NCBI GenBank assembly: GCA_002840735.1
Contig: PHBY01000010.1
Location: forward strand, 62,001 to 126,000
Direction: 5' to 3'
Source of the DNA: Chloroflexi bacterium HGW-Chloroflexi-2
Lineage (GTDB): Bacteria > Chloroflexota > Anaerolineae > Anaerolineales > Anaerolineaceae
Length of the DNA stretch: 64,000 nt
Part shown: positions 1 through 64,000 of the stretch, one piece after another
How the letters are laid out: each line of letters starts with the position of its first letter
How positions within the stretch are numbered: the stretch's first letter is position 1
Notes under the pieces: model-generated
Database searches by the model: none
What the model was told of the DNA's origin: nothing
What the model saw: the letters and a program-made list of their open reading frames with translations, nothing else
Translations under genes and position numbers: made by a program

Positions 1-1
1 G

Positions 2-1348
2 ATCAAAGCATTTATCACCCTCACGCCAGAACTGGCAATTGCACAGGCGAAATCTGCCGATCAACTCCGAAAAAATAACCCTCTGGAGGATTTACCGGCA
101 TTGTTGGGTCTTCCCATCGCGGTGAAGGATGTCCTCGCCCTGCAGAATGTGCGCTGTACCTGTGGCTCGCGCATCCTTGAAAATTTCATCCCACCGTATA
201 CAGCCACGACCGTGCAACGTTTGCTGGATGCTGGCGTCGTCATTCTTGGCAAGACCAATACCGATGAATTTGCCATGGGCTCATCCACAGAGAATTCAGC
301 CTACCAGACCACCCATAATCCCTGGAATCAAGCCCACGTTCCCGGCGGTTCTTCCGGTGGTTCAGCGGCGGCTGTCAGCGCTGGCATGGCACCCATCGCC
401 CTGGGAAGTGATACCGGTGGTTCCGTTCGCCAACCGGCATCATTCTGCGGCATCACCGGATTGAAGCCCACCTATGGTCGGGTTTCGCGCTTTGGATTGA
501 TTGCCTACGGATCCTCGTTGGACAGTGTCGGTATCTTTTCACGCTCAGCCAAAGACCTGGCGGTCATTTTTGAACAAATCGCCGGTCGTGATCCCAAAGA
601 CGCCACCAGCATGGATATCCCCGTTCCTGGCATCCACCTGAATTCAAATACGGATCTCACGGGTGTTCGTATTGGTGTGCCAAAAGAATACTTCATCACT
701 GGCATTCAGACAGATGTGGAAAAAAACGTACGCACTGCCATCCAGCATTTTGAGAGCCTGGGTGCGCAGATCGTAGAAATCAGTCTCCCACATACCGAAT
801 ATGCTTTACCCGTCTATTATCTGATCGCGACAGCGGAAGCTTCAGCCAATTTGGCGCGTTTTGATGGCGTGCGCTATGGGTATTCAGCCGAGGAAACATC
901 CTTGTGGGAACGCTTCAAGCACTCCCGCGGGCGTGGTTTCGGATCCGAGGTAAAACGCCGGATCATGCTGGGAACATATGCCCTTTCTGCCGGATACTAT
1001 GACGCCTATTATGGCCAGGCGCAGAAAGTGCGCACCCTTATCAAACGCGATTTCGAGCAGGCGTTTGAGCACGTCGATGCCATTGCCACCCCAGTCGCCC
1101 CCACCACAGCCTTCAAAATTGGGGAACATACCAACGATCCTCTGGCCATGTACCTGGAAGATATCTTCACATTACCGACCAATCTGGCAGGTGTGCCCGG
1201 TCTGGCGTTTCCGGTTGGCTTTGATCATCAGGGTTTGCCGGTGGGTATGCAGCTCATGGGTCCTCATTTTAAGGAAGAAACCCTGCTTAAGTTAGTGCAC
1301 GCCTATCAACTGAGCACACAGTGGCATAAGTCAATGCCTGATTTATAA
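2..1348 (+). CDS. gatA: Aspartyl/glutamyl-tRNA amidotransferase subunit A, 5' end cut by window
   Basis: Subunit A of cytosolic GatCAB, which amidates Glu-tRNA(Gln) and/or Asp-tRNA(Asn) and releases ammonia from glutamine with a Lys/Ser-cis/Ser triad. The frame is open from base 2 and shows 448 residues; the family is usually near 485, so roughly 35 N-terminal residues lie outside. Visible are the catalytic Lys in LPIAVKDV (about residue 42 of the visible part), the amidase signature GGSSGGSAAAVSAG and the Ser block DTGGSVRQPASFCG. The end is intact (PDL then TAA). gatB lies 33 kb away on the same strand at 34264 and no gatC is visible between them, so the subunits are dispersed. Family assignment is firm; which tRNA is the substrate cannot be told from here. 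Confidence 0.97.
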   Translation: MKAFITLTPELAIAQAKSADQLRKNNPLEDLPALLGLPIAVKDVLALQNVRCTCGSRILENFIPPYTATTVQRLLDAGVVILGKTNTDEFAMGSSTENSAYQTTHNPWNQAHVPGGSSGGSAAAVSAGMAPIALGSDTGGSVRQPASFCGITGLKPTYGRVSRFGLIAYGSSLDSVGIFSRSAKDLAVIFEQIAGRDPKDATSMDIPVPGIHLNSNTDLTGVRIGVPKEYFITGIQTDVEKNVRTAIQHFESLGAQIVEISLPHTEYALPVYYLIATAEASANLARFDGVRYGYSAEETSLWERFKHSRGRGFGSEVKRRIMLGTYALSAGYYDAYYGQAQKVRTLIKRDFEQAFEHVDAIATPVAPTTAFKIGEHTNDPLAMYLEDIFTLPTNLAGVPGLAFPVGFDHQGLPVGMQLMGPHFKEETLLKLVHAYQLSTQWHKSMPDL

Positions 1349-1528
1349 ACAACTGTAATTTTGGGAAAGAACAGTCTTCTCTGTGATGCCTGCTCACAAT
1401 AAATTTGATCATATATTTCTAATTCCATCATTCCTGTCAGGAAAGTAAGTCAATATTTATTGGCGCGGCTATAATTACATTAATGCTCGCCCGACCATAT
1501 CTCGAACGGTTTTCATTCTGAGGGATTA

Positions 1529-3058
1529 ATGAATTTAATGAAAAAACTCATAGCCAAAGAAACCATTTGGAAATCTGTTGCTGTTTTTGGCCTTGCCTTA
1601 ATCATGATCAAATTGATCATTGGACAAAGCCCGGGCCTTGATACAGTTTATATTATTTTCTTTGGAATCATGGCCAGTGTCTGTATGTGGATAGGTGTTT
1701 TCTATCATAAACCTTATCCAGCCAGGGGATGGTATCTGCTCGGTCTGGGCCAATTTTTCGATTCGATTGGTAATATATTCTTTTGTAATTACTTCTATCT
1801 GGGTGGCTCAGAAACAAACCTGATTTACGAAGCGGTGTTTTATGCCTTGGGAGGTGGGTTTTTCTTTGTTGGCATGCTTTACTTGATCAAGAATTATCGC
1901 AAAGAGATTTCCACCAGTACATTAATTAACGGATTAATCATCACATTCTCAGCCAGTATTTTCATCTGGGTTCTGGTACTCAAAGACGATCTGGTATCTC
2001 CCTCTTCATTGGCGGGAACCATTCAACAACTCATTTTTGTCCTGGCAATCATTCTGATTGTTTTTATTCTGGCATTGATTATTATGCTACGCTCCGGTCA
2101 GATTATCGCCCTGTACATCATCTTTGGCGCCGGAATCATTATGATCATCGGGATTCTGAATTATTTTAAACTGTATGGATTTACCTCCCAAATTTTCATT
2201 TTATCTGAAATGGGGCAGGTACCTTACATGGAATTGTTTTATGCCGTCGGATATTTACTGGTGGGGATTGCATTTCTGCATCCATCCCTTTCAAAATTTC
2301 AACCCAATACGATCTTTTTACGAATTGATGCCAACCGCAACATCATCTACATTCTCGGCATATCATTCCTGCTTATACCACTCACCTATTTCATTCAGAT
2401 TATCCGTGGGGGTAAAGTTGATGACCTGTTGATGTTAGCTTCCATGTCAATTGTGTACATTCTGGTTTTTTTACAGGTCCTGAATCTGACTAAAAGTTAC
2501 TACCAGGTAAAAAATAAAAACCTTGAGTTGAATAATCAGAATGAAATGTTAAAAACCCTGGCCAATATCGATCATGTGACCAAACTCTTCAATCGAAAAT
2601 TCCTGTTTGAGTTCGGTGAACAGGCTCTTAAGAATGCTCTCTTCATTAAAAAACGTCTGGCGATTGCCATGATCAAACTGGATGATTTTGACATTGTGCT
2701 TGGTATGCTTAACCGCCAGGAAACTGATGATGTATTGCTGGAAATATCGAATTCATTTTTGAAAATCAAACGCAAAGATGATATTGTCATACGCTATGGA
2801 GATAGTGAGTTTGTCATCATTTTTGACGACATCCGCGCAGACCTTGATTTTAAATCTCTTCTGGATCGTTTTCGTGAAAAAACAAAATTTCCCATCCGCA
2901 TGGGAAAACTTGAAATGATCGTTTCTTTCAGCGCTGGTATCTCATTTTTACCAGATGACGGTACCGATATTAATACCCTGGTAGAAAAAGCAGACAGGGC
3001 TCTGATACAAGCAAGGTTGGAAGGCAAAGAAACAATTAGAATCTACACAGAAAAATAA
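1529..3058 (+). CDS. Membrane protein with C-terminal degenerate GGDEF domain
   Basis: A 509-residue protein. Residues 1 to about 335 are hydrophobic with roughly nine membrane helices and look like a membrane sensor module. The C-terminal 165 residues are a GGDEF domain: it opens with NIDHVTKLFNRKFL (family form DxLTxLxNRR), but the active-site loop reads RYGDSEF (about residues 422-428) instead of RYGGDEF, so the second Gly and the metal/GTP-binding Asp are changed. The inhibitory I-site RxxD is kept as RKDD (about 415-418), five residues before the loop. This suggests a c-di-GMP receptor rather than a cyclase; that is inference. The first ATG is only 3 bases from GAGGGA; an ATG at 1538 is better spaced (12), so the start may be either. 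Monocistronic in appearance. Confidence 0.85.
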   Translation: MNLMKKLIAKETIWKSVAVFGLALIMIKLIIGQSPGLDTVYIIFFGIMASVCMWIGVFYHKPYPARGWYLLGLGQFFDSIGNIFFCNYFYLGGSETNLIYEAVFYALGGGFFFVGMLYLIKNYRKEISTSTLINGLIITFSASIFIWVLVLKDDLVSPSSLAGTIQQLIFVLAIILIVFILALIIMLRSGQIIALYIIFGAGIIMIIGILNYFKLYGFTSQIFILSEMGQVPYMELFYAVGYLLVGIAFLHPSLSKFQPNTIFLRIDANRNIIYILGISFLLIPLTYFIQIIRGGKVDDLLMLASMSIVYILVFLQVLNLTKSYYQVKNKNLELNNQNEMLKTLANIDHVTKLFNRKFLFEFGEQALKNALFIKKRLAIAMIKLDDFDIVLGMLNRQETDDVLLEISNSFLKIKRKDDIVIRYGDSEFVIIFDDIRADLDFKSLLDRFREKTKFPIRMGKLEMIVSFSAGISFLPDDGTDINTLVEKADRALIQARLEGKETIRIYTEK

Positions 3059-3170
3059 GTTCTGATTCTGACCATTTTCATTCAAAACCTTTCTTCCAAT
3101 GCTACTTTTTCCTTGAATTTGCGTATATTTAAGCATAGGAAAATAGTTTCTTTGAAGAAAGGATAAGTAG

Positions 3171-3608
3171 ATGACAAATTCAAGCGTTTCAATTCAGCAA
3201 GAGAAAGGCCCTGGGCTCTTAATCCGTGCGCTGTATTTTATCTTTGTCGGATTATGGCTGGGGGGCGTCTGGACGACCATTGCCTGGATCTTAGTCGTAT
3301 CCATTATCGGGCTACCATTAGGGTTGCTGATGCTCAATCGCCTTCCACAGGTAATGACGCTTAAACCAGTACGTGAGAATCGATACCTTGTGCAGAAAGA
3401 CGGTCAATGGGTGATGCGATCACACAACCGGGAGCAACCATCCTTTCTGGCGCGAGCGCTTTACTTCATTTTTATCGGATGGTGGTTCAGTGCACTCTGG
3501 CTCTTAGCTGCCTGGGCAATCGCAGGAATTACCCTCGGTCTGGGTCTTCCGATCGCATTCTGGATGTTTGACCGGGTTCCAGCCATCACAACGCTCTCAA
3601 GCTACTAA
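3171..3608 (+). CDS. YccF-domain membrane protein (two YccF repeats)
   Basis: A small inner-membrane protein of 145 residues made of two YccF-like repeats. Repeat one contains ALYFIFVGLWLGGVWTTIAW and ends in LNRLPQVMTL (about residues 20-65); repeat two contains ALYFIFIGWWFSALWLLAAW and ends in FDRVPAITTL (about 97-143). Each repeat gives two membrane helices. The biochemical function of YccF proteins is not known. The ATG is preceded by AAAGGAT at about 9 bases. It stands alone, followed by a clear intrinsic terminator, and is on the same strand as the genes on both sides but separated from them by non-coding gaps. Confidence 0.9.
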   Translation: MTNSSVSIQQEKGPGLLIRALYFIFVGLWLGGVWTTIAWILVVSIIGLPLGLLMLNRLPQVMTLKPVRENRYLVQKDGQWVMRSHNREQPSFLARALYFIFIGWWFSALWLLAAWAIAGITLGLGLPIAFWMFDRVPAITTLSSY

Positions 3609-3631
3609 TTCCACTCATAGTAGCCAGGATT

Positions 3632-3660
3632 ACCCGCTGTTGGTGTTGACGGCGGGTTTT
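3632..3660 (+). terminator. Intrinsic terminator after YccF gene
   Basis: ACCCGC (3632-3637) pairs with GCGGGT (3652-3657), followed by a run of T. It lies 24 bases after the YccF stop codon. Confidence 0.7.
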
Positions 3661-3751
3661 TATTTTTATTTCTCCAGCTTCCCTACTCTTTCACCTGTGA
3701 TCATGTTATCATCGAATCCATTCGTTCCCACTGATGGACATTGGAGCATGC

Positions 3752-4516
3752 ATGCCACAACTCACACTTCCCATTCTACTTATCTTATTTGCCGGTGGAT
3801 TCATGGCTGGCTTTGTCGATTCAATAGCCGGAGGCGGTGGGATTATTTCATTGCCAATTCTGTTATCTGTTGGTATTCCCCCTCATTTTGCTTTAGGCAC
3901 CAATAAATTCCAATCATCATTTGGCAGCCTGACAGCTTCCATTAATTATTACCGGGGTGGATTGGTCAAACTTAAAGATTTAGGCTGGGGCATCTTGTTT
4001 ACCGCCATCGGAGCAACAACGGGCACACTTTTGATCCAGCAATTGCCCCAGACATTGCTACAATATCTCATTCCCGTTCTTTTGCTGATTGTATTTCTGA
4101 TCATGCTGTTCTCAAAAAATTTGGGAATGAAAGACCAGCTGACAAAAATCAAACCGAAACTTTTTTATTTAATATTTGGCCTTTTGATTGGTTTTTATGA
4201 TGGTTTTTTTGGACCTGGCACCGGAAATTTTTGGGCATTGGCATTTGTCTTAATGTTAGGCTTCAATCTGAAAAAAGCCACGGCGCACACCAAATGGATG
4301 AATTTCACCAGCAATATCCTGGCACTCATCTTTTTTGCAATCGGAGGAAAAGTATTGGTGATTCCTGGATTGATTATGGCTGGTGGACAATTGAGTGGCG
4401 CATTTCTGGGATCCAAACTGGTTTTACGCTCTGGCGCAAAGTTTATTCGTGCATTCTTTTTGCTGGTGACAGCCGCTACTATTATTCGATTGATTTATAC
4501 AACCTTCTTCCAATAA
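3752..4516 (+). CDS. TauE/SafE-family (TSUP) membrane permease
   Basis: A 254-residue integral membrane protein of the TSUP family (sulfite exporter TauE/SafE, YfcA-like), with about eight hydrophobic helices. Family hallmarks are FAGGFMAGFVDSIAGGGGII near the N-terminus, ALGTNKFQSSFGS, and the second-half repeat GFYDGFFGPGTGNFWALAF followed by KATAHTKWMNFTSN. These proteins move small anions or organosulfur compounds; the substrate here cannot be inferred. An upstream in-frame ATG at 3734 has no ribosome binding site, whereas the ATG at 3752 follows GGAG at five bases, so 3752 is chosen. The 140 bases downstream before the CBS gene are non-coding. Confidence 0.93.
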   Translation: MPQLTLPILLILFAGGFMAGFVDSIAGGGGIISLPILLSVGIPPHFALGTNKFQSSFGSLTASINYYRGGLVKLKDLGWGILFTAIGATTGTLLIQQLPQTLLQYLIPVLLLIVFLIMLFSKNLGMKDQLTKIKPKLFYLIFGLLIGFYDGFFGPGTGNFWALAFVLMLGFNLKKATAHTKWMNFTSNILALIFFAIGGKVLVIPGLIMAGGQLSGAFLGSKLVLRSGAKFIRAFFLLVTAATIIRLIYTTFFQ

Positions 4517-4660
4517 TCCATTGAAAGCAAGTTACCTGTTACATGCAGGTTGAATTTAAAAGTAAAAAAAGCTAAAATTAGGTAGCGGGAAAAATTTTTT
4601 CAGCTACTCATTTGATATTACATCAGTAGTCATACTTTATCCATATCCTGGAGGAATTTC

Positions 4661-5071
4661 ATGACAACAGTTAGGGATATTCTTGATCAGAAACAAAGCA
4701 GTCTTTGGAGCATTCATCCGAAAGCTTCCATCCTGGACGCATTAAAAATCATGTCACGCCGTGATGTTGGCGCATTGCCTGTCGTGGATGAAATGGGATT
4801 GGTGGGAATTGTTTCCGAGCGAGATTTTGTGCATGTGATTGCCAAATTGCAACAGTGTGAAATCGATCATAAAATCGATCGCTATATGAACAAAGATGTG
4901 GTTACCATTACATCAGACACCACCCTGGAAGAATGCATGTCCATCATGGCATCGAAAAAAGTACGCCATTTACCGGTGATGGACAAAAGGGAAATCATTG
5001 GGTTAATTTCCTATGGCGATGTCATTCGTGCTTTAGTTGCCAGAGCTGAAAATCAGGAGAATGTTTCTTAA
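4661..5071 (+). CDS. CBS-domain pair protein
   Basis: A 136-residue soluble protein made only of two CBS domains (about residues 8-65 and 78-134). The typical phrases are GALPVVDEMGLVGIVSERDF in the first and VRHLPVMDKREIIGLISYGD in the second. CBS pairs bind adenine nucleotides or SAM and act as regulatory modules, but the partner of this stand-alone version is unknown. A good Shine-Dalgarno (GGAGG, seven bases) precedes the ATG. Two paralogues lie in the window, at 7234-7668 (minus) and 57766-58209 (plus); the latter is the closer match, with the same N-terminus TVRDIL/TVKDIL. Confidence 0.93.
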   Translation: MTTVRDILDQKQSSLWSIHPKASILDALKIMSRRDVGALPVVDEMGLVGIVSERDFVHVIAKLQQCEIDHKIDRYMNKDVVTITSDTTLEECMSIMASKKVRHLPVMDKREIIGLISYGDVIRALVARAENQENVS

Positions 5072-5219
5072 AAGAATAACGCACACCATCTAATAATTAA
5101 GCCTTTGTTCAATCTTGGGTTATTTCTTTTCCATTCAATCAGATAAAAAATGTATGCATCTGATTGTATTCACCTGGCTTTAAATCCTAATCGCATTTTT
5201 TCTCCCTCAATTCTCAAAT

Positions 5220-5254
5220 CTCAATACTCAATACTCAATACTCAATACTCAATC
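5220..5254. repeat. Heptamer tandem repeat CTCAATA x5
   Basis: Four perfect copies of CTCAATA (5220-5247) and one imperfect copy (5248-5254), directly upstream of the triple operator. A simple tandem repeat; no function is implied. Confidence 0.9.
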
Positions 5255-5260
5255 CTGATA

Positions 5261-5332
5261 TAGAAAACAATTTCTAAAAAACACTTGCAATAGAATAAAT
5301 TTTCTGTTATTATAAATAGAACAATTATTCTA
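5261..5332 (+). promoter_or_regulatory. Promoter with three 16-bp operators TAGAA-N6-TTCTA
   Basis: Three copies of one dyad are visible: 5261-5276 and 5317-5332 match TAGAA-N6-TTCTA perfectly, and 5291-5306 matches except for the last base. A promoter fits among them: TTGCAA (5285-5290), 17 bases, TATTAT (5308-5313). Site 1 is upstream of the -35, site 2 fills the spacer and site 3 covers the start region. This layout is typical of repression by a dimeric helix-turn-helix protein. I do not recognise the regulator family from the dyad. Confidence 0.7.
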
Positions 5333-5345
5333 ACGCGAGGTTTTT

Positions 5346-5525
5346 ATGAACAAACAATCATCTTCTCCCCTGCCGACATTGATTCTAGGTGCTTTCTGGA
5401 TTATTTTGACGATTAATACCACCTTTAACTGGGATTCCAATGGCACCTTGATATTCTGGCTGGTATTCACAATTCTGGTTGGTTGGTTCGTGATTGCCAT
5501 TCAGAATCGGATGCGTCGCGCCTGA
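5346..5525 (+). CDS. Small two-helix membrane protein
   Basis: A 59-residue protein: MNKQSSSPLPTLIL at the start, then a membrane helix (about residues 11-24), a short polar loop TFNWDSNG, a second helix (about 34-52) and a basic tail QNRMRRA. ATG follows GAGG at five bases. The architecture resembles small 2TM-domain proteins encoded with PadR- or GntR-type repressors, but no regulator gene is adjacent. It is worth calling despite its size because of the strong operator-promoter immediately upstream, the ribosome binding site and the coherent membrane topology. Function unknown. The GNAT gene follows 130 bases downstream on the same strand. Confidence 0.75.
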   Translation: MNKQSSSPLPTLILGAFWIILTINTTFNWDSNGTLIFWLVFTILVGWFVIAIQNRMRRA

Positions 5526-5655
5526 TCTATCTGCTTCTCCTTATCATTCTCCTGGGAAAACAGGGCTAATTCATGCTGAAAATGGCAGGTTTTTTTGCCT
5601 GATTTGTGGTAAAACTAAATTACAACCGTCAAAACAACCCACAAGGAGATGCCCC

Positions 5656-6105
5656 GTGAGTGTCGAATTACGCCCGGTCACCAAGGCAAACTTCGGATTC
5701 GTAATCAATTTAGAAGTCAGCCAGGATCAAGTCAATTTCGTTGCCAGTAATCTATATTCTATCGCTGAATCCAAGGTGTATCCCGAATGCATCCCACTGG
5801 TTATATACGCCAATGATACACCGGTTGGATTTCTGATGTATGCCTTCGATAATAAAGACGCCAGCTATTGGATTTGCCGCTTAATGATCGACCGTTATTT
5901 TCAGGGAAAAGGGTATGGAAGAGAAGCGATGCAACAGGTGATCAAAGAGATCCGTAAACGCCCCAACATTGATTTTGTGAAACTGAGCATCAACCCTTAC
6001 AATCAATCAGCCGAGAAACTTTATTCTCAATTGGGATTTGTGAAAACTGGTGAACTGGTTGAAGGCGAAGAAGTTATGTGTTTACATTTCGAGCCAGGCT
6101 CATAA
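5656..6105 (+). CDS. GNAT N-acetyltransferase, BltD/PaiA-like (probable polyamine acetyltransferase)
   Basis: A 149-residue single-domain acetyltransferase that would transfer acetyl from acetyl-CoA to an amine. The N-terminus VSVELRPVTKANFGFVINLE and the stretch QVNFVASNLYSIAESKVYPE match the BltD-type spermine/spermidine acetyltransferase group. The acetyl-CoA loop is MIDRYFQGKGYGREAM (Q-x-x-G-x-G) and the C-terminal phrase is NQSAEKLYSQLGFVKTGE. The frame is open from 5494 but the start is GTG at 5656, eight bases after AAGGAG; nothing upstream looks like protein of this family. It is followed by a HIT-like gene remnant and then the GNAT-TrmO fusion. Substrate assignment is by family resemblance only. 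Confidence 0.88.
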   Translation: MSVELRPVTKANFGFVINLEVSQDQVNFVASNLYSIAESKVYPECIPLVIYANDTPVGFLMYAFDNKDASYWICRLMIDRYFQGKGYGREAMQQVIKEIRKRPNIDFVKLSINPYNQSAEKLYSQLGFVKTGELVEGEEVMCLHFEPGS

Positions 6106-6224
6106 ATTTGGAGCAGCATGGATATCGCCTGATCCTCAATGCTGGACCCAATCAGGAATTTCCAATCGTGCATTTCCACCTGATCGCAGAAATCAACCCA
6201 AAAACGACAAAGGAACACGAGTGA
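6063..6224 (+). pseudogene. Remnant of a HIT-family gene (3' end only)
   Basis: In the frame ending with TGA at 6222-6224 the translation contains GYRLILNAGPNQEFPIVHFH followed by LIAEI. This resembles the C-terminal part of HIT nucleotide hydrolases, where GYR(L/V)xxNxG is followed by the His triad; here only H-x-H remains. Stops at 6051 and 6060 close the frame, and its upstream part lies inside the GNAT gene, so only about 40 codons with recognisable similarity survive. The TGA overlaps the GTG start of the next gene by four bases, which is what a coupled intact gene would have done. It may instead be a chance frame; the match is short. Confidence 0.5.
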
Positions 6225-7237
6225 TTGAATTACAAACTCCCCATGTCCGATTAATTGCCCTGAGCAAACAACAATTATTTGAACTCATCTACGCTACAGA
6301 AAAACTGGAGCAAACCCTATCCTTCCCCATTTCACCTTCACTCATCCATGATCGACTCCGGCATGCAGTTGGGATGAAATTAAACCAGATGAAGAAAATT
6401 GAAAACACTGAGCAGGGTTGGATAACTTATTGGTTGCTGCAAACCCTGGAATCTCCTTTTGGAGCTGGATTAGTGGCGTTTAATGGAATGCCAGATGCCT
6501 CTGGTAGCGTCGAGATTCGATATGATATCGATCCTGATTTGGAAAATCAGGAATATTTGAGTGACGCCTTTCAAGCATTAAGCACCTGGGCTCTTCAACA
6601 ACCTAAATGCGAATTGGTAACAGCAACTTCGAATGTCGATCCTTCAATGACTGATCTCTTTCAAAAAGCCGGTTTTATACGCATGGCTCAGTCAGCGGTA
6701 AGTTGTTTATGGCACAAATATCGAGAAATGCCACAGATTCCCCATCAGATTTCAAGACACGGGTTTGAGTCTATTGGCACCATCCACACCGGTTATGAGG
6801 ACGCTGCAGGAACACCTATTCAACCGAATGCTGCCCTGGATAGCATCGGAACCATTATTCTCCATCCAGTCCTGATGGATGGATTGAAAGATCTGGATGG
6901 TTTTTCACACATTATTCTGTTGTACGTCTTTGACCGCATAACCCAACCCCAACTAACGGTAAAACCTTTCATGGATGATCAGGATCGCGGGGTTTTTGCA
7001 ACCCGTGCGCCTGCTCGCCCCAACCCAATCGGAATTTCGGTTGTTCGTTTATTGAAGATGGATGGCAATCTTATCACCTTCTCTGGAGCGGATATGCTCA
7101 ACAATACACCACTGCTGGATATTAAGCCCTATGCCCCACCTTTTGAACCAAAAACGGTTGAACGCATTGGCTGGCTGGAGCAACGCGCAGAGCGCTTACA
7201 GGAAAGCAGCGATGATGGACGATTTATGGGAGATTAA
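6221..7237 (+). CDS. Fusion of a GNAT-like domain with a TrmO (TsaA) tRNA methyltransferase domain
   Basis: A 338-residue two-domain protein. Residues 1 to about 165 look like a RimJ/RimL-type GNAT fold (GSVEIRYDIDPDLENQEYLS, then ALSTWALQQPKCELVTATSN), but the acetyl-CoA loop has lost the Q-x-x-G-x-G motif. Residues about 180-310 are a TsaA/TrmO domain with FESIGTIHTGYED, FATRAPARPNPIGISVVRL and NNTPLLDIKPYAPP. TrmO uses SAM to N6-methylate t6A37 in tRNA. The start is GTG at 6221, five to six bases after AAAGGAA. An open frame extends upstream to 6050 but that part carries no ribosome binding site or similarity. The 3' end overlaps the convergent CBS gene by four bases. The role of the GNAT-like half is unknown. 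Confidence 0.85.
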   Translation: MIELQTPHVRLIALSKQQLFELIYATEKLEQTLSFPISPSLIHDRLRHAVGMKLNQMKKIENTEQGWITYWLLQTLESPFGAGLVAFNGMPDASGSVEIRYDIDPDLENQEYLSDAFQALSTWALQQPKCELVTATSNVDPSMTDLFQKAGFIRMAQSAVSCLWHKYREMPQIPHQISRHGFESIGTIHTGYEDAAGTPIQPNAALDSIGTIILHPVLMDGLKDLDGFSHIILLYVFDRITQPQLTVKPFMDDQDRGVFATRAPARPNPIGISVVRLLKMDGNLITFSGADMLNNTPLLDIKPYAPPFEPKTVERIGWLEQRAERLQESSDDGRFMGD

Positions 7238-7668
7238 CGACTCCCGGTGATGTATTTTTCCAGATCCTGAATAAGCGTATCCCGATCCTTAAGCAGGGTA
7301 CTGACCATATCCCGCATGGAAACAATGCCTAGAAACTTCTCATCTTCGGTGACGAGTAAATGTCGAAAGTTGCGATTGATCATGATCTGCATGCAATCTT
7401 CCAGAGGGGTCTCTGAAGGAACCGTCACCACGTTGCGGGTCATGAATGAGCTGACGGGCATCTCCAGGATTGCTTCACTCTCTTCAGCCAGGAAACGGAT
7501 CATATCACGTTCAGAAATAATGCCCACCAACCCGGTTTCATTCAGCACCGGTAATGCTCCAATCTTTTTTTCTACTAACATATCAATCGCAGCACGTATA
7601 CTGGTGTTCGGTGAGACATAGAAAATCTCGCTTCCTTTTAATTGAACCAGTTCTTTTACTTTCAACAT
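7234..7668 (-). CDS. CBS-domain pair protein
   Basis: A 144-residue protein consisting of two CBS domains: GALPVLNETGLVGIISERDM (about residues 37-56) and the second with FRHLLVTEDEKFLGIVSMRD (about 100-119). A regulatory ligand-binding module without an effector domain. AGGAGAGGG lies six bases before the ATG. It is the middle member of three CBS-pair paralogues in the window and the most divergent at its N-terminus (MLKVKELVQLKGSEIFYVSP). It converges on the GNAT-TrmO gene with both stop codons inside a shared TTAA, and lies downstream of mgtE on the same strand with a 150-base gap, so co-expression with mgtE is possible but not shown. Confidence 0.92.
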   Translation of the reverse strand: MLKVKELVQLKGSEIFYVSPNTSIRAAIDMLVEKKIGALPVLNETGLVGIISERDMIRFLAEESEAILEMPVSSFMTRNVVTVPSETPLEDCMQIMINRNFRHLLVTEDEKFLGIVSMRDMVSTLLKDRDTLIQDLEKYITGSR

Positions 7669-7821
7669 AGACCCTCTCCTTCATGTATCCGTGGATTAAA
7701 TTTTTAAATTAAACCAGTACTAATACTGTAACGAAAATCTCGAGGTTTTCAAGCGTGTATATGAACTTTAAATAAAAGAGGGAGCTTCTTTTGAATATAG
7801 AAGAAGCTCCCTCTGTTCATG

Positions 7822-9171
7822 TCAAAGACCTATGATCCATTTGGCAATGGTAAAGTAAATTAACAAACCGGTCGCATCCACGATGGTGCTCATCACCGGC
7901 CCAGAGACAACTGTAGGATCAATCTTGAGTTTTGCAGCCAACAGCGGTAAAACGGCTCCTGAGGAATTCGCCCAGATGACAATTACCAGGATGGAAATAG
8001 CAACCGTAATCGCTACACTTACTGGGGTACCCCAGGTAATGGCACGCACATAAGCAAAGATAGCCATACCCACACCAAGCATCAAACCGACACGTAACTC
8101 ATGCCAGAGTGAGTGTAACGCATCCCGAATTTCTATATCACCAATCGCCAGCGCACGAATGATAGTGCTGGTGGTTTGTGCACCAGCATTTCCCCCGGTC
8201 CCAATCAGCAGTGGGATGAAATAAGCCAGTGAGACCACAGCAGCCAGTTCATTCTCAAACATGCGCATAACCGTCCCAGTCAGGCTGCCGGTGATAAAAA
8301 GTAGCATCAACCAACCGATGCGTTTTTTGGCAATCTGTACCGGACCAATTGAAAGGTATGGTTCATCCAAAGGTAAAGCACCACCCAATCGCTGGAAGTC
8401 TTCGGTGGCCTCATCTTCGATTGCGTCAATCACATCGTCGATGGTGATCACACCGATGAGCTTGCGTTCTTCTGTGATAACAGGTAGTGCCATCAGATCA
8501 TATTTGGTGATTACTTTGGCAACTTCTTCCTGGTCTGTTCCAGCCAGGACAGCGATAACCTCCGGATCCATAATCTCTTCCAGAAGGGTATCAGGGTCTG
8601 CCGTAATGAGATCACGTAAACTGACCACACCCGAAAGGACATCATTGCGGTCAACAATGAACAGGTAGTAGATTTCCTCACGGTCAGGTTTAATGGTACG
8701 CAAAATATGGATGGCGTCCGCCGCGCGCATTTTCCGGCGCAGAACGACGAAGTCCGAGGTCATCAAACCACCCGCACTATCATCCTTGTGAAGCATCAGG
8801 GGGCGAATCTCATCCGAATTATCCAACCCGGCCAGAATGATCTCTGCCTGGGCATCGGAAATATCACCCAATAAGTCTGCCGCTTCGTCGGGTTCCATTT
8901 CGTCAACAATGCGGATGGCACTGGCTGAATCGAGAGCGCTGACCAATTCAGCTGCGTCTCTATCATCCATCTCTTCCAGAATGTCTGCAGAAACGGAAGG
9001 ATTCAGGTATGGCAAAAGCGTGATCCTGTCTTCATCTTCCAATTCGTAGAAGATATCAGCCTGATCAGGCGTGCGTAATGCCTCCAGCACAGACATGGCT
9101 GCATTGATATCATTTTTTTCCAGCGCAGATTCGATCTGCGCCAGAATTGTATCGGTATTTATTTTCAGCAT
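7822..9171 (-). CDS. mgtE: Magnesium transporter MgtE
   Basis: A 449-residue Mg2+ channel/transporter of full family length. The acidic helical N-domain (about 1-130; many ALxxLDxxDAAEL-type turns), two CBS domains (about 131-255; GVVSLRDLITADPDTLLEEI in the first, KLIGVITIDDVIDAIEDEAT in the second) and five membrane helices (about 275-447) are all present. The pore region contains LIGTGGNAGAQTTSTIIRAL and the conserved ending KLKIDPTVVSGPVMSTIVDA. In the family the cytosolic domains sense Mg2+ and close the pore. GGAGG lies eight bases before the ATG. The 5' leader carries a short reading frame and alternative stems (see 9179-9317). Confidence 0.97.
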   Translation of the reverse strand: MLKINTDTILAQIESALEKNDINAAMSVLEALRTPDQADIFYELEDEDRITLLPYLNPSVSADILEEMDDRDAAELVSALDSASAIRIVDEMEPDEAADLLGDISDAQAEIILAGLDNSDEIRPLMLHKDDSAGGLMTSDFVVLRRKMRAADAIHILRTIKPDREEIYYLFIVDRNDVLSGVVSLRDLITADPDTLLEEIMDPEVIAVLAGTDQEEVAKVITKYDLMALPVITEERKLIGVITIDDVIDAIEDEATEDFQRLGGALPLDEPYLSIGPVQIAKKRIGWLMLLFITGSLTGTVMRMFENELAAVVSLAYFIPLLIGTGGNAGAQTTSTIIRALAIGDIEIRDALHSLWHELRVGLMLGVGMAIFAYVRAITWGTPVSVAITVAISILVIVIWANSSGAVLPLLAAKLKIDPTVVSGPVMSTIVDATGLLIYFTIAKWIIGL

Positions 9172-9178
9172 CGATACA

Positions 9179-9235
9179 CCTCCTGGATGATTTACCCTGG
9201 AGGCGGTTCAGCTACTTAAGAACGAAAGACCAGGG
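9179..9235 (-). promoter_or_regulatory. Alternative stem elements in the mgtE leader
   Basis: On the minus strand CCCTGG (9235-9230) can pair with CCAGGG (9200-9195). Its CCTGG can also pair with the CCAGG that overlaps the mgtE Shine-Dalgarno CCAGGAGG (9186-9179). The two pairings exclude each other, and CCCTGG lies inside the leader reading frame (codons GCC CTG GTC). This is the geometry of a translation-coupled switch; the regulatory reading is inference. I could not match the leader to the M-box consensus. Confidence 0.4.
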
Positions 9236-9308
9236 CATCACCTGAATGAATTAAAGTTCGGTTATACGAATGAGGTTCCCGCTCAGCGGGAGGTTGTTGC
9301 TCGTCCAT
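9216..9308 (-). CDS. Candidate leader peptide upstream of mgtE
   Basis: A 30-codon frame beginning MDEQQPPAEREPHSYNR and ending ALVFRS-TAA, 44 bases before the mgtE start. An ATG three codons further upstream (9317) would give 33 residues beginning MEIMDEQ. GGAG precedes the inner ATG but at only three bases. The N-terminus is rich in Asp/Glu and Pro, the composition known from MgtL-type leaders in which low Mg2+ makes translating ribosomes fall apart. The segment also contains a GC-rich hairpin (9278-9292, TCCCGC-TCA-GCGGGA on the plus strand). Coding status rests on position, composition and leader structure, not on homology. Confidence 0.45.
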   Translation of the reverse strand: MDEQQPPAEREPHSYNRTLIHSGDALVFRS

Positions 9309-9405
9309 GATCTCCATTCACAAATTTGTTAAATTTATTTATAACAACGTAATTATATGCCAGAACATTGTCCTTGTAAACAAAATTTCTGACAAATCCT
9401 TTTTG

Positions 9406-9432
9406 GCTCACCGCTCACAGCTGACGGTGAGC
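9406..9432. repeat. GTGAGC-type palindromic repeat, copy A
   Basis: A run of GCTCACCGCTCACAGCTGAC followed by GGTGAGC, made of inverted copies of the unit GTGAGCGGTGAGC. Related copies lie at 9926-9949 and 42225-42271. Copies A and B bracket the four-helix-bundle gene. Confidence 0.65.
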
Positions 9433-9445
9433 TCACGGCAAACAT

Positions 9446-9859
9446 TTAAGAAATTAATGATTTGTTGAGCGAATTTAATTTAATTGCGATTTCGTTTGCT
9501 TGGTCTTCCAGCTTATTGTAATCGTTAACAGAAATCCATGACCGAAATTTAAAGATTTCAAGAAGTGTCAAGGTTTCATAGAGGGAACCACGAGCGATCA
9601 TAAGAAAGTGACTGAATTCTTTTTTCGAGTAACGTCCTTTCCCTTCCGCAATGTTCATTGGGATGGATGTTGCAGCCGATTCCATTTGTTCGATGAGCCG
9701 AAAATGATGTTTGGTCGTATTAAGATTTTCTGTAATATCAATAATATCATTGGCAAACTTGATGCTCATTTGCCAAACAATCAAATCTTTGAAAGAAAAT
9801 TTGTTGTTTTGACTGATCTCAAATTTCTTATTTAAATTTGGATTATTCAATGCACTCAT
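9446..9859 (-). CDS. Four-helix-bundle protein (23S rRNA IVS-encoded type)
   Basis: A 137-residue protein of the family first seen in 23S rRNA intervening sequences. Typical segments are FKDLIVWQMSIKFANDIIDI (first helix), QMESAATSIPMNIAEGKGRY and FLMIARGSLYETLTLLEIFK. Members form pentameric four-helix bundles. Some act as accessory proteins of diversity-generating retroelements, but most have unknown roles, and no reverse transcriptase is present here. The start is ATG at 9859, eight bases after AAGGAAG; a TTG one codon earlier is less likely. The gene is AT-rich compared with its neighbours and is flanked on both sides by GTGAGC palindromes, which suggests mobility or late acquisition. Confidence 0.88.
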   Translation of the reverse strand: MSALNNPNLNKKFEISQNNKFSFKDLIVWQMSIKFANDIIDITENLNTTKHHFRLIEQMESAATSIPMNIAEGKGRYSKKEFSHFLMIARGSLYETLTLLEIFKFRSWISVNDYNKLEDQANEIAIKLNSLNKSLIS

Positions 9860-9925
9860 CAATGTTCTTCCTTTTCCAATTTAGATTATTTTTTTTGAGA
9901 GCTAGTTTCTGTAAAATAATTTTTT

Positions 9926-9949
9926 CAGCTGTCAGCGGTGAGCTATCAC
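9926..9949. repeat. GTGAGC-type palindromic repeat, copy B
   Basis: CAGCTGTCAGCGGTGAGCTA followed by TCAC, sharing the core GTCAGC(G/C)GTGAGC with the copies at 9406 and 42225. It overlaps the last base of the aminotransferase frame region and lies 67 bases upstream of the four-helix-bundle gene. Confidence 0.55.
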
Positions 9950-11113
9950 TTACAACCTATTCACAAACCGCTCGATCCGCGTAATCGCTCGTTCCAATTT
10001 CTCAAATGACGTAGCATATGAGCAGCGGCAGAATCCCTCACCACCTGCACCAAAAGCCGAACCCGGAACAATCGCAACCCGTTCTTCATTCAACAAGCGC
10101 TCTGCAAATTCTTCGTCATTCAGGCCGGTGACACCCACTTTTGGAAAAGCGTAGAATGCTCCTTTTGGCTCAAAGGTGGGCAAACCAATGCGATTAAACT
10201 CAGCCACTACATACTTCCTGCGGAGATCATATTCTTCCACCATCATTTGTACGGCTTCATCCACGTCCGCCAGCGCTTCGACTGCGGCGATCTGAGCGAT
10301 GGTGGGAGAAGACATGACCGTGTATTGATGAATGCGCACAAGACCACCGATGAGTGAAGCAGGTCCCAAGGCGTATCCGATGCGCCAACCGGTCATAGCA
10401 TAATCTTTCGAAAAGCCGCCTAACAGCAGGGTGCGTTCTTTCATTCCCGGCAGCGTCGGGAAGCAGACATGTTCGTGTCCACTATAGACCAGACGGTCGT
10501 AGATTTCATCCGAGATCACAATCAGATCATGTTTTTCTGCGATACGCGCTATCTCCAGCAAACGTTCTCGCGTTGCCACCGCACCGGTGGGATTATTCGG
10601 AAAACCCAGCAAAATAGCACGGGTGCGCGGTGTGATGGCTGCTTCGATGGCTGCTGGGTCCACATCAAAATTATCTTCCATCCGGCAGGGAATCTCCACC
10701 GGAATTCCATCTGCCAGGATCACCTGCGCCTGATAGGAGACAAAACAAGGCGTGGGGATGATGACTTCATCACCAGCGTTGACCAGAGCAGTGGCTGCCA
10801 GATAGAGCGCTTCTGATCCACCCACAGTGATAATTGCTTCACTTTTTGGATCATACTGTACTCCGTAAAGCATTTGCAGGTGCGCCGTAAGTTTCTCGCG
10901 CAGTTCAGGTATGCCTGCGTTGGACGTGTAATGAGTATGACCTTCCTGTAGCGCGCGGATCCCGGCTTGAATGACGCTGGGCGGGGAATCAAAATCCGGT
11001 TCTCCAATCCCTAATGAAATCACATTCTCCATGGTGGCAGCGATATCAAAGAATTTTCGAATCCCTGAAGGTTTCAGGCCAGCGACACGTTGCGAGAGAT
11101 AAGACGGTTTCAT
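9950..11113 (-). CDS. Class I/II PLP aminotransferase
   Basis: A 387-residue fold-type I aminotransferase of the aspartate/aromatic group (PatA/AspC-like), using pyridoxal phosphate. Visible are the substrate/cofactor phrase SLGIGEPDFDSPPSVIQAG, NPTGAVATRERL with the conserved NNPTG, SDEIYDRLVYSG with the PLP-binding Asp and Tyr, the Schiff-base Lys in LLLGGFSKDYAMTGWRIGY, and the C-terminal Arg region CRCSYATSFEKLERAI. Family members transaminate aspartate, aromatic amino acids or related substrates; the specificity here is not resolved. AAGGAG lies six bases before the ATG. The nucleotidyltransferase gene is 35 bases upstream on the same strand, so the two probably form an operon although their functions are not obviously linked. 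Confidence 0.95.
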   Translation of the reverse strand: MKPSYLSQRVAGLKPSGIRKFFDIAATMENVISLGIGEPDFDSPPSVIQAGIRALQEGHTHYTSNAGIPELREKLTAHLQMLYGVQYDPKSEAIITVGGSEALYLAATALVNAGDEVIIPTPCFVSYQAQVILADGIPVEIPCRMEDNFDVDPAAIEAAITPRTRAILLGFPNNPTGAVATRERLLEIARIAEKHDLIVISDEIYDRLVYSGHEHVCFPTLPGMKERTLLLGGFSKDYAMTGWRIGYALGPASLIGGLVRIHQYTVMSSPTIAQIAAVEALADVDEAVQMMVEEYDLRRKYVVAEFNRIGLPTFEPKGAFYAFPKVGVTGLNDEEFAERLLNEERVAIVPGSAFGAGGEGFCRCSYATSFEKLERAITRIERFVNRL

Positions 11114-11148
11114 GAAGTCTCCTTAATCTGTTTGATCTGTCGTTAAAA

Positions 11149-12159
11149 TTAGCTTTTGATAGATGAGTTATCGCCTACATTCAGGCGTGTGGTTTGACCA
11201 TGCACCTGCACCTGCCGACCGAGAATGGATTCCTCCAGGATGGACTGGCTGATTTCTACCTCACTCTCTAGAATACAGTTACGCAGGATGGCATTTTCGA
11301 TTTTACAATCCGCTCCAACAGAAACATACGGACCGATCACAGCTGTTTTGATCACAGCACTGGGATGTATATGCACTGGAGGAACGATGGTTAGGTGCTC
11401 ACTCTGGCAATCACCGCTATTGTCATTGCCATGATCCAGCAAGAAACGATTGGTATCCAGCAGCGCCGCCGGAATTCCCGCATCCAGCCAGACGTTTATA
11501 CGCTGGACGCGCATCTTAACACCGCTTTCCAGCATCAGGTTAACGGCATCTGCCAGGAAGTATTCATTTTTTAAGGTAATGTTACGCTGCATTTGCTCTT
11601 CAATTGCGTTAATCAGCTGGTTCCCATTGGAAAAATAATAGAAACCCACCATCGCGAGATTGTTCTCGATACTATCCGGTTTCTCCACCAGTTTCACCAC
11701 CGTGTCGTCATCATTGATCACTGCGACACCAAAGCGACGCGGATCAGGGACTGGCTTGACCCACACGCCTGATTGAAGGTTCTTGTCACGCAACACAGCC
11801 AGATCAGTCTGAATCAGCGTATCCGAAAAGGTCATCAACATGGGATGGTCTTTAAGGTGTTCGCGTGCCTGGTAAAGCGCATGCGATTGCCCAAGCATTT
11901 CAGACTGCAAAACAAAATGGTAGACTTTCTGTGGATGATATTTCTTCATATGGGCTTCAACCTGTTCCTGCTGGTTGGGTCCTACAATAAAGATAAATTC
12001 AGGATCAAAAGTTTCGGGCAATGTATCAAATTGTCCGAGCACATAATCGAAAAAGGTTTTACCAGCCACAGAGATCAACGGCTTGGGTTTACTCCAGGTA
12101 TGCGGGCGCATACGTGAACCCAGCCCCGCCATGGGGATAGCAATTTTTATTTTTGTCAA
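11149..12159 (-). CDS. Sugar-phosphate nucleotidyltransferase with beta-helix tail
   Basis: A 336-residue enzyme expected to make an NDP-sugar from NTP and a sugar 1-phosphate. The N-terminal Rossmann-like domain shows the signature AIPMAGLGSRMRPHTWSKPK (G-x-G-T/S-R-x-x-P-x-T...KP) and later WVKPVPDPRRFGVAVI and VEKPDS; the last 90 residues contain hexapeptide-type turns (IHPSAVIKTAVIGPYVSVGA). It resembles glucose-1-phosphate thymidylyltransferase and mannose-1-phosphate guanylyltransferase; the exact nucleotide and sugar cannot be settled. The start is TTG at 12159 with GGGAGG seven bases upstream; no ATG is available at a sensible place. The gene heads a likely two-gene unit with the aminotransferase downstream. 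Confidence 0.92.
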   Translation of the reverse strand: MTKIKIAIPMAGLGSRMRPHTWSKPKPLISVAGKTFFDYVLGQFDTLPETFDPEFIFIVGPNQQEQVEAHMKKYHPQKVYHFVLQSEMLGQSHALYQAREHLKDHPMLMTFSDTLIQTDLAVLRDKNLQSGVWVKPVPDPRRFGVAVINDDDTVVKLVEKPDSIENNLAMVGFYYFSNGNQLINAIEEQMQRNITLKNEYFLADAVNLMLESGVKMRVQRINVWLDAGIPAALLDTNRFLLDHGNDNSGDCQSEHLTIVPPVHIHPSAVIKTAVIGPYVSVGADCKIENAILRNCILESEVEISQSILEESILGRQVQVHGQTTRLNVGDNSSIKS

Positions 12160-12260
12160 AAGTTCCTCCCAACGTTTGGTATAGCCTTATTGTATCAAAG
12201 GAATGCGGGAATATACTATTGTAAGGTCTCCATGATTAGTGTTATTTTTGTTATGAAAAA

Positions 12261-12328
12261 CGTAGGGTGCGTCGGTGACGCACCAATGGTCTTTTGCATA
12301 CAAAGGTGCGTCACCGACGCACCCTACG
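12261..12328. repeat. GTAGGGTGCGTC palindrome pair (24-bp inverted repeat)
   Basis: Perfect 24-base arms 12261-12284 and 12305-12328 with a 20-base loop. Each arm is itself palindromic (GGTGCGTC-GGT-GACGCACC), so the element can form a cruciform. It sits between divergent genes, lacks a T-run and so is not a terminator. A decayed half copy lies at 34193-34215. Confidence 0.9.
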
Positions 12329-12386
12329 TTTGCTTCGACTGTAATTTTCCTGTATAGTAATGTAAAAACAAGAGGGCTTAGGGCTA

Positions 12387-13001
12387 ATGACCATTGAAAT
12401 GATGCTGAATGATCCGGTGAATAGTTATCTGATTTATATTCCTGGTAAAAACACTGATGTGATGATTGGGGTTCCGCATCATGCTCCGCTGGGTGTTCAG
12501 CATTTACCTTGTGAAAGCCATCCTACTTCCGATGAGAATACAGGAATCATTGGTTATCGTCTTTCTCAATTGTTGGATTGTCCCTGTTTGATTGCAAGCA
12601 ATTATTTCATTGACCCAAATAAATATAAAAGCAGTGATTATTTCAAGAAAATTGAAGAAGTATCTCCACAGTTCTTGATCGAAATCCACGGTCACGTCGG
12701 TCAATCTGCACATTTTGATATTGAAATCTCTTCTGGCTCACTGGATAAATCCGTTCTATCCGAGAAATTTGCTGACCAGTTATCCACTGAATTTTCCAGA
12801 CATTCATCGTTACGTAACTACACCATCAGTGGTGATTTTATTCAAATTCACTACAAAGCTACCAGATCCCTGACGATTAATACCAACCAATGGACAGCCT
12901 TTCATATCGAATTACCTTATTCGCTGCGGAAAGATGAGAACAAGTATCTTCTATTCTGCGAGTGTGTGAAAACAATCCTTGTTGAGATGTTGCGTGATTG
13001 A
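12387..13001 (+). CDS. Putative metal-dependent amidohydrolase-like protein (FGase/PGA-hydrolase type)
   Basis: A 204-residue soluble protein not confidently recognised. Its best clue is the spacing of polar motifs: VPHHAPLGVQHLPC (about residues 29-42), SDENTG (about 48-53) and FLIEIHGHVGQSAHFDIE (about 96-113). His-x-x-x, Asp-x-Asn and His-Gly-His motifs in that order are seen in N-formylglutamate amidohydrolase and related zinc peptidases, so a metal-dependent amide hydrolase is possible. Further conserved-looking parts are IHYKATRSLTIN and AFHIELPYSLR. AGGG precedes the ATG closely (three bases) and AGAGGG lies ten bases away; a second ATG follows at 12399. It stands between a palindromic repeat and the purine operon, with its own 165-base gap to purL. 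Confidence 0.45.
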   Translation: MTIEMMLNDPVNSYLIYIPGKNTDVMIGVPHHAPLGVQHLPCESHPTSDENTGIIGYRLSQLLDCPCLIASNYFIDPNKYKSSDYFKKIEEVSPQFLIEIHGHVGQSAHFDIEISSGSLDKSVLSEKFADQLSTEFSRHSSLRNYTISGDFIQIHYKATRSLTINTNQWTAFHIELPYSLRKDENKYLLFCECVKTILVEMLRD

Positions 13002-13166
13002 GAAAGAATTCATTTGTTATTACCGATTGGTTATTGTAGTTAGGTGAGATAAATGTCTGTACTCATTGTCATCCGCTAATTATGAACAATTTCATGACAC
13101 AAATTGACTAGACAATCGCTTTGTACGGGTATAAAATTCTTTTTTGTTTAAATTTCCGAGGTGCCT

Positions 13167-16100
13167 ATGTCGATCCCTTCTTCGCAGCATGTTTACCGTT
13201 TTGAAGTACAGCCATTCACAATAAATGACCCACGCGCTCAGGGTTTTCTGAGCGATGCCCGTGCATTGGGTCTTGATCAGATCCAATCCATCCATTGCTC
13301 GGATCTGTACTTCTTGCGTGGGCACCTCAATCAGGAACATTTGGCAGAAATAGCAGAACGAATTCTGCATGACCCGGTTACCCAGCAGGTACAATGGCAA
13401 GAATTCCACATATCACCGGAGGAAGCGCCAAATGCATCAACCAATGAAATGGTGGTCGAAGTCACGTACCGCCCTGGGGTAACCGATCCGGTCGCTGAAC
13501 AGCTACTGCGGGCAACCCGGATGGTTAACGATTATGAAGTGGATGCAGCTTCCAGTGGTCAGCGTTTTGTTGTTCGTGGTGAACGCCTGACGACAGATTT
13601 GATGCACCAGCTGGCAAAACGCCTGTTTGCCAATGCTGTTATTCAGTATTATGCCCTGGGAACAATAACGCCTAGCTTTCCACAGGAAACAATCGCTTCG
13701 GGTCGTGTGGAACGATTCCAGCTGGCTGAGATGTCAGTTGAACAATTATTGCGGCTTTCCCAGGAGCGCCGGGCTGCCTTAAATCTGGAAGAAATGCAAG
13801 CCATCCAGGCTTATTGCCAGCGTGAAGGACGCGATCTCAGCGATGTGGAGTTCGAGATGATCGCCCAGACCTGGAGCGAACATTGCGTCCATAAGACCTT
13901 TAAAGCGATGGTAGAGGTAAATAATCCCAATACGGAAGATGATCGTTTTCCTACACAATACGAGCATCTTTTCAACCAGACCATTCGCGCAGCCACACAC
14001 CAGCTCAACAAACCCTGGGTGCTGTCTGCCTTCCGCGACAATGCCGGGATTATCGAATTTGGCGAGCAACATGAGCTCTCTTTTAAGGTAGAAACCCACA
14101 ATCACCCCTCAGCCATTGAGCCGTTTGGGGGCGCCAACACCGGTATTGGTGGTGTGATTCGCGATGTAATCGGGGTCTCCGCCAAACCAATTGCTGCGAC
14201 TGATATCCTCTGTTTTGGCCCTCAGGATCAGTCCGCCGATACCCTCCCGGACGGTGTCCTGCATCCACGCCGGATCGCTTCCGGGGTGGTGAGCGGGATT
14301 CAGGATTATGGCAATAAAATGGGTATCCCTACTGTGAATGGTGCGATTTATTACGATCCGGGTTACACCGCCAATCCGCTGGTGTTCTGTGGTTGCATCG
14401 GGCTGGCACCGCGTGATGCTCATCCACGTGATGTCCAACCCGGTGACTATATCATCGTACTGGGTGGTAAAACCGGTCGGGATGGACTGCGCGGCGCTAC
14501 CTTTTCCTCGATGACGATGGATGCCCAGACCGGTGAGGTCTCGGGTGCTTCGGTACAGATTGGTGCCCCCATAGTCGAGAAAGGTCTGGTGGATGTGCTC
14601 ATGGAAGCGCGTGACCAGCAACTCTATCACGCCATCACCGATTGTGGTGCCGGAGGATTGTCCTCAGCGGTGGGAGAGATGGCCAGTGAATGCGGGGGTG
14701 AGGTGCAGCTGGCGGACGTGCCACTGAAGTACCCCGGATTGGAACCCTGGGAGATCTGGCTTTCAGAAGCTCAGGAGCGCATGGTGATCGCTGTCCCGCA
14801 GCAAAATCTGGATGCCCTGGAAGAACTATGCGAGAAATATGATGTCGAGATCACCAATATCGGGGAGTTCAATGGCAGTGGTCGCATGCGGGTTTATTAC
14901 CAGGATCAGGAAGTGCTGGATCTGGATAACCAGTTCCTGCATCATGGCTTACCACAACGCAAACTGCTGGCAACCATTCGCACCCCCCAACATCCACCCG
15001 GTTGGCTCAATCCGGATGCAAATTATCCCTCGAACAACCACGAAGAAAGCTTCTTACGCCTGCTAGCCCACCCCAACATCACCTCCAAAGAAAGTGTGAT
15101 CCGTGTATACGACCATGAAGTGCAGGGCGGAACGGTGGTCAAACCCTTGTGTGGGGTCCTGGATGATGGACCAGCGGATGGCTGTGTGATGAAACCATTG
15201 TCTGTCCCCGGAGATCAGGCTTTGGTACTCGCTGCCGGGATGAACCCCGAATATGGCAAGCAGGATCCATATCAGATGACCCTGCACGCCATCGATGAAG
15301 CCATCCGTAACGCACTCTGTTGTGGGGCTGACCCGGATCAGATCGCGATACTGGATAATTTCTGCTGGGGTGATCCGACGCGTCCGGAAACCATGGGTGA
15401 TCTGGTACAGGCAGCCCAGGCCTGTTATGACGGTGCCTTGCGCTATGGGACGCCTTTCATCAGCGGAAAGGATTCCTTTAATAATGAATATCTCGGCTCG
15501 GATGGGTTGCGACATGCCATCCCCCCAACGTTGTTAATCTCTGCCATGGGGGTGATTCCGGATTGGCACCTGGCTCTGACCAGCGATTTGAAACAGGCAG
15601 GCAATCTGCTTTATCTGGTTGGCTATTTTGCTCCGCGCTTTGGCGGCAGCCACCACAATTTAATCAAGGATATGCCGATGATTGAGGAGGGCATGCCTGT
15701 CTGCCATCCAGAAACACCTGCGGTTTATCAAAAAGTCTATCAGGCCAACCAGGCAGGCTGGATTCAGTCCGCCCATGATCTAAGTGAAGGCGGTCTGGGG
15801 GTTGCTGCAGCCGAGATGGCAATAGGCGGACGCCTGGGCTTGCGTCTGTGGCTGGATGAGTTCCATGCCTACAGAGAAGCCTTTGGCGAGACCGGTGGCT
15901 GCATCCTGCTGGAGGTTGCAAAACAGGATCAGGTAGCTTTTGAAACGCACTTTGGGAGCAAACCTATGCGACTGATTGGCAAGGTATTATCAGATCAATT
16001 CATAGAGATCATGAATGGTGAATATTGTTGGCTGAAGATGAGAATCGAAGATCTTGTGCAAGCCTGGAAAAACCAACAGATCCGGGAGGTACAGGCTTGA
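13167..16100 (+). CDS. purL: Phosphoribosylformylglycinamidine synthase, PurL subunit with N-terminal PurS-like region
   Basis: ATP-dependent step four of purine synthesis: FGAR plus glutamine-derived ammonia to FGAM. The protein has 977 residues, larger than the 740 of classic small PurL because about 170 residues at the N-terminus resemble two PurS-like domains (RFEVQPFTIN... and VVEVTYRPGVTDPVAEQLL). PurS is a separate protein in Bacillus. Catalytic landmarks include EMIAQTWSEHCVHKTFKAMV, KVETHNHPSAIEPFGGANTG, GGKTGRDGLRGATFSS and HDLSEGGLGVAAAEMA. Glutaminase is separate (purQ, next gene, four-base overlap). The start is ATG 13167, five bases after GAGG; GTG at 13161 overlaps that site. 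It is the first gene of the operon. Confidence 0.96.
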   Translation: MSIPSSQHVYRFEVQPFTINDPRAQGFLSDARALGLDQIQSIHCSDLYFLRGHLNQEHLAEIAERILHDPVTQQVQWQEFHISPEEAPNASTNEMVVEVTYRPGVTDPVAEQLLRATRMVNDYEVDAASSGQRFVVRGERLTTDLMHQLAKRLFANAVIQYYALGTITPSFPQETIASGRVERFQLAEMSVEQLLRLSQERRAALNLEEMQAIQAYCQREGRDLSDVEFEMIAQTWSEHCVHKTFKAMVEVNNPNTEDDRFPTQYEHLFNQTIRAATHQLNKPWVLSAFRDNAGIIEFGEQHELSFKVETHNHPSAIEPFGGANTGIGGVIRDVIGVSAKPIAATDILCFGPQDQSADTLPDGVLHPRRIASGVVSGIQDYGNKMGIPTVNGAIYYDPGYTANPLVFCGCIGLAPRDAHPRDVQPGDYIIVLGGKTGRDGLRGATFSSMTMDAQTGEVSGASVQIGAPIVEKGLVDVLMEARDQQLYHAITDCGAGGLSSAVGEMASECGGEVQLADVPLKYPGLEPWEIWLSEAQERMVIAVPQQNLDALEELCEKYDVEITNIGEFNGSGRMRVYYQDQEVLDLDNQFLHHGLPQRKLLATIRTPQHPPGWLNPDANYPSNNHEESFLRLLAHPNITSKESVIRVYDHEVQGGTVVKPLCGVLDDGPADGCVMKPLSVPGDQALVLAAGMNPEYGKQDPYQMTLHAIDEAIRNALCCGADPDQIAILDNFCWGDPTRPETMGDLVQAAQACYDGALRYGTPFISGKDSFNNEYLGSDGLRHAIPPTLLISAMGVIPDWHLALTSDLKQAGNLLYLVGYFAPRFGGSHHNLIKDMPMIEEGMPVCHPETPAVYQKVYQANQAGWIQSAHDLSEGGLGVAAAEMAIGGRLGLRLWLDEFHAYREAFGETGGCILLEVAKQDQVAFETHFGSKPMRLIGKVLSDQFIEIMNGEYCWLKMRIEDLVQAWKNQQIREVQA

Positions 16101-16876
16101 AACCAAAAGTTCTGATCTTGTTTGCGCCGGGCATTAACCGCGATGGTGATTTAAGTGTGGCATTTCAGCAAGCAGGCGCTGAGACGGAGATCCAGCCGTT
16201 GAATGTTTTGCGTCAATCCCGCCTGGAGTGGATGCAGTACCAGATTCTGGCACTCCCTGGTGGTTTCTCCTATGCCGATGCGCTCGGTGCCGGGAAGTTA
16301 TGGGCATTGGATTTACAGGTCTACTTTAAGGAAGAGATGCAACGCTTTGTGGCCGCCGGGAAGCCGGTCATTGGCATCTGCAATGGTTTTCAGGCGCTGG
16401 TCAAATCCGGTGTTTTACCGGGAGAAAATGGCGAGGGACAGGCACCCACAGCAACACTGACCTTCAATCAGGGTGGACATTTTGAATGCCGTTGGGTGCA
16501 CTTGCAACCGCAATCCCAGCTATGTGTATGGACACGCGGGATTGAAACCACCATCGATTGTCCGATCGCGCATGGGGAGGGAAACTTCCAGCTTGCTGAT
16601 GAAACCAAATTGGCCGACCTGGAACAAAACGGGCAAATCGCGCTGCGTTACCTCAAACCGGATGGATCCTCCGCGAACGGGGTATATCCTTACAACCCGA
16701 ATGGTTCCCTCAGCGATATCGCCGGCATCTGTAACCCGCAGGGGAATGTCCTGGGTTTGATGCCGCATCCCGAAGATCATATATTTGAATTTCAAAACCC
16801 GAAGCGTGCCACCCGCAGCAATCATTCCGGTCTGGTGTTATTTAAAAATGGCGTGCAGTACGCCCAACAAAGTTAA
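16097..16876 (+). CDS. purQ: Phosphoribosylformylglycinamidine synthase, PurQ glutaminase subunit
   Basis: Class I glutamine amidotransferase that supplies ammonia to PurL. The 259 residues show the PurQ pattern: LILFAPGINRDGD at the start, ALPGGFSYADALGAGKLWAL, the nucleophile Cys in PVIGICNGFQALVKSGVLPG and the His/Glu pair in GLMPHPEDHIFEF. It is longer than Bacillus PurQ (227) and has the FNQGGHFECRWVHL segment found in the larger type. The start is TTG at 16097, whose last bases form the purL stop (TTGA overlap), seven bases after GGGAGG. The open frame reaches upstream into purL to 16025, but that part is only a shadow. Confidence 0.95.
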   Translation: MKPKVLILFAPGINRDGDLSVAFQQAGAETEIQPLNVLRQSRLEWMQYQILALPGGFSYADALGAGKLWALDLQVYFKEEMQRFVAAGKPVIGICNGFQALVKSGVLPGENGEGQAPTATLTFNQGGHFECRWVHLQPQSQLCVWTRGIETTIDCPIAHGEGNFQLADETKLADLEQNGQIALRYLKPDGSSANGVYPYNPNGSLSDIAGICNPQGNVLGLMPHPEDHIFEFQNPKRATRSNHSGLVLFKNGVQYAQQS

Positions 16877-16887
16877 CAGGAGAGAAG

Positions 16888-17859
16888 ATGCTCAAAGCAG
16901 AAGATATCCAACAGGTTTTACCATTGGCATTTGATCACAGTAATCTACCACTACCAGGGAAACAACATGGCAAAGTACGCGATTGGTATAGCCTGCCAGA
17001 ACAACGGCGTTTGATCGTCACCAGCGACCGGCTATCGGCTTTTGATCGCAATCTGGCAGTGGTGCCATATAAAGGACAGGTGCTCAATCAACTGGCAGCC
17101 TGGTGGTTCGAGCAAGCCAAAGATGTGATCCCCAATCACCTGCTGACGATCCCGGATCCGAATTGCGCTGTGGTGCAGGAAGTGGAACCACTGCCGGTTG
17201 AGGTGATTGTGCGTGGCTATATCACCGGCGTGACCAGCACAGCCCTGTGGTATCGCTACAATCTGGGAGAGCGCGAGATTTATGGCTACCATTTCCCGGA
17301 GGGTCTGCTCAAGAACCAGAAATTACCAGAAGCGATCATCACACCTACCACCAAAGGTGGTGTTACAGGGCACGATGAACGCCTGACCTGTGCTGAGGTG
17401 GCGGAGAAAGGTTATCTTCCACAGGCAGAATGGGATGTGATCCAATCAGCTGCCTTGCAGATCTTTCAGCGGGGACAGGAGGTGGCAGCCAGAGCCGGTC
17501 TGATTCTGGTGGATACCAAGTACGAATTTGGACGCACATCCGATGGCGAAATCATCCTGATTGATGAAGTCCACACACCTGATTCTTCGCGTTTCTGGAA
17601 GGCGGATAATTACACCGAGCGTTTTGACCAGGGGCTGGAACCCGAGAATTTTGATAAAGAATTCATCCGCATGGCATTTGCCGAGCTGGGCTATCGCGGA
17701 GATGGCGAACCACCCCAGGTGCCCGAAAAATTATGGGTTCAGGCCAGCCAGCGTTACATCCAGATCTATGAAATGCTGACCGGGCTGGTCTTTGACCCGG
17801 CTACCTACCCGGCAGAATCACGACTCCAGAAAAATTTACAGGAAGCAGGTATCCTATGA
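16888..17859 (+). CDS. purC: Phosphoribosylaminoimidazole-succinocarboxamide (SAICAR) synthase
   Basis: Joins CAIR and aspartate with ATP to form SAICAR. The 323-residue length fits the longer, yeast/ADE1-like branch rather than the 237-residue E. coli form. Key segments are GKVRDWYSLPEQRRLIVTSD, SDRLSAFDRNLAVVPYKGQV, VEVIVRGYITGVTSTALWYR, DTKYEFGRTSDGEIILIDEV and EVHTPDSSRFWKADNY, which carry the ATP and CAIR contacts. The ATG follows AGGAGAG by about four bases and lies 11 bases after purQ. The stop overlaps the purE start (ATGA), so PurC and PurE are translationally coupled, in the same order in which they are fused in animal PAICS. Confidence 0.96.
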   Translation: MLKAEDIQQVLPLAFDHSNLPLPGKQHGKVRDWYSLPEQRRLIVTSDRLSAFDRNLAVVPYKGQVLNQLAAWWFEQAKDVIPNHLLTIPDPNCAVVQEVEPLPVEVIVRGYITGVTSTALWYRYNLGEREIYGYHFPEGLLKNQKLPEAIITPTTKGGVTGHDERLTCAEVAEKGYLPQAEWDVIQSAALQIFQRGQEVAARAGLILVDTKYEFGRTSDGEIILIDEVHTPDSSRFWKADNYTERFDQGLEPENFDKEFIRMAFAELGYRGDGEPPQVPEKLWVQASQRYIQIYEMLTGLVFDPATYPAESRLQKNLQEAGIL

Positions 17860-18338
17860 AGAAAGCTTACATTGTCATTCTGATGGGCTCCAAAGCCGAT
17901 TTGGGGCATGCACACAAGATACAGAAGGCTGCAGAAACGTTTGGTATTCCGGTGGAACTGCGGGTTGGTTCTGCGCATAAAACAGCAGCCCATGTCATGC
18001 ACCTCCTGGAGACTTATGAGTCCGACCCGACCCCCAAGGTATATATCACCATTGCTGGTCGTTCCAATGCGCTCTCCGGATTCACCGATGGCGCTGTCAA
18101 AGCCCCGGTGATTGCCTGCCCGCCACCCTCCGAGAGTTTTGGGGGTGCCGATATCTACTCCTCATTGCGCATGCCATCCGGGATTGCGCCGGCTGTGGTT
18201 CTGGAACCCGCCAATGCTGCCCTGCTGGCCGCCAAGATAATAGGATTGTTGGATGAAGAGGTGCAGCAGAAGGTAGTCGCGTTCCAACACAAGAACGCTG
18301 AGACCATTATGCAGGATGATCAGGAGATCCATGGATAG
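17856..18338 (+). CDS. purE: AIR carboxylase, class II PurE
   Basis: A 160-residue PurE. The sequence follows the class II (vertebrate PAICS) pattern rather than the class I mutase pattern: VILMGSKADLGHAHKIQKAA, FGIPVELRVGSAHKTAAHVM, KVYITIAGRSNALSGFTDGA, PVIACPPPSESFGGADIYSS and LRMPSGIAPAVVLEPANAAL. Class I enzymes have SAHRTP and AGGAAHLPG at the second and third positions. Class II PurE carboxylates AIR directly with CO2, so neither PurK nor N5-CAIR is required; consistently, the operon contains no purK. It overlaps purC by four bases and the purF start lies inside its last codons. Class assignment is by recalled motif comparison and could be tested by alignment. Confidence 0.92.
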   Translation: MKKAYIVILMGSKADLGHAHKIQKAAETFGIPVELRVGSAHKTAAHVMHLLETYESDPTPKVYITIAGRSNALSGFTDGAVKAPVIACPPPSESFGGADIYSSLRMPSGIAPAVVLEPANAALLAAKIIGLLDEEVQQKVVAFQHKNAETIMQDDQEIHG

Positions 18339-19761
18339 ATTCGATATTTCCCTGCCTGATGATCATCCACGTGAGGAGTGCGGGGTATTAGGAATTTATG
18401 CACCCAATGAGGATGTCGCCCGCATGGCCTTCTTTGGATTGTTCGCTTTACAACACCGCGGTCAGGAAGCAGCTGGATTGGCAGTTTCAAACGGACAGAG
18501 TTTACGCCTGCATAAAGATGTAGGCCTCGTCTCCCAGGTTTTTACACCGAACGTGCTGGAAAAGATGGAAGGCGATTATGCCATTGGGCACACGCGTTAC
18601 TCCACCACCGGCTCACCCACGGCGCGTAATTCGCAACCCTTCATGATCGATACTCAATATGGTCCGTTGGCTTTAGCCCATAATGGCAATCTGGTGAATG
18701 CCGGGGAATTACGCGAACAATTGATGCAATCCGGAGTAGGGTTGACTTCCACCTCGGATACAGAGGTGATGATCATGATGCTGGCAGGCGCCAAAGGCGA
18801 TACCTGGTTTGAACGCATCAAAGACGCCATGCAGCATTGGTGTGGGGCATATTCACTGGTATTGCTGACCAAAGATCAGGTCTTTGCCGTCCGTGATCCC
18901 TGGGGGGTACGTCCACTGAGTATCGGAATGCTGCCCAACGGCGGACATGTAGCTGCATCCGAAAGCGGTGCCCTGTTGACATTGGGCTGTGTATCCATTC
19001 GGGAAGTCAAACCAGGGGAAATCGTCGCACTCAGCAACACAGCCCTGCAGGTAAACCAGGCACTACCTCCCGCCCAAAAAAGCGCTTTTTGTACCTTTGA
19101 GCATGTTTATTTCTCGCGTCCGGATGCCTACTGGGATGGGCGTAGTGTTCATTCTGTCCGTCATCGTCTCGGAGAAGAACTCGCCTATCAGGAACCCACC
19201 GAAGGCGATGTCGTCATTCCCATCCCGGATTCATCCATCTCGGCTGCCATAGGTTATGCCCAGGCTTCCGGTATTCCATACAATATCGGTTTTATCAAGA
19301 ATCGCTATATCGGGCGTACCTTTATCGAACCGACCGACTACCTGCGCAAACAGGGTGTAGCCTTGAAATACAACGTGGTCGAGGAAACCATCCGCGACAA
19401 GCGTGTCGTCATGGTCGATGATTCGATTGTGCGTGGCAACACCACCGGGCCTTTGATCCAACTGCTGCGGAATGCCGGAGCGAGCGAGGTTCACGTGCGT
19501 ATCTCCAGCCCTCCCATCCGGCATCCCTGCTTCCTGGGAGTCGATATGGGCACCTACGAGGAATTGATTGCCGCTCACAAAACAGTGGAAGAAATCTGCC
19601 AGCATGTCGGCGCCGATTCGCTGGTATACCTGACGCTGGAACGTATGATGAAGGCGATTGGCAGCCAAAATGGCTATTGCAATGCCTGCTTTACCGGCAA
19701 GTATCCCATTTCTGCGCAAAATGGTTTCAGTAAAACCGGGTTTGAAAACAACATCGGCTGA
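18331..19761 (+). CDS. purF: Amidophosphoribosyltransferase, Fe-S/propeptide type
   Basis: First committed enzyme of purine synthesis: PRPP plus glutamine gives phosphoribosylamine. The 476 residues start with a short leader MDRFDISLPDDHPREE followed by CGVLGIYAP, so the nucleophile Cys must be exposed by propeptide removal as in Bacillus PurF. The PRPP loop is RVVMVDDSIVRGNTTGPLI. Putative [4Fe-4S] ligands are present: FCTFEHVYFSRPD, HPCFLGVDMGTYEE and CNACFTGKYP near the C-terminus, matching the oxygen-sensitive Bacillus-type enzyme. The start is ATG 18331, four bases after AGGAG, overlapping the purE end by eight bases; the open frame begins 15 bases earlier without support. Confidence 0.96.
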   Translation: MDRFDISLPDDHPREECGVLGIYAPNEDVARMAFFGLFALQHRGQEAAGLAVSNGQSLRLHKDVGLVSQVFTPNVLEKMEGDYAIGHTRYSTTGSPTARNSQPFMIDTQYGPLALAHNGNLVNAGELREQLMQSGVGLTSTSDTEVMIMMLAGAKGDTWFERIKDAMQHWCGAYSLVLLTKDQVFAVRDPWGVRPLSIGMLPNGGHVAASESGALLTLGCVSIREVKPGEIVALSNTALQVNQALPPAQKSAFCTFEHVYFSRPDAYWDGRSVHSVRHRLGEELAYQEPTEGDVVIPIPDSSISAAIGYAQASGIPYNIGFIKNRYIGRTFIEPTDYLRKQGVALKYNVVEETIRDKRVVMVDDSIVRGNTTGPLIQLLRNAGASEVHVRISSPPIRHPCFLGVDMGTYEELIAAHKTVEEICQHVGADSLVYLTLERMMKAIGSQNGYCNACFTGKYPISAQNGFSKTGFENNIG

Positions 19762-19774
19762 AAGGGAGGGGAAA

Positions 19775-22051
19775 ATGAAAGTATTAATCATTGGATCGGG
19801 AGGACGGGAGCATACCATTGCCTGGAAACTGGCGCAATCCGCCCACAAACCTGATTTGTATTTTGCCCCAGGCAATGATGGCATGGCTGACCTGGGCAAT
19901 TGCATTCCCCTGGCAGTGGAGGATGCTGCCGGCATCACTCATTTCTCTGTGGAGAACGCTATTGATCTGGTGGTGATCGGACCAGAAATGGCATTAGCAG
20001 CCGGTGTCAGTGATGCGCTTACCACAGCGGGAATTGCCGTCTTCGGTCCTTCACAGGCTGCTGCTCAATTAGAGACCTCCAAAGCCTTTGCAAAATACTT
20101 CATGCAACAACAAAACATCCCAACCGCACGCTATGCGGTATTTGAAAACTACCAGGCAGCGCTCAAACATCTCGAGCAAATTGATTACCCGGTGGTCATC
20201 AAAGCTTCCGGATTGGCAGCCGGGAAGGGAGTGCTGATCCCGGAAACCCACAACGAAGCACGCGATGCCATCCATGAGATCCTGGTGCAAAAGATATTTG
20301 GCACTGCCGGAAAACAGGTTGTCATAGAAGAGCGGCTTTCGGGTCCCGAAGTGTCTGTTCTGGCATTTTCGGATGGTCAACATCTGGCTTTGATGCCCTG
20401 CGCGCAGGATCATAAACGCTTGCTGGATGGCGACCTGGGTCCCAATACCGGCGGGATGGGCACCTTCGCACCTTCCCCATTATTGGATCAACAACAACTG
20501 GCAGTGATCCAAAACACGATTCTGCAACCCGCCATTGATGGACTGCGTGCGCTGGGAATACCTTACATAGGGGTTTTGTATGCCGGGTTGATGCTCACCA
20601 AAGACGGCCCACGCGTTCTGGAATTCAATGCCCGTTTCGGTGACCCTGAAACACAGGTGATTCTGCCATTGCTGGAAAGCGATCTGCTGGAAATACTGCT
20701 TGCCTGCACACAACAACGTCTGGCGGAAATGGAGATCCTCTGGTCTACGCAGGCAGCGGTGTGTGTGGTGCTGGCTTCGGCTGGTTACCCGGGGAAATCA
20801 CTGACCGGTAACTGCATCAGCGGTTTGGATCAGACCATCTCAGATGGCTATATTTTTCACGCCGGTACCCGCTGGCGAGAGGATTGCTTTTACAATGCCG
20901 GTGGCCGTGTGCTGGGTGTGACCTGTTGGGGTGAGAGTTTACCGCTGGCGATAGAAAAAACTTATCAGGCAGTTGCACAGATTCATTTTGATGGCATGCA
21001 ATATCGTAAAGATATTGGTTTGAAAGGGCTGACTTACCCACACAGCTCAAATGCTTACCAGATGGCCGGGGTCAATATTGATGCCGGCAATCTGGCCGTG
21101 AAGCTGATGAAAGAGGCTGTACAATCCACCTTTACCCCGCAGGTGCTCTCACACGTGGGGAGTTTTGGCGGACTCTTTGATATCTCGCATCTCAAGCAGG
21201 AAACGGTTCTGGTCGCTTCCACCGATGGGGTCGGCACCAAGGTGGAGCTGGCAGCTCGGTTGGGCCGCTACCACGGAATTGGTGAAGACATCGTCAACCA
21301 TTGTGTCAATGACATTCTGGTACAGGGGGCTCGTCCGCTCTTCTTTCTGGATTATTTTGCCACAGCACAGCTACAGCCTGAAATTGTGGCGGAGATCGTC
21401 AGCGGCATGGCATCTGCCTGCCGTGAAAATGGTTGTGCCTTGCTGGGTGGTGAGACCGCTGAAATGCCTGGCGTTTATCTGCCAGGGGCTTTCGATGTGG
21501 CCGGCACGATCGTCGGGGTAGTGCAGCATTCTGCCATCCTTCCGCGTAAAGCCAGCATCCAACCCGGAGATTTGCTGGTGGGGTTCACCTCTCATAGCCC
21601 ACACACCAACGGTTATTCATTGATCCGCAAGTTGTGTGAAGGGGAAGATTTGCAAGAAGAGCGAGCGGATCTGGGTGGCAGTCTGGCTGATCTCTTACTG
21701 GCACCGCACCGTTCGTATCAAAAATTACTACAACCTTACCTCAAACAGATAAAAGCACTGGCGCACATCACCGGTGGTGGTTTCATCGAAAACATCCCCC
21801 GCGTGCTGCCGGATCATTTGCAGGTGGTGATTGAACGCCAGGCCTGGCAGGTACCGGCTCTGTACCGCTGGTTACAGCACAAAGGGCAGGTTTCCGATGC
21901 CGAAATGTACCGGGTTTTCAATATGGGCATCGGCATGGTGGCTATCATTGATCCCGCGGAGTGGGATACCCTGCGATCTCAGATTTCGGAACCCATTTAT
22001 GTGATTGGGTTTGTCAGTGAGCGTCAAACCCAACGGGTCGTGCTGAAATGA
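19775..22051 (+). CDS. purDM: PurD-PurM fusion: GAR synthetase and AIR synthetase in one chain
   Basis: A 758-residue protein joining two complete enzymes. Residues 1 to about 415 are PurD (phosphoribosylamine-glycine ligase, ATP-grasp): VLIIGSGGREHTIAWKLAQ, VVIKASGLAAGKGVLIPET, MGTFAPSP and VLEFNARFGDPETQVILPLL. Residues about 420-758 are PurM (AIR synthetase): SNAYQMAGVNIDAGNLAVKL, VASTDGVGTKVELAARLGRY, LGGETAEMPGVYLPGAFDVA and HITGGGFIENIPRVLP. There is no stop or frameshift between them. In eukaryotes PurD, PurM and PurN form one protein (GART); here purN follows with an ATGA overlap. The start is ATG 19775, four to six bases after GGGAGGGG and 13 bases after purF. Both domains keep their catalytic motifs, so both should be active. 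Confidence 0.95.
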   Translation: MKVLIIGSGGREHTIAWKLAQSAHKPDLYFAPGNDGMADLGNCIPLAVEDAAGITHFSVENAIDLVVIGPEMALAAGVSDALTTAGIAVFGPSQAAAQLETSKAFAKYFMQQQNIPTARYAVFENYQAALKHLEQIDYPVVIKASGLAAGKGVLIPETHNEARDAIHEILVQKIFGTAGKQVVIEERLSGPEVSVLAFSDGQHLALMPCAQDHKRLLDGDLGPNTGGMGTFAPSPLLDQQQLAVIQNTILQPAIDGLRALGIPYIGVLYAGLMLTKDGPRVLEFNARFGDPETQVILPLLESDLLEILLACTQQRLAEMEILWSTQAAVCVVLASAGYPGKSLTGNCISGLDQTISDGYIFHAGTRWREDCFYNAGGRVLGVTCWGESLPLAIEKTYQAVAQIHFDGMQYRKDIGLKGLTYPHSSNAYQMAGVNIDAGNLAVKLMKEAVQSTFTPQVLSHVGSFGGLFDISHLKQETVLVASTDGVGTKVELAARLGRYHGIGEDIVNHCVNDILVQGARPLFFLDYFATAQLQPEIVAEIVSGMASACRENGCALLGGETAEMPGVYLPGAFDVAGTIVGVVQHSAILPRKASIQPGDLLVGFTSHSPHTNGYSLIRKLCEGEDLQEERADLGGSLADLLLAPHRSYQKLLQPYLKQIKALAHITGGGFIENIPRVLPDHLQVVIERQAWQVPALYRWLQHKGQVSDAEMYRVFNMGIGMVAIIDPAEWDTLRSQISEPIYVIGFVSERQTQRVVLK

Positions 22052-22650
22052 TGTCCATTCCAAAAGCGCGTCTGGTGGTATTAATTTCAGGCAATGGTTC
22101 CAACCTGCAGGCCATGATTGATGCAGTTCAATCTGGAATAATAAAAGCAAAAATCTCTGCAGTGATCTCCAATAAACGTGATGCCTATGGTTTGGAACGA
22201 GCCCGGAAAGCGGGTATCCCGGTGCTGGTATTACCGAAAATGAAAGAGCAGACCCGCGAGGAATATGATGCACAACTTGCTCAAGCAGTCCAACAATACG
22301 CCCCGGATTGGGTGATCCTCGCAGGCTGGATGCGCATCCTGAGTATGCATTTTCTGCGCCATTTTCCCAACCGGGTTGTTAATTTGCATCCCGCCTTGCC
22401 AGGCACTTTCCCGGGGACGCATGCGATCGAACGCTCTTATGAAGCCTTCCAGCGCGGTGAAATCCAGGAAACCGGCGTGATGGTGCATCTGGTCCCGGAT
22501 GAAGGGGTGGATGCTGGTCCGGTTCTGGCACAAACACAGGTTAAAATGCTACCGGGTGATAGGCTTGAAGATCTGGAAACAAGAATCCATCAGAGCGAAC
22601 ACCGTCTGCTAGTCGATACCTTAGTACAAATCATCTCCAAGGAGGAATGA
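22048..22650 (+). CDS. purN: Phosphoribosylglycinamide formyltransferase (10-formyl-THF dependent)
   Basis: Transfers a formyl group from 10-formyltetrahydrofolate to GAR. The 200-residue protein has the full formyltransferase core: LVVLISGNGSNLQAMIDAVQ for phosphate binding, VILAGWMRILS, the catalytic Asn and His in VVNLHPALPGTFPGTHAIE, GVMVHLVPDEGVDAGPVLAQ with the catalytic Asp, and a C-terminal RIHQSEHRLLVDTLVQI helix. The HPALPGTFPG form resembles fungal Ade8-type enzymes. It overlaps the PurD-PurM stop with ATGA and the purH start with ATGA, so translation is coupled on both sides. No formate-dependent PurT is seen. Confidence 0.96.
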   Translation: MMSIPKARLVVLISGNGSNLQAMIDAVQSGIIKAKISAVISNKRDAYGLERARKAGIPVLVLPKMKEQTREEYDAQLAQAVQQYAPDWVILAGWMRILSMHFLRHFPNRVVNLHPALPGTFPGTHAIERSYEAFQRGEIQETGVMVHLVPDEGVDAGPVLAQTQVKMLPGDRLEDLETRIHQSEHRLLVDTLVQIISKEE

Positions 22651-24149
22651 TGCCTGAAGCACTTTTATCTGTTCATGACAAAACCGGGCTGGTTGAATTT
22701 GCCCGTGGATTACATCGCCTTGGTTGGAAGTTGGTAGCCAGTGGTGGGACAGCCCGAATGCTGCGCGAGAACCTGATACCGGTGACGGAGGTGGCGGACT
22801 ACACCGGCTCGCCAGAGATTCTGGGTGGACGGGTCAAGACTTTACACCCAGCCATCCATGGGGGAATTCTGGCACGTGACACTGAAGAGCATAGCGATGA
22901 ATTAACAAAATTGGGTTGGCATCTGATCGACTTGGTAGTGGTCAATCTTTACCCCTTTGAGGAAACCATCGCGCAACCGGATGTGACCCTGGCAAAAGCG
23001 ATCGAACAAATCGATATCGGCGGTGTGACCCTGATCCGGGCTGCTGCCAAGAACCACCAGCGTGTCACCCTGGTGTGTGACCCGCAGGATTATGCGCAGG
23101 TGCTGAACGCTCTTCAAAGCAGTGGAGTGGATGAACAATTTCGCAAGGAGCTGGCGATAAAAGGATTTCGTATGACCACCCATTATGATGCCATGATTGC
23201 GGATTATCTGGGAGGAACCGAATCTCATACCTTGCAGTTATACCCTCTGCAATCTTTGCGCTATGGCGAGAACCCCCATCAATCCGCACAGGTGTTTGGC
23301 TTCCAAGCCGGGCAGGGTCCATTGGGAGGCCGGGTATTGCAGGGCAAAGAACTTTCGTATAACAACCTGCTCGATCTGGATGCCGCCTGGCGTGCGGTGG
23401 TGAGTTTTGATAAATGCAGTGTGACGATCGTCAAACACCTCTCCCCGTGTGGTATCGCCTCAGACGACCGGCAACTGGATGCCTACCAACGCGCCCTGGC
23501 GAGTGACCCGGTCTCAGCTTTTGGTGGCATAGTTGCCTTCAATCGCCCGTTGGATGCGGAATCTGCTGAAAGCGTCAGCCAGCTGTTTGTGGAATGCATC
23601 GTCGCCCCGGGATTCAGCACCGGCGCATTGCAAGTGCTGGCGAAGAAGAAAAACCTGCGTCTGCTGGAAATGCCTGATCTCAAAATTGAACCACAGGTTG
23701 AGTATCGATCCATCACCCGTGGTGTGCTGCAACAGTCTGTTGATCTGGGGGATCCCGAAAGCACACAATGGCGCGTGGTGACCGAGAAAGCACCGTCACC
23801 ACAACAATTAGCAGATCTGAAATTTGCCTGGAAAGCCTGCCAGCATGTCAAATCGAATGCCATCGTGTTCGCCAAAGGCGCAGCTACGATCGGCATTGGT
23901 GGTGGTCAGCCCAACCGGGTCGATTGTGTCGTCATGGCAGCCCAACGCGCTGGCGAGAAAGCCCAGGGAGCGGTGATGGCATCCGATGCTTTCTTCCCCT
24001 TCGCAGATTCGGTCGAAAAAGCAGCTGCTGCCGGGATTGTGGCCATCGTGCAACCAGGAGGGTCCGTTCGCGATCAGGAATCGATCGATGCCTGTAACCG
24101 ACTGGGGATTGCAATGATTTTCACCGGAGTGCGTCATTTCCGACATTAA
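22647..24149 (+). CDS. purH: Bifunctional AICAR transformylase / IMP cyclohydrolase
   Basis: Performs the last two steps to IMP. Residues 1 to about 195 are the cyclohydrolase (MGS-like) domain: LLSVHDKTGLVEFARGL, GWKLVASGGTARML, YTGSPEILGGRVKTLHPAIH and DLVVVNLYPFEETI. The rest is AICAR transformylase: LRYGENPHQSAQVFGFQ, GKELSYNNLLDLDAAWRAVV, VSAFGGIVAFNRPLD and DAFFPFADSVEKAAAAGIVA. It has 500 residues, slightly shorter than E. coli PurH (529) and close to the Bacillus enzyme. Two ATGs follow GGAGG; the first overlaps the purN stop. It is the last gene of the operon, followed by a promoter for a separate small gene. No obvious hairpin terminator was found directly behind it. Confidence 0.97.
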   Translation: MMPEALLSVHDKTGLVEFARGLHRLGWKLVASGGTARMLRENLIPVTEVADYTGSPEILGGRVKTLHPAIHGGILARDTEEHSDELTKLGWHLIDLVVVNLYPFEETIAQPDVTLAKAIEQIDIGGVTLIRAAAKNHQRVTLVCDPQDYAQVLNALQSSGVDEQFRKELAIKGFRMTTHYDAMIADYLGGTESHTLQLYPLQSLRYGENPHQSAQVFGFQAGQGPLGGRVLQGKELSYNNLLDLDAAWRAVVSFDKCSVTIVKHLSPCGIASDDRQLDAYQRALASDPVSAFGGIVAFNRPLDAESAESVSQLFVECIVAPGFSTGALQVLAKKKNLRLLEMPDLKIEPQVEYRSITRGVLQQSVDLGDPESTQWRVVTEKAPSPQQLADLKFAWKACQHVKSNAIVFAKGAATIGIGGGQPNRVDCVVMAAQRAGEKAQGAVMASDAFFPFADSVEKAAAAGIVAIVQPGGSVRDQESIDACNRLGIAMIFTGVRHFRH

Positions 24150-24206
24150 TTCCGATCCGATCTGGTGTACTTGATTAACGAAGTTTTTGGGAGATTGAAT
24201 CTCTAC

Positions 24207-24234
24207 TTGACGGGCAGTTAAAAACACTTATAAT
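24207..24234 (+). promoter_or_regulatory. Sigma70-type promoter for the small helical protein
   Basis: TTGACG (24207-24212), 16 bases, TATAAT (24229-24234). One of the best consensus promoters in the window, 42 bases before the start codon at 24277. Confidence 0.7.
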
Positions 24235-24276
24235 GCAGTTAAGGGTTAGAAATGTTCGACCCTAATGGAGGTAGTT

Positions 24277-24489
24277 ATGGCTGAGAAAACAAGCGAAAGA
24301 CCGCAGAATCCGAATATAAAAGAAGCGCGTGAGCATATGCACGCTGCAAAAGAAAATATGGAAAAAGTAGCCGAATCTTTCTTGCCGGAAGGCATGCGTG
24401 AATATCACCGCGCAGCCAAAAAAGAAATCCTGCTGGGTTTACGCAGTCTGCTGGATGCAGCGATCGATCATACAGAAAAAACGAAATAA
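24277..24489 (+). CDS. Small charged helical protein, function unknown
   Basis: A 70-residue soluble protein beginning MAEKTSERPQNPNIKEAREH. It is rich in Lys, Glu and Ala, has no membrane segment, and the segment from about residue 14 to 66 should form long amphipathic helices (EHMHAAKENMEKVAESFLPE, then KKEILLGLRSLLDAAIDHTE). I do not recognise the family; DNA- or membrane-associated helical proteins have similar composition. The start is ATG 24277, five bases after GGAGG, which itself overlaps an upstream in-frame ATG at 24265 that is therefore unlikely. It has its own strong promoter and a terminator-like hairpin downstream, which suggests an abundantly made independent gene. Confidence 0.8.
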   Translation: MAEKTSERPQNPNIKEAREHMHAAKENMEKVAESFLPEGMREYHRAAKKEILLGLRSLLDAAIDHTEKTK

Positions 24490-24517
24490 AACCTTTTTAG
24501 ATTAAAAAATTGAAATG

Positions 24518-24550
24518 GCATGCTTTCCATTGTGATTGCATGCTCTTTTT
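24518..24550 (+). terminator. Terminator after the small helical protein gene
   Basis: GCATGC at 24518-24523 and again at 24538-24543 (self-complementary hexamers forming a stem), followed by TCTTTTTAT. Confidence 0.5.
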
Positions 24551-24650
24551 ATATAACTTATTTCGTGTCACTGGATCCGCAAGGGGCGAAGCAGGTGATG
24601 TGAGATACCATTTCCAAACTCGGATTATGTTATTGCCTGCTTCACCCCAT

Positions 24651-25093
24651 ACCCATAATTCTGCATAATGCCCGGAATGGGGATGAACCACCGAATTTCC
24701 ATCGATATGACTGGAATTTTTTTATCCTCTCATCACACAATGATTGAGTAATCTCCATCCGGATTTTGAATGGGGACGATGAAAGTGAAAAAACCACATC
24801 ATTAAGAACATTTCCGTGATGGTGGTTTTGATGGTTTTGGCGGTAGGGGTGATCATGTAGAACGAAACCTAGGGTGGAAAATGGTGTCAATTCTACATGA
24901 TCACCCCTACCCATAATTCTGCATAATACCCGGAATGGGGATGAACCACCGAATTTCCTTCGATATGACTGGAATTTTTTACCATCTCATTACACAATGA
25001 TTGAGTAATCTACATCCGGATTTTGAGAGGGGACGATGAAAGTGAATAAACCACATCATCAAAATAACATTTCCGTGATGGTGGTTTTGATGG
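24651..25093. repeat. Tandem ~185-bp imperfect direct repeat with embedded palindromes
   Basis: Two non-coding copies, 24651-24834 and 24909-25093, both running from ACCCATAATTCTGCATAAT to GTGGTTTTGATGG and differing at scattered positions. Each copy is followed by a GTAGGGG palindrome (24843-24910 and 25103-25130), so the unit of duplication is repeat plus palindrome. Within each copy the end can fold back (AAACCACATCA against TGATGGTGGTTT). Short open frames here are not credible as genes. Together with 25103-25184 this explains the 890-base gap between the small helical gene and the UbiB gene; 25185-25381 shows nothing recognisable. Confidence 0.85.
24843..24910. repeat. GTAGGGGTGATC inverted repeat (20-bp arms)
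   Basis: Left arm 24843-24862 begins GTAGGGGTGATCATGTAGAA; right arm 24891-24910 is its exact reverse complement, with a 28-base loop. It shares the GTAGGG...CCCTAC ends with the other palindromes in the window. Confidence 0.9.
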
Positions 25094-25102
25094 ATTGGGC
25101 TT

Positions 25103-25184
25103 GTAGGGGCGTTCGGCCGAACGCCCCTACATAACCGAACGCCCCTACATGACCGAACGCCCCTACATGACCGAACGCCCCTAC
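25103..25184. repeat. GTAGGGGCGTTCGGCC palindrome plus three tandem right arms
   Basis: A perfect 28-base palindrome at 25103-25130 (GTAGGGGCGTTCGG joined to its complement) followed by three 18-base units of the form ATRACCGAACGCCCCTAC at 25131-25148, 25149-25166 and 25167-25184, each repeating the right arm. The same palindrome occurs at 59939 and 60415. Confidence 0.93.
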
Positions 25185-25381
25185 CATGCTGCCGGATTTA
25201 TACCCGAATTGGCGAAGGGGAATTGTGTGTACCGTATTTTAAATCAGGATTTTCCGCGATGATTGTCTTTTGGTTATCCCCAAGTGTAAATTGAGTTGAT
25301 GGGTATTGAATGGAAAATTCGGGTGTACAAAACACTGGAACGAAAATGAAAACCTTTCTCCAATATTTCATCTCTTTCTAA

Positions 25382-27037
25382 TTATCGAGTTATCACTAAA
25401 ATCAATAATAAGAAACCAGCTATGCCAAAAATAATTATCCCAATCGTCACTTCCCCCGCCAGAAAAAATTGAACCCCGCTGATCAGGAAAGCAGCAAAGA
25501 TGATGGCAATGGTGGTTTTTCGTTGAGATCGCCGCATCTGTTCCATTTCTCGTGATAACGCTGGCACCCTCACTTCCAAACGTCCCTGTTCCATTTTGGT
25601 GATGAGATTATCCGCACGAGTGGGCAGGCGCAGCACCAGTTGAAACATCCGGGTGATCTCGCTCCAGATGACCGACCAGCGGCCCTCTCCCTCTGCTTCC
25701 GCCAATTTGCTAGTGTATGGCACCAGGTTTTCAAACACATTGAAATCCGGATCCAACCCTGTGCAGATTCCAGATAGAATGCTCACACATCTGCCCAGTA
25801 GGATGATATTTTCAGGTGCCTGGAAGGGCATCTCATACAACAAATCTTCAAAATCCTTCATGAACTCCTGGGCTTCACGGGCATGCATGCTCATCAATTC
25901 CGATGTGGATTTTCCCCAGAAACGATCGAATACGCGTTGGCTGGCGCGTTCCAATAATTCCAGATCGGCTTCAGGCAACAACACATCCAGGATCTGATAA
26001 GCCTTGAGCAGTCGGCTGGCATCCTGCAGCCCAACCGCCAGAACAGCTTCTTTTAGCCCTTCATAGGTTTTATCTTCCAGCTCATCCGCCATCCCGAAAT
26101 CAACAAAAGTGATTTTCCAGTTTTCAGGGTCATCTCCTTCTTCGGCTGGCTGTACGAAAAGATTACCCGGGTGCGGATCAGCATGGAAAAAGCGATCTTC
26201 AAAAATCTGTTTGAGGTAGGTGTTTAAAAGCACCTTCGCAACCGCGCTGCGATCAATCCCAGCTTTTTCAATCAGTTCATAATCTGTGATCTTGATCGCC
26301 AGCACATTTTCCAGTGTCAAAACCCGTTTGGTGGTATGACTCCAGATCACATTGGGTACCCGTACATACGCTAAATCCTTGAAATTTTCCTTGAAGATTT
26401 CAGCGTTTTTGCCTTCATGAATGTAGTCAATTTCCTCATAGAGGGTCATGCTGAATTCATCTAAAAGCTTGGGAACATCCGCGTGCTTGCGGATCGGTTT
26501 AAATTTTTGTAACCAACCTCCAACGATCTGAAGTGCGGATAAATCAATTTTTACGATCTCTTCGATATGTGGGCGTTGCACTTTGATTACCACGTCTGGA
26601 TATTCTGCGATCTGTGAATCATTCAGGTGTAAACGCGCGACATGTACCTGCCCGATCGAGGCGGAAGCAAATGGGATGGGATTGAATTCATCGAAAATCT
26701 GCTCAAGCGGTTTGCCAAATTCATCTTCAATCAAGTATTTGATGGGCTCGAAGGGTTCTGCCTGCACTTCGTCCTGCAAGCCGATCAGTTCATCGGTGAC
26801 TTCACGCGGCAAGACATCCAGGCGAGCGGACAAAAATTGTCCCACCTTGATCATCACACCGCCCATTTGCACCGCTAATGCCCGAAATCGTCGGGCTATT
26901 CGGGTATTTCGATCAGATCGAGTCGCACGGGAAAATCTTCTCAGCCCCAACCTGGGGAGAATCAATTCCCACCAGATGATACCTAAAATTGTGCGACCAA
27001 AGAAAATTAGAATTCGATAATAACGTCTGCGTAACAT
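25382..27037 (-). CDS. UbiB/ABC1 (AarF) family atypical kinase
   Basis: A 551-residue membrane-anchored atypical protein-kinase-like ATPase of the UbiB/AarF/ADCK family, linked in other organisms to isoprenoid-quinone or lipid metabolism. Family motifs: the KxGQ region MIKVGQFLSARLDVLPREV, the Ala-rich loop PFASASIGQVHVARL replacing the Gly loop, VIKVQRPHIEEIVKID with the ATP Lys, FHADPHPGNLFVQP as catalytic loop and ITFVDFGMADELE as metal-binding DFG. The C-terminus has two membrane helices (about 505-548). GGGAGG lies 13 bases before the ATG, longer than usual, so the start is only moderately sure. It stands alone; the direct substrate of this family is unresolved. Confidence 0.93.
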   Translation of the reverse strand: MLRRRYYRILIFFGRTILGIIWWELILPRLGLRRFSRATRSDRNTRIARRFRALAVQMGGVMIKVGQFLSARLDVLPREVTDELIGLQDEVQAEPFEPIKYLIEDEFGKPLEQIFDEFNPIPFASASIGQVHVARLHLNDSQIAEYPDVVIKVQRPHIEEIVKIDLSALQIVGGWLQKFKPIRKHADVPKLLDEFSMTLYEEIDYIHEGKNAEIFKENFKDLAYVRVPNVIWSHTTKRVLTLENVLAIKITDYELIEKAGIDRSAVAKVLLNTYLKQIFEDRFFHADPHPGNLFVQPAEEGDDPENWKITFVDFGMADELEDKTYEGLKEAVLAVGLQDASRLLKAYQILDVLLPEADLELLERASQRVFDRFWGKSTSELMSMHAREAQEFMKDFEDLLYEMPFQAPENIILLGRCVSILSGICTGLDPDFNVFENLVPYTSKLAEAEGEGRWSVIWSEITRMFQLVLRLPTRADNLITKMEQGRLEVRVPALSREMEQMRRSQRKTTIAIIFAAFLISGVQFFLAGEVTIGIIIFGIAGFLLLILVITR

Positions 27038-27112
27038 AAAAATGATTATACCTCCCGATCAATCTTTGTAACTGTTTTCAGACCTCAATTCCGCAATAGT
27101 CGACGGAAAATT

Positions 27113-27250
27113 TTATTGTCCATCTTCTGACAACTCCCGATGGATGGATTCGAGTAATTCCTTGAATTGATCTGTTTTGACTGTTTCTTCTTCCAACATA
27201 AGTTTGAAGATTGTATTGATATACGACCTGGTTGGCAATTTGGGAGCCAT
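27113..27250 (-). CDS. Possible small ORF (45 residues)
   Basis: A frame starting MAPKLPTRSYINTIFKLMLE and ending SIHRELSEDGQ, with a charged amphipathic helix in its second half. The frame is open nine codons further upstream. No ribosome binding site precedes the ATG and I do not recognise the protein; it may be the tail of a decayed gene. Otherwise the 435-base gap 27038-27472 shows nothing recognisable. Confidence 0.25.
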   Translation of the reverse strand: MAPKLPTRSYINTIFKLMLEEETVKTDQFKELLESIHRELSEDGQ

Positions 27251-27472
27251 GATTTCGAATGGGATGAATTCTTCACTTCTAATTTAGAACATATTTTCAT
27301 AATTTACAAGGGTTTTTGCCTTCTTTTCTCCAAATCACCTATAATTAATGAGAGACCATCCCACCTTCAAAGCAGCATGTCTTTTTTGTAGTTTCCAACT
27401 TTAATTACTTTGTAAGTAATCCATTTATCATCCGCATTAACTGTTTCAGTTTAATTTTCCCGGGAGGTTTAC

Positions 27473-27778
27473 ATGAATTGGAAAAGCTTTTTTAGTTTTG
27501 AACGTATGGTCACACCGCTGATCATCAAAGTATTGTTCTGGATTGGCATGATCGCCAGCATCATCACGGGTCTCATTATTTTCTTCGGCGGGATCATCTC
27601 AGGTATCTCCAACAGTGAATTTGGGACCATCATCGGAGCGTTTTTTGGTGGTCCATTGGCTATGATTCTGGGTATTCTGGCTACCAGAATTTACTGCGAG
27701 TTACTGATCCTCTTCTTCCGCATCAACGAAACTCTGACGGATATTAAGAAAATCCTATTAGAGAAGAAAGTTGAATAG
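27473..27778 (+). CDS. DUF4282-type small membrane protein
   Basis: A 101-residue protein with the DUF4282 plan: FFSFERMVTPLIIKVLFWIG at the start (the F-x-RM-TP-IK phrase is characteristic), two membrane helices (about 16-40 and 50-72), an intervening Gly-rich loop GGIISGISNSEFGTIIG, and the conserved ending TRIYCELLILFFRINETLTD. The biochemical role of the family is unknown; it may be a scaffold or membrane-remodelling component. GGGAGGTTTAC directly precedes the ATG. It is followed by a nested palindrome and then the ECF sigma operon. Confidence 0.88.
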   Translation: MNWKSFFSFERMVTPLIIKVLFWIGMIASIITGLIIFFGGIISGISNSEFGTIIGAFFGGPLAMILGILATRIYCELLILFFRINETLTDIKKILLEKKVE

Positions 27779-27780
27779 GT

Positions 27781-27839
27781 GATAGTTTAAAGTCCATAGT
27801 TGACAGAAAAATAATGTCAACTGTTTGCTACTAACTATC
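27781..27839. repeat. Nested palindrome behind DUF4282 gene
   Basis: Outer arms GATAGTT (27781-27787) and AACTATC (27833-27839) enclose inner arms AGTTGACA (27798-27805) and TGTCAACT (27815-27822). It has no T-run, so it looks more like an interspersed palindrome than a terminator. Confidence 0.6.
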
Positions 27840-28033
27840 GTTTAATTTATAGGTAATCCAAAGATTTCCAAATTTCCAAGAATTGATGTGTGAAATCCTC
27901 CAAAGGAAGATGAAATTGGAGGAAAGTATTTAATTTTTGGGTACAATCAAATTGATCTGTCCCGATTTCCAATTTTTTACGACATAGATAGTAAAGACTG
28001 CAAAACCTCACAAACGGATCAATCGTAATCATC

Positions 28034-28573
28034 ATGATGCTTTTCAAAAACCAGAATAACTCGGACAAAGAATTAATCAAGTCTGCCAGGAAAGATCCAA
28101 CCCAATTCGCGTTGATCTTTGAAAAGTATGGGGACCGCATTTTTAGTTATCTTTTCAGCCACACCCGCCATCAACAGGAGGCAGAAGACATCACAGCGCA
28201 GACGTTTCTGGTAGCCATGGAATCCATCCAGCAGTATCGCGGTGATGGACATTTCTGTGCCTGGCTGTTTGGGATAGCCAGAAATAAGTTGATGGACTAT
28301 TTTCGTCAATCAAGACATGTTTCTTCTCTGGAAAAAATTGAAATTCCCGTCTCCTGCGATTCATTGGGCGGTTTGATACGAGATGAAGAAATTTCCAAAT
28401 TATCAGAGTTATTGAAATCATTACCTGATGAGGATCAGGAATTATTACGATTGCGTTTTGTTGGTGAAATGAGTTTTCCGGAAATGTCGGTTTTACTAGG
28501 GAAAAAAGAGGACACAATCAAAAAAAGTGTCTACCGTTTGATAGCAAAATTACAAATCCGGATGAAGGAGTAG
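28034..28573 (+). CDS. ECF-type RNA polymerase sigma factor
   Basis: A 179-residue sigma-70 family factor with regions 2 and 4 only. Region 2 is seen in FALIFEKYGDRIFSYLFSHT, HQQEAEDITAQTFLVAMES and GHFCAWLFGIARNKLMDYF; region 4 in LKSLPDEDQELLRLRFVGEM and FPEMSVLLGKKEDTIKKSVY, which carries the helix-turn-helix. Such factors direct RNA polymerase to stress- or envelope-related promoters and are held inactive by a partner. The gene for a membrane protein with a cytosolic N-terminus starts two bases after the stop, the standard place for the anti-sigma partner. Two ATGs (28034, 28037) are possible and no good Shine-Dalgarno is visible. Confidence 0.93.
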   Translation: MMLFKNQNNSDKELIKSARKDPTQFALIFEKYGDRIFSYLFSHTRHQQEAEDITAQTFLVAMESIQQYRGDGHFCAWLFGIARNKLMDYFRQSRHVSSLEKIEIPVSCDSLGGLIRDEEISKLSELLKSLPDEDQELLRLRFVGEMSFPEMSVLLGKKEDTIKKSVYRLIAKLQIRMKE

Positions 28574-28575
28574 AT

Positions 28576-30894
28576 ATGGACGAGCATCTTATCTCTCACG
28601 ATTTTGAAGAAAAAATAAAACATGCTTTTCACGCACCTACTATGCGCAGCGCTTTTGTTCAGCAAATGCAGACAACCATTTCTGAAAAGGCAACAGAGAT
28701 AAATAAAAACCAGAGAAAATCGTTTCATAGGAAAAAATCCTGGTCTTTGGCGTTATACCTGGCAGGAATTCTGATGATTATCATCCTGGCCGTAGGTCCA
28801 CGGAATGTTATTGCTTCCGTTCAAAAATGGTTCGGTTTTGTTCCCGGTTTTGGAATTCTCGAACAGGGCACACCGATACGCATTTTGTCGGAAGTTGTGA
28901 TCGACACGCGTAACGAGATTCGATTAACCATTTCCGAGGGCTATTTCACAGACGAAAAATCGATTTTGATTTACTCGGTTGAAAATGTCCCCTATTCAGC
29001 GCTCTCTCATGATGAAAACATGGTGGGTTGCTCGGAGTTTCCTTATCTCATCCTGCCGGACGGAACCAGATTAACCACCACAGGGAGCTGGGGCAATGGC
29101 ATGAAGGCTCACATCACACTCCCCCCGATACCAGAAAATGTGGATGAGGTTGCCTTTGTGCTTCCTTGTGTCCTCAACAGCTTGCCAGGATTAGCACCAG
29201 AAAACTGGGAATTACCAATCAAAATCATCCCTGCTCCAGTGGATCTGATAGCTATACCGGTGATTGAGGTGAATGATCCTGCAACATCAGTTACTGATCC
29301 GGTACCAACAATTGTAGAATCACCCCAAACCGAGAGCCTGTTTGGCATACAGATGAAGATCGACCAGGCTATTCCATTAACCGATGGTTATTATCTGATC
29401 GGGCATAATGAGTGGAAGGATGAGCGTATTACCAAGTCCTGGCCATCCGGATTTGCACTAAAGGCAGTGGATGCCAATGGAATTTCCATTCCCATCGAAC
29501 CAGCCCATTGGCAGGATATTGGCATCCAGGAGCCCCAGGAAAGTCAATGGTTCTATAAACTTTATGGACGAGGATTTAAACCACCTCTCACAATTTTCGC
29601 AGTAGTGATGACCATTGATTTTCAGCCTGCGATCACTTTCGAAGTTAATCCAGATGCCTTTGGCTTTGACCCAGCTACTGCTGTACCTGGCACCACATAC
29701 GAACTTGAGCCTATTGAAATTGAACTGCTGGGTTATGAAGCCAGGATCGTTCAGGCGGATTATATGGTACAGGGAATTTCGCGAGGGTTTGATTTTGGTA
29801 TAAAAGCAGATCCAGCTCTTCAATCCATCCCATTTATACTCACCAGCCCGGTGATTGGTGGAATGGGTGCTGGTGGTGGAGGATCGAGTTTTAACGAAAG
29901 CAAAGGATTGGTGTCATCCATCGTGCTACGAGATGGCAGCATGCAATATCCACTGCAAATTCAGGTTAGCTCAGTTTTGCTCAAAGGAAATTGGTCAACC
30001 GTTTGGGATGCCCCTGCCGAGCCTGATCAGACACTGAAGGTTTTCAACAAATGTTTTTCATTGAGTGATTGGAAACACATGCTCGAAAATCCACCTGTCC
30101 TTCCAACTGAAATATCAGGAAAAATATTGTTTAAACGGGCAGCATTTGCACCTGATCCTTCTGAATTTATTGCCAATCTGGATGGAAGCCAGGAACGAAG
30201 TTTAGTGTTTGGTCACAGTTCTTTGTCCCCTGATGGCTCCCAATTGATTTACAGTAATCAGGAAGATCGAATCGTGCTGCTTAATCTGGACAACAATACC
30301 GAAACCATCTTATATGATAAAACTGATGCTTTCCAACCCATCTGGTCACCAGATGGAAAGTCGATCGCTTTCACCGAATTTAATGAAACCACCCAAATTC
30401 TGGTGATGGATACCGATGGAAACAATTTACGCGAGATCATTAAAAGCAATCTATACCCTGATTTGCTGGGATGGACAGCTGATAATAAGCATTTGATGTA
30501 TCGAAATCAGCTTGGAGAACGAAGGGGGCCGCTCATTTTGTTGGACATCGACTCCAAAGAAGAAATTGAATTATTCGATATTCTTTCCCGAGCTTCAATG
30601 TCTCCCAATAGACAATGGATCGCCTATATCGATAGTGTTCCTGGCAAAATGGGTTCTGGACTGTATGTTTCCAAATCGGATCAGAGTGAGAAACGTTTGC
30701 TGGTACAACTGGACTACCTGGCAATATCAAATGTTACCTGGAGCCCGGATGGAAAATGGCTTGGCTTCAGTGTCTTTGATAATTCCACCTTTATACCAAC
30801 CTCCGCGGTTGGAATCATCAACCTGGAATCCTGTCAGGTATATCCAATTCAGATTCCTGGTATTGAGATTCTTCGCGAGTGGCGCTACCCATAA
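28576..30894 (+). CDS. Membrane-anchored beta-propeller protein, probable anti-sigma partner
   Basis: A 772-residue single-pass membrane protein. Residues 1 to about 53 are cytosolic and charged, a membrane helix follows (about 54-75, LALYLAGILMIIILAV), and the rest is extracytoplasmic. The middle (about 90-480) contains two Ig/DUF4179-like stretches with a possible Pro/Thr linker near residue 235. The last 230 residues are a TolB/WD40-like propeller with repeated HSSLSPDGSQLIYSN, IWSPDGKSIAFTEF, MSPNRQWIAYID and VTWSPDGKWLGFSVF. It begins two bases after the ECF sigma stop, with AAGGAG ahead of the ATG. Position and topology suggest it binds the sigma factor and senses an external signal; the binding is inferred, since no zinc-anti-sigma motif is visible. 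Confidence 0.8.
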   Translation: MDEHLISHDFEEKIKHAFHAPTMRSAFVQQMQTTISEKATEINKNQRKSFHRKKSWSLALYLAGILMIIILAVGPRNVIASVQKWFGFVPGFGILEQGTPIRILSEVVIDTRNEIRLTISEGYFTDEKSILIYSVENVPYSALSHDENMVGCSEFPYLILPDGTRLTTTGSWGNGMKAHITLPPIPENVDEVAFVLPCVLNSLPGLAPENWELPIKIIPAPVDLIAIPVIEVNDPATSVTDPVPTIVESPQTESLFGIQMKIDQAIPLTDGYYLIGHNEWKDERITKSWPSGFALKAVDANGISIPIEPAHWQDIGIQEPQESQWFYKLYGRGFKPPLTIFAVVMTIDFQPAITFEVNPDAFGFDPATAVPGTTYELEPIEIELLGYEARIVQADYMVQGISRGFDFGIKADPALQSIPFILTSPVIGGMGAGGGGSSFNESKGLVSSIVLRDGSMQYPLQIQVSSVLLKGNWSTVWDAPAEPDQTLKVFNKCFSLSDWKHMLENPPVLPTEISGKILFKRAAFAPDPSEFIANLDGSQERSLVFGHSSLSPDGSQLIYSNQEDRIVLLNLDNNTETILYDKTDAFQPIWSPDGKSIAFTEFNETTQILVMDTDGNNLREIIKSNLYPDLLGWTADNKHLMYRNQLGERRGPLILLDIDSKEEIELFDILSRASMSPNRQWIAYIDSVPGKMGSGLYVSKSDQSEKRLLVQLDYLAISNVTWSPDGKWLGFSVFDNSTFIPTSAVGIINLESCQVYPIQIPGIEILREWRYP

Positions 30895-30925
30895 TATTTC
30901 GAAATTATCACCAGTTCAAAGGGTG

Positions 30926-32521
30926 TTAATTCTTCATCTCAAAGACCAAAGATGGAAATTTCTGCTTTACCATATTCATTTGGTAGGTTTCATGGAAGAG
31001 CGCGACGTATTTTTTCTCTGAATCCAGACACACCATATTATTGCTACGCTCAATGATGCGTTTGATATCCTCTTCCGGACCGGTCACCCAGCGGGCAATG
31101 TCAATACCGAGCCTTTCCAGAGTGGTGGGAACATTGTATTCATTATCCAGGCGTGCCTGCACGACATCAAACTGCAATTCACCCACCACAGCCAGGATCG
31201 GTTCCCGTTTGAAGGCATCCACATTGTAAAACACCTGTACGGCCCCTTCCATCTCCAATTGTCGTAAGCCTTTGATGAATTGTTTCTGCTTGCCCAGATC
31301 CTGCAAGCGTAAAATGGCAAAATGCTCCGGATGAAAGCGCGGAATAGGCGCAAATTGGATGGGTTTGAACTCGCTCAACGTATCGCCAATCCCCAAATCA
31401 CCGGTGTTGGGAATACCCAGAACATCCCCAGGATAGGCTTCATCGATGATCTCACGTTCATTGGCGAATAATTTATAGGGTCGTTGCAATTTGAAAATCT
31501 TGCCTGTGCGGGAGTGGATCACATCCATGCCGCGCGTGAATTTCCCGGAGCAAATACGTAAAAATGCCACACTATCCCGATGCTTGGGGTTCATATTGGC
31601 TTGAATTTTGAACACAAAACCCGAGAATCCCTCATCTGAAGGATTCACCATTCCCTGATCACTTTCATACGGCTGCGGCGGAGGTGCCAGGTGAATAAAG
31701 GATTCCAGGAATAAGCGCACACCAAAATTGGTCAATGCGCTTCCAAAGTAGACAGGTGTTTGCTCTTCTGCCAGCATGCGTTGGTGATTGAATTGAATCC
31801 CCAGTCCATCCAGCAATTCTATATCTAATTGCACCTGATCAATATAACTGCGATTCATTAATTTGGCATCTACGAGTGCTTTGAAGGTGTAAAATTGTTC
31901 CGGCGACATGCGTTCATTGCGTAATGTGCGTTCATAGAGGTAAATTCCTAATTTACGGCGATCATACACCCCTTTGAAATTGATCCCATCTCCTAAGGGC
32001 CAGTTGATCGGGACCGGCTGCATACCCAAAACATTTTCAATTTCATCCAGCAACGCCAGTGGAGAGCGTGCCGGACGATCCATTTTATTGATGAATGTAA
32101 AAATCGGGATGCCACGCTGGCGGCAAACATCAAACAACTTGCGTGTCTGTGGTTCAATACCCTTAGCAGCATCCAGCACCATCACTGCGCTATCCACCGC
32201 CGAGAGGGTACGATAGGTATCCTCAGAAAAATCCTGGTGACCCGGCGTATCCAGCAAATTAATCACATACCCCTGATAGGGAAATTGCAGCACTGTCGAG
32301 GTGATTGAAATACCACGCTGGCGTTCCATTTCCATCCAGTCTGAGGTGGTGTTACGCTGGTTGCGTCTGGCGCGTACATTCCCAGCCAGATCAATAGCGT
32401 TACCATACAAAAGCAGCTTTTCAGTGAGTGTGGTTTTGCCTGCGTCCGGATGCGAGATAATCGCAAACGTACGCCGGTTTGATATCAATTTTTCTGATTC
32501 TATTTCGAAGTTGCTTTCCAT
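30926..32521 (-). CDS. prfC: Peptide chain release factor 3
   Basis: GTPase that recycles release factors 1 and 2 from the ribosome after termination. The 531-residue length matches the family. GTPase motifs: G1 in FAIISHPDAGKTTLTEKLLL (about residues 18-37), the switch phrase ERQRGISITSTVLQF, G3 in NLLDTPGHQDFSEDTYR, G4 in FINKMDRPARSP; then domain II (GFVFKIQANMNPKHRDSVAF) and the RF3-specific C-terminal half with VGELQFDVVQARLDNEYN. GGAG is five bases before the ATG. It lies convergent to the propeller protein gene, 31 bases away. Confidence 0.97.
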   Translation of the reverse strand: MESNFEIESEKLISNRRTFAIISHPDAGKTTLTEKLLLYGNAIDLAGNVRARRNQRNTTSDWMEMERQRGISITSTVLQFPYQGYVINLLDTPGHQDFSEDTYRTLSAVDSAVMVLDAAKGIEPQTRKLFDVCRQRGIPIFTFINKMDRPARSPLALLDEIENVLGMQPVPINWPLGDGINFKGVYDRRKLGIYLYERTLRNERMSPEQFYTFKALVDAKLMNRSYIDQVQLDIELLDGLGIQFNHQRMLAEEQTPVYFGSALTNFGVRLFLESFIHLAPPPQPYESDQGMVNPSDEGFSGFVFKIQANMNPKHRDSVAFLRICSGKFTRGMDVIHSRTGKIFKLQRPYKLFANEREIIDEAYPGDVLGIPNTGDLGIGDTLSEFKPIQFAPIPRFHPEHFAILRLQDLGKQKQFIKGLRQLEMEGAVQVFYNVDAFKREPILAVVGELQFDVVQARLDNEYNVPTTLERLGIDIARWVTGPEEDIKRIIERSNNMVCLDSEKKYVALFHETYQMNMVKQKFPSLVFEMKN

Positions 32522-32788
32522 TCGGACTCCACTGTTCTGATTTTCTCTGCGTTTGTCGGGATCATCAGATTGCTTTACTGCTCATAAATCTTCCATTATA
32601 TGACGTTGGAATGAAGGTTCCCCCAACCATCGCACAGTTCAGCGCCTGATTACGAATCGCTCATTCCATCATCACGAAGCCGAATTTTACCATTAATCAT
32701 CAAATCATGGTTATGAGATCGTGCTTCCAGAAAATGCTGTCGCTGGTAGAATTTAATCCATCGACCATGAATTGATGAGGAAAGCCGT

Positions 32789-33145
32789 ATGATTAATAAA
32801 TGTTCCTTATATGGTGCTGCAACGGATGCTAATATAACCTGCCAAAGGATCTTTGATGAATTTCTGGCATTGGAATTCAGTAACCCGGCTTATGGAAAAG
32901 TGCACATGCTCACGGTCAGCTGTTTCATGATCCAGCACCAACGCTACAGCGATCCAGCGCTGCTTTGGATGCAGCAAGCTTTACGGGATGTGTTGGAGAA
33001 TGGCGTGGATCCCTCTGATATCCGTTTACAGATGACCTCTGAGGTAGATCAGGGCAAGCGTGATTGGAAAATCGAACGCCAACCAGGAGAACGGGAATTA
33101 CCCCACATCACCTGGTCTATCACCATCGCGGATCAACCAGCATAA
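32789..33145 (+). CDS. DUF5946-like protein
   Basis: A 118-residue soluble protein. The stretch CQRIFDEFLALEFSNPAYGK followed by VHMLTVSCFMIQHQ corresponds to the DUF5946 signature in which a Cys, FDxLLALE and HxLTVxxYxxQHP occur in that order; the C-terminal half (QQALRDVLENGVDPSDIRLQ) is helical. No enzymatic role is known for the family. The ATG has GAGGAAAG about five bases upstream. The 267 bases before it (after the divergent prfC) show no other gene. I recognised the family by memory of its signature, so moderate confidence. Confidence 0.65.
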   Translation: MINKCSLYGAATDANITCQRIFDEFLALEFSNPAYGKVHMLTVSCFMIQHQRYSDPALLWMQQALRDVLENGVDPSDIRLQMTSEVDQGKRDWKIERQPGERELPHITWSITIADQPA

Positions 33146-33247
33146 AGATGACCCGTTCAGTTATTGTGCCTGGGTGGAACGCTGGGCAAGAGCAACTTTG
33201 CAGAAAATGCAAGGATAAAGACAGATTTTTTTATCTCGTTTCTATCT

Positions 33248-34111
33248 TTATTTTTCTGATTCAATATCTCTTTGAGATTCATTATTTTCTAATCCATTTA
33301 TTTTTGAGTGAATTTTATAAGCATTATCTGAAGTTACAACTGGCTTACCTGTACTCTTTTCAAGAGTTTCTCTAGCTACTTTTGCAACTTCCCCACCATC
33401 TTTGGCTACTTTTTTGTTATCAGTGAAGGATTGAGGTTTTTTCACTTTAGAGATCTCTGTTGTCGAAAGTTCCGCTAACATATTTAGAATTAATTCTGCA
33501 TTGGTCATATTATCTCGAAGATTTTCTTTTCTCAATCCCTTCTTATTTTTATATTCTCTTGTATTCAATCCAGACCATGTTTTAGAAATGACATCTGTTA
33601 AAATGGCGAATTCCTTTGCTTGACCAACACCCCTTTTTTTCCATTCATCCGTTAGATTTTTCCGAATTTCAATTGTTTTTAATCTTTGATTGACCCATTC
33701 TAGGCTATAACCTTTCCTCAAATATGTTTCTAGCGCTCTCTCAATAATTAGCTCAGGGTCCTGGAATTCATCAATCCGCTCAGAACCAACTTTTGCTAAC
33801 CACAATTTGAATGGTTCTGCATTGGGTGATGGAATCGATTGTATCAATCTGAAAAGCTGGTCTGTATTGGCAACATCTGTCATCCTCATTTTGCCATCTT
33901 CGGCAATCATTTTCAAACCGTGACAATTTGTCACGGTTTCATTTCCTTCTTTTTTTAACCTTTGTTTTAATTTTCTCCAATATGATTGAGGATCCTTACT
34001 TTCAGACAGAACTCCAACAACATCAACAATCGAAAACAACCATTGTTCATTTTGGGGATCCCAAGCAACTCTAATTCTTTTATCATCAAATAACTTTATC
34101 TCATTATTCAA
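33248..34111 (-). CDS. Bro-N domain protein (DinD/antirepressor-like)
   Basis: A 287-residue protein whose N-terminal third is a Bro-N domain: IKLFDDKRIRVAWDPQNEQW, FSIVDVVGVLSESKDPQSYW and later LFRLIQSIPSPNAEPFKLWL. Bro-N proteins are DNA-binding antirepressors of phages and large viruses; the arrangement with ELIIERALETYLRKGYSLEW, ILTDVISKTWSGLNTREYKN and a Lys-rich tail resembles the DNA-damage-inducible DinD group. The coding sequence is clearly more AT-rich than its neighbours, a sign of transfer. No other phage gene is adjacent. The best start is TTG at 34111, seven bases after GGAG; TTG at 34117 is too close to that site. Function in the cell is unknown. Confidence 0.85.
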   Translation of the reverse strand: MNNEIKLFDDKRIRVAWDPQNEQWLFSIVDVVGVLSESKDPQSYWRKLKQRLKKEGNETVTNCHGLKMIAEDGKMRMTDVANTDQLFRLIQSIPSPNAEPFKLWLAKVGSERIDEFQDPELIIERALETYLRKGYSLEWVNQRLKTIEIRKNLTDEWKKRGVGQAKEFAILTDVISKTWSGLNTREYKNKKGLRKENLRDNMTNAELILNMLAELSTTEISKVKKPQSFTDNKKVAKDGGEVAKVARETLEKSTGKPVVTSDNAYKIHSKINGLENNESQRDIESEK

Positions 34112-34192
34112 TTTCAATCTCCAAAATCTTATATATTTTATTAATTATACTTAGGTCTCAAAATTCGTATCTTAAGGATCAAAGGAAATAAA

Positions 34193-34215
34193 GGTGCATC
34201 ACCGATGCACCCTAC
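34193..34215. repeat. Decayed arm of the GTAGGGTGCGTC palindrome
   Basis: GGTGCATCACCGATGCACCC followed by TAC matches the right arm of the element at 12305-12328 with two CG-to-CA/TG changes. Only this one arm is present, just upstream of gatB. Confidence 0.75.
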
Positions 34216-34263
34216 TTATGGTAAAATTTCCATTCAGTAATCCCATCTCCACCAAGAGGTCCT

Positions 34264-35742
34264 ATGCAATATGAAGCCGTCATCGGGTTGGAAGTACACG
34301 CCGAGCTGCAAACCAACAGCAAGATGTTTTGTGGTTGCCCGGTGGTGGATGCCACCATCGCAGAACCCAATACCGCAGTCTGCCCGGTCTGTTCCGGGAT
34401 GCCGGGGGTGCTGCCGGTGGTCAACCAGAAAGCAGTGGAATATGCGCTGCGGGTGGCACTGGCACTCAATTGTGAGGTCGCTCACACCAGCATCTTTGCC
34501 CGCAAGAACTATTTCTACCCGGATCTCCCCAAAGGGTATCAGATCTCACAATACGAGCAACCGCTGGCGGAGAATGGCGAATTAATCATCGATACCCCAC
34601 AGGGTGAAAAGACCGTCCGCATCCGGCGCGTGCATATGGAAGAGGATACCGGCAAGCTCACACATGTGATCCCGGAACAGGGTGACCCTTATTCCCTGGT
34701 GGATCTCAATCGCTCGGGGGTCTCCCTGCTCGAAATCGTCTCCGAACCGGATCTTTCCACCCCGGAAGAGGTGACTGCCTACGCCAGTGGACTGCGTGAT
34801 ATGGTGCGTACACTGGGAGTCAATTCGGGTGATATGGAAAAAGGCGTCATCCGCTTTGAAGCCAACGTCTCGATTCGCCCGATCGGATCAAAGGAACTTG
34901 GCACCCGTGTGGAGATCAAGAACCTGAATACCTTTCGTGGCATGGAACGCGCTATCCGCTACGAATTTCAACGCCAGGCAGCCTTGCTGGATGGCGGACT
35001 ACCGGTCATCCAGGAGACGCTTGGTTGGGATGAGACCGCTGGCGTCACCTACTCACAGCGTGGGAAAGAAGAAGCGCACGATTACCGCTACTTCCCCGAA
35101 CCCGATCTACCTCCACTGGTCGTTGAAAAAGCCTGGATTGATGAAATTCGCGCCCAATTACCAGAATTACCGCGTGCACGCATGTTGAGAATCCAACAGC
35201 AATACAACCTTACCTTGGAAGAAGCTCGCATGCTGGCGTCCGATGTAGACACCATGAATTTCTTCGAAGATTGTATCCAGATCGATCCCTCTATCCCGCC
35301 CAGAACAGTCGCGAACTGGATCATTGGGCAATTGTTTGCCTGGTTCAACAGCAGTGGAGAATCGATCACTTCCATGAAAATTCAGGCACAGGATTTGGTT
35401 GAGTTATTACATTTTCTACAATCAAATCGCATCAACCAGTCCACTGCTAAATCTGTTCTGGATACAATGTTGCAAACAGGCAGGAATGCAAACACAATCG
35501 TCTCAGAACAGGGTTTGGAACAGGTATCCGATCTCAACATGATAGTAAAGCTAATAAACCAGGTATTGGAAGAAAATCCAGATCAGGTGCAAGCCTATTT
35601 AAATGGAAAAGAAAACCTGGAGAACTGGTTCTTTGGGCAGGTAATGCGCCTGGCAGGAGGAAAAGCTAACCCCCAACTGGTAAAAACAACCTTGAAACAG
35701 GCATTGACCCAGCTTCAGGAATCAAAAACTGAGAAAAATTAA
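34264..35742 (+). CDS. gatB: Aspartyl/glutamyl-tRNA amidotransferase subunit B
   Basis: Subunit B of GatCAB binds the misacylated tRNA and activates its side chain with ATP before amidation. The 492 residues match the family: [20 protein letters not shown] at the start, FCGCPV and [20 protein letters not shown] with the zinc-type Cys pairs, [68 protein letters not shown] and a helical tail domain (about 330-490) that reads tRNA. AGAGGT precedes the ATG. gatA is at the left edge of the window. The two genes share strand and codon style but not an operon. Confidence 0.98.
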
Positions 35743-35869
35743 TGGTTATTTGGTTTACCTTACTGGGATTTTCCTGATTGGATCAACCAATCTGATCACA
35801 AAATTTCGAATGTGACAAATTCATATTTTCACTGAATAAATTCGTGATCAAATGACGATTTTAATCATA

Positions 35870-35898
35870 TTGACTTCATTCACACACGGTGTTAATCT
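35870..35898 (+). promoter_or_regulatory. Probable promoter of the glutamate dehydrogenase gene
   Basis: TTGACT (35870-35875), 17 bases, TAATCT (35893-35898). It leaves a leader of about 140 bases before the gene that contains the palindrome at 35964-35982. The rest of the 302-base gap 35743-36044 shows nothing else. Confidence 0.45.
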
Positions 35899-35963
35899 AA
35901 TGGAAGAGGCAAACGGAGGAGTTTGTGAAATTTGTTGCAAAACATTTTCTTCCAAAATCAAGT

Positions 35964-35982
35964 GGACACGTCCGACGTGTCC
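35964..35982. repeat. GGACACGTC palindrome in gdhA leader
   Basis: GGACACGTCCGACGTGTCC: nine-base perfect arms around one central base, about 65 bases downstream of the putative promoter. It could be an operator, an mRNA hairpin or a small interspersed palindrome. Confidence 0.6.
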
Positions 35983-36044
35983 GCTTATATTGTTACTTAT
36001 TTGTCTACCCAAACCAAAACTTATCAAGTTAACAGGAGTAGTGA

Positions 36045-37331
36045 ATGGCTTCTTCAACCAATGCATTTGAAATGGCGCAAGCCCAATTCGACCATGTCGC
36101 CGAATTATTGCAATTAGACCCGGAAGTGCGCGAAATCCTGCGCTGGCCGCTGCGTGAATTTCAATTCCGTATCCCCGTGCGTATGGATGATGGCACGTTG
36201 CGTGTTTTTCAGGGATTCCGCGTCCAACATAATGATGCCCGCGGTCCCAATAAAGGTGGTATTCGTTTCCATCCCGCTGAAACAATTGATACGGTGCGAG
36301 CCCTGGCTACCTGGATGACATGGAAATGCGCCGTTGTTGATATTCCATTGGGCGGCGGTAAAGGTGGTGTGATTGTTGATTCTGCCACACTCTCCACCAG
36401 TGAAAAAGAACGACTGGTCCGTGGTTATGTGCAGCAGATGTGGAAAAACATTGGTCCTCGCCAGGATGTCCCCGCTCCCGACGTTGGTACCAGTCCACAG
36501 ATGATGGGTTGGATGATGGATGAATATTCCAAACTCGCTGGCCAATACACCCCGGGTGTGATTACCGGTAAACCCGTTGGTGGTGGTGGATCACTCGGCC
36601 GCACTGAAGCGACCGGGTATGGTGTGATCTACACTGTTCGTGAAGCACTCAAGCACCTGAAAATGGATCCAAAAAATTGCAAAGCAGCCATCCAAGGGTT
36701 TGGGAATGTGGCGCAATATGCCGCAATTGGATTTGTTGAATTCCTCGGTGGAACTGTCGTCTGTGTTTCTTACTGGGATCGTGAAGATCGAGTACCTTAC
36801 ACCGTTAGCAAAGAGGACGGTATCGATCCACATTTCCTGATGTCGATCACCGATCAATATGGTTCCATCGACAAAGTGCGTGCCAAAGAAGCCGGCTATC
36901 TGATTGAAGATGCTGAAGCCTGGATCAGCAAAGAAGTGGATGTCTTAATCCCTTCCGCCCTAGAAGGACAGATCAATGCTGAAAGTGTTAAGAAAATTCA
37001 CCCACGCGTCAAAGTGATTGCCGAAGGCGCTAATGGCCCCACCACCCCCGAAGCCGACAAAGTCATCGAAGAAAAAGGTATCTTCATGATCCCGGATTTC
37101 CTGTGTAATGCGGGTGGCGTGACCGTTTCATACTTCGAAGGTGTGCAGAACGACATGAACTTCTACTGGACCAAAGAAGAAGTCCTCGAGAAAGAAGATC
37201 AGAAAATGACCTCAGCTTTCCATGCTGTGCTGGAGATGTCTACGAAAGAGAAAGTTTACATGCGTGATGCAGCCTACATGGTGGCAATCGCCCGTGTGGT
37301 CAAAGCCATGGGCTTACGCGGCTGGATTTAA
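36045..37331 (+). CDS. gdhA: Glutamate dehydrogenase (Glu/Leu/Phe/Val family)
   Basis: Oxidative deamination of glutamate to 2-oxoglutarate, or the reverse, with NAD(P)+. The 428 residues have the hexameric GDH layout: PVRMDDGTLRVFQGFRVQHN, PNKGGIRFHPAETIDTVRAL with the substrate Lys, CAVVDIPLGGGKGGVIVDSA with the catalytic Lys, PAPDVGTSPQMMGWMMDEYS, and the dinucleotide fold AAIQGFGNVAQYAAIGFVEF (G-x-G-x-x-A variant). The coenzyme preference cannot be read safely. ATG 36045 is seven bases after AGGAG. It has its own promoter and a strong terminator, so it is a single-gene unit. Confidence 0.96.
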   Translation: MASSTNAFEMAQAQFDHVAELLQLDPEVREILRWPLREFQFRIPVRMDDGTLRVFQGFRVQHNDARGPNKGGIRFHPAETIDTVRALATWMTWKCAVVDIPLGGGKGGVIVDSATLSTSEKERLVRGYVQQMWKNIGPRQDVPAPDVGTSPQMMGWMMDEYSKLAGQYTPGVITGKPVGGGGSLGRTEATGYGVIYTVREALKHLKMDPKNCKAAIQGFGNVAQYAAIGFVEFLGGTVVCVSYWDREDRVPYTVSKEDGIDPHFLMSITDQYGSIDKVRAKEAGYLIEDAEAWISKEVDVLIPSALEGQINAESVKKIHPRVKVIAEGANGPTTPEADKVIEEKGIFMIPDFLCNAGGVTVSYFEGVQNDMNFYWTKEEVLEKEDQKMTSAFHAVLEMSTKEKVYMRDAAYMVAIARVVKAMGLRGWI

Positions 37332-37344
37332 ATTAATAAAAATT

Positions 37345-37378
37345 AAAAAAATGGCAGAATTAATTCTGCCATTTTTTT
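37345..37378 (+). terminator. Intrinsic terminator after gdhA
   Basis: ATGGCAGAATTAATTCTGCC followed by AT forms a perfect palindrome (37351-37372) flanked by A-run and T-run. It is symmetrical and so may work in both directions. Confidence 0.85.
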
Positions 37379-37616
37379 AATTTAATGTCCATAACCATTA
37401 CTGGAAAAACTGAAAATTCAGATGATTCCGAAAGCGTTTTGATCAAAACCAACCCCATTATCCCGGATAGGTGCCAGTCACACGCAGTCCAAGCGAAGGG
37501 AATATTTCCTATGCTTTTGACCAGGATAAAAACCCGGTACACATATGAAAAGTGATGGATGCTTTTTTTAGAAATATCATTACAATTAAAGAGGTTGATA
37601 ATTCAAGAAGGTGATT

Positions 37617-38294
37617 ATGAAACGAAAATTTTTCCTGTTTTTCTTTTTTTCAGTGTCCTTGATTATTTTCAGTGGATGTTCATTAAGTTCATTTGGGCAA
37701 TCAGGGCTTGCTCCTGCGGAATTGACAGCCACGTACGAAGTTATGGTGATCGATGCCATGAAAACTGCCATTGGTGAAATTACACTGCAAGCTTTGTTGA
37801 ATCCAAGTGCCACTAACACATTTACACCCTTACCACCAACAAACACACCAATTCCAAGTCCTACACCGATTACCCCTACACCTACCTTCACGGATGTCCC
37901 TCCCACCGAAACCCCACCTCCACCAACCGCAACAACAACGCCCACCATGACACCTACCCGCTCAGATTTTAATTGCCAGCTGGTTTCCAGTTCTCCTGCC
38001 CTAAACCAGTCATATCCTCCGGGTGGCGATTTTGATGGGCGCTGGTCTTTTAAGAACACCGGTTCTGAAGTATGGGACAAAGATAAAGTTGACTTTCTAT
38101 TTATCAGCGGAACAAGGTTTCAGGAGCATGTTGATAAGTTAGATTTAACTGCCAATGTTAATAAAGGCGATTCAATTGAGTTTATTGTTGATATGCTAGC
38201 CCCTAAATCGGCAGGTACTTATTCTGCTACCTGGGGATTAAAGAAAGATGATATCGTATTTTGCTCAGCAATCATCCAAATTATCGTTAAATAG
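37617..38294 (+). CDS. Lipoprotein with NBR1-type Ig-like domain
   Basis: A 225-residue exported lipoprotein. A lipoprotein signal (MKRKFFLFFFFSVSLIIFSG-C, lipobox FSGC) is followed by a helical segment (about 30-65), a Thr/Pro-rich linker typical of surface proteins (NTFTPLPPTNTPIPSPTP and onward to about residue 125) and a C-terminal beta domain (about 128-225) of the NBR1/N-BRCA1 Ig type: SYPPGGDFDGRWSFKNTGSE, then EFIVDMLAPKSAGTYSATW. In other proteins this domain mediates protein contacts at the cell surface; no enzymatic role is expected. The start is ATG 37617, with AAGG about five bases upstream. A paralogue follows at 38461. Confidence 0.85.
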   Translation: MKRKFFLFFFFSVSLIIFSGCSLSSFGQSGLAPAELTATYEVMVIDAMKTAIGEITLQALLNPSATNTFTPLPPTNTPIPSPTPITPTPTFTDVPPTETPPPPTATTTPTMTPTRSDFNCQLVSSSPALNQSYPPGGDFDGRWSFKNTGSEVWDKDKVDFLFISGTRFQEHVDKLDLTANVNKGDSIEFIVDMLAPKSAGTYSATWGLKKDDIVFCSAIIQIIVK

Positions 38295-38460
38295 GGATTT
38301 GAAAGGATTAAACTGCTTTATTATTTTTCGTCATTACAAAACTGTAAATCATGTTTGAGTAATCACCTATTACCAAAATTGATTTTTCATATATACTTTA
38401 ATCAATAATAGAAACAATACTGGCAGAGCTACCAGGTTATCTGGCTACAAGGAGTGATTT

Positions 38461-39141
38461 ATGAAAAATACAGCCCTGAATGTGCTCACAATTCTGGCTA
38501 TCATCATTACAGTGATATTTTGTTTTGTTTTTGCCATCATTTTTATCAACCCACAATCATCCATTAATCCGCTACCTCCTCAGGAACTGCCAGAAGTTTT
38601 GGTCCTGCCAACTGCTACAGCCACGCTGCGTCAACTACCAACGGTGGAATTACCAACAATTGAAGCTGCTTTTACCAGTACACAGGCAGTCGACTTACGG
38701 CCATCTTCTACCCCATTACCCACATTTACTTCTTTTGTTTTACCAACTGCTACAATCACCTTAACCCCAACCCGTACTCCTACAGAAACTCCCGAAGCAT
38801 CACCCACCAGTGAACTGTATCAATGCCAGGTCTTATTCTATTACCCGAATGGGACAACTTTTCCCCCTGGTGGAGATTTTGATGGCAAGTGGACGTTGCG
38901 TAACACAGGTAAAGAACAATGGAGTAATGAGTTCGATTGGGTCTTTGTTGGGGGAGATAAATTCCAGACAGGTGGGGATTCGATTGATTTGACTCGATAT
39001 ATCAACCCGGGCAATGAAGTTGATTTCATCGTAGATATGATAGCGCCTCGCCAACCCGGAACCTATTCTGCCAAGTGGGCTTTGCGTACGAACAACAACC
39101 TGTATTTCTGTGAAACGGAAATTACACTAACGGTAAAATAA
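38461..39141 (+). CDS. Membrane-anchored NBR1-type Ig-like domain protein
   Basis: A 226-residue surface protein, paralogue of the previous gene. An N-terminal membrane anchor (about residues 8-33, no lipobox Cys) is followed by a Thr/Pro-rich linker (about 45-115) and the Ig-like domain: TTFPPGGDFDGKWTLRNTGK, then DFIVDMIAPRQPGTYSAKWA and a closing FCETEITLTVK. The domain shares PPGGDFDG-W and the D-x-I/M-AP-x-x-x-GTYSA phrase with its neighbour, whereas the anchors and linkers differ, so the domain was duplicated or recruited twice. AAGGAG lies seven bases before the ATG. The 166-base gap between the two holds no other gene. Confidence 0.85.
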   Translation: MKNTALNVLTILAIIITVIFCFVFAIIFINPQSSINPLPPQELPEVLVLPTATATLRQLPTVELPTIEAAFTSTQAVDLRPSSTPLPTFTSFVLPTATITLTPTRTPTETPEASPTSELYQCQVLFYYPNGTTFPPGGDFDGKWTLRNTGKEQWSNEFDWVFVGGDKFQTGGDSIDLTRYINPGNEVDFIVDMIAPRQPGTYSAKWALRTNNNLYFCETEITLTVK

Positions 39142-39153
39142 TAAACTAGCCAA

Positions 39154-39184
39154 AAGGGCTGATGTTATCAGCCCTTAGTTTTTT
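39154..39184 (+). terminator. Intrinsic terminator after NBR1-Ig gene pair
   Basis: AAGGGCTGAT (39154-39163), loop GTT, ATCAGCCCTT (39167-39176), then AGTTTTTTAT. Confidence 0.85.
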
Positions 39185-39208
39185 ATCCTGTAAATACCAG
39201 ATTGCAGG

Positions 39209-40159
39209 TTACCAATCCCTGGTATACCAGGCGAGATATTCATCCACATGTTCCTCCCAATAATCAATGGTATGCCCACCTGGATTTACAGTGTATTCCA
39301 ATGGAACTTGATTCTGTTGTAAATACAATACAAACGGCTCGCTAAATTGGCGATAATGGTCTGTCTCGCCAATATCAAACCAGAGCGCTGGTCGGTAAGC
39401 TGATACAGATTGAATCCAATCCTGCACCCTACCCATATCGCCGGCAAAGGTTGTAAAGCTATGCGCCCCCACCCTGCCAAAAGCATCCGGAAAGACGAAC
39501 CCAATCCGAACTGCCCAATTACCACCACGAGAGAGTCCACCAATCGCGCGATATGCCCATTCCGATCGAAGGTTATATTGATCCAACAATTGTGGTAGAA
39601 GATCCTCAACCAGGGCTGAATCAAATTTTGAAACATATGAATCCAGCAAGTACAGCCGTTCAAATGGCATCACGATCACCAATGGCTTTATTTTCTTGGA
39701 TGTTATCCATTCATCAGCCAGATCGGTCATTCCAAGGTTGATCCACTGATCCTGTACACCATTCTGGCCGTGCAACATTACCAACAATGGATAACCTTCA
39801 TCACGATTTGGGTTATAACACGGTGGCAGATAGATGTTGGTTTTGATGTCTTCCTGCAAAGTATCTGAATAGAATGCGACTTCCTTAATACTGCCTGTCA
39901 TTTCAATACAGGGTATATCAGTAGGCGTAGGCGTTGGAGGGATTTCGGTCGCCGTTGGTGTAATGGTTGCCTTATGTATGAGTGTAGGCAATACCACTTT
40001 TGTGGAAAGGATAAATGGCGTACTGGAACTTACACTGGTTGCCAGCACCGAATCACCTGGAAAAACAGGGGTCGCCTGACAGGCATTCAATAGCAATCCA
40101 ACGCCTGAAAAGAGGATAAAAACCAGTGGAAATTTCCAATACTTCCTTGACGATTTCAT
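39209..40159 (-). CDS. Lipoprotein esterase of the esterase-D/alpha-beta hydrolase type
   Basis: A 316-residue exported lipoprotein: a signal ending in the lipobox LNAC (about residues 24-27), a Thr/Pro linker (about 45-80), then an alpha/beta hydrolase of the esterase D family. The oxyanion region is YPLLVMLHGQNGVQDQWINL, the nucleophile Ser is in AIGGLSRGGNWAVRIGFVFP, and the catalytic His is in VNPGGHTIDYWEEHVDEYLA. Family members cleave acyl esters such as feruloyl or S-formylglutathione; the substrate is unknown. No Shine-Dalgarno precedes the ATG, but TATAAT lies only about ten bases upstream, so the transcript may be leaderless. The start overlaps the promoter of the divergent tRNA-Pro gene. 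Confidence 0.87.
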   Translation of the reverse strand: MKSSRKYWKFPLVFILFSGVGLLLNACQATPVFPGDSVLATSVSSSTPFILSTKVVLPTLIHKATITPTATEIPPTPTPTDIPCIEMTGSIKEVAFYSDTLQEDIKTNIYLPPCYNPNRDEGYPLLVMLHGQNGVQDQWINLGMTDLADEWITSKKIKPLVIVMPFERLYLLDSYVSKFDSALVEDLLPQLLDQYNLRSEWAYRAIGGLSRGGNWAVRIGFVFPDAFGRVGAHSFTTFAGDMGRVQDWIQSVSAYRPALWFDIGETDHYRQFSEPFVLYLQQNQVPLEYTVNPGGHTIDYWEEHVDEYLAWYTRDW

Positions 40160-40176
40160 CTGAATGCGATTATACT
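40147..40176 (+). promoter_or_regulatory. Promoter of tRNA-Pro
   Basis: TTGACG (40147-40152), 18 bases, TATACT (40171-40176), ten bases before the tRNA. Its -35 lies inside the first codons of the divergent esterase gene. Confidence 0.65.
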
Positions 40177-40185
40177 CTGTTTGCT

Positions 40186-40259
40186 CGGGGTGTAGCGCAG
40201 TTGGTTAGCGTACCGCGTTTGGGACGCGGGGGTCGGCGGTTCGAGTCCGCCCACCCCGA
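40186..40259 (+). tRNA. tRNA-Pro (anticodon TGG)
   Basis: A 74-base cloverleaf: acceptor CGGGGTG pairs with CACCCCG, discriminator A, anticodon arm CCGCG-TTTGGGA-CGCGG with anticodon TGG, and T-loop TTCGAGT. The 3' CCA is not encoded. It is followed by its own terminator and lies in the only gap between the esterase and the small gene at 40368. Confidence 0.97.
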
Positions 40260-40262
40260 CAC

Positions 40263-40290
40263 AAAAAACAGTCTTGCGACTGTTTTTTTT
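40263..40290 (+). terminator. Terminator of tRNA-Pro
   Basis: AAAAAACAGTC, loop TTGC, GACTGTTTTTT, then more T: a perfect 11-bp stem four bases after the tRNA. Confidence 0.85.
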
Positions 40291-40367
40291 GACTTCTAGA
40301 TTCAACTTTCCGTGATAAAATTTTCATAGTAACGTGTATCTTAAATAAATAAGGTAGATGGGATATC

Positions 40368-40679
40368 ATGGCAAAAAAGAAATTTGATGCAATCTTGGCA
40401 GCAGTGCGAGTAGATGAAGATGGTCAGGTGCAGCTTGCCCGCATTTTCGAACGTTACGGAGTAGTGTTCTCAGACCATTTTCTGGTAGATCGTGATGATT
40501 TGATTAAACGAATCAAAGGCGGCCAAAAAATTCAGACCGGGAAACGCCAGTATAAAATGGGGTCCGTATTTGATATCGGTGAAGATGTACGGGTTATATC
40601 CTCAAAAGGGAAAGAAGTTCTGGTGGTTGGCAGTGGGGAAGCAGAAAAGGATCATCTTCAATCCGTTCCCAGATTCTAA
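40368..40679 (+). CDS. Conserved small protein upstream of a glycosyltransferase, function unknown
   Basis: A 103-residue soluble basic protein beginning MAKKKFDAILAAVRVDEDGQ. The middle VVFSDHFLVDRDDLIKRIKG is amphipathic, and the C-terminal half has alternating beta-like segments (QYKMGSVFDIGEDVRVISSK, KEVLVVGS). I do not recognise the family. Its stop and the next gene's start share a base (TAATG), so it is co-translated with the GT2 gene and belongs to a three-gene unit with rnhB. AAGGTAGATGGGAT lies ahead of the ATG. It is too long and too well placed to be a chance frame. Confidence 0.8.
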   Translation: MAKKKFDAILAAVRVDEDGQVQLARIFERYGVVFSDHFLVDRDDLIKRIKGGQKIQTGKRQYKMGSVFDIGEDVRVISSKGKEVLVVGSGEAEKDHLQSVPRF

Positions 40680-41422
40680 TGAGCGAAGTTTTTCTTTCGA
40701 TCGTCATTCCTGCTCACAACGAAGAAGAGCGCTTACCGCCTTCCCTGACCCTGGTGGATGAGTTCGTTCGCCAACAACCCTACGTAATAGAAGTGATTGT
40801 CGTTGAAAATGGCAGTCACGATCGCACACTGGCTGTTGCGCAGACGTTTCAGGCAAAAATGCCTTCTCTGAAAGTCATACAGGAAACCCAAAAAGGAAAG
40901 GGGTTGGCTGTTCGCAGTGGTATGCTGGCTGCACAAGGCAAGTATCGCATTTTCTGTGATGCAGATTTTTCCATGCCAGTCAGTGAAATCAGCAAGTTTA
41001 TTCCAGAAGATGGTCAGGCATATGATATAGCCATTGCCTCCCGTGAATTGCCCGCATCCGAACGGGTGGATGAGCCTGAATTCCGTCATCTGATCGGCCG
41101 GGTTTTCAATAGCCTGGTGCGTTATGCTTTATTGCCCGGGTTGCAGGATACGCAATGTGGGTTTAAGGCCTTCCGTGGCGAGGTAGCTGAACAGCTTTTC
41201 CGAATGCAAACTCTGACCGGATGGTCGTTTGATGCCGAATTGCTTTTTATCGCCCAGCGATTAGGTTATCGGGTCAAAGAAGTCCCGATTATCTGGTATT
41301 ACAAACCGGGTACCCGTTTAAATATCCTCAAAGATTCAATCAAAATGGCTTCCGATCTCTTTACCATCCGGCGCAACGCCAATCGAGGGGTCTATGACCA
41401 GAAAGCCCAAACCAGTACTTGA
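40679..41422 (+). CDS. Family 2 glycosyltransferase, dolichyl-phosphate glucosyltransferase-like
   Basis: A 247-residue GT-A glycosyltransferase expected to move a sugar from an NDP-sugar to a polyprenyl phosphate at the membrane. Motifs: SIVIPAHNEEERLPPSLTLV at the start, EVIVVENGSHDRTLAVAQTF, KGKGLAVRSGMLAAQGKYRI, the DxD-type FCDADFSMPVSEISKF, DTQCGFKAFRGEVAEQLF, and TGWSFDAELLFIAQRLGYRV with VPIIWYYKPGTRLN. This set is typical of the Alg5/dolichyl-phosphate beta-glucosyltransferase group. There is no strong membrane helix. It overlaps the gene upstream by one base and rnhB downstream by 29 bases. Confidence 0.9.
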   Translation: MSEVFLSIVIPAHNEEERLPPSLTLVDEFVRQQPYVIEVIVVENGSHDRTLAVAQTFQAKMPSLKVIQETQKGKGLAVRSGMLAAQGKYRIFCDADFSMPVSEISKFIPEDGQAYDIAIASRELPASERVDEPEFRHLIGRVFNSLVRYALLPGLQDTQCGFKAFRGEVAEQLFRMQTLTGWSFDAELLFIAQRLGYRVKEVPIIWYYKPGTRLNILKDSIKMASDLFTIRRNANRGVYDQKAQTST

Positions 41423-42065
41423 CATTCCTCCCTCTCCCAATCTGACCTTCGAACGAGCATTATGGGAAGACGATAAACAATGGATTGCCGGGTTGGATGA
41501 AGCCGGTCGGGGTGCCTGGGCAGGACCGGTTGTGGCGGCAGTCGTCATTTTTCCGCAGTTCGCCAACCTGGAGCAGAATTTATGGGGGGTGAGAGATTCA
41601 AAGCAAATGAATGTACGTCAACGCGAATTTTGGGTGGAGATCGTTCGAGAACATGCGCTAGCCTGGGGTGTAGGATCCGCGGAACATTCCGAAATTGATC
41701 TGCTGGGCATTTTACCTGCCACCCGGCTGGCCATGCAACGCGCATTGGGACAATTATCTGCAACCCCGGATCACCTGCTGATCGATGCACTTCTATTACC
41801 AAACCTGGAAACGCCACAGACAGCCTTAATCAAAGGCGATCAACGTAGCCTGAGCATCGCCGCTGCATCAATCCTGGCAAAAACTACTCGGGATGCTTTG
41901 ATGCGCCAGGAAGATTATTCCTACCCTGTGTATGGATTTAGTCGTCATAAGGGCTACGGTACCCGCTTTCATCAGCAAGCACTCGCTGAAAACGGTCCCT
42001 GCGCCATCCACCGCATGAGCTTTAAGCCATTAAGAGAAACCGTTGGAGTGATTGACCCAACTTAG
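41394..42065 (+). CDS. rnhB: Ribonuclease HII
   Basis: Endonuclease that removes ribonucleotides and RNA from RNA-DNA hybrids during replication and repair. The 223 residues match the family: the DEXD-type metal site in WIAGLDEAGRGAWAGPVVAA, GVRDSKQMNVRQREFWVEIV, the third Asp in PDHLLIDALLLPN, and QRSLSIAAASILAKTTRDAL with the closing Gly-rich YPVYGFSRHKGYGTRFHQQA. Start at ATG 41394 with GAGGGG six bases upstream; it overlaps the glycosyltransferase by 29 bases. The gene ends with NGPCAIHRMSFKP, which completes the family pattern. Confidence 0.95.
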   Translation: MTRKPKPVLDIPPSPNLTFERALWEDDKQWIAGLDEAGRGAWAGPVVAAVVIFPQFANLEQNLWGVRDSKQMNVRQREFWVEIVREHALAWGVGSAEHSEIDLLGILPATRLAMQRALGQLSATPDHLLIDALLLPNLETPQTALIKGDQRSLSIAAASILAKTTRDALMRQEDYSYPVYGFSRHKGYGTRFHQQALAENGPCAIHRMSFKPLRETVGVIDPT

Positions 42066-42224
42066 TTACTCGCTCCACAAATCCTCCTCATTTCTCCATC
42101 ATTAAAGGCTAATACTTTGTGGCGTATTTTAACCTGAATAAGGAATGAGCACCAGGAAGAATCCCTGAGAAGATTTCATGAACGATCAGTTAAACTGTAC
42201 ATTTCAGCCATGTTTTTAGGACTA

Positions 42225-42271
42225 GTCACTGTCAGCCGTGAGCTGTGAGCGGTGAGCCGTCAGCTAACCGC
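42225..42271. repeat. GTGAGC-type palindromic repeat, copy C
   Basis: GTCACTGTCAGCCGTGAGCT, then GTGAGCGGTGAGCCGTCAGC and TAACCGC. It repeats the unit GTCAGC-x-GTGAGC in both orientations, like the copies at 9406 and 9926. Its right end contains the stop codon and last codons of the minus-strand P-type ATPase. Confidence 0.7.
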
Positions 42272-45088
42272 TTTTTTTCTGCTAACAAACATCTTTGCCA
42301 GTTCTGCGGCAATAGAAGGAATCATTAACAAAGGCAGAATTAATCGCCATTCTGTCCAACTCAGTGGAACAGTGTCAAAAATGGTATTAAAGAATGGCAC
42401 ATACAGGATCATTAAGAGTAATGCCAACGATGACACCACGGCAATATTCATCCACTTATTATTGAAAACACCAATCTTTAATATGGGATATCGTTCGGAC
42501 CGAGCGGTATAAGCACGCACCAATTCCGAACTTGCCAGGGTAATGAATGCCATCGTTTCTGCCATTAAGCGATCATGTTTCAATCCCACACCAAAGGCGT
42601 ACAGGGTGATAAAGGTGATTGCCACCGTCTGGATCAGAACCCCATTCATCATGAAACGGTTGATAATCGGTTCCTTGGGTGGACGTGGTTTCTGTTGCAT
42701 GATATCCGGATCACCTTTTTCCGTGCCTAACGCCAGGGCTGGTGCGCCGTCGGTCACCAGATTGAGCAACAATAACTGGATCGGCGCTAGTGGTGAGAAC
42801 ACTTCTCCGGCGGCAAATGGATACAGATATCGGCCAAAAGCGGTCGCCAGGAAGATGATCATTATTTCTGCCAGGTTGCATGAGATCAGGTAATACACAA
42901 ATTTACGAATATTGGAATAAATGATGCGCCCTTGCTCAACGGCTGCTACAATACTGGCATAATTGTCATCTGTCAGCACCATATCGGCTGTGTCTTTGGC
43001 GACATCTGTGCCGGTAATGCCCATGGCCACACCGATATCTGCTAACTTGATGGCGGGGGCATCGTTGACCCCATCACCGGTCATGGCAACCACTTCGCCA
43101 TTGTAACGCAGAGCTTCCACGATCCGCATTTTATGTTCCGGGGACACACGCGCAAATACGTCGGTTATTTTCACTTTTTCCCGTAACACTTCATCACTCA
43201 TGTCATCCAGATCATAACCAGTAAGCACCTCGTGCCCACTTTGCAATAGATTGATATCCTTTGCAATGGCACGAGCCGTGTTTGGGTAATCACCCGTGAT
43301 CATGATCGTGCGAATGCCTGCGCCGCGTGCCAGTTCCAAAGCCGGTTGAACCTCTTTGCGAGCTGGGTCAATCATGCCAATCAACCCCACAAAAACCATG
43401 TCCTTCTCAAGCTCATCGCTATCGATCTCTTCAGGCAATACACTAACCACCCGATAAGCCGCCCCGAGAACCCGCAAAGCATCCTGCGTCATTTCATCAT
43501 TGGCTGCCATGATTTTGGCTTTCATCTCCTCTGACAAAGGCACTGGCTTGTCTTCCATGGTCTGGTATGAATTACACAGTGTCAGAACAATATCCGGCGC
43601 GCCTTTGATGGCAATGGCGTAATGTTTTCGCTCAGAATCATCATCAAATGGAGAAATATCATCCGGACCAGGTTCATCAATTTCATGGATCGTCAACATA
43701 CGCTTTCGCACTGAATCAAAAGGAATTTCCTGCGCACGTGGATATTTTTTGTTCAGGACATTTTGAACCTCACCAGCCTTGGCTGCCGCTACAATCAGAG
43801 CCCCTTCCGTAGGATCGCCAATGATGCGGTATGTTTTATCCTGCTCCTCCGAATCCAACTCCTCCAGGTAGGAGTCATTATTCATCGCCCCTACCCACAG
43901 CGTGGACATAATACCCTGATACTTGTAAATATCAACCGGTTTCCCATCCACCAGGAATTCACCCTTCGGGCGATAACCTCGACCGGTTACCTCAACAAAT
44001 TGACCATCCGACCAGATGCGTGTAACGGTCATTTCATTCTGTGTTAACGTACCAGTCTTATCTGAACAAATAATCGTCGCAGAACCAAGTGTTTCCACTG
44101 ATGACAAACGCCGGATTAATGCATGCCGGTTGATCATCTCGCGCATACCAAGGGCAAGACTGATGGTAACAATCGCCGGTAACCCTTCCGGGACTGCTGC
44201 AATGGCCAGACTGACAGCCACCATAAACATTTCCAGTAAATCACCACCACGCAGGATACCAATACCAAAAACCAAAGCACAAACGATCAATGCTGCCCAA
44301 CCAAGCGTTTTTCCTAATTGATCCAACCGACGTTGTAAGGGTGTCTGTTCATCCTCCACCGATTTCAACATGGTAGCAATCATCCCCAGTTGGGTATCCA
44401 TACCGGTATCGACCACAACTCCCCGACCACGACCGTAGGAGACTGTCGTGCCCATGAATGCCGTGTTTTTTCGATCTCCCAAAGAGGCAGTTTTGTCCAG
44501 CACCAGCGATGCATTCTTTTGCACCGGAACAGATTCTCCGGTTAGGGCTGCCTCTTCTATACGTAAATTAATCGCTTCCAATAAACGCACATCGGCGGGA
44601 ATAAAATAACCCGCTTCGAGAAAAACAATATCACCTGGCACCAGTTGATGAGAAGGAATCGTTACCCGATGACCATCCCGCAGCACTTGCGCATCAGGTG
44701 CTGCCAGCTTTTTAAGTGTTGCCAGAGCCTGCTCAGCCCGGTTCTCCTGCACTACCCCCATGATGGTGTTTAAGATCACAATGGCAATGATGGCACTCGC
44801 ATCCACCCATTCTCCTAAAAAGACGGAAATGATGGAGGCAACAATCAAAAGGATGACAACAAAATTATTCAGCTGTCGTAAAACCATCTGGAGAAAGGTA
44901 GTGCGTTTTCCCTCCTCCAATTGGTTGGGTCCATACTCCTGTAATCTTTTTTCAGCTTCCTGATTCGTGAGGCCTTTTTCCAACTGAGTGTCCAGTTTTT
45001 GCAGGATCTCATCACTACTGACGGCATGCCAGGAAATTACGACATCTTTTAAAGGTTTTGAATTCCCATTAATAATTTTTTCCACCAT
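42260..45088 (-). CDS. P-type cation ATPase, Ca2+-transporter-like (type IIA)
   Basis: A 942-residue ion pump. The phosphorylated Asp is in ATIICSDKTGTLTQNEMTV (about residue 343); TGESVPVQKNA is the actuator loop, MTGDGVNDAPAIKLADIGVA the hinge. The ion-binding helices carry AIAAVPEGLPAIVTISLALG (PEGL, helix 4) and LVTDGAPALALGTEKGDPDI (helix 6), as in SERCA/PacL-type calcium pumps. An N-terminal cation ATPase domain is present (SSDEILQKLDTQLEKGLTNQ). AAGGAG lies seven bases before the ATG. The C-terminus SRKKAVS ends within the palindromic repeat, which supplies the stop codon. Calcium is the likely ion but manganese or sodium cannot be excluded. Confidence 0.94.
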   Translation of the reverse strand: MVEKIINGNSKPLKDVVISWHAVSSDEILQKLDTQLEKGLTNQEAEKRLQEYGPNQLEEGKRTTFLQMVLRQLNNFVVILLIVASIISVFLGEWVDASAIIAIVILNTIMGVVQENRAEQALATLKKLAAPDAQVLRDGHRVTIPSHQLVPGDIVFLEAGYFIPADVRLLEAINLRIEEAALTGESVPVQKNASLVLDKTASLGDRKNTAFMGTTVSYGRGRGVVVDTGMDTQLGMIATMLKSVEDEQTPLQRRLDQLGKTLGWAALIVCALVFGIGILRGGDLLEMFMVAVSLAIAAVPEGLPAIVTISLALGMREMINRHALIRRLSSVETLGSATIICSDKTGTLTQNEMTVTRIWSDGQFVEVTGRGYRPKGEFLVDGKPVDIYKYQGIMSTLWVGAMNNDSYLEELDSEEQDKTYRIIGDPTEGALIVAAAKAGEVQNVLNKKYPRAQEIPFDSVRKRMLTIHEIDEPGPDDISPFDDDSERKHYAIAIKGAPDIVLTLCNSYQTMEDKPVPLSEEMKAKIMAANDEMTQDALRVLGAAYRVVSVLPEEIDSDELEKDMVFVGLIGMIDPARKEVQPALELARGAGIRTIMITGDYPNTARAIAKDINLLQSGHEVLTGYDLDDMSDEVLREKVKITDVFARVSPEHKMRIVEALRYNGEVVAMTGDGVNDAPAIKLADIGVAMGITGTDVAKDTADMVLTDDNYASIVAAVEQGRIIYSNIRKFVYYLISCNLAEIMIIFLATAFGRYLYPFAAGEVFSPLAPIQLLLLNLVTDGAPALALGTEKGDPDIMQQKPRPPKEPIINRFMMNGVLIQTVAITFITLYAFGVGLKHDRLMAETMAFITLASSELVRAYTARSERYPILKIGVFNNKWMNIAVVSSLALLLMILYVPFFNTIFDTVPLSWTEWRLILPLLMIPSIAAELAKMFVSRKKAVS

Positions 45089-45130
45089 GTATTCTCCTTT
45101 AATTGGATAGATAATGGATAATTTCTGGAT

Positions 45131-45160
45131 ATAAAAAAGGGCAGGAAAAAACCCTGCCCT
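45131..45160 (-). terminator. Terminator of glgC
   Basis: On the minus strand GGGCAGG, a short loop of T's, and CCTGCCC followed by a T-run (plus-strand arms 45139-45145 and 45153-45159). It separates glgC from the P-type ATPase gene on the same strand. Confidence 0.85.
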
Positions 45161-45169
45161 AAGATTTTA

Positions 45170-46471
45170 CTACAAACTTTCACCTGGTATTGGCCCAATA
45201 AAAGTTCCATTAGGAATGACAGTACTTTTTGGAATGACTACAATACCATCTCGTACAGAGAACAATGCTTCATCCATTTCTGTCCCTCTGGGGAATGGTC
45301 GAATGACAACCCCTCGCCCTATTCGAACATTTTTATCCAGAATAGCACCTTCAATATAGGAGCCATTGCCGATCCCTAAAGGAATTTCATGTTCATTAAC
45401 ACCTAATGGATAATTTTCCTGGTTGCAGGCTGATACCCGATCATAGTAATCGGAACCCATCATAATCGTATCAATTATTCTTACGCCTGAACGAATTTGT
45501 GAACGTAATCCAATAATAGAATGGCGTATTTCAGCGTGATTGATGCAGCAACCATCTGTCAGAAGTACACGTTCCAGCATACTATTTTCTATGGTTGAAC
45601 CGGGTAAATAGCGGCCATGTGAATATATCGGACTGCGTTGATCAAAGAAATTGAACGGAGAATCAGGACCCGTTAGCAGCAAATTGGTGTCATAAAAAGA
45701 GCGGATTGTTCCGATATCTTCCCAATAACCATCAAAATCAAAACCAACTACTTTCTTTCGATCAATTGCGTATGGAATCACATGCTTCCCAAAATCTTGC
45801 ATGGTGGTATGTTCAAGCATCTCAAAGAGCACATCTGTATTGAAGAAATAAATACCCATCGAGCCTAAAAAAGGTCTTTCCTCATCATCTCGACTGACCA
45901 TATCCGCCAGTACTTCCGAATCTGTTGGTTTTTCGGCAAAGCGGGTGATTTCATTATCCGATCTTCGTTTCAATATTCCAAAACGATCAGCTTCATTTTT
46001 TCGAATCGGCTGCACCGCGATGGTGATATCAGCATTGTTGTCCCAATGAAACTGTGCCATTGCCTGATAGTCCATGCGGTAAAGATGATCGCCTGCCAGG
46101 ATCAAGACATAAGGTGTACGAGCTGACTTGATTTCAAATAATTGCTTGCGAACGGCATCCGCAGTTCCTTGATACCAATCGGCAGTGTTGACGGTTTGTT
46201 CGGCTGCCCAGATCTGAACCCAGCCCGTGTGAAAGGTATCAAATTGGTAGGTGCGGGTGATATGGCGATGCAGTGAAACAGAATTGAATTGGGTCAGTAC
46301 AGCCATTTTGTAAATGCCAGAATTAATGCAATTACTGATGGGGATATCAATTAATCTATACTTTCCTGCGATGGGAACAGCAGGCTTGGAACGCATGGTG
46401 GTTAATGGCTGTAAACGAGTACCTCGACCACCCCCTAAAATCACTGATAAAACCTGATCCATCTTAGGCAT
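45170..46471 (-). CDS. glgC: Glucose-1-phosphate adenylyltransferase
   Basis: Makes ADP-glucose from ATP and glucose 1-phosphate, the rate-limiting step of glycogen synthesis. The 433-residue protein shows the catalytic domain: VLSVILGGGRGTRLQPLTTM at the start, RSKPAVPIAGKYRLIDIPIS, VLILAGDHLYRMDYQAM, RFAEKPTDSEVLADM and FDGYWEDIGTIRSFYDTNLL. A left-handed helix tail (about 300-425; NHAEIRHSIIGLRSQIRSGV, GVVIRPFPRGTEMD) mediates tetramerisation. GGGAGG is seven bases before the ATG. No other glycogen gene is adjacent. It ends at its own terminator and shares the 46472-46649 gap with the divergent MFS gene. Confidence 0.97.
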   Translation of the reverse strand: MPKMDQVLSVILGGGRGTRLQPLTTMRSKPAVPIAGKYRLIDIPISNCINSGIYKMAVLTQFNSVSLHRHITRTYQFDTFHTGWVQIWAAEQTVNTADWYQGTADAVRKQLFEIKSARTPYVLILAGDHLYRMDYQAMAQFHWDNNADITIAVQPIRKNEADRFGILKRRSDNEITRFAEKPTDSEVLADMVSRDDEERPFLGSMGIYFFNTDVLFEMLEHTTMQDFGKHVIPYAIDRKKVVGFDFDGYWEDIGTIRSFYDTNLLLTGPDSPFNFFDQRSPIYSHGRYLPGSTIENSMLERVLLTDGCCINHAEIRHSIIGLRSQIRSGVRIIDTIMMGSDYYDRVSACNQENYPLGVNEHEIPLGIGNGSYIEGAILDKNVRIGRGVVIRPFPRGTEMDEALFSVRDGIVVIPKSTVIPNGTFIGPIPGESL

Positions 46472-46649
46472 GTCACCCTCCCGGAAATGATAAAAAGAAT
46501 TAAATAATTATAGATGAGCGTTTTAAAGTAGTCCAGTCAATTCAGCTTTGATCTTCTGATTGAGCCAATACTGAGATTGAGTGATTACTGAATGATACAA
46601 TAAATCTAACCTTTTTACTCTGCTCGATCATTACGAACAAATAAACTTA

Positions 46650-47897
46650 ATGCATATCGATAAGCCAAACACCGTTCTCACTCCCCTCGGCATCGGATTG
46701 GCACTTTCTCTGCTCGGAGATGCCACCCTGTATGCCGTGTTACCTTCACCAGAAATTGCCCGGCAAGCTGGCTTGACTCTGGCAATGGTGGGATTCCTGC
46801 TGGGAATCAACCGCCTGGTACGCTTGCTTTTTAATGGCATGGCTGGCTGGATTTATGATCGACTTCCCCGACGCCCCTTAATGCTGATCTCTCTGGGAAT
46901 CGGAACCCTCTCTACTGCCGTTTATGCGTTTGGATCGGGACCATTTACCCTTACGACCGGCAGAGTGCTCTGGGGGCTGGCATGGTCGGGACTATGGATT
47001 GGCGCTAACAGTATGACGCTGGATATATCCAATGATCTGAACCGCGGCCACATTAACGGCCGCTTGCAGATGTGGTTCTTCATTGGCGTGGCAGTTTCCT
47101 CCTTTTGTGGAGGGATTTTCACAGATTTGTTTACGTATCGCGGTGGACTATGGGTCAGTACATTTTTATCGGGTGTAGGACTATTGATATGGTTGCGATT
47201 CTTACCCGAAACACGTCCGGAAAAACATCAAATTACCCCCCTAATAAAGGACGAACATACAGTAAAAGCGGGGTTCCCCTGGAAATTAACATTGTCCTGC
47301 AGCCTGCCTTTCTTTATTAATCGTGTCATCTTTACCGGTGTTTTAGGATCCACAACCATCCTGTGGCTATCACAATTCGTTGAAGATGGCAGTCTGACAT
47401 TCAATCAGATTGCAATACCACTGGCGACCATGAGTGGCACCTTTATTGCGCTACGCATCCTGGTCAGTATTGTCAGTGTTCCTCAGGTTGGCATGTTGTC
47501 CGATCGAATCAACCGGCGCTGGTTGGTATTGGCAATCGTGTTTCTCATTTTCGGGGCAGGTGGATTGGTGCTGCTGGCAGCACAAAACATCTGGATTTCT
47601 ATCCTGGGGGTTATTCTGGCTGCCATTGCAGGTGGCAGCATCCCGGCATTGATTCCGGCCATCATCGGTGATCAGGTGCCACCGCATCAACAAGGACGAT
47701 CATTGGGCTATATTTTCTCTTTTGGCGACCTGGGTTCCGCCATCGGACCACCAATCGCGCTCAGTCTGGTGGGGATTATCAGCTTGCCAACGATTTTTCT
47801 GGGTTGTGCCGTGTTATTGATACTGACTGGTCTTTTCACTGCTGTATTTGCTTTCCAGGAGAAAAACCACTTTCAGAAAATAGAAAAACCTGTTTGA
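46650..47897 (+). CDS. MFS transporter
   Basis: A 415-residue Major Facilitator permease with about 12 membrane helices. The loop after helix 2 carries the MFS motif-A region GMAGWIYDRLPRRPLMLISL (G-x-x-x-D-R-x-x-R-R); a second copy is seen as QVGMLSDRINRRWLVLAIVF after helix 8. Helix-1 text is LGIGLALSLLGDATLYAVLP. The substrate is not predictable; drug and sugar exporters share this layout. No clear Shine-Dalgarno precedes the ATG, so the start could be elsewhere nearby, although the sequence from residue 1 is already family-like. Followed by a hairpin repeat and then the OsmC gene on the other strand. Confidence 0.9.
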   Translation: MHIDKPNTVLTPLGIGLALSLLGDATLYAVLPSPEIARQAGLTLAMVGFLLGINRLVRLLFNGMAGWIYDRLPRRPLMLISLGIGTLSTAVYAFGSGPFTLTTGRVLWGLAWSGLWIGANSMTLDISNDLNRGHINGRLQMWFFIGVAVSSFCGGIFTDLFTYRGGLWVSTFLSGVGLLIWLRFLPETRPEKHQITPLIKDEHTVKAGFPWKLTLSCSLPFFINRVIFTGVLGSTTILWLSQFVEDGSLTFNQIAIPLATMSGTFIALRILVSIVSVPQVGMLSDRINRRWLVLAIVFLIFGAGGLVLLAAQNIWISILGVILAAIAGGSIPALIPAIIGDQVPPHQQGRSLGYIFSFGDLGSAIGPPIALSLVGIISLPTIFLGCAVLLILTGLFTAVFAFQEKNHFQKIEKPV

Positions 47898-47943
47898 TCT
47901 CACAACCAGGTTTTAGCAACTAGAAAATTCGGTAAAAACGGGG

Positions 47944-48030
47944 ATCATCTCAATTCATGGTATTAAGCGGGTGTTTTTGGCAGGCATATGCCTGCTAAAA
48001 ACACCCTGACCTCCAATTATAGAAGTTCAC
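47944..48030 (+). repeat. MITE-like hairpin repeat, copy A
   Basis: ATCATCTCAAT (47944-47954), then AAGCGGGTGTTTTTGGCAGG leading into the hairpin GCAGGCATATGCCTGC (47980-47995) and mirrored AAAAACACCC, ending AATTATAGAAG. The same order of segments occurs reversed at 51785-51869. Confidence 0.7.
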
Positions 48031-48038
48031 AAAAAAAG

Positions 48039-48542
48039 CTACATCTCCAGTGGCTGTTGATTAAGCTGCTGGCTGACTTTGACCGGAACAGATCCCATCA
48101 GTGCTTTCTCAGTAAAACACATCTCCCTTGAAATTCGCACCAAATCAGCGATCTTCTGAGGATCCTCATCCGAGTCGATCAGAATTTCAATTTCAAAGCC
48201 ATCACAGAAACCCTCTGCGTCACCTCTTAATACTGAACCCTGTTCATGGAAGTGAGCTGTGACATTAACCCGTTCATTGCGGATGGAGATTTTTCGTTTG
48301 GTCGCAACCTGCGACACATGCGAGATGAGTCAAAGCGCCATCCCTGAAACAAAATACGAGAGTGGAGTGGGTGCTGTCCCTTCCCCACCCGGAATATAAG
48401 AACCTTCATCGCTGATAAAGGCATACATGCGGCCGGTTTCGGGCTGACCAGCCAGCACCTGTTTGCGCCACTTTTCAATAGAGGAAGCTTCTGCACGCAC
48501 TTCAATGTCTCTGAACCCGGCTGGTGGTTTGTTTGTTGTCAT
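48039..48542 (-). CDS. OsmC/Ohr-family protein with in-frame UGA; candidate selenoprotein (Sec71)
   Basis: Thiol peroxidase-like family. The reading frame from ATG 48542 to TAG 48039 is continuous (167 residues) except for one TGA at 48330-48332, codon 71. Both halves look functional: residues 1-70 contain RMYAFISDEGSYIPGGEGTA and TPLSYFVSGMAL; residues 72-167 begin LISHVSQVATKRKISIRNER and carry REMCFTEKAL with the second family Cys. In OsmC proteins the peroxidatic Cys follows the phrase x-x-G-x-A-x, exactly where the UGA falls, and UGA is followed by C. A hairpin GTCGCA-GGT-TGCGAC begins 14 bases after the UGA, with the GGT loop 20 bases after it, within the range for bacterial SECIS elements. 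The alternative is a nonsense mutation. No sel genes lie in the window. Confidence 0.65.
48301..48315 (-). promoter_or_regulatory. SECIS-like stem-loop downstream of the OsmC UGA
   Basis: On the coding (minus) strand GTCGCA, loop GGT, TGCGAC: a perfect six-pair stem with G and U in the loop, loop starting 20 bases after the UGA codon. Bacterial SECIS elements have a small apical loop with G near the front, 16-37 bases from the UGA. The sequence is within coding and read in frame. Confidence 0.55.
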
Positions 48543-48647
48543 GTTGTTTTCCTTTTTTATCTCGATATTTTTAAAAGTATAGCATTGAAATGTTTAGTTG
48601 TTACCCTGCTACAATCACGCTCAGTCATTGGCTGAAAATAGCCGATC

Positions 48648-50579
48648 TCAAGCTCTCATCAATCGCATACCATTGATGATCACCAATAAGACGGAAGCCT
48701 GGTGAATGAGCATACCACCTGCCATGTGCACTTCCTTTAATAACACCCCAGCCAGCAATGCTGAAACAGTGACAAGTGCCACAATAACGTTCTGACGGAT
48801 ATTCCTAAGAACTGCTTTCGATAGAGCGATCGCCTGAGGAATTTTCGACAAATCATCAGCCATCAATGCAATGTCAGCAGTCTCAATAGCAATCCCCGTT
48901 CCAGCGACTCCCATCGCAATGCCAATATCTGCCGTCGCCAGTGCTGGAGCATCATTGATGCCATCTCCAATCATTGCCACCACTTTGCCAGCCAACTTGA
49001 ATTTCTGAATGATAGCCAGCTTATCATCAGGTAACAAATTTGCATATACATCCACAATGCCTGCTTCTTTGGCAATCGCTTCTGCCGTAATGCGATCATC
49101 GCCTGTAAGCATCACCACATTTTGCATTCCGATTTGTTTGAGATTAGTAACCAATTCCCTGGCATTCTCACGAATTGGATCAGCAATTCCCAAAATCCCA
49201 ATGATTTTTTCCTCTACTGAAACCAATACAGCAGTTTTACCATCTGATTTCATCAATTCTAATGCCTGGTTTACCTTCGAATTTATTTGTATATTTAGAT
49301 TTTGCATTAGGTCGGAAGTCCCCACACCAATTTGTTTACCTTGATAGTGAGCAACCACACCTTTCCCAATGAGTAATTCAAATTCATCCGGTTCCGGTAC
49401 CAGTTCATACAGGTTAGCTTCTGTCAGAATCGGTCGTGCCAGTGGATGCTCTGAATTCACTTCTGCAATCCCCGCCCAATGCAATACAGTTTTTTGATCC
49501 TCGCTCCATTTATATTCTGCGTTATGCTTAATCTCATTGGAAGGAAGAGGTTCGCCCTGTCCATCAACCACCTGAATTTCCACCAGTTGTGGTTTTCCCT
49601 GGGTCAAAGTACCTGTTTTATCCAAAGCCACCACATTAATTTTACCGGCGTTTTCCAGATATTCTCCACCTTTGATTAATATTCCCTTTTTAGCAGCTCT
49701 TCCGATCCCCGCAACAATCGAGACGGGTGTAGAAATCACCAATGCGCCGGGGCAGCCGATCACCAGCAATGTCAATGAAAGTTCGATATCCCGGCTGATC
49801 ACAAAAGCAACAATGCTCAAGACAATAATTGCAGGTGTATACCACTGCGCAAAGCGTTCAATAAACCGCTGGGTCGGTGCTTTTTCCTCCTGCGCCTGCT
49901 CCACACGCTGAATAATTCGCGCCAAAGTAGTATCTGACCCAATCCCGGTAGCTCTTACTTTCAGAATGCCGTTTTGGTTAACACTGCCAGCAAATACCAG
50001 ATCACCTTCCGATTTTTCTTCCGGAATGGGTTCACCGGTGATGGCACTCTCGTCTACAGCGGATATACCCTCGATCACCGTACCGTCCACAGGTACTTTT
50101 GTTCCCGGTTTAATCAGGAGAATATCATCGAGGGAGACCTCGTGTGCAGGCACCTCAATCTGACGCCCATCTCTCAAAATCAAAGCCATTGCAGGCACCA
50201 GATCCAGCAGATCACCTAACACCTCTCTGGTACGGCTTAAGGTACGCGCTTCCAGGTAAGCTCCAAAAATAAACAGGAAAGTTACTGCGGCAGCCTCCCA
50301 AAATTCACCAATTACCAAAGCACCAATAAAGGCAATACTGACCAGTAATTCAATACTGAAGGCTTTGTTACGCAGATTTACCCAGGCTCGCCCAACAATA
50401 TCTGAACCTGCTGCTACTGCGGAAATCACCAGTAGGAAATTGCCCAAATCGAGCAACCCGGAATTTAACCGGGCTGCCAATCCCACCAAAATCAAGGTGC
50501 CACTGAGAATGGTCAAAACTTTTCTGCGTTGTTTGGGATCAATATACCAATTTGTTAAAACTTTCATTTGAGTTAACAT
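48648..50579 (-). CDS. P1B-type heavy-metal ATPase with CPG motif
   Basis: A 643-residue metal pump. P1B features: two N-terminal extra helices, TGEPIPEEKSEGDLVFAGSV in the actuator domain, VALDKTGTLTQGKPQLVEIQ with the phosphorylated Asp near residue 320, SEHPLARPIL as the P1B-specific His-Pro motif, and MIGDGINDAPALATADIGIA. The metal site of helix 6 reads VIGCPGALVISTPVSIVAGI: Cys-Pro-Gly rather than the Cys-Pro-Cys of Cu and Zn pumps, so the transported metal cannot be assigned. The start is ATG 50579, five to six bases after GGAGAG; the open frame upstream to 50732 is an overlap with the HMA gene. There is no N-terminal HMA domain; the separate HMA protein 13 bases upstream may supply it. 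Confidence 0.93.
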   Translation of the reverse strand: MLTQMKVLTNWYIDPKQRRKVLTILSGTLILVGLAARLNSGLLDLGNFLLVISAVAAGSDIVGRAWVNLRNKAFSIELLVSIAFIGALVIGEFWEAAAVTFLFIFGAYLEARTLSRTREVLGDLLDLVPAMALILRDGRQIEVPAHEVSLDDILLIKPGTKVPVDGTVIEGISAVDESAITGEPIPEEKSEGDLVFAGSVNQNGILKVRATGIGSDTTLARIIQRVEQAQEEKAPTQRFIERFAQWYTPAIIVLSIVAFVISRDIELSLTLLVIGCPGALVISTPVSIVAGIGRAAKKGILIKGGEYLENAGKINVVALDKTGTLTQGKPQLVEIQVVDGQGEPLPSNEIKHNAEYKWSEDQKTVLHWAGIAEVNSEHPLARPILTEANLYELVPEPDEFELLIGKGVVAHYQGKQIGVGTSDLMQNLNIQINSKVNQALELMKSDGKTAVLVSVEEKIIGILGIADPIRENARELVTNLKQIGMQNVVMLTGDDRITAEAIAKEAGIVDVYANLLPDDKLAIIQKFKLAGKVVAMIGDGINDAPALATADIGIAMGVAGTGIAIETADIALMADDLSKIPQAIALSKAVLRNIRQNVIVALVTVSALLAGVLLKEVHMAGGMLIHQASVLLVIINGMRLMRA

Positions 50580-50592
50580 ATTTCTCTCCGAT

Positions 50593-50808
50593 CTAAAAAG
50601 CTGAAACACGTGCTTCGTACCCAACTGCCTGAATTGCTTTTTCAAGATCTTTGCCTTGCACCAGATCAGCATTGTGTTCGACCTCAATCCGACCGGTGGA
50701 AAAGAATACTTTGGCAGTCTCCACACCTTCAATCTTCGTCAATGCCTTTTCAATTTTTGCAATACAGGAAGGGCAGGTCAATTCTTTACTTCGTAAAATA
50801 GTTTTCAT
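50593..50808 (-). CDS. HMA-domain metallochaperone
   Basis: A 71-residue heavy-metal-associated protein, CopZ-like in size. The metal site is in SKELTCPSCIAKIEKALTKI (C-x-x-C, here CPSC), followed by IEGVETAKVFFSTGRIEVEH and the closing AIQAVGYEA. It would bind a soft metal ion and pass it to the P1B ATPase encoded 13 bases downstream. AAAGGAG lies seven to eight bases before the ATG. A perfect dyad TGTTACAGTAACA lies 27 bases upstream of its start, a likely operator of this two-gene unit. Confidence 0.93.
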   Translation of the reverse strand: MKTILRSKELTCPSCIAKIEKALTKIEGVETAKVFFSTGRIEVEHNADLVQGKDLEKAIQAVGYEARVSAF

Positions 50809-50835
50809 TTCTAATCTCCTTTAATTGAATAATCA

Positions 50836-50848
50836 TGTTACAGTAACA
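50836..50848. promoter_or_regulatory. Dyad TGTTACAGTAACA upstream of the HMA/P1B unit
   Basis: Perfect six-base arms around one base, 27 bases before the HMA start codon. It probably serves as operator for the metal-efflux unit. The nearest regulator gene is the Crp/Fnr protein at 50997, but the dyad is not a standard CRP or FNR box. Confidence 0.5.
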
Positions 50849-50996
50849 ATATAAAGCGCATTGTTCGCTGCTTCCATGATATAGATCAGTTAACTGCAAC
50901 CAATTAACTCCAAATGCATGCCTGGGTACAACCAGATAAGAAGTGACTCTCAGGTAATCTATTCTTTTTTATATCCTGCGTCAGGTATCAATTGGT

Positions 50997-51752
50997 TTAT
51001 GGAGATTCAACATTTGCCAGTTGTTGGAAGGCATCCCAATCAACGATCGAAATCCATTTTCTGCCACTCTCAATAACCCCACTGCTCTGGAATTGGCTCA
51101 TTACGCGGCTGACAGTTTCGGGGGTGGTAGCCGTCATTTCCGCCAGATCCTCACGCGAAATAGGTGCATCGATTAAAACACCCTGGTTTGTTTGTTTTCC
51201 CACTTTTTCAACCAGGGTCAATAAAGTTACCACAATCCGTTTTTCAGCAGGTAAAGTGCTAATCTCAAAGACTCGTTTATTCGCGGCAATGAGCCGTTTT
51301 TCCATCACCTGCAAGGATTTAATCGCCAGTGATGGAAATTCTTTCAGGATTTCCCCAAAGGATTGACTGCTGATACTGAGGATGCAGGATGATGTCAATG
51401 ACTGGGCCGTGTCTGTATAGGTGGAAGAACCAAAAACGGTCAAATTACCAAATAAATCACCTTCCAAAAGAATATTCAGCAGGACATTGCGCCTTTCGAA
51501 ACCAGGTTGGAATAATTTTATCTTCCCTTCGGCAACAACAAACATACGTTCGGCTGGATCTCCGGAGTAATAGATGAATTCATCTTTTTTGAATCCCAGT
51601 GAATTGAAACGTTGATTGATCATCATCAATTCAGATGGGTTGAGATCGATAAAAAATGGCAATCTGCCCAAAATTTTTAAGCGTAGATCCATGGAACAAT
51701 GATGCACCTCTGTGCTAATTATATTTACAGGGGATTTTCGTCTGGTATTCAT
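50997..51752 (-). CDS. Crp/Fnr-family transcriptional regulator
   Basis: A 251-residue DNA-binding regulator. The cyclic-nucleotide-type sensor domain runs from about residue 30 to 150 (LGRLPFFIDLNPSELMMIN, EFIYYSGDPAERMFVVAEGK, LLEGDLFGNLTVFGSSTYTD), a long dimer helix follows, and the C-terminal winged helix carries ISREDLAEMTATTPETVSRV with the recognition helix. No cluster-binding Cys set like that of FNR is visible, so the signal is unknown. Start: ATG 51752 within a TTG-ACT-ATG; an internal ATG at 51692 (MDLRLKILGR) is a good alternative, since family similarity begins there. It is on the same strand as, and upstream of, the metal-efflux genes with a 188-base gap, so it could regulate them. 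Confidence 0.9.
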   Translation of the reverse strand: MNTRRKSPVNIISTEVHHCSMDLRLKILGRLPFFIDLNPSELMMINQRFNSLGFKKDEFIYYSGDPAERMFVVAEGKIKLFQPGFERRNVLLNILLEGDLFGNLTVFGSSTYTDTAQSLTSSCILSISSQSFGEILKEFPSLAIKSLQVMEKRLIAANKRVFEISTLPAEKRIVVTLLTLVEKVGKQTNQGVLIDAPISREDLAEMTATTPETVSRVMSQFQSSGVIESGRKWISIVDWDAFQQLANVESP

Positions 51753-51771
51753 AGTCAACTCTACAATTATT

Positions 51772-51882
51772 ATACTGGCAGAAGTGTCCTTTCAATAATT
51801 AGCGGTCCGGGTTTTTTTGGCGTGCGTCCGCACGCCAAAAAAACCCGCTTGCCCCGATTTATTGAGATGATACTGGCAGAAG
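51772..51882 (-). mobile_element. MITE-like hairpin element, copy B, with 13-bp flanking direct repeats
   Basis: A 19-bp perfect stem (51808-51826 with 51829-51847; CGGGTTTTTTTGGCGTGCG and its complement) with a two-base loop. Read on the minus strand it has the same order as copy A at 47944: ATCATCTCAATAAAT, AAGCGGGT, hairpin, AATTATTGAA. The 13-base sequence ATACTGGCAGAAG stands on both sides (51772-51784 and 51870-51882), as a target duplication would. The remaining gap up to 52172 is AT-rich with no credible gene. Confidence 0.55.
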
Positions 51883-52172
51883 ATGATAAAACTTTGTGAC
51901 TCTACCATTTTTTCGTGCCAGACCGTCCACATCTCCCAATTACTTAAAAATTTTTCAGAAACTACAATTAATTTCTAAATCCGACAGTTTTAGTCAATAT
52001 TTGTTACCATTTTATTTGTTTATTGTTACTATTTCGTTTGTATTTTGTAAGTTTATTGTTTATTTTTTGTTTGTTGAGATAAAATCATCATTATTTACGA
52101 TTCCTCTTTTAATGAAATAAACAAGCGTCCATTATATTAAGAGGACATAAAAGCAACAATCTTGATAAGGCA

Positions 52173-54998
52173 GTGTTTGTAAGAAATATTAATATGAGAA
52201 ACAATATATTTAGTAAAATACCAAAATTTGTTTTCCCGTTGGGTACTACTGTTCTGTATGCACTCCTATTTCTTACATTGCACGCAAAACTTGGAAACGG
52301 AATTTCCGCACTTTCCATTTTTCCTGTTGCGCTGACTGGCTGGTATTATGGCGTCAAATGGGGAATTTTTGCAAGCATAACCTTGCTTTTTCTAAATTAC
52401 CATTTATTTTATTATTTGAGTGGAATTCATGGTGCCGAGATGGCTTTAAAAACCGGAATCACGGGGTTTGTCTCGGTTATTTTTGTAGGAATTGGGGCTG
52501 GAGTTTTGCACAGACTCAACCAAAAAATAAAACAAGAATTGACACAACGTGAAATCTATCAATTAGCACTCAGTAAGAGTGAACAACGCCTCCGATCACG
52601 GTTTAATAATATGTTAGATGGTATGACGATCAATGAAATCGTTTATGAAAATGGAAAACCGGTTGATTGGATCATCACTGATGTAAATCCTGCTTATGAG
52701 AACTTGATGAAATTGTCTCGAAATGAAGTAGTAGGAAAAAGGGCAACAGATGTTTACGGCTCTTACTCCACCATTGAACCAATGTTAATAGATTACGACC
52801 GTTTGCTTAATACTGGAAAACCGATCACCAAACGACGACATTATTTGTTGAAGAACCGAAATATTATCTTTTCTGCATTTGCTCTGGATGGAAACCAAAT
52901 CGCTGTGATTTTCAATGATATTACCGAACAGGAACTGGCATTACAGGCGGAAAAGAAACAACAAGAAATCGTTGAAACCATGGGAAAAATCACCTACGCA
53001 TTGAATGAAACCATGAAATTGGATGAAGTGCTGGACATCATCCTTGAGAATTTGAGTGAATTTGTTTCATTTGACGCTGCTGATATTACACTTATTCATA
53101 GTGATCGACTCAAAATGGCGAGGCACATTGGTTATTCAAAGCTTGGATTAAGTGAATTTGCTGAGAATTTTGATATTCGCCTGGATGAAATGTCAACCAG
53201 CCAATGGATGTTGAAAAATCAAGCTCCATTAATTATCGAAGATACCTCTGCTTCTCAAATCTGGACCGTGTTTCCAGAAGTGGAATGGATTAAATCATAT
53301 CTGGGGTTTCCTATCATTGCTCGAGGGAAACTGGTTGGATTTTTAAATTTTCTCAGTTCGAAAAAAGACTTTTTTAAGGATTATCCTTTTGAACAACTAC
53401 TTCTTTTCACAGAACAGGCGGCCATTGCCATCGAAAATTCTCGCACCTTTGAAGAAACCCAGAAACGCTTACAACGTTTGGCGGTTATCAACCAGGTAGC
53501 TTTCAAAATGACCCAACCCGCTGACCTGGATGTGATACAACAATTGTCCGTCGATAGCATGGCCGAAGCTTTAGGGGTTGACCAGGTGGGTCTGGCTTTG
53601 ATGAATCCAGACCGTAAAAGCATGACCATTGTTGCAGATCACCCAGGCGCTGGAAATTCATCCACGATAGGTATGCTTATCCCTTTAGAAGACAACCCTT
53701 CCATGAATTATATTTTAAAAAATAAGAGCTCGTTCTATTCCGAAAATGTCCAGGATGATCCGATGCTTCATGCAGTCAAACATTTAATGGTCAGACAAAA
53801 TATTCATTCCATCTTGATTGTCCCATTAATTGTGGGTGGTGAAATAATTGGCACGATTGGCTGTGATATTACATCGGAAAATCGCAAACTGATCTCAGAA
53901 GAAATCAACCTGGCAGAGATTCTGACAAATCTTGTGGCTGGTAGGATCGAACAAGCACGATTATTAGAAGTGGAAAAGAAAAGAGCTATGGAATTGGCGA
54001 TGCTGCACGAGACTTCCCTGTCAATTACGCAACCATACGATTTATCAATTCTCCATCGCCAAATTATTGAGAAAGCTGTCTGGCTATTGGATTCTTCTGC
54101 CGGAATGTTGTACTTGAGAACTAAAGACCACGATGTTTTTGAGTGTAAGGTCAGTTATAACAACCTATATGATCCGGTAGGCACTCAACTGCACGTGGGA
54201 AAAGGAGCGGCCGGTCTCGTTGCAGAGACAAATCAACCTCTTATCATTCCCAACTATGGCTCCTGGGATCAAAAACCAGCCACATTTGATCAAGTAACAG
54301 ATGATTTTCCACTCTTATCTGTTCCTGTCCACTGGCAGGATGAAGTAAAAGGGGTTATTCAAATTGCCCGCGAACCAGGAAAACCTTCCTTTGAAAATAG
54401 TGATGTTGAGTTGCTTTCTTTATTCTCCAGTCAGGTGGCAATTACTTTAGAAAATTCACGCCTTTACCAGGAGGTTCAGGAGCTGGCAGTTTTGGATCCT
54501 TTGACTCAGGTTTATAACCGGCGTGGGTTTGTTGATATCGCCACACGAGAGTTTGAACGCGCCCAAAGATTTGCGCACAATCTGGCAATACTCTTCCTTG
54601 ATATAGACCACTTTAAAGACGTAAATGATACCCATGGGCATGCTGTGGGAGATCAAATTTTAAGTGAACTGGCAGAGCGTTGCAGAAATACATTAAGGAA
54701 CGTGGATGTGATCAGCAGGCATGGGGGAGAAGAATTTTTGGTCTTATTGCTGGAAAGCAATTTGAAAACTGCTCAACAAATTGCCAGACGAGTCCAGTCG
54801 GTGATAAAAGACTACCCATTCCAGACGGACGCTGGCCCGATTTCAATCACCGTATCGATTGGAATTGCCGAATTCAACGAACAGGTTAATGGTCTGAGCA
54901 CATTGATTCACAATTCAGATATGGCGTTATATAAAGCCAAATCAAGTGGTCGTAATCGGGTGGTAGTTTTCCAACCAGAAGATGAATGCTCAAACTAA
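52173..54998 (+). CDS. Membrane PAS-GAF(x3)-GGDEF diguanylate cyclase
   Basis: A 941-residue signal protein. Three to four membrane helices (about residues 15-115, DUF4118-like), a PAS domain (about 135-250; GMTINEIVYENGKPVDWIIT), three GAF domains (about 270-420, 435-595 and 615-765) and a C-terminal GGDEF domain. The active loop is ISRHGGEEFLVLLLES, so it should make c-di-GMP; the domain opens with VLDPLTQVYNRRGFVDIATR. An I-site RNVD five residues before the loop allows product inhibition. Multiple GAFs suggest small-ligand sensing. The start is uncertain: GTG 52173 has AAGG very close, while ATG 52194 (MRNNIFSK) has weak support. The contrast with the degenerate GGDEF protein at 1529 is notable. 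Confidence 0.9.
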   Translation: MFVRNINMRNNIFSKIPKFVFPLGTTVLYALLFLTLHAKLGNGISALSIFPVALTGWYYGVKWGIFASITLLFLNYHLFYYLSGIHGAEMALKTGITGFVSVIFVGIGAGVLHRLNQKIKQELTQREIYQLALSKSEQRLRSRFNNMLDGMTINEIVYENGKPVDWIITDVNPAYENLMKLSRNEVVGKRATDVYGSYSTIEPMLIDYDRLLNTGKPITKRRHYLLKNRNIIFSAFALDGNQIAVIFNDITEQELALQAEKKQQEIVETMGKITYALNETMKLDEVLDIILENLSEFVSFDAADITLIHSDRLKMARHIGYSKLGLSEFAENFDIRLDEMSTSQWMLKNQAPLIIEDTSASQIWTVFPEVEWIKSYLGFPIIARGKLVGFLNFLSSKKDFFKDYPFEQLLLFTEQAAIAIENSRTFEETQKRLQRLAVINQVAFKMTQPADLDVIQQLSVDSMAEALGVDQVGLALMNPDRKSMTIVADHPGAGNSSTIGMLIPLEDNPSMNYILKNKSSFYSENVQDDPMLHAVKHLMVRQNIHSILIVPLIVGGEIIGTIGCDITSENRKLISEEINLAEILTNLVAGRIEQARLLEVEKKRAMELAMLHETSLSITQPYDLSILHRQIIEKAVWLLDSSAGMLYLRTKDHDVFECKVSYNNLYDPVGTQLHVGKGAAGLVAETNQPLIIPNYGSWDQKPATFDQVTDDFPLLSVPVHWQDEVKGVIQIAREPGKPSFENSDVELLSLFSSQVAITLENSRLYQEVQELAVLDPLTQVYNRRGFVDIATREFERAQRFAHNLAILFLDIDHFKDVNDTHGHAVGDQILSELAERCRNTLRNVDVISRHGGEEFLVLLLESNLKTAQQIARRVQSVIKDYPFQTDAGPISITVSIGIAEFNEQVNGLSTLIHNSDMALYKAKSSGRNRVVVFQPEDECSN

Positions 54999-55050
54999 TT
55001 GAACGAATAAAATAATTGGCGGGATTTGACTAACACCCCCATCTCGCAAC

Positions 55051-55074
55051 AAAAAAGACCTTCTTGTGAAGGTC
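55051..55074 (-). terminator. Terminator of tRNA-Asp (may also stop the GGDEF gene)
   Basis: GACCTTC (55057-55063), loop TTGT, GAAGGTC (55068-55074), with six A's on the left giving a T-run on the minus strand, ten bases beyond the tRNA 3' end; TCTTTA on the right may serve the plus strand. Confidence 0.8.
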
Positions 55075-55083
55075 TCTTTACTC

Positions 55084-55159
55084 TGGCGGGAGCGACGGGG
55101 TTCGAACCCGCGGTCTCGGCCTTGACAGGGCCGCATGTTAGCCACTACACCACGCCCCC
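55084..55159 (-). tRNA. tRNA-Asp (anticodon GTC)
   Basis: A 76-base gene including encoded CCA. Acceptor GGGGGCG with CGCTCCC, anticodon arm CGGCC-CTGTCAA-GGCCG (anticodon GTC), and T-loop TTCGAAC. It stands between the GGDEF sensor gene and the broken GNAT gene. Confidence 0.97.
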
Positions 55160-55277
55160 GAGTAAAAAAGATTTTACCATAAACTCACAAAAATGGAAGG
55201 TATAATTTTCTAAAATCTATACACTTTATCAATGACTAAGCTTTTTTAGCCTTCATTATAACGGCAGTATCTATGGT

Positions 55278-55784
55278 ATGCAGAGAGATCTTAACAATAA
55301 TCTACCCTCCATCCATGCTCCGCCAGGGTTCTTGTTAAAATCCTGGCAGTTAGAATCCCGGCAAGAACGGGAGCAATATGTGCAGGCCCGTAATTTGTGT
55401 TTCCCAAATGCACCAATTTCACTGGAAGAATGGGTTTATTTCATGAGTTCACCATCCTGGTCGACCGCAACCAATTTTGCAGTTTTTGATATGGATTAAT
55501 TAGCGGGTTGCCTGACAGCCTTTTGGGACGCAGAACAGAACCGTAATCTAAGTGAAAAGATAGGTTATACGGAGTAAATCTTCGTTTGCCCGCAATGGCG
55601 TCACAAAGGATTGGCCAGCGCTATGATCTCGAAAGCATTGGACTTCTTAAAACAAAATGGCATGCGCTACGCTCAGTTGCAGGTTCGCACCGATAATCGT
55701 GACGCCCTTAATCTGTACGAAAAATTAGGTTTCATCATTGTTCAGGAAAGTGGTATCTACACCCGGACGATTTCAGGAACCTGA
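55278..55784 (+). pseudogene. GNAT acetyltransferase gene with two nonsense codons
   Basis: One frame of 169 codons reads like a complete GNAT protein but contains TAA at 55497-55499 and at 55575-55577. Before the first stop: PPGFLLKSWQLESRQEREQY. Between the stops: LAGCLTAFWDAEQNRNLSEK. After the second: IFVCPQWRHKGLASAMISKA, which is the acetyl-CoA loop motif (R-x-x-G-x-A), then LYEKLGFIIVQESGIYTR. Because the frame is otherwise preserved, the two ochre codons look like recent point mutations. Both are TAA, so recoding is unlikely. The substrate of the ancestral enzyme is unknown. Confidence 0.85.
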
Positions 55785-55791
55785 ATCTAAA

Positions 55792-56667
55792 TTATTTCTG
55801 ACGATACCCATGGATCAGGACGATAATCACACCGGATAAAATTAATACTGCTGTCAGGTAGAATTGTGGACTTGGGATCTCTGTGAAAATCAGATACCCC
55901 AGCAATGCTGAAAACACAATCTGCCCCAGATTAGCGACACTGACGACCTGCCCACGGAAGTTTTTCATTGAGTAATTCAGCAAGGTATGACCACCAAACG
56001 TCGGGATGATCGCCAGACCCAGAAAAAGCAGGATATTGGTCAAGCTATAGGTTTTGATCGGATTTACAAAGAATAAAGCACACATCAGGCTGAATAATCC
56101 AGCTGTTAAATAGAGCGGCCACATGTAAAGCCAGAGTGGTAAGCGACCACTGTTTTTCCGTCCCAATGCCAGGTAGGCGGCTAGAAAAAGCATCGAAATG
56201 AAACAAAGCAAATGCCCACGCAGGTCAGGCGAGCTCCAATCAAATCGTCCCAGACCCAGGATCATCAACCCGGTGAGTGCCAGAAAAGTGCCAAACATTT
56301 CAATGCGGTTTACGCGTTCACGGAAGAAGATCCACAGAAAGAAAGGCATCACAGCCGGTGTGGTATTGACAATTAAACTGGCATTCGCGACCGGGGTAAG
56401 GGCTATCCCCATATTCCAGGTGATGAAATGTAACCCCAATAATAAACCAGGCAAAAGAGAAAGTTTGACCTGTTTGATACCATATGGCTGGCTGTAATTT
56501 CGTTTTTCTTTTAAAAAGAGTGGCAGTATGAAAATGGTGGCTATCAGCAGACGATAAGCAGCCAGTAGATAGGGGTTCTCGTCGCTGGCTTTGATCATTA
56601 TCACAGCGGTGGAACCACACAGAACTCCTATGGCAAGTAATAAAATTTGAATCCAGCGTCTATGCAT
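55792..56667 (-). CDS. EamA-family (DMT) transporter
   Basis: A 291-residue drug/metabolite-type permease with ten membrane helices in two EamA repeats. Repeat one has SDENPYLLAAYRLLIATIFI and ALTPVANASLIVNTTPAVMP; repeat two has LAIIPTFGGHTLLNYSMKNF and SVANLGQIVFSALLGYLIFT. Such proteins export amino acids or metabolites or take up nucleotide sugars; the substrate is unknown. The start codon is at 56667 and the downstream end is eight bases from the dead GNAT gene that runs toward it. No strong Shine-Dalgarno is seen near the ATG, so the start may be one of the following Met codons. Confidence 0.88.
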   Translation of the reverse strand: MHRRWIQILLLAIGVLCGSTAVIMIKASDENPYLLAAYRLLIATIFILPLFLKEKRNYSQPYGIKQVKLSLLPGLLLGLHFITWNMGIALTPVANASLIVNTTPAVMPFFLWIFFRERVNRIEMFGTFLALTGLMILGLGRFDWSSPDLRGHLLCFISMLFLAAYLALGRKNSGRLPLWLYMWPLYLTAGLFSLMCALFFVNPIKTYSLTNILLFLGLAIIPTFGGHTLLNYSMKNFRGQVVSVANLGQIVFSALLGYLIFTEIPSPQFYLTAVLILSGVIIVLIHGYRQK

Positions 56668-56699
56668 ACAGGGATTATAACGTTGATGGTATTAAATGA

Positions 56700-56729
56700 G
56701 AACTTCACACGGAATTCCGTGTGAAGTTC
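56700..56729. repeat. 30-bp perfect palindrome between two minus-strand genes
   Basis: GAACTTCACACGGAA followed by its exact complement. TTTT follows on the plus strand only, so it is a poor terminator for the minus-strand DUF2202 gene; it may be an interspersed palindrome. Confidence 0.7.
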
Positions 56730-56761
56730 TTTTGGAGATTCATAGAGGAGAGTGTTATTGA

Positions 56762-57463
56762 TTATCTGCGTCCACCCCGTCGCCCCATGGTTGTGGTGCT
56801 CTGAAACCTTCCATTTCCATTGGCATTCGACTGATCAACAATTTCATCAAATGCATTCTGGGGCATGTATTGTGGTTCATAAGTTTCACCCGTTTGACGA
56901 TTGAAGGTATTGACAAAAGCTTTCAAGTGGCTGTACGAGCCTCGCAAAAGACTTTCAAAAACGCGGGTAACATCCGGATTTGTTGTTTCTTTTAGACCTT
57001 CCTGCAAGTCGAGGATGTCGATTTCTTCAATTGCCCCACCCACTAGTAATGCGTCAGAGATGGATTGACTACCTTTGATTACCAGGTCATCATACAAGGA
57101 TTGCAGATCCTGATTGGTAAATTCACCAACTTCACCAAGTATGGGATCTTCCAACCCATATCGGTCAATCAACGTTTTGACAGCGTCCATATGCCGTTGT
57201 TCGCTTCTGGCTATATTATTGAAGAGAATCAGATCCCATTTTTCATAAAGGGTCAGATAAACATCACGGGCTAATTTTTCTTCCTCGCGCATGAATAATA
57301 AGGCATCGATTTCATCTTGCGTGAGTTCAGTGCTGGTTGTTTCTTGTCCCTCAAAAGTGATACCTGTTTGTTCATCGAAGGCATACACAGATTCCAATGG
57401 TTTGAAGCCCAAAATCCCAAGCATGGCTATTAATATCGTTATAGATAAGATTGTCTTTTTCAT
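56762..57463 (-). CDS. Exported DUF2202 ferritin-like protein
   Basis: A 233-residue exported protein. A signal peptide covers about residues 1-28 (MKKTILSITILIAMLGILGF). The DUF2202 core (about 48-190) is ferritin-like with four helices: IDALLFMREEEKLARDVYLT, RSEQRHMDAVKTLIDRYGLE (E-x-x-H), EIDILDLQEGLKETTNPDVT and LLRGSYSHLKAFVNTF. The E/H pattern could bind a di-metal centre. The tail is Gly/Arg rich (GRRGGRR). Its biological role is unknown; members occur with metal or oxidative-stress functions. AAAGGATG is close upstream of the ATG. Confidence 0.9.
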   Translation of the reverse strand: MKKTILSITILIAMLGILGFKPLESVYAFDEQTGITFEGQETTSTELTQDEIDALLFMREEEKLARDVYLTLYEKWDLILFNNIARSEQRHMDAVKTLIDRYGLEDPILGEVGEFTNQDLQSLYDDLVIKGSQSISDALLVGGAIEEIDILDLQEGLKETTNPDVTRVFESLLRGSYSHLKAFVNTFNRQTGETYEPQYMPQNAFDEIVDQSNANGNGRFQSTTTMGRRGGRR

Positions 57464-57623
57464 TTTTCATCCTTTTATTTTTTTGTTTGAAATTACTTTC
57501 ATGTCACTATCATACCTGGACCCTGTCAATTTTTTATTCAGAATGTATTAAGAAATCATTTGGATTCTTCGAATAGCAACTCATTATCAGAAACTTCGTG
57601 AATGAATTCACAAAAAATAAATT

Positions 57624-57653
57624 TCACTTGCAATTAATCTTTTTCGCTATAAT
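57624..57653 (+). promoter_or_regulatory. Probable promoter of the third CBS gene
   Basis: TATAAT at 57648-57653 with TTCACT (57624-57629) 18 bases upstream, or TTGCAA (57628-57633) at only 14. It leaves a leader of about 105 bases before ATG 57766. The rest of the 302-base divergent gap 57464-57765 shows nothing recognisable. Confidence 0.5.
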
Positions 57654-57765
57654 AAAACCATGCAATGATTACACTCATGATCATTAACTTTTTAATAATC
57701 TTAAGCATCCCCGTTCACATCATCATCTATATATCTCATCAATACCAGGAAAATAAGGAGATTGT

Positions 57766-58209
57766 ATGAACACAGTTAAGGATATTCTGGCAGAAAAAGG
57801 CAAACAAGTCTGGTCGGTTGAACCAAATTCGTCTTTGATCTCAGCATTGAAAAAGATGCGTTCTCACAATGTGGGCGCTTTATTGGTCGTAGAAGATGGG
57901 GAGGTCCAAGGGATTATATCAGAACGTGACTTTGCATATCGCATCGCCGAAAAAAGTGCTTGCCCGCTGCAAGAAGCAGTGTCCACCTGGATGACGGCTG
58001 AAGTAATTGTGGTTAATTCCAGCACAACGATCAATGAATGTATGCAATTAATGTCACGAGAACACATCCGCCATTTGCCAGTCGTGGATGATGGCAGATT
58101 GGTGGGATTGATTTCCATTGGAGATGTAGTTCGGGCTGTGATCAGTGGACAGCAATCCACCATTTTGGGATTGGAAAATTATATTCTCAGCCAGAGATTG
58201 ACCAACTAA
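57766..58209 (+). CDS. CBS-domain pair protein
   Basis: A 147-residue soluble protein of two CBS domains: MRSHNVGALLVVEDGEVQGI-ISERDF (about residues 29-54) and HIRHLPVVDDGRLVGLISIG (about 100-119). It is closest to the CBS pair at 4661-5071 (shared SERDF, RHLPV, LISxGDVxRA). As a stand-alone CBS pair it probably acts as a nucleotide-sensing regulatory protein; the partner is unknown. AAGGAG is six bases before the ATG. A strong hairpin separates it from the convergent xylulokinase gene. Confidence 0.93.
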   Translation: MNTVKDILAEKGKQVWSVEPNSSLISALKKMRSHNVGALLVVEDGEVQGIISERDFAYRIAEKSACPLQEAVSTWMTAEVIVVNSSTTINECMQLMSREHIRHLPVVDDGRLVGLISIGDVVRAVISGQQSTILGLENYILSQRLTN

Positions 58210-58235
58210 CCCCAATCCAAAAATTTGAATTAAAC

Positions 58236-58285
58236 AACAAGAGCAACGGACTGACATTCTCGCGATGACCGTTGCTCTTGTTTGC
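58236..58285. terminator. Bidirectional terminator between CBS gene and xylB
   Basis: AACAAGAGCAACGG (58236-58249) pairs perfectly with CCGTTGCTCTTGTT (58269-58282), loop of 19 bases, in the 86-base gap between two convergent genes. Confidence 0.7.
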
Positions 58286-58295
58286 TCATATTCCG

Positions 58296-59831
58296 TTATC
58301 CTACAGCAAATTGGGAAAGATTGTGCATATTTTCCCGCAACAAAGGGTAGAGTTCGCGATAGATGGCATAAAGCTGGTTGTAACGCTCCACATGCGCTGA
58401 TTGGGGATGGTGCCTGTTTGTCGTTTTTACACAGGCTTCAGACACCTGGGTCACCCCAGCAGCATCCTGATCGGCAGCAATCGCTAACAAAGCTGCGCCA
58501 TAAGCAGGTCCTTCTTCCACAGCCAGATTAACCACCTCGCTACCAAAGATATCTGCCTGCAACTGGCACCAGAAAGACGACTTTCCACCGCCACCAATTG
58601 CTCTTACCTGATCGATTGGTACTTGCAAATCATGCATGATCTCAAAGCCATCCCGTAAAGAGAAGGTCACTCCTTCCATAACAGCCCGCACCAGATGGGC
58701 AGCTGTATGACGGGTAGTGAGGCCCACAAAAGCTCCCGTCGCCAATGGATCCAGATGCGGAGTGCGTTCTCCGGTTAAATAGGGTAAAAAGATCAGTCCC
58801 TCTGCACCGGGAGGAACCTGGGCAGCCTGGGCCGTCATCGATTCGTAACTGAGTGACAACTCCTCCGCGCCATTCAGATTACTGGCAGATGTACGGAACA
58901 AATCCCGCAGCCAACGCAACGAATTCCCGGCTGAGAGCGTGACCGCCATCAAATGGTTTTTCCCCGGCACAGCATGACAAAAAGTATGTAATCGCCCTTT
59001 AGGGTCCAGACGAATTTCATCACTGTGAGCAAATACCACCCCACTGGTGCCAATGCTGCTGCTTACCAACCCGGAACGGACAATCCCTGTTCCCACTGCA
59101 GCTGCCGCATTATCTCCTCCACCTGCCACCACCGGAATTCCATCTGGCAATCCTAGTTTTTTGGCGACGGAAGATAGCAAACGGCCTGTAATTTGAGAAC
59201 CCTCAAACACTCTTGGAAACCACTCGCGGGGCAAATCAAGAGTCTGCAGTAATTCAGCACTCCAATCACGCTTGTTCAGATCCAAAAGTAAAGTCCCGGC
59301 AGCATCTGAACAATCACTGGCATACTCGCCTGTCAACATAAAGCGGATATAGTCCTTGGGTAACAGGACTTTAGCTACACGTTCATAATGCTGTGGTTCA
59401 TGGTTGCGCAACCACAGGATCTTGGGAGCCTGAAAACCGGTTAAAGCCGGATTACCCGTAATTTCAATCAGACGCTCATAACCAACTGCAGCGGTGATCT
59501 GGTCGCACTCTGCTGCGGTACGTTGATCGTTCCAGAGCAATGCCGGGCGAATGATCTGATTCTCATGATCCAGAAACACCGATCCGTGCATCTGACCGGT
59601 CAAACCAATCCCTACTACCAGGGATGGAGAAATCGCTGATTGTGCCAATAGTTGCTGAATCGCATGAATGGAACCTTGCCACCAATCCGATGGATTCTGC
59701 TCGCTCCACAAAGGTTGTGGGGAGTACAACGGATATTCCTGTTGTGCAATTGCCACAATTTTTCCGCCCTGATCACAAAGTAACGCCTTGGCAGCACTGG
59801 TACCAATGTCCAATCCGATGAAGTATGACAT
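58296..59831 (-). CDS. xylB: Xylulokinase
   Basis: Phosphorylates D-xylulose with ATP to give xylulose 5-phosphate for the pentose phosphate route. The 511-residue FGGY-family kinase shows FIGLDIGTSAAKALLCDQGG at the N-terminus, QNPSDWWQGSIHAIQQLLA, GIGLTGQMHGSVFLDHENQI (the MHG of xylulokinases), RPALLWNDQRTAAECDQIT and the FGGY-region GAEGLIFLPYLTGERTPHLD. The start is ATG 59831, about seven bases after AAAGGACG; the open frame extends upstream through a palindrome to 59993 but has no signal there. No xylose isomerase or sugar transporter gene is adjacent, so the pathway partner lies elsewhere. Confidence 0.95.
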   Translation of the reverse strand: MSYFIGLDIGTSAAKALLCDQGGKIVAIAQQEYPLYSPQPLWSEQNPSDWWQGSIHAIQQLLAQSAISPSLVVGIGLTGQMHGSVFLDHENQIIRPALLWNDQRTAAECDQITAAVGYERLIEITGNPALTGFQAPKILWLRNHEPQHYERVAKVLLPKDYIRFMLTGEYASDCSDAAGTLLLDLNKRDWSAELLQTLDLPREWFPRVFEGSQITGRLLSSVAKKLGLPDGIPVVAGGGDNAAAAVGTGIVRSGLVSSSIGTSGVVFAHSDEIRLDPKGRLHTFCHAVPGKNHLMAVTLSAGNSLRWLRDLFRTSASNLNGAEELSLSYESMTAQAAQVPPGAEGLIFLPYLTGERTPHLDPLATGAFVGLTTRHTAAHLVRAVMEGVTFSLRDGFEIMHDLQVPIDQVRAIGGGGKSSFWCQLQADIFGSEVVNLAVEEGPAYGAALLAIAADQDAAGVTQVSEACVKTTNRHHPQSAHVERYNQLYAIYRELYPLLRENMHNLSQFAVG

Positions 59832-59938
59832 GTTATCGTCCTTTCTGAGATGAATAATGAAATAACAACAATAATATTTTATCTGTAAATGGTAGTAAAT
59901 TTGGTTTTTTACCACCAAACAAAAAAATTGATACCCCC

Positions 59939-59981
59939 GTAGGGGCGTTCGGCCGAACGCCCCTACGACGAACGCCCCTAC
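59939..59981. repeat. GTAGGGGCGTTCGGCC palindrome with extra right arm
   Basis: A perfect 28-base palindrome at 59939-59966 (same as 25103-25130) followed by one extra partial right arm GACGAACGCCCCTAC (59967-59981). It lies between xylB and the transposase remnant. Confidence 0.93.
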
Positions 59982-60089
59982 GACGCATGTCAAAAATCAC
60001 CATTCATTATATGAAATAAACCATTCATCCTTCAATTTCATTGTAAAATTAATGACACATAATTCCATTCCATATTCTGGAGTCCATCG

Positions 60090-60386
60090 ATGCCTTACAA
60101 CCGTCTTATCCACAACCGACACTCCATCCGTCTGCAAGGATATGATTATTCATCCGAAGGAGTATATTTCCTGACCGTCTGCACATACCAGCATCAACAA
60201 TTGTTTGGCAAAATTGAATATGGAATCATGTATTTAAACCAATATGGTCAAATTGTCCGTGATGAATGGGAAAAATCCGCCATTATCCGGGTAGAAATCG
60301 AATTAGGTGAATATGTAATCATGCCCAATCATATGCACGCCATCGTTTTCATTGTTGACAACCCCCGTAGGGGCGTTCGGCCGTAG
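60090..60386 (+). pseudogene. Truncated REP-associated tyrosine transposase (RAYT, Y1 family)
   Basis: The N-terminal half of a RAYT transposase: HSIRLQGYDYSSEGVYFLTV (typical of the family), CTYQHQQLFGKIEYGIMYLN, and the HUH metal motif in YVIMPNHMHAIVFIV. Then the frame enters the GTAGGGGCGTTCGGCC repeats and stops, about 98 residues long; intact relatives are about 180-240 and carry the catalytic Tyr in the missing half. So it cannot be active. Its own 3' end is replaced by a palindrome repeat of the kind these enzymes are thought to mobilise. A weak Shine-Dalgarno (CTGGAG) precedes the ATG. Confidence 0.9.
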
Positions 60387-60442
60387 GGGCGTTCGGCCGT
60401 AGGGGCGTTCGGCCGTAGGGGCGTTCGGCCGAACGCCCCTAC
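60367..60442. repeat. Tandem left arms (16 bp x4) ending in a full GTAGGGGCGTTCGGCC palindrome
   Basis: GTAGGGGCGTTCGGCC occurs four times back to back (60367-60382, 60383-60398, 60399-60414, 60415-60430), followed by the closing arm GAACGCCCCTAC (60431-60442). It ends the RAYT remnant on the plus strand and contains the stop codon of the regulator on the minus strand. Confidence 0.95.
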
Positions 60443-63400
60443 GCATTGTCAAAACGGAAATATCGTCTGATCACATCCCCCAATTTCTCATCATCAGGTG
60501 CAGGTAATTCTTCCACCCCTATCTCTTTCTGATATTCCATCGACTTTTCGCGGATATCATGTTCAGTGGAGGTATGAGCCAAAGCCGCAGTGAAAAGCTC
60601 CTGTGCCAATAATGGAGAGCCAAGCAATTGATAGCATCGTCCTGCGGTAACGGCAAAGCGAGCCAGAAAGCGTGAGGCTTCATTTTTCCAGGCGATTTGA
60701 ATGGCTTCTTTAATCTGTTCCAATGCTTTTTCGACCTGACCATTTTTACAATATGCATCCGCCAGATTGTTCAGACAAATGGAGATTGACCACTCTTCGC
60801 CAATCTCACGAGAAATCTTTAACGCCTGTTCGGACAGCGAAATGGCAGCAACATAATCTCCCAGAACCAGCGCCACTTCTCCCAGATTTGCCAAAGCGAT
60901 GGCTTCTCCATCCAGATCACCAATCTGGCGACAGATTGCCAGACTTTTCGCATACATTTCACTCGCTTTGGGATAATCCAGCTCAACATGATAAACACTT
61001 GCCAGGTTATTAAGCACGATTGCCACCTGATACAAATCCTCCAAATCAGATGCAATCGTCAGACTTTCCTCAAAGAGTTCCTTAGCCTCTGAATATTTAC
61101 CTTCATTACAGGCAATATCACCCAGATAATTCAGTGGAATGATTAATGGACGGCTATTTTCAAACCTACGTCCCAGGTCAACCGACTGATGAAGAAAATG
61201 TCTGGCTTCTTCAATATTTCCGCGACGAAGATTCACCAACCCGATGGTATTCAATGCTTTGATCTGACCAAGCACATCTGGGAATTGTTGATAAAAATCC
61301 AGATTAGCGCGGGCATTCTCTTCTGCTTTTGCAAAGTCATTCGCCCGTAAATGCACACCTGCCAAAGCTGTGCGACAATTCGCCAATTCGTGATCAAGTG
61401 CAAACCTCTTGAAAATTTGTGCAGCCTTTTCTATTAAATCCCTGGCTGTTTCATTTTCTCGAATACGATGAGCCAATGTACCGATCCTGACCAGCAGTTT
61501 TCCTTTGATGATTTCATTTTGATCCCAAGGTGTTTCTGTCTGTAGCTGATCCACTAAATTCAGCGCGGGTAAGAGGAAGTCAATACCTTCCTGATAGCGA
61601 CTGCGAATATTGAAAAACTGGTACATCGGATCAAGAAATATTTCTATTTTTTCTAATTGCCGGTCTTCCAATATCCATAACCAGGCGTTTTTCAAATTAA
61701 TCAATTCAACCTGAATGTCATGAAGAGATTGTTTTTGATGATTGGTTTTTATATCCTTCAGACGATCCTGTAAATAATTGGCAAAGTAATCCAAAAATGC
61801 AGTCTGCACTTCAGCATAATTTCCAGACGCATACATTTTTTCTCTGGCAAATTGGCGGATCACGCCGTGCATCTTATATCTTCCCTGCAAATCATACTGC
61901 AGGATGGATTGATTAACCAACCTGGTGAGATCGTGCAATGTTGCCTGGCTAATAGTTTCTGCTGCCTGTATGGAAAAACTGTCTTCAAAAATACCGATTC
62001 GCCAGAAGATTCTTTGCAAAGTATCATCCAGCAATGTCCAGGAATCTTCAAGGTTTGCCGATAAGCTACGATAACGTGGTGAGACATCACTGGCATTCGC
62101 ATTCAGTGAATTCCAATGGTTATTGATTTTTTTGGCGATCACCTGACAGGACTGACTCCATACATCAGCCGCTGCTAATTCTATTCCCAAAGGCAAACCT
62201 TCGAACAACTGGCAAATCTCAACCACTGCAGCAATGGATTGAACATCCCACTGAAAATCCGGTTTTACCTGTTTGGCACGTTGTTGAAAGAGCATCAACG
62301 CTCCAAATTTATCAATGGATGTTAGATCAAAATGGTTATGGATATCCGGATAAGACATACCTTTGAGCGGGTAAACCCATTCACCTTTCAGGTTCAACCG
62401 TTCCCTAGAAGTAACCAGGAACTTAACCCTGCTGGCATGTTGCATGATGTCGCTCAATGACCGAATGACTTCCTGTTCAATCAACAGGTGTTCAAAATTA
62501 TCCAATACCAATAATATACATTTGTTGCGTAAAAATTCCTTAAGTCTTGAAATGAGATTGCCTGCGTCCATCATTGGAACTGCAATCGCTTCAATCAAAC
62601 TGGCAATAAACTCCTCATTGGAATGAGCACCTGTCAGGGAAATAAAAAACACACCATCCTGGTAAATACCCACCTGTTGACGGGCGATTTCCATTGCCAG
62701 ACTGGTTTTACCTATCCCACCTGGACCATGCAGCGTGATGAGCCGACAGGCGGGATCGACCAGTAAATTGGTTATATCATCCAGCTCTAGCTCTCTTCCA
62801 ACAAAATTCGCTTCAGATCCAGGCAGATTGGATTTCTGTGTAGATTCCTGAGGAAACAGTGCACTCTTGGAACGCTGTTTACGTACTTCTTCATAAAACA
62901 GAATGGTATCTTGAGCAGGTTCAACGCCAATTTGTTCTTTGAGAAATTGCCGCAAAGAATGGTATTGATTTTCAAAAGCACTCCACTGACCATCCATTGC
63001 AAATAGTCGCATCATCATCAAATGAGCTGATTCGTTCCAGGGAGCAATCTGCAGGATTTTCTGGACGGTTTGCCTTGCTAAGTTATATTCAGCCCGGTTT
63101 TGGTAATACTGTGAAAGCATTACAAGCCCTTCCACAGCCCGGTGATCCAATTCTTCCCGGATCAGGCTCACCCACTCGTCGAAAAGTGGTGCGCCTGAAA
63201 TTGAGAATTTTTCCAGAAAATCGCCTTCTCTTAATTGCAGGGTTCTTGCCAGACTACGAAAATTTATCTGATGAAATTGATCCTGTCTTTGAAAATGACG
63301 ATAAGCCTGATTCAGTAACCGCTTGAATTCCAGAACATCAACCCATACGGATATGGTTGGATTTAATCGCAAATGATCACGTTCACTCTGAATGATAGGA

Positions 63401-63651
63401 TTTTCAGACCCATTATCACCTAACACTTTACGCAAAATAGAGAGTGTTTGCCGCAAACTCTGCAGTGCCTGTTTTTCAGAAAGATCAGACCAGAACAACC
63501 CCGCCAGATAGGAGCGTGGCACCGGTTTTTGATTCTCGACAGCCAGATAAACCAGCAATGCACGCACTTTGTCCGTGTCAAATTGCGTGATGACCTCTCC
63601 ATCCTTTTCAATTTTCAGATAGCCGAAACAGTGTATTTTCAATTGTTGCAT
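60439..63651 (-). CDS. SARP-type regulator: BTAD, NB-ARC ATPase and TPR repeats
   Basis: A 1070-residue AfsR-like transcription activator. Residues 1-95 form an OmpR-type winged helix (LKIHCFGYLKIEKDGEVITQ, KVRALLVYLAVENQKPVPRS). The BTAD helical domain runs from about 100 to 250 (ISVWVDVLEFKRLLNQAYRH). NB-ARC/STAND ATPase follows: Walker A LHGPGGIGKTSLAMEIA near residue 310, Walker B CILLVLDNFEHLL, and FEGLPLGIELAAADVW (GLPL). From about 640 to 1050 are TPR repeats (GKYSEAKELFEESLTIASDL, KASEMYAKSLAICRQIGDLD). Signal binding by the TPRs would release the ATPase switch and allow DNA binding. No Shine-Dalgarno is evident at ATG 63651. The final codons and stop (TAG) lie in the palindrome, so the native C-terminus may have been altered. 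Confidence 0.94.
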   Translation of the reverse strand: MQQLKIHCFGYLKIEKDGEVITQFDTDKVRALLVYLAVENQKPVPRSYLAGLFWSDLSEKQALQSLRQTLSILRKVLGDNGSENPIIQSERDHLRLNPTISVWVDVLEFKRLLNQAYRHFQRQDQFHQINFRSLARTLQLREGDFLEKFSISGAPLFDEWVSLIREELDHRAVEGLVMLSQYYQNRAEYNLARQTVQKILQIAPWNESAHLMMMRLFAMDGQWSAFENQYHSLRQFLKEQIGVEPAQDTILFYEEVRKQRSKSALFPQESTQKSNLPGSEANFVGRELELDDITNLLVDPACRLITLHGPGGIGKTSLAMEIARQQVGIYQDGVFFISLTGAHSNEEFIASLIEAIAVPMMDAGNLISRLKEFLRNKCILLVLDNFEHLLIEQEVIRSLSDIMQHASRVKFLVTSRERLNLKGEWVYPLKGMSYPDIHNHFDLTSIDKFGALMLFQQRAKQVKPDFQWDVQSIAAVVEICQLFEGLPLGIELAAADVWSQSCQVIAKKINNHWNSLNANASDVSPRYRSLSANLEDSWTLLDDTLQRIFWRIGIFEDSFSIQAAETISQATLHDLTRLVNQSILQYDLQGRYKMHGVIRQFAREKMYASGNYAEVQTAFLDYFANYLQDRLKDIKTNHQKQSLHDIQVELINLKNAWLWILEDRQLEKIEIFLDPMYQFFNIRSRYQEGIDFLLPALNLVDQLQTETPWDQNEIIKGKLLVRIGTLAHRIRENETARDLIEKAAQIFKRFALDHELANCRTALAGVHLRANDFAKAEENARANLDFYQQFPDVLGQIKALNTIGLVNLRRGNIEEARHFLHQSVDLGRRFENSRPLIIPLNYLGDIACNEGKYSEAKELFEESLTIASDLEDLYQVAIVLNNLASVYHVELDYPKASEMYAKSLAICRQIGDLDGEAIALANLGEVALVLGDYVAAISLSEQALKISREIGEEWSISICLNNLADAYCKNGQVEKALEQIKEAIQIAWKNEASRFLARFAVTAGRCYQLLGSPLLAQELFTAALAHTSTEHDIREKSMEYQKEIGVEELPAPDDEKLGDVIRRYFRFDNA

Positions 63652-63692
63652 GAGAGAAGAATCTTAAGTGTCTTGCTTTGTCCCTATTTTTG

Positions 63693-63710
63693 TGACGTTT
63701 CTATGACGCC
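63693..63710. promoter_or_regulatory. Direct repeats TGACG-N6-TGACG between the SARP gene and the small divergent gene
   Basis: TGACG at 63693-63697 and at 63704-63708, 11 bases apart (one helical turn). SARP proteins bind heptamer direct repeats with 11-base period just upstream of a -10 box; TATATA at 63723-63728 lies 12 bases beyond the second heptamer, facing the gene at 63785. Confidence 0.4.
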
Positions 63711-63784
63711 TGCTATGTAAATTATATAAAGAAAAGAATGATCAAACAACTGTTTTTGAGATTAAATCACCCGGAGAATCAACA

Positions 63785-63976
63785 TTGATCATAACATCAC
63801 ATTACTATTCTTATCTACTCCGTATCTGGCAGCCAGAAAACCCGATCAGGGATGAGTGGCTTGCCTCTTTGGAAGATCCCAAAAGCCGCGAAGTGATCTA
63901 TTTCAAGAATATGGACGAGATGTTTGATTATTTAAGAAAAATCAGGTCCAACACCGCAAAAGTAGACACCCACTAA
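63785..63976 (+). CDS. Small conserved protein divergent from the SARP regulator
   Basis: A 63-residue soluble protein: SYLLRIWQPENPIRDEWLAS, then LEDPKSREVIYFKNMDEMFD and YLRKI. The pattern LLRLW-x-WxxSLEDP-x-F-x-L-x-F/YL is one I recall from short proteins next to SARP/AfsR-like or stress genes of Chloroflexota; no function is known. The start is TTG at 63785, eight bases after GGAG; no ATG fits. Divergent orientation, with direct repeats between, suggests control by the regulator at 63651. Confidence 0.7.
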   Translation: MIITSHYYSYLLRIWQPENPIRDEWLASLEDPKSREVIYFKNMDEMFDYLRKIRSNTAKVDTH

Positions 63977-64000
63977 TCCCATCATCAATGTTTTTCAAAA

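Follow-up and report, generated by a model that had tools for sequence, protein, structure and literature searches.

The window, by which we mean the whole 64,000-nucleotide stretch of DNA analysed here, carries on its minus strand a gene that comprises 167 codons before its TAG stop (Table 1). The first-pass annotation had described one continuous frame broken only by a TGA at codon 71, with SYFVSGMAL upstream of the TGA and LISHVSQVATKRK downstream, the second cysteine of the family kept in REMCF and no decay elsewhere in the gene. All of this is borne out: REMCF contains Cys142, and the frame runs without any further lesion. The read-through protein matches the OsmC Pfam family (PF02566) at 51.1 bits (cut-off 27.5) and NCBIfam NF041052 at 130.1 bits (cut-off 95), the latter match spanning residues 13–161 of 167. 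A plain list of open reading frames ends the gene at codon 70, so that such genes are easily misannotated.

Table 1. Coordinates of the osmC-like gene and its features in the window.
Feature	Coordinates	Strand	Remarks
OsmC-like gene, predicted selenoprotein	48039..48542	(-)	167 codons and a TAG stop; ATG at 48540-48542
UGA codon 71, putative peroxidatic residue, predicted to be read as selenocysteine	48330..48332	(-)	TGA/Cys exchange in relatives; Sec machinery
Predicted SECIS hairpin GTCGCA-GGT-TGCGAC	48301..48315	(-)	clade-wide loop position; covariation; constrained codon use
Codon of Cys113 (in GFCDGF), the third chalcogen residue conserved in the clade of the window gene	48204..48206	(-)	clade alignment
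Cys142 codon (REMCF), putative resolving Cys	48117..48119	(-)	invariant in 40/40 aligned; matches a Cys of 3cje

The length of the interrupted osmC frame alone is not striking. Scanning the 64-kb window, we found 17 frames with a TGA outside the main open reading frames, and at least one of them (19146–19730) exceeds the osmC frame on both sides of its TGA (91 and 103 codons versus 87 and 96). A Pfam scan of 10 of the 16 other TGA-interrupted frames, including 19146–19730, gave no match. It is the comparison with relatives that lifts the osmC frame above chance.

What do the relatives carry at codon 71? We searched 151 genomes with NF041052, namely the source genome (4.1 Mb in 40 contigs, 99.87% complete) and 150 relatives. 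Matches over the cut-off occurred in 25 of the 151; exactly one TGA lies inside the match in 24 of these and none in the remaining genome (G012), and the TGA, whose position was read in all 24, falls at the same codon. Our counts rest on these over-cut-off matches, weaker ones at E 0.001 being present in 128 of the 151 genomes, and five below-cut-off loci among the 30 from this search (L039–L043; no stop inside the match) were left out. A second scan covered named genome contigs and yielded 34 loci, which by record title belong to Chloroflexi/Anaerolineae or subgroups (31), Syntrophomonadaceae (1) and Spirochaetes (2); Bellilinea caldifistulae strain GOMI-1 carries the gene with TGA. The combined set of 59 loci corresponds to 42 distinct proteins, 40 of which entered our alignment (A6; L015 and L017 were left out). 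Codon 71 is TGA in 32 of the 42, TGC or TGT in 10 and any other codon in none, so the alignment check suggested by the first-pass annotation returned Sec or Cys in 42/42 distinct relatives; the residue is also Cys in 3cje, the nearest solved structure. The proteins form two clades: 35 group with the window gene (26 Sec, 9 Cys) and 7 make up a sister clade (6 Sec, 1 Cys). When the site was masked for tree building, the resulting tree required at least five exchanges of Sec and Cys, three of them forced by supported branches; this tree has no outgroup root that would give the direction of change, and its Spirochaete rows are long branches. With that many changes, the site lends itself to asking why lineages retain or lose selenium. 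A small Anaerolineaceae-like Cys group (L052, L056 and L057) is placed among the Sec members without the hairpin described below, and the genomes of these three have no tRNA-Sec or SelA match over the cut-off.

The same TGA is found in independent assemblies, including that of B. caldifistulae strain GOMI-1, and sequencing error (TGA standing for TGC or TGT) is therefore excluded. The competing view of the first-pass annotation was a one-step nonsense mutation. It would have left either a pseudogene of recent date or a protein cut short at 70 residues. TGA is indeed one base from a Cys codon, and the lack of any other lesion in the frame is what a very recent event would leave. However, the same TGA is present in 32/42 distinct relatives across many genera, among them L064, from a metagenome bin recorded as Bacillota, and in the clade of the window gene a hairpin with its loop at a fixed position occurs only together with TGA (see below). 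We also computed dN/dS between the window gene and its closest relatives (L021, L022 and L023) and found 0.018–0.049 before the UGA and 0.016–0.032 after it, a ratio claimed for these three pairs only because dS is saturated for most of the more distant ones. These values point to purifying selection before as well as after the UGA. Given the conserved TGA and the selection downstream of it, we reject the pseudogene reading, and a nonsense mutation in either form appears extremely improbable.

Can the source genome insert selenocysteine? It contains a tRNA-Sec (69.9 bits; tRNA-SeC (tca) according to ARAGORN), and SelB (349.7 bits), SelA (546.4 bits) and SelD (346.7 bits) all score over their cut-offs; all four lie on the same contig (C7). 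The selA, selB, selC and selD genes that the first-pass annotation had proposed as a check are thus all found in the same genome. UGA is normally a stop here, because RF2 is over the cut-off in this genome and, among 37 long ORFs in the window that do not overlap, 10 end in TGA. An alternative in which UGA is reassigned or suppressed to give Trp, Gly or Cys rather than selenocysteine would leave the frame open too, since any read-through does so, but the use of UGA as a stop, the UCA anticodon of the tRNA-Sec and the fact that only Cys codons replace TGA at site 71 all speak against it, and we give it next to no credence. The selD gene of this genome (L012, C7:53947–54882) likewise contains a TGA in frame (NCAGU). 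This is followed by a SECIS-like hairpin, TCGCAA-GTT-TTGCGA, whose loop begins 34 nt from the UGA with a G, and the stem letters TCGCA/TGCGA are common to the selD and osmC hairpins.

We then compared the distribution of the machinery with that of the TGA. SelB is over the cut-off in 22 of 24 TGA genomes, against a background of 114 of 151 genomes in which it is simply common; it is below the cut-off in two TGA genomes (G015 and G089), taken as those of L047 and L063, which have tRNA-Sec. A by-locus sample comprised 21 genomes (20 of the 34 named loci, plus L016), 11 of Sec type and 10 of Cys type. A tRNA-Sec of at least 67 bits was found in 9/11 Sec-type versus 2/10 Cys-type genomes (Fisher p 0.009, uncorrected for kinship), and SelA was over the cut-off in 8/11 versus 3/10. 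The Sec-type genomes below the cut-off for tRNA-Sec are those of L073 and L065 and, for SelA, those of L066, L074 and L047; each of the 11 has at least one of the two, and 7 of the 10 Cys-type genomes have neither. The genomes of L071 and L072 keep both tRNA-Sec and SelA although Cys occupies the site. In G012 (Cys; 87% complete) SelA is present and SelB gave no match at E 1e-45; its tRNA-Sec profile match barely reaches the cut-off (47.1 bits against 47), and we interpret it as a tRNA-Ser, given that one such tRNA in the source genome reaches 47.5 bits.

The GTCGCA-GGT-TGCGAC hairpin following the TGA has a perfect stem of six pairs that begins 15 nt after the UGA. The first-pass annotation had the stem right and had placed the loop 20 bases after the UGA, where we count 21 nt; it had also correctly noted the C directly after the UGA. 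For bacterial SECIS loops the first-pass annotation gives a distance of 16–37 nt from the UGA. A small apical loop with a G is given for bacterial SECIS elements in the description of PMC1088965, and the osmC hairpin, which lies right after the UGA, has a GGU loop starting 21 nt from it. Taken by itself, as the first-pass annotation had presented it, the hairpin is not statistically striking (z = -1.65; 14 of 200 shuffles fold as well). We therefore do not use its folding significance as a main argument.

The comparison of relatives, on the other hand, revealed several features of the hairpin: (i) in the clade of the window gene, a hairpin with its loop starting 20–21 nt after the UGA is present in 26/26 TGA genes versus 0/9 Cys genes (Fisher p 1.4e-8, uncorrected for kinship); (ii) across 25 distinct rows, standard pairs fill 96.7% of the pair cells, with 8 cells changed on both sides, and none of 500 shuffles scored as high in pairing, changed cells or covariation; and (iii) codon use at the stem is constrained. 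Slid controls were 20.7–62.7% paired, and in the Cys genes pairing over the stem columns is down to 16.7% of cells. Two stem pairs have changed on both arms in a compensatory way, columns 18/32 (GC, UA or AU) and 19/31 (UA, UG or AU); the three central pairs are invariant and the loop-adjacent pair is broken in 5 of the 25 rows. Two of the five whole-structure measures were often matched by shuffles, namely both-side changed pairs (98/500) and further pair types (87/500). The 19/31 change, found in a Bellilinea-like group (L024, L026, L031 and L060), combines a Ser-to-Thr with a Thr-to-Ser replacement, and pairing thus survives two amino-acid changes.

The codons tell the same from the coding side. 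Codon +9 is GCG in 26/26 Sec genes, which use GCG for 74 of their 338 other Ala codons, and in 0/9 Cys genes, though seven of these have Ala there. Codon +6 is TCG or ACG in 26/26 Sec genes and 1/9 Cys genes; at other sites of the Sec genes these two make up 109 of 531 Ser/Thr codons. Since the Cys genes L052, L056 and L057 encode nearly the same residues (ITQVAN) with other codons, the hairpin is not a by-product of the protein sequence. The separation of the two types has its bounds: two Cys genes score another hairpin, weaker and farther downstream (loop at 32 nt in L069 and 28 nt in L076), and by folding energy of 42 nt the groups are not cleanly separated, L075 and L076 (both Cys) falling within the Sec range. 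Hairpins of the sister clade vary, with the loop at 17–21 nt in 5 of 6 Sec members and at 25 nt in L038, and because a hairpin with its loop at 20 nt turns up in the Cys member, L016, as well, the Sec/Cys contrast is limited to the clade of the window gene. A chance hairpin was nonetheless rejected, given the loop position tied to TGA in that clade, the covariation and the codon use.

The machinery, the Sec/Cys exchange, the co-occurrence and covariation of the hairpin and the purifying selection downstream together argue that the UGA is read as selenocysteine, as the first-pass annotation had proposed, and the gene almost certainly encodes an OsmC-like selenoprotein. SelB carrying Sec-tRNA(UCA) would bind the hairpin just downstream of codon 71, and the ribosome would insert selenocysteine instead of terminating, which would yield the 167-residue protein. 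The interest of the gene lies in the quality of the case rather than in a new kind of system: a coding-region bacterial SECIS can be argued here from comparison, in a clean case where the hairpin covaries and is missing from that position in Cys relatives.

What might the protein do? In a single AlphaFold model (pLDDT 83.9; residues 47–57 of low confidence), the best fold match is 3cje (Z 17.3, rmsd 1.9 Å over 134 residues), which is also the best sequence match (E 6.2e-21, 20% identity). S-adenosylmethionine synthetases also appear in the fold list (Z about 9); we took this likeness, at an rmsd of 3.3–5.1 Å, for a common arrangement. OsmC family proteins are dimers, and a dimer is assumed for the OsmC-type fold of the window protein. 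Cys113 is present in 26/26 Sec and 7/9 Cys members of the clade of the window gene and is replaced by Phe in the five aligned sister members. Leu61 stands at the position of the Ohr catalytic Glu in 40/40 aligned proteins, and the Ohr families score far below their cut-offs (23.3 bits versus 88.85 for TIGR03561; 32.2 versus 240 for NF052637). The window protein is therefore not an Ohr, which corrects the first-pass annotation where it had included Ohr in its reading of the family.

Fold and conservation suggest that the protein is likely an OsmC-type reductase that works through selenocysteine; Sec71 would be the nucleophile and Cys142 the resolving residue. By analogy with the family, Sec71 would attack an oxidised substrate, for example an organic hydroperoxide, Cys142 would resolve it as an Se–S bond, and some thiol would then reduce this bond. 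Alternatively, the selenoprotein might not be a hydroperoxidase and could act on another substrate or in thiol exchange, through a Sec71/Cys113/Cys142 relay. The invariant Leu61 and the presence of Cys113 in all Sec members of the clade fit this alternative, and the function of 3cje is given by its title alone (OsmC-like hydroperoxide resistance protein); against it, the Sec/Cys pair aligns with the two Cys of the OsmC/Ohr fold, and the neighbouring genes, none of them seen conserved outside the genus, point to no other substrate. We regard it as possible, if on the unlikely side. Somewhat less likely still would be that the clade forms a distinct selenoenzyme subfamily other than the published UxxT one, without the Ohr Glu, with a Sec71–Cys142 plus Cys113 relay and acting on something other than Ohr's organic hydroperoxides.

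To compare the neighbourhood of the gene, six of its neighbours in the window were searched by tblastn in 42 loci, each standing for a distinct protein; many of the loci reach 1.5–3 kb on each side, and linkage is covered to that distance. No neighbour is conserved beyond the genus among them, and hence none hints at a substrate of the reductase. For a functional tie with the heavy-metal P-type ATPase upstream we found no support, the ATPase lying beside the gene only in the window's own locus and in two close relatives, L044 and L067. An MFS gene is found beside the osmC gene in L027, L045, L046 and L067, and all loci with an ATPase or MFS neighbour are of the window's genus. In three loci of the sister clade within the same genus (L014, L015 and L017), a TGA frame with LGADPUIASNMA or LGAEPUIASNMA lies about 1 kb from the osmC gene; it is perhaps an antisense or chance frame. 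Elsewhere in the window, stretches of about 1 kb at 18339–19657, 24150–25381, 27038–28033 and 4517–5493 have no ORF of 150 aa (greedy set).

How does the gene relate to known families? By score the window protein is a member of NF041052, "OsmC-related (seleno)protein" (OsmC_like_Se), which has Sec or Cys at the catalytic position; the candidate selenoprotein of the first-pass annotation is thus supported, in a family already catalogued as a (seleno)protein. NF041052 matches over the cut-off fall into the two clades, and that of the window gene is the one with Cys113. The titles and abstract openings of the open-licence literature on OsmC and Anaerolineae selenoproteins gave no description of this Anaerolineaceae clade. 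An OsmC-like selenoprotein (COG1765/PF02566) with Sec first in its motif was reported from Sargasso Sea data in 2005, with a predicted bacterial SECIS (PMC1088965), and such proteins appear also in the GOS survey (PMC2398784) and in reviews of 2022 and 2026 (PMC9312934, PMC13188914). Tables in these sources give the motif as UxxT, whereas the clade of the window gene has UxxS in 25 of 26 Sec members and UxxT in one, a comparison by published motif only.

Among solved structures, 3cje (an OsmC-like protein of Jannaschia sp.) resembles the window protein and has Cys at the positions of both Sec71 and Cys142; it differs in using Cys instead of Sec and in having no Cys at position 113 in the alignment. 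Ohr proteins share the fold (Z about 9–12 for several Ohr entries) and the two-cysteine arrangement, but they have the catalytic Glu (in XfOhr, Glu51, ten residues before the peroxidatic Cys61; PMC5962072) where the window protein has Leu. XfOhr has a catalytic Arg as well (Arg19). OsmC-like selenoproteins are therefore a known kind, in print since 2005, and the window gene is a well-supported further member. What the sequences add is a well-supported Anaerolineaceae clade with a carrier among named strains (B. caldifistulae), repeated switching between Sec and Cys, and a conserved Cys113.
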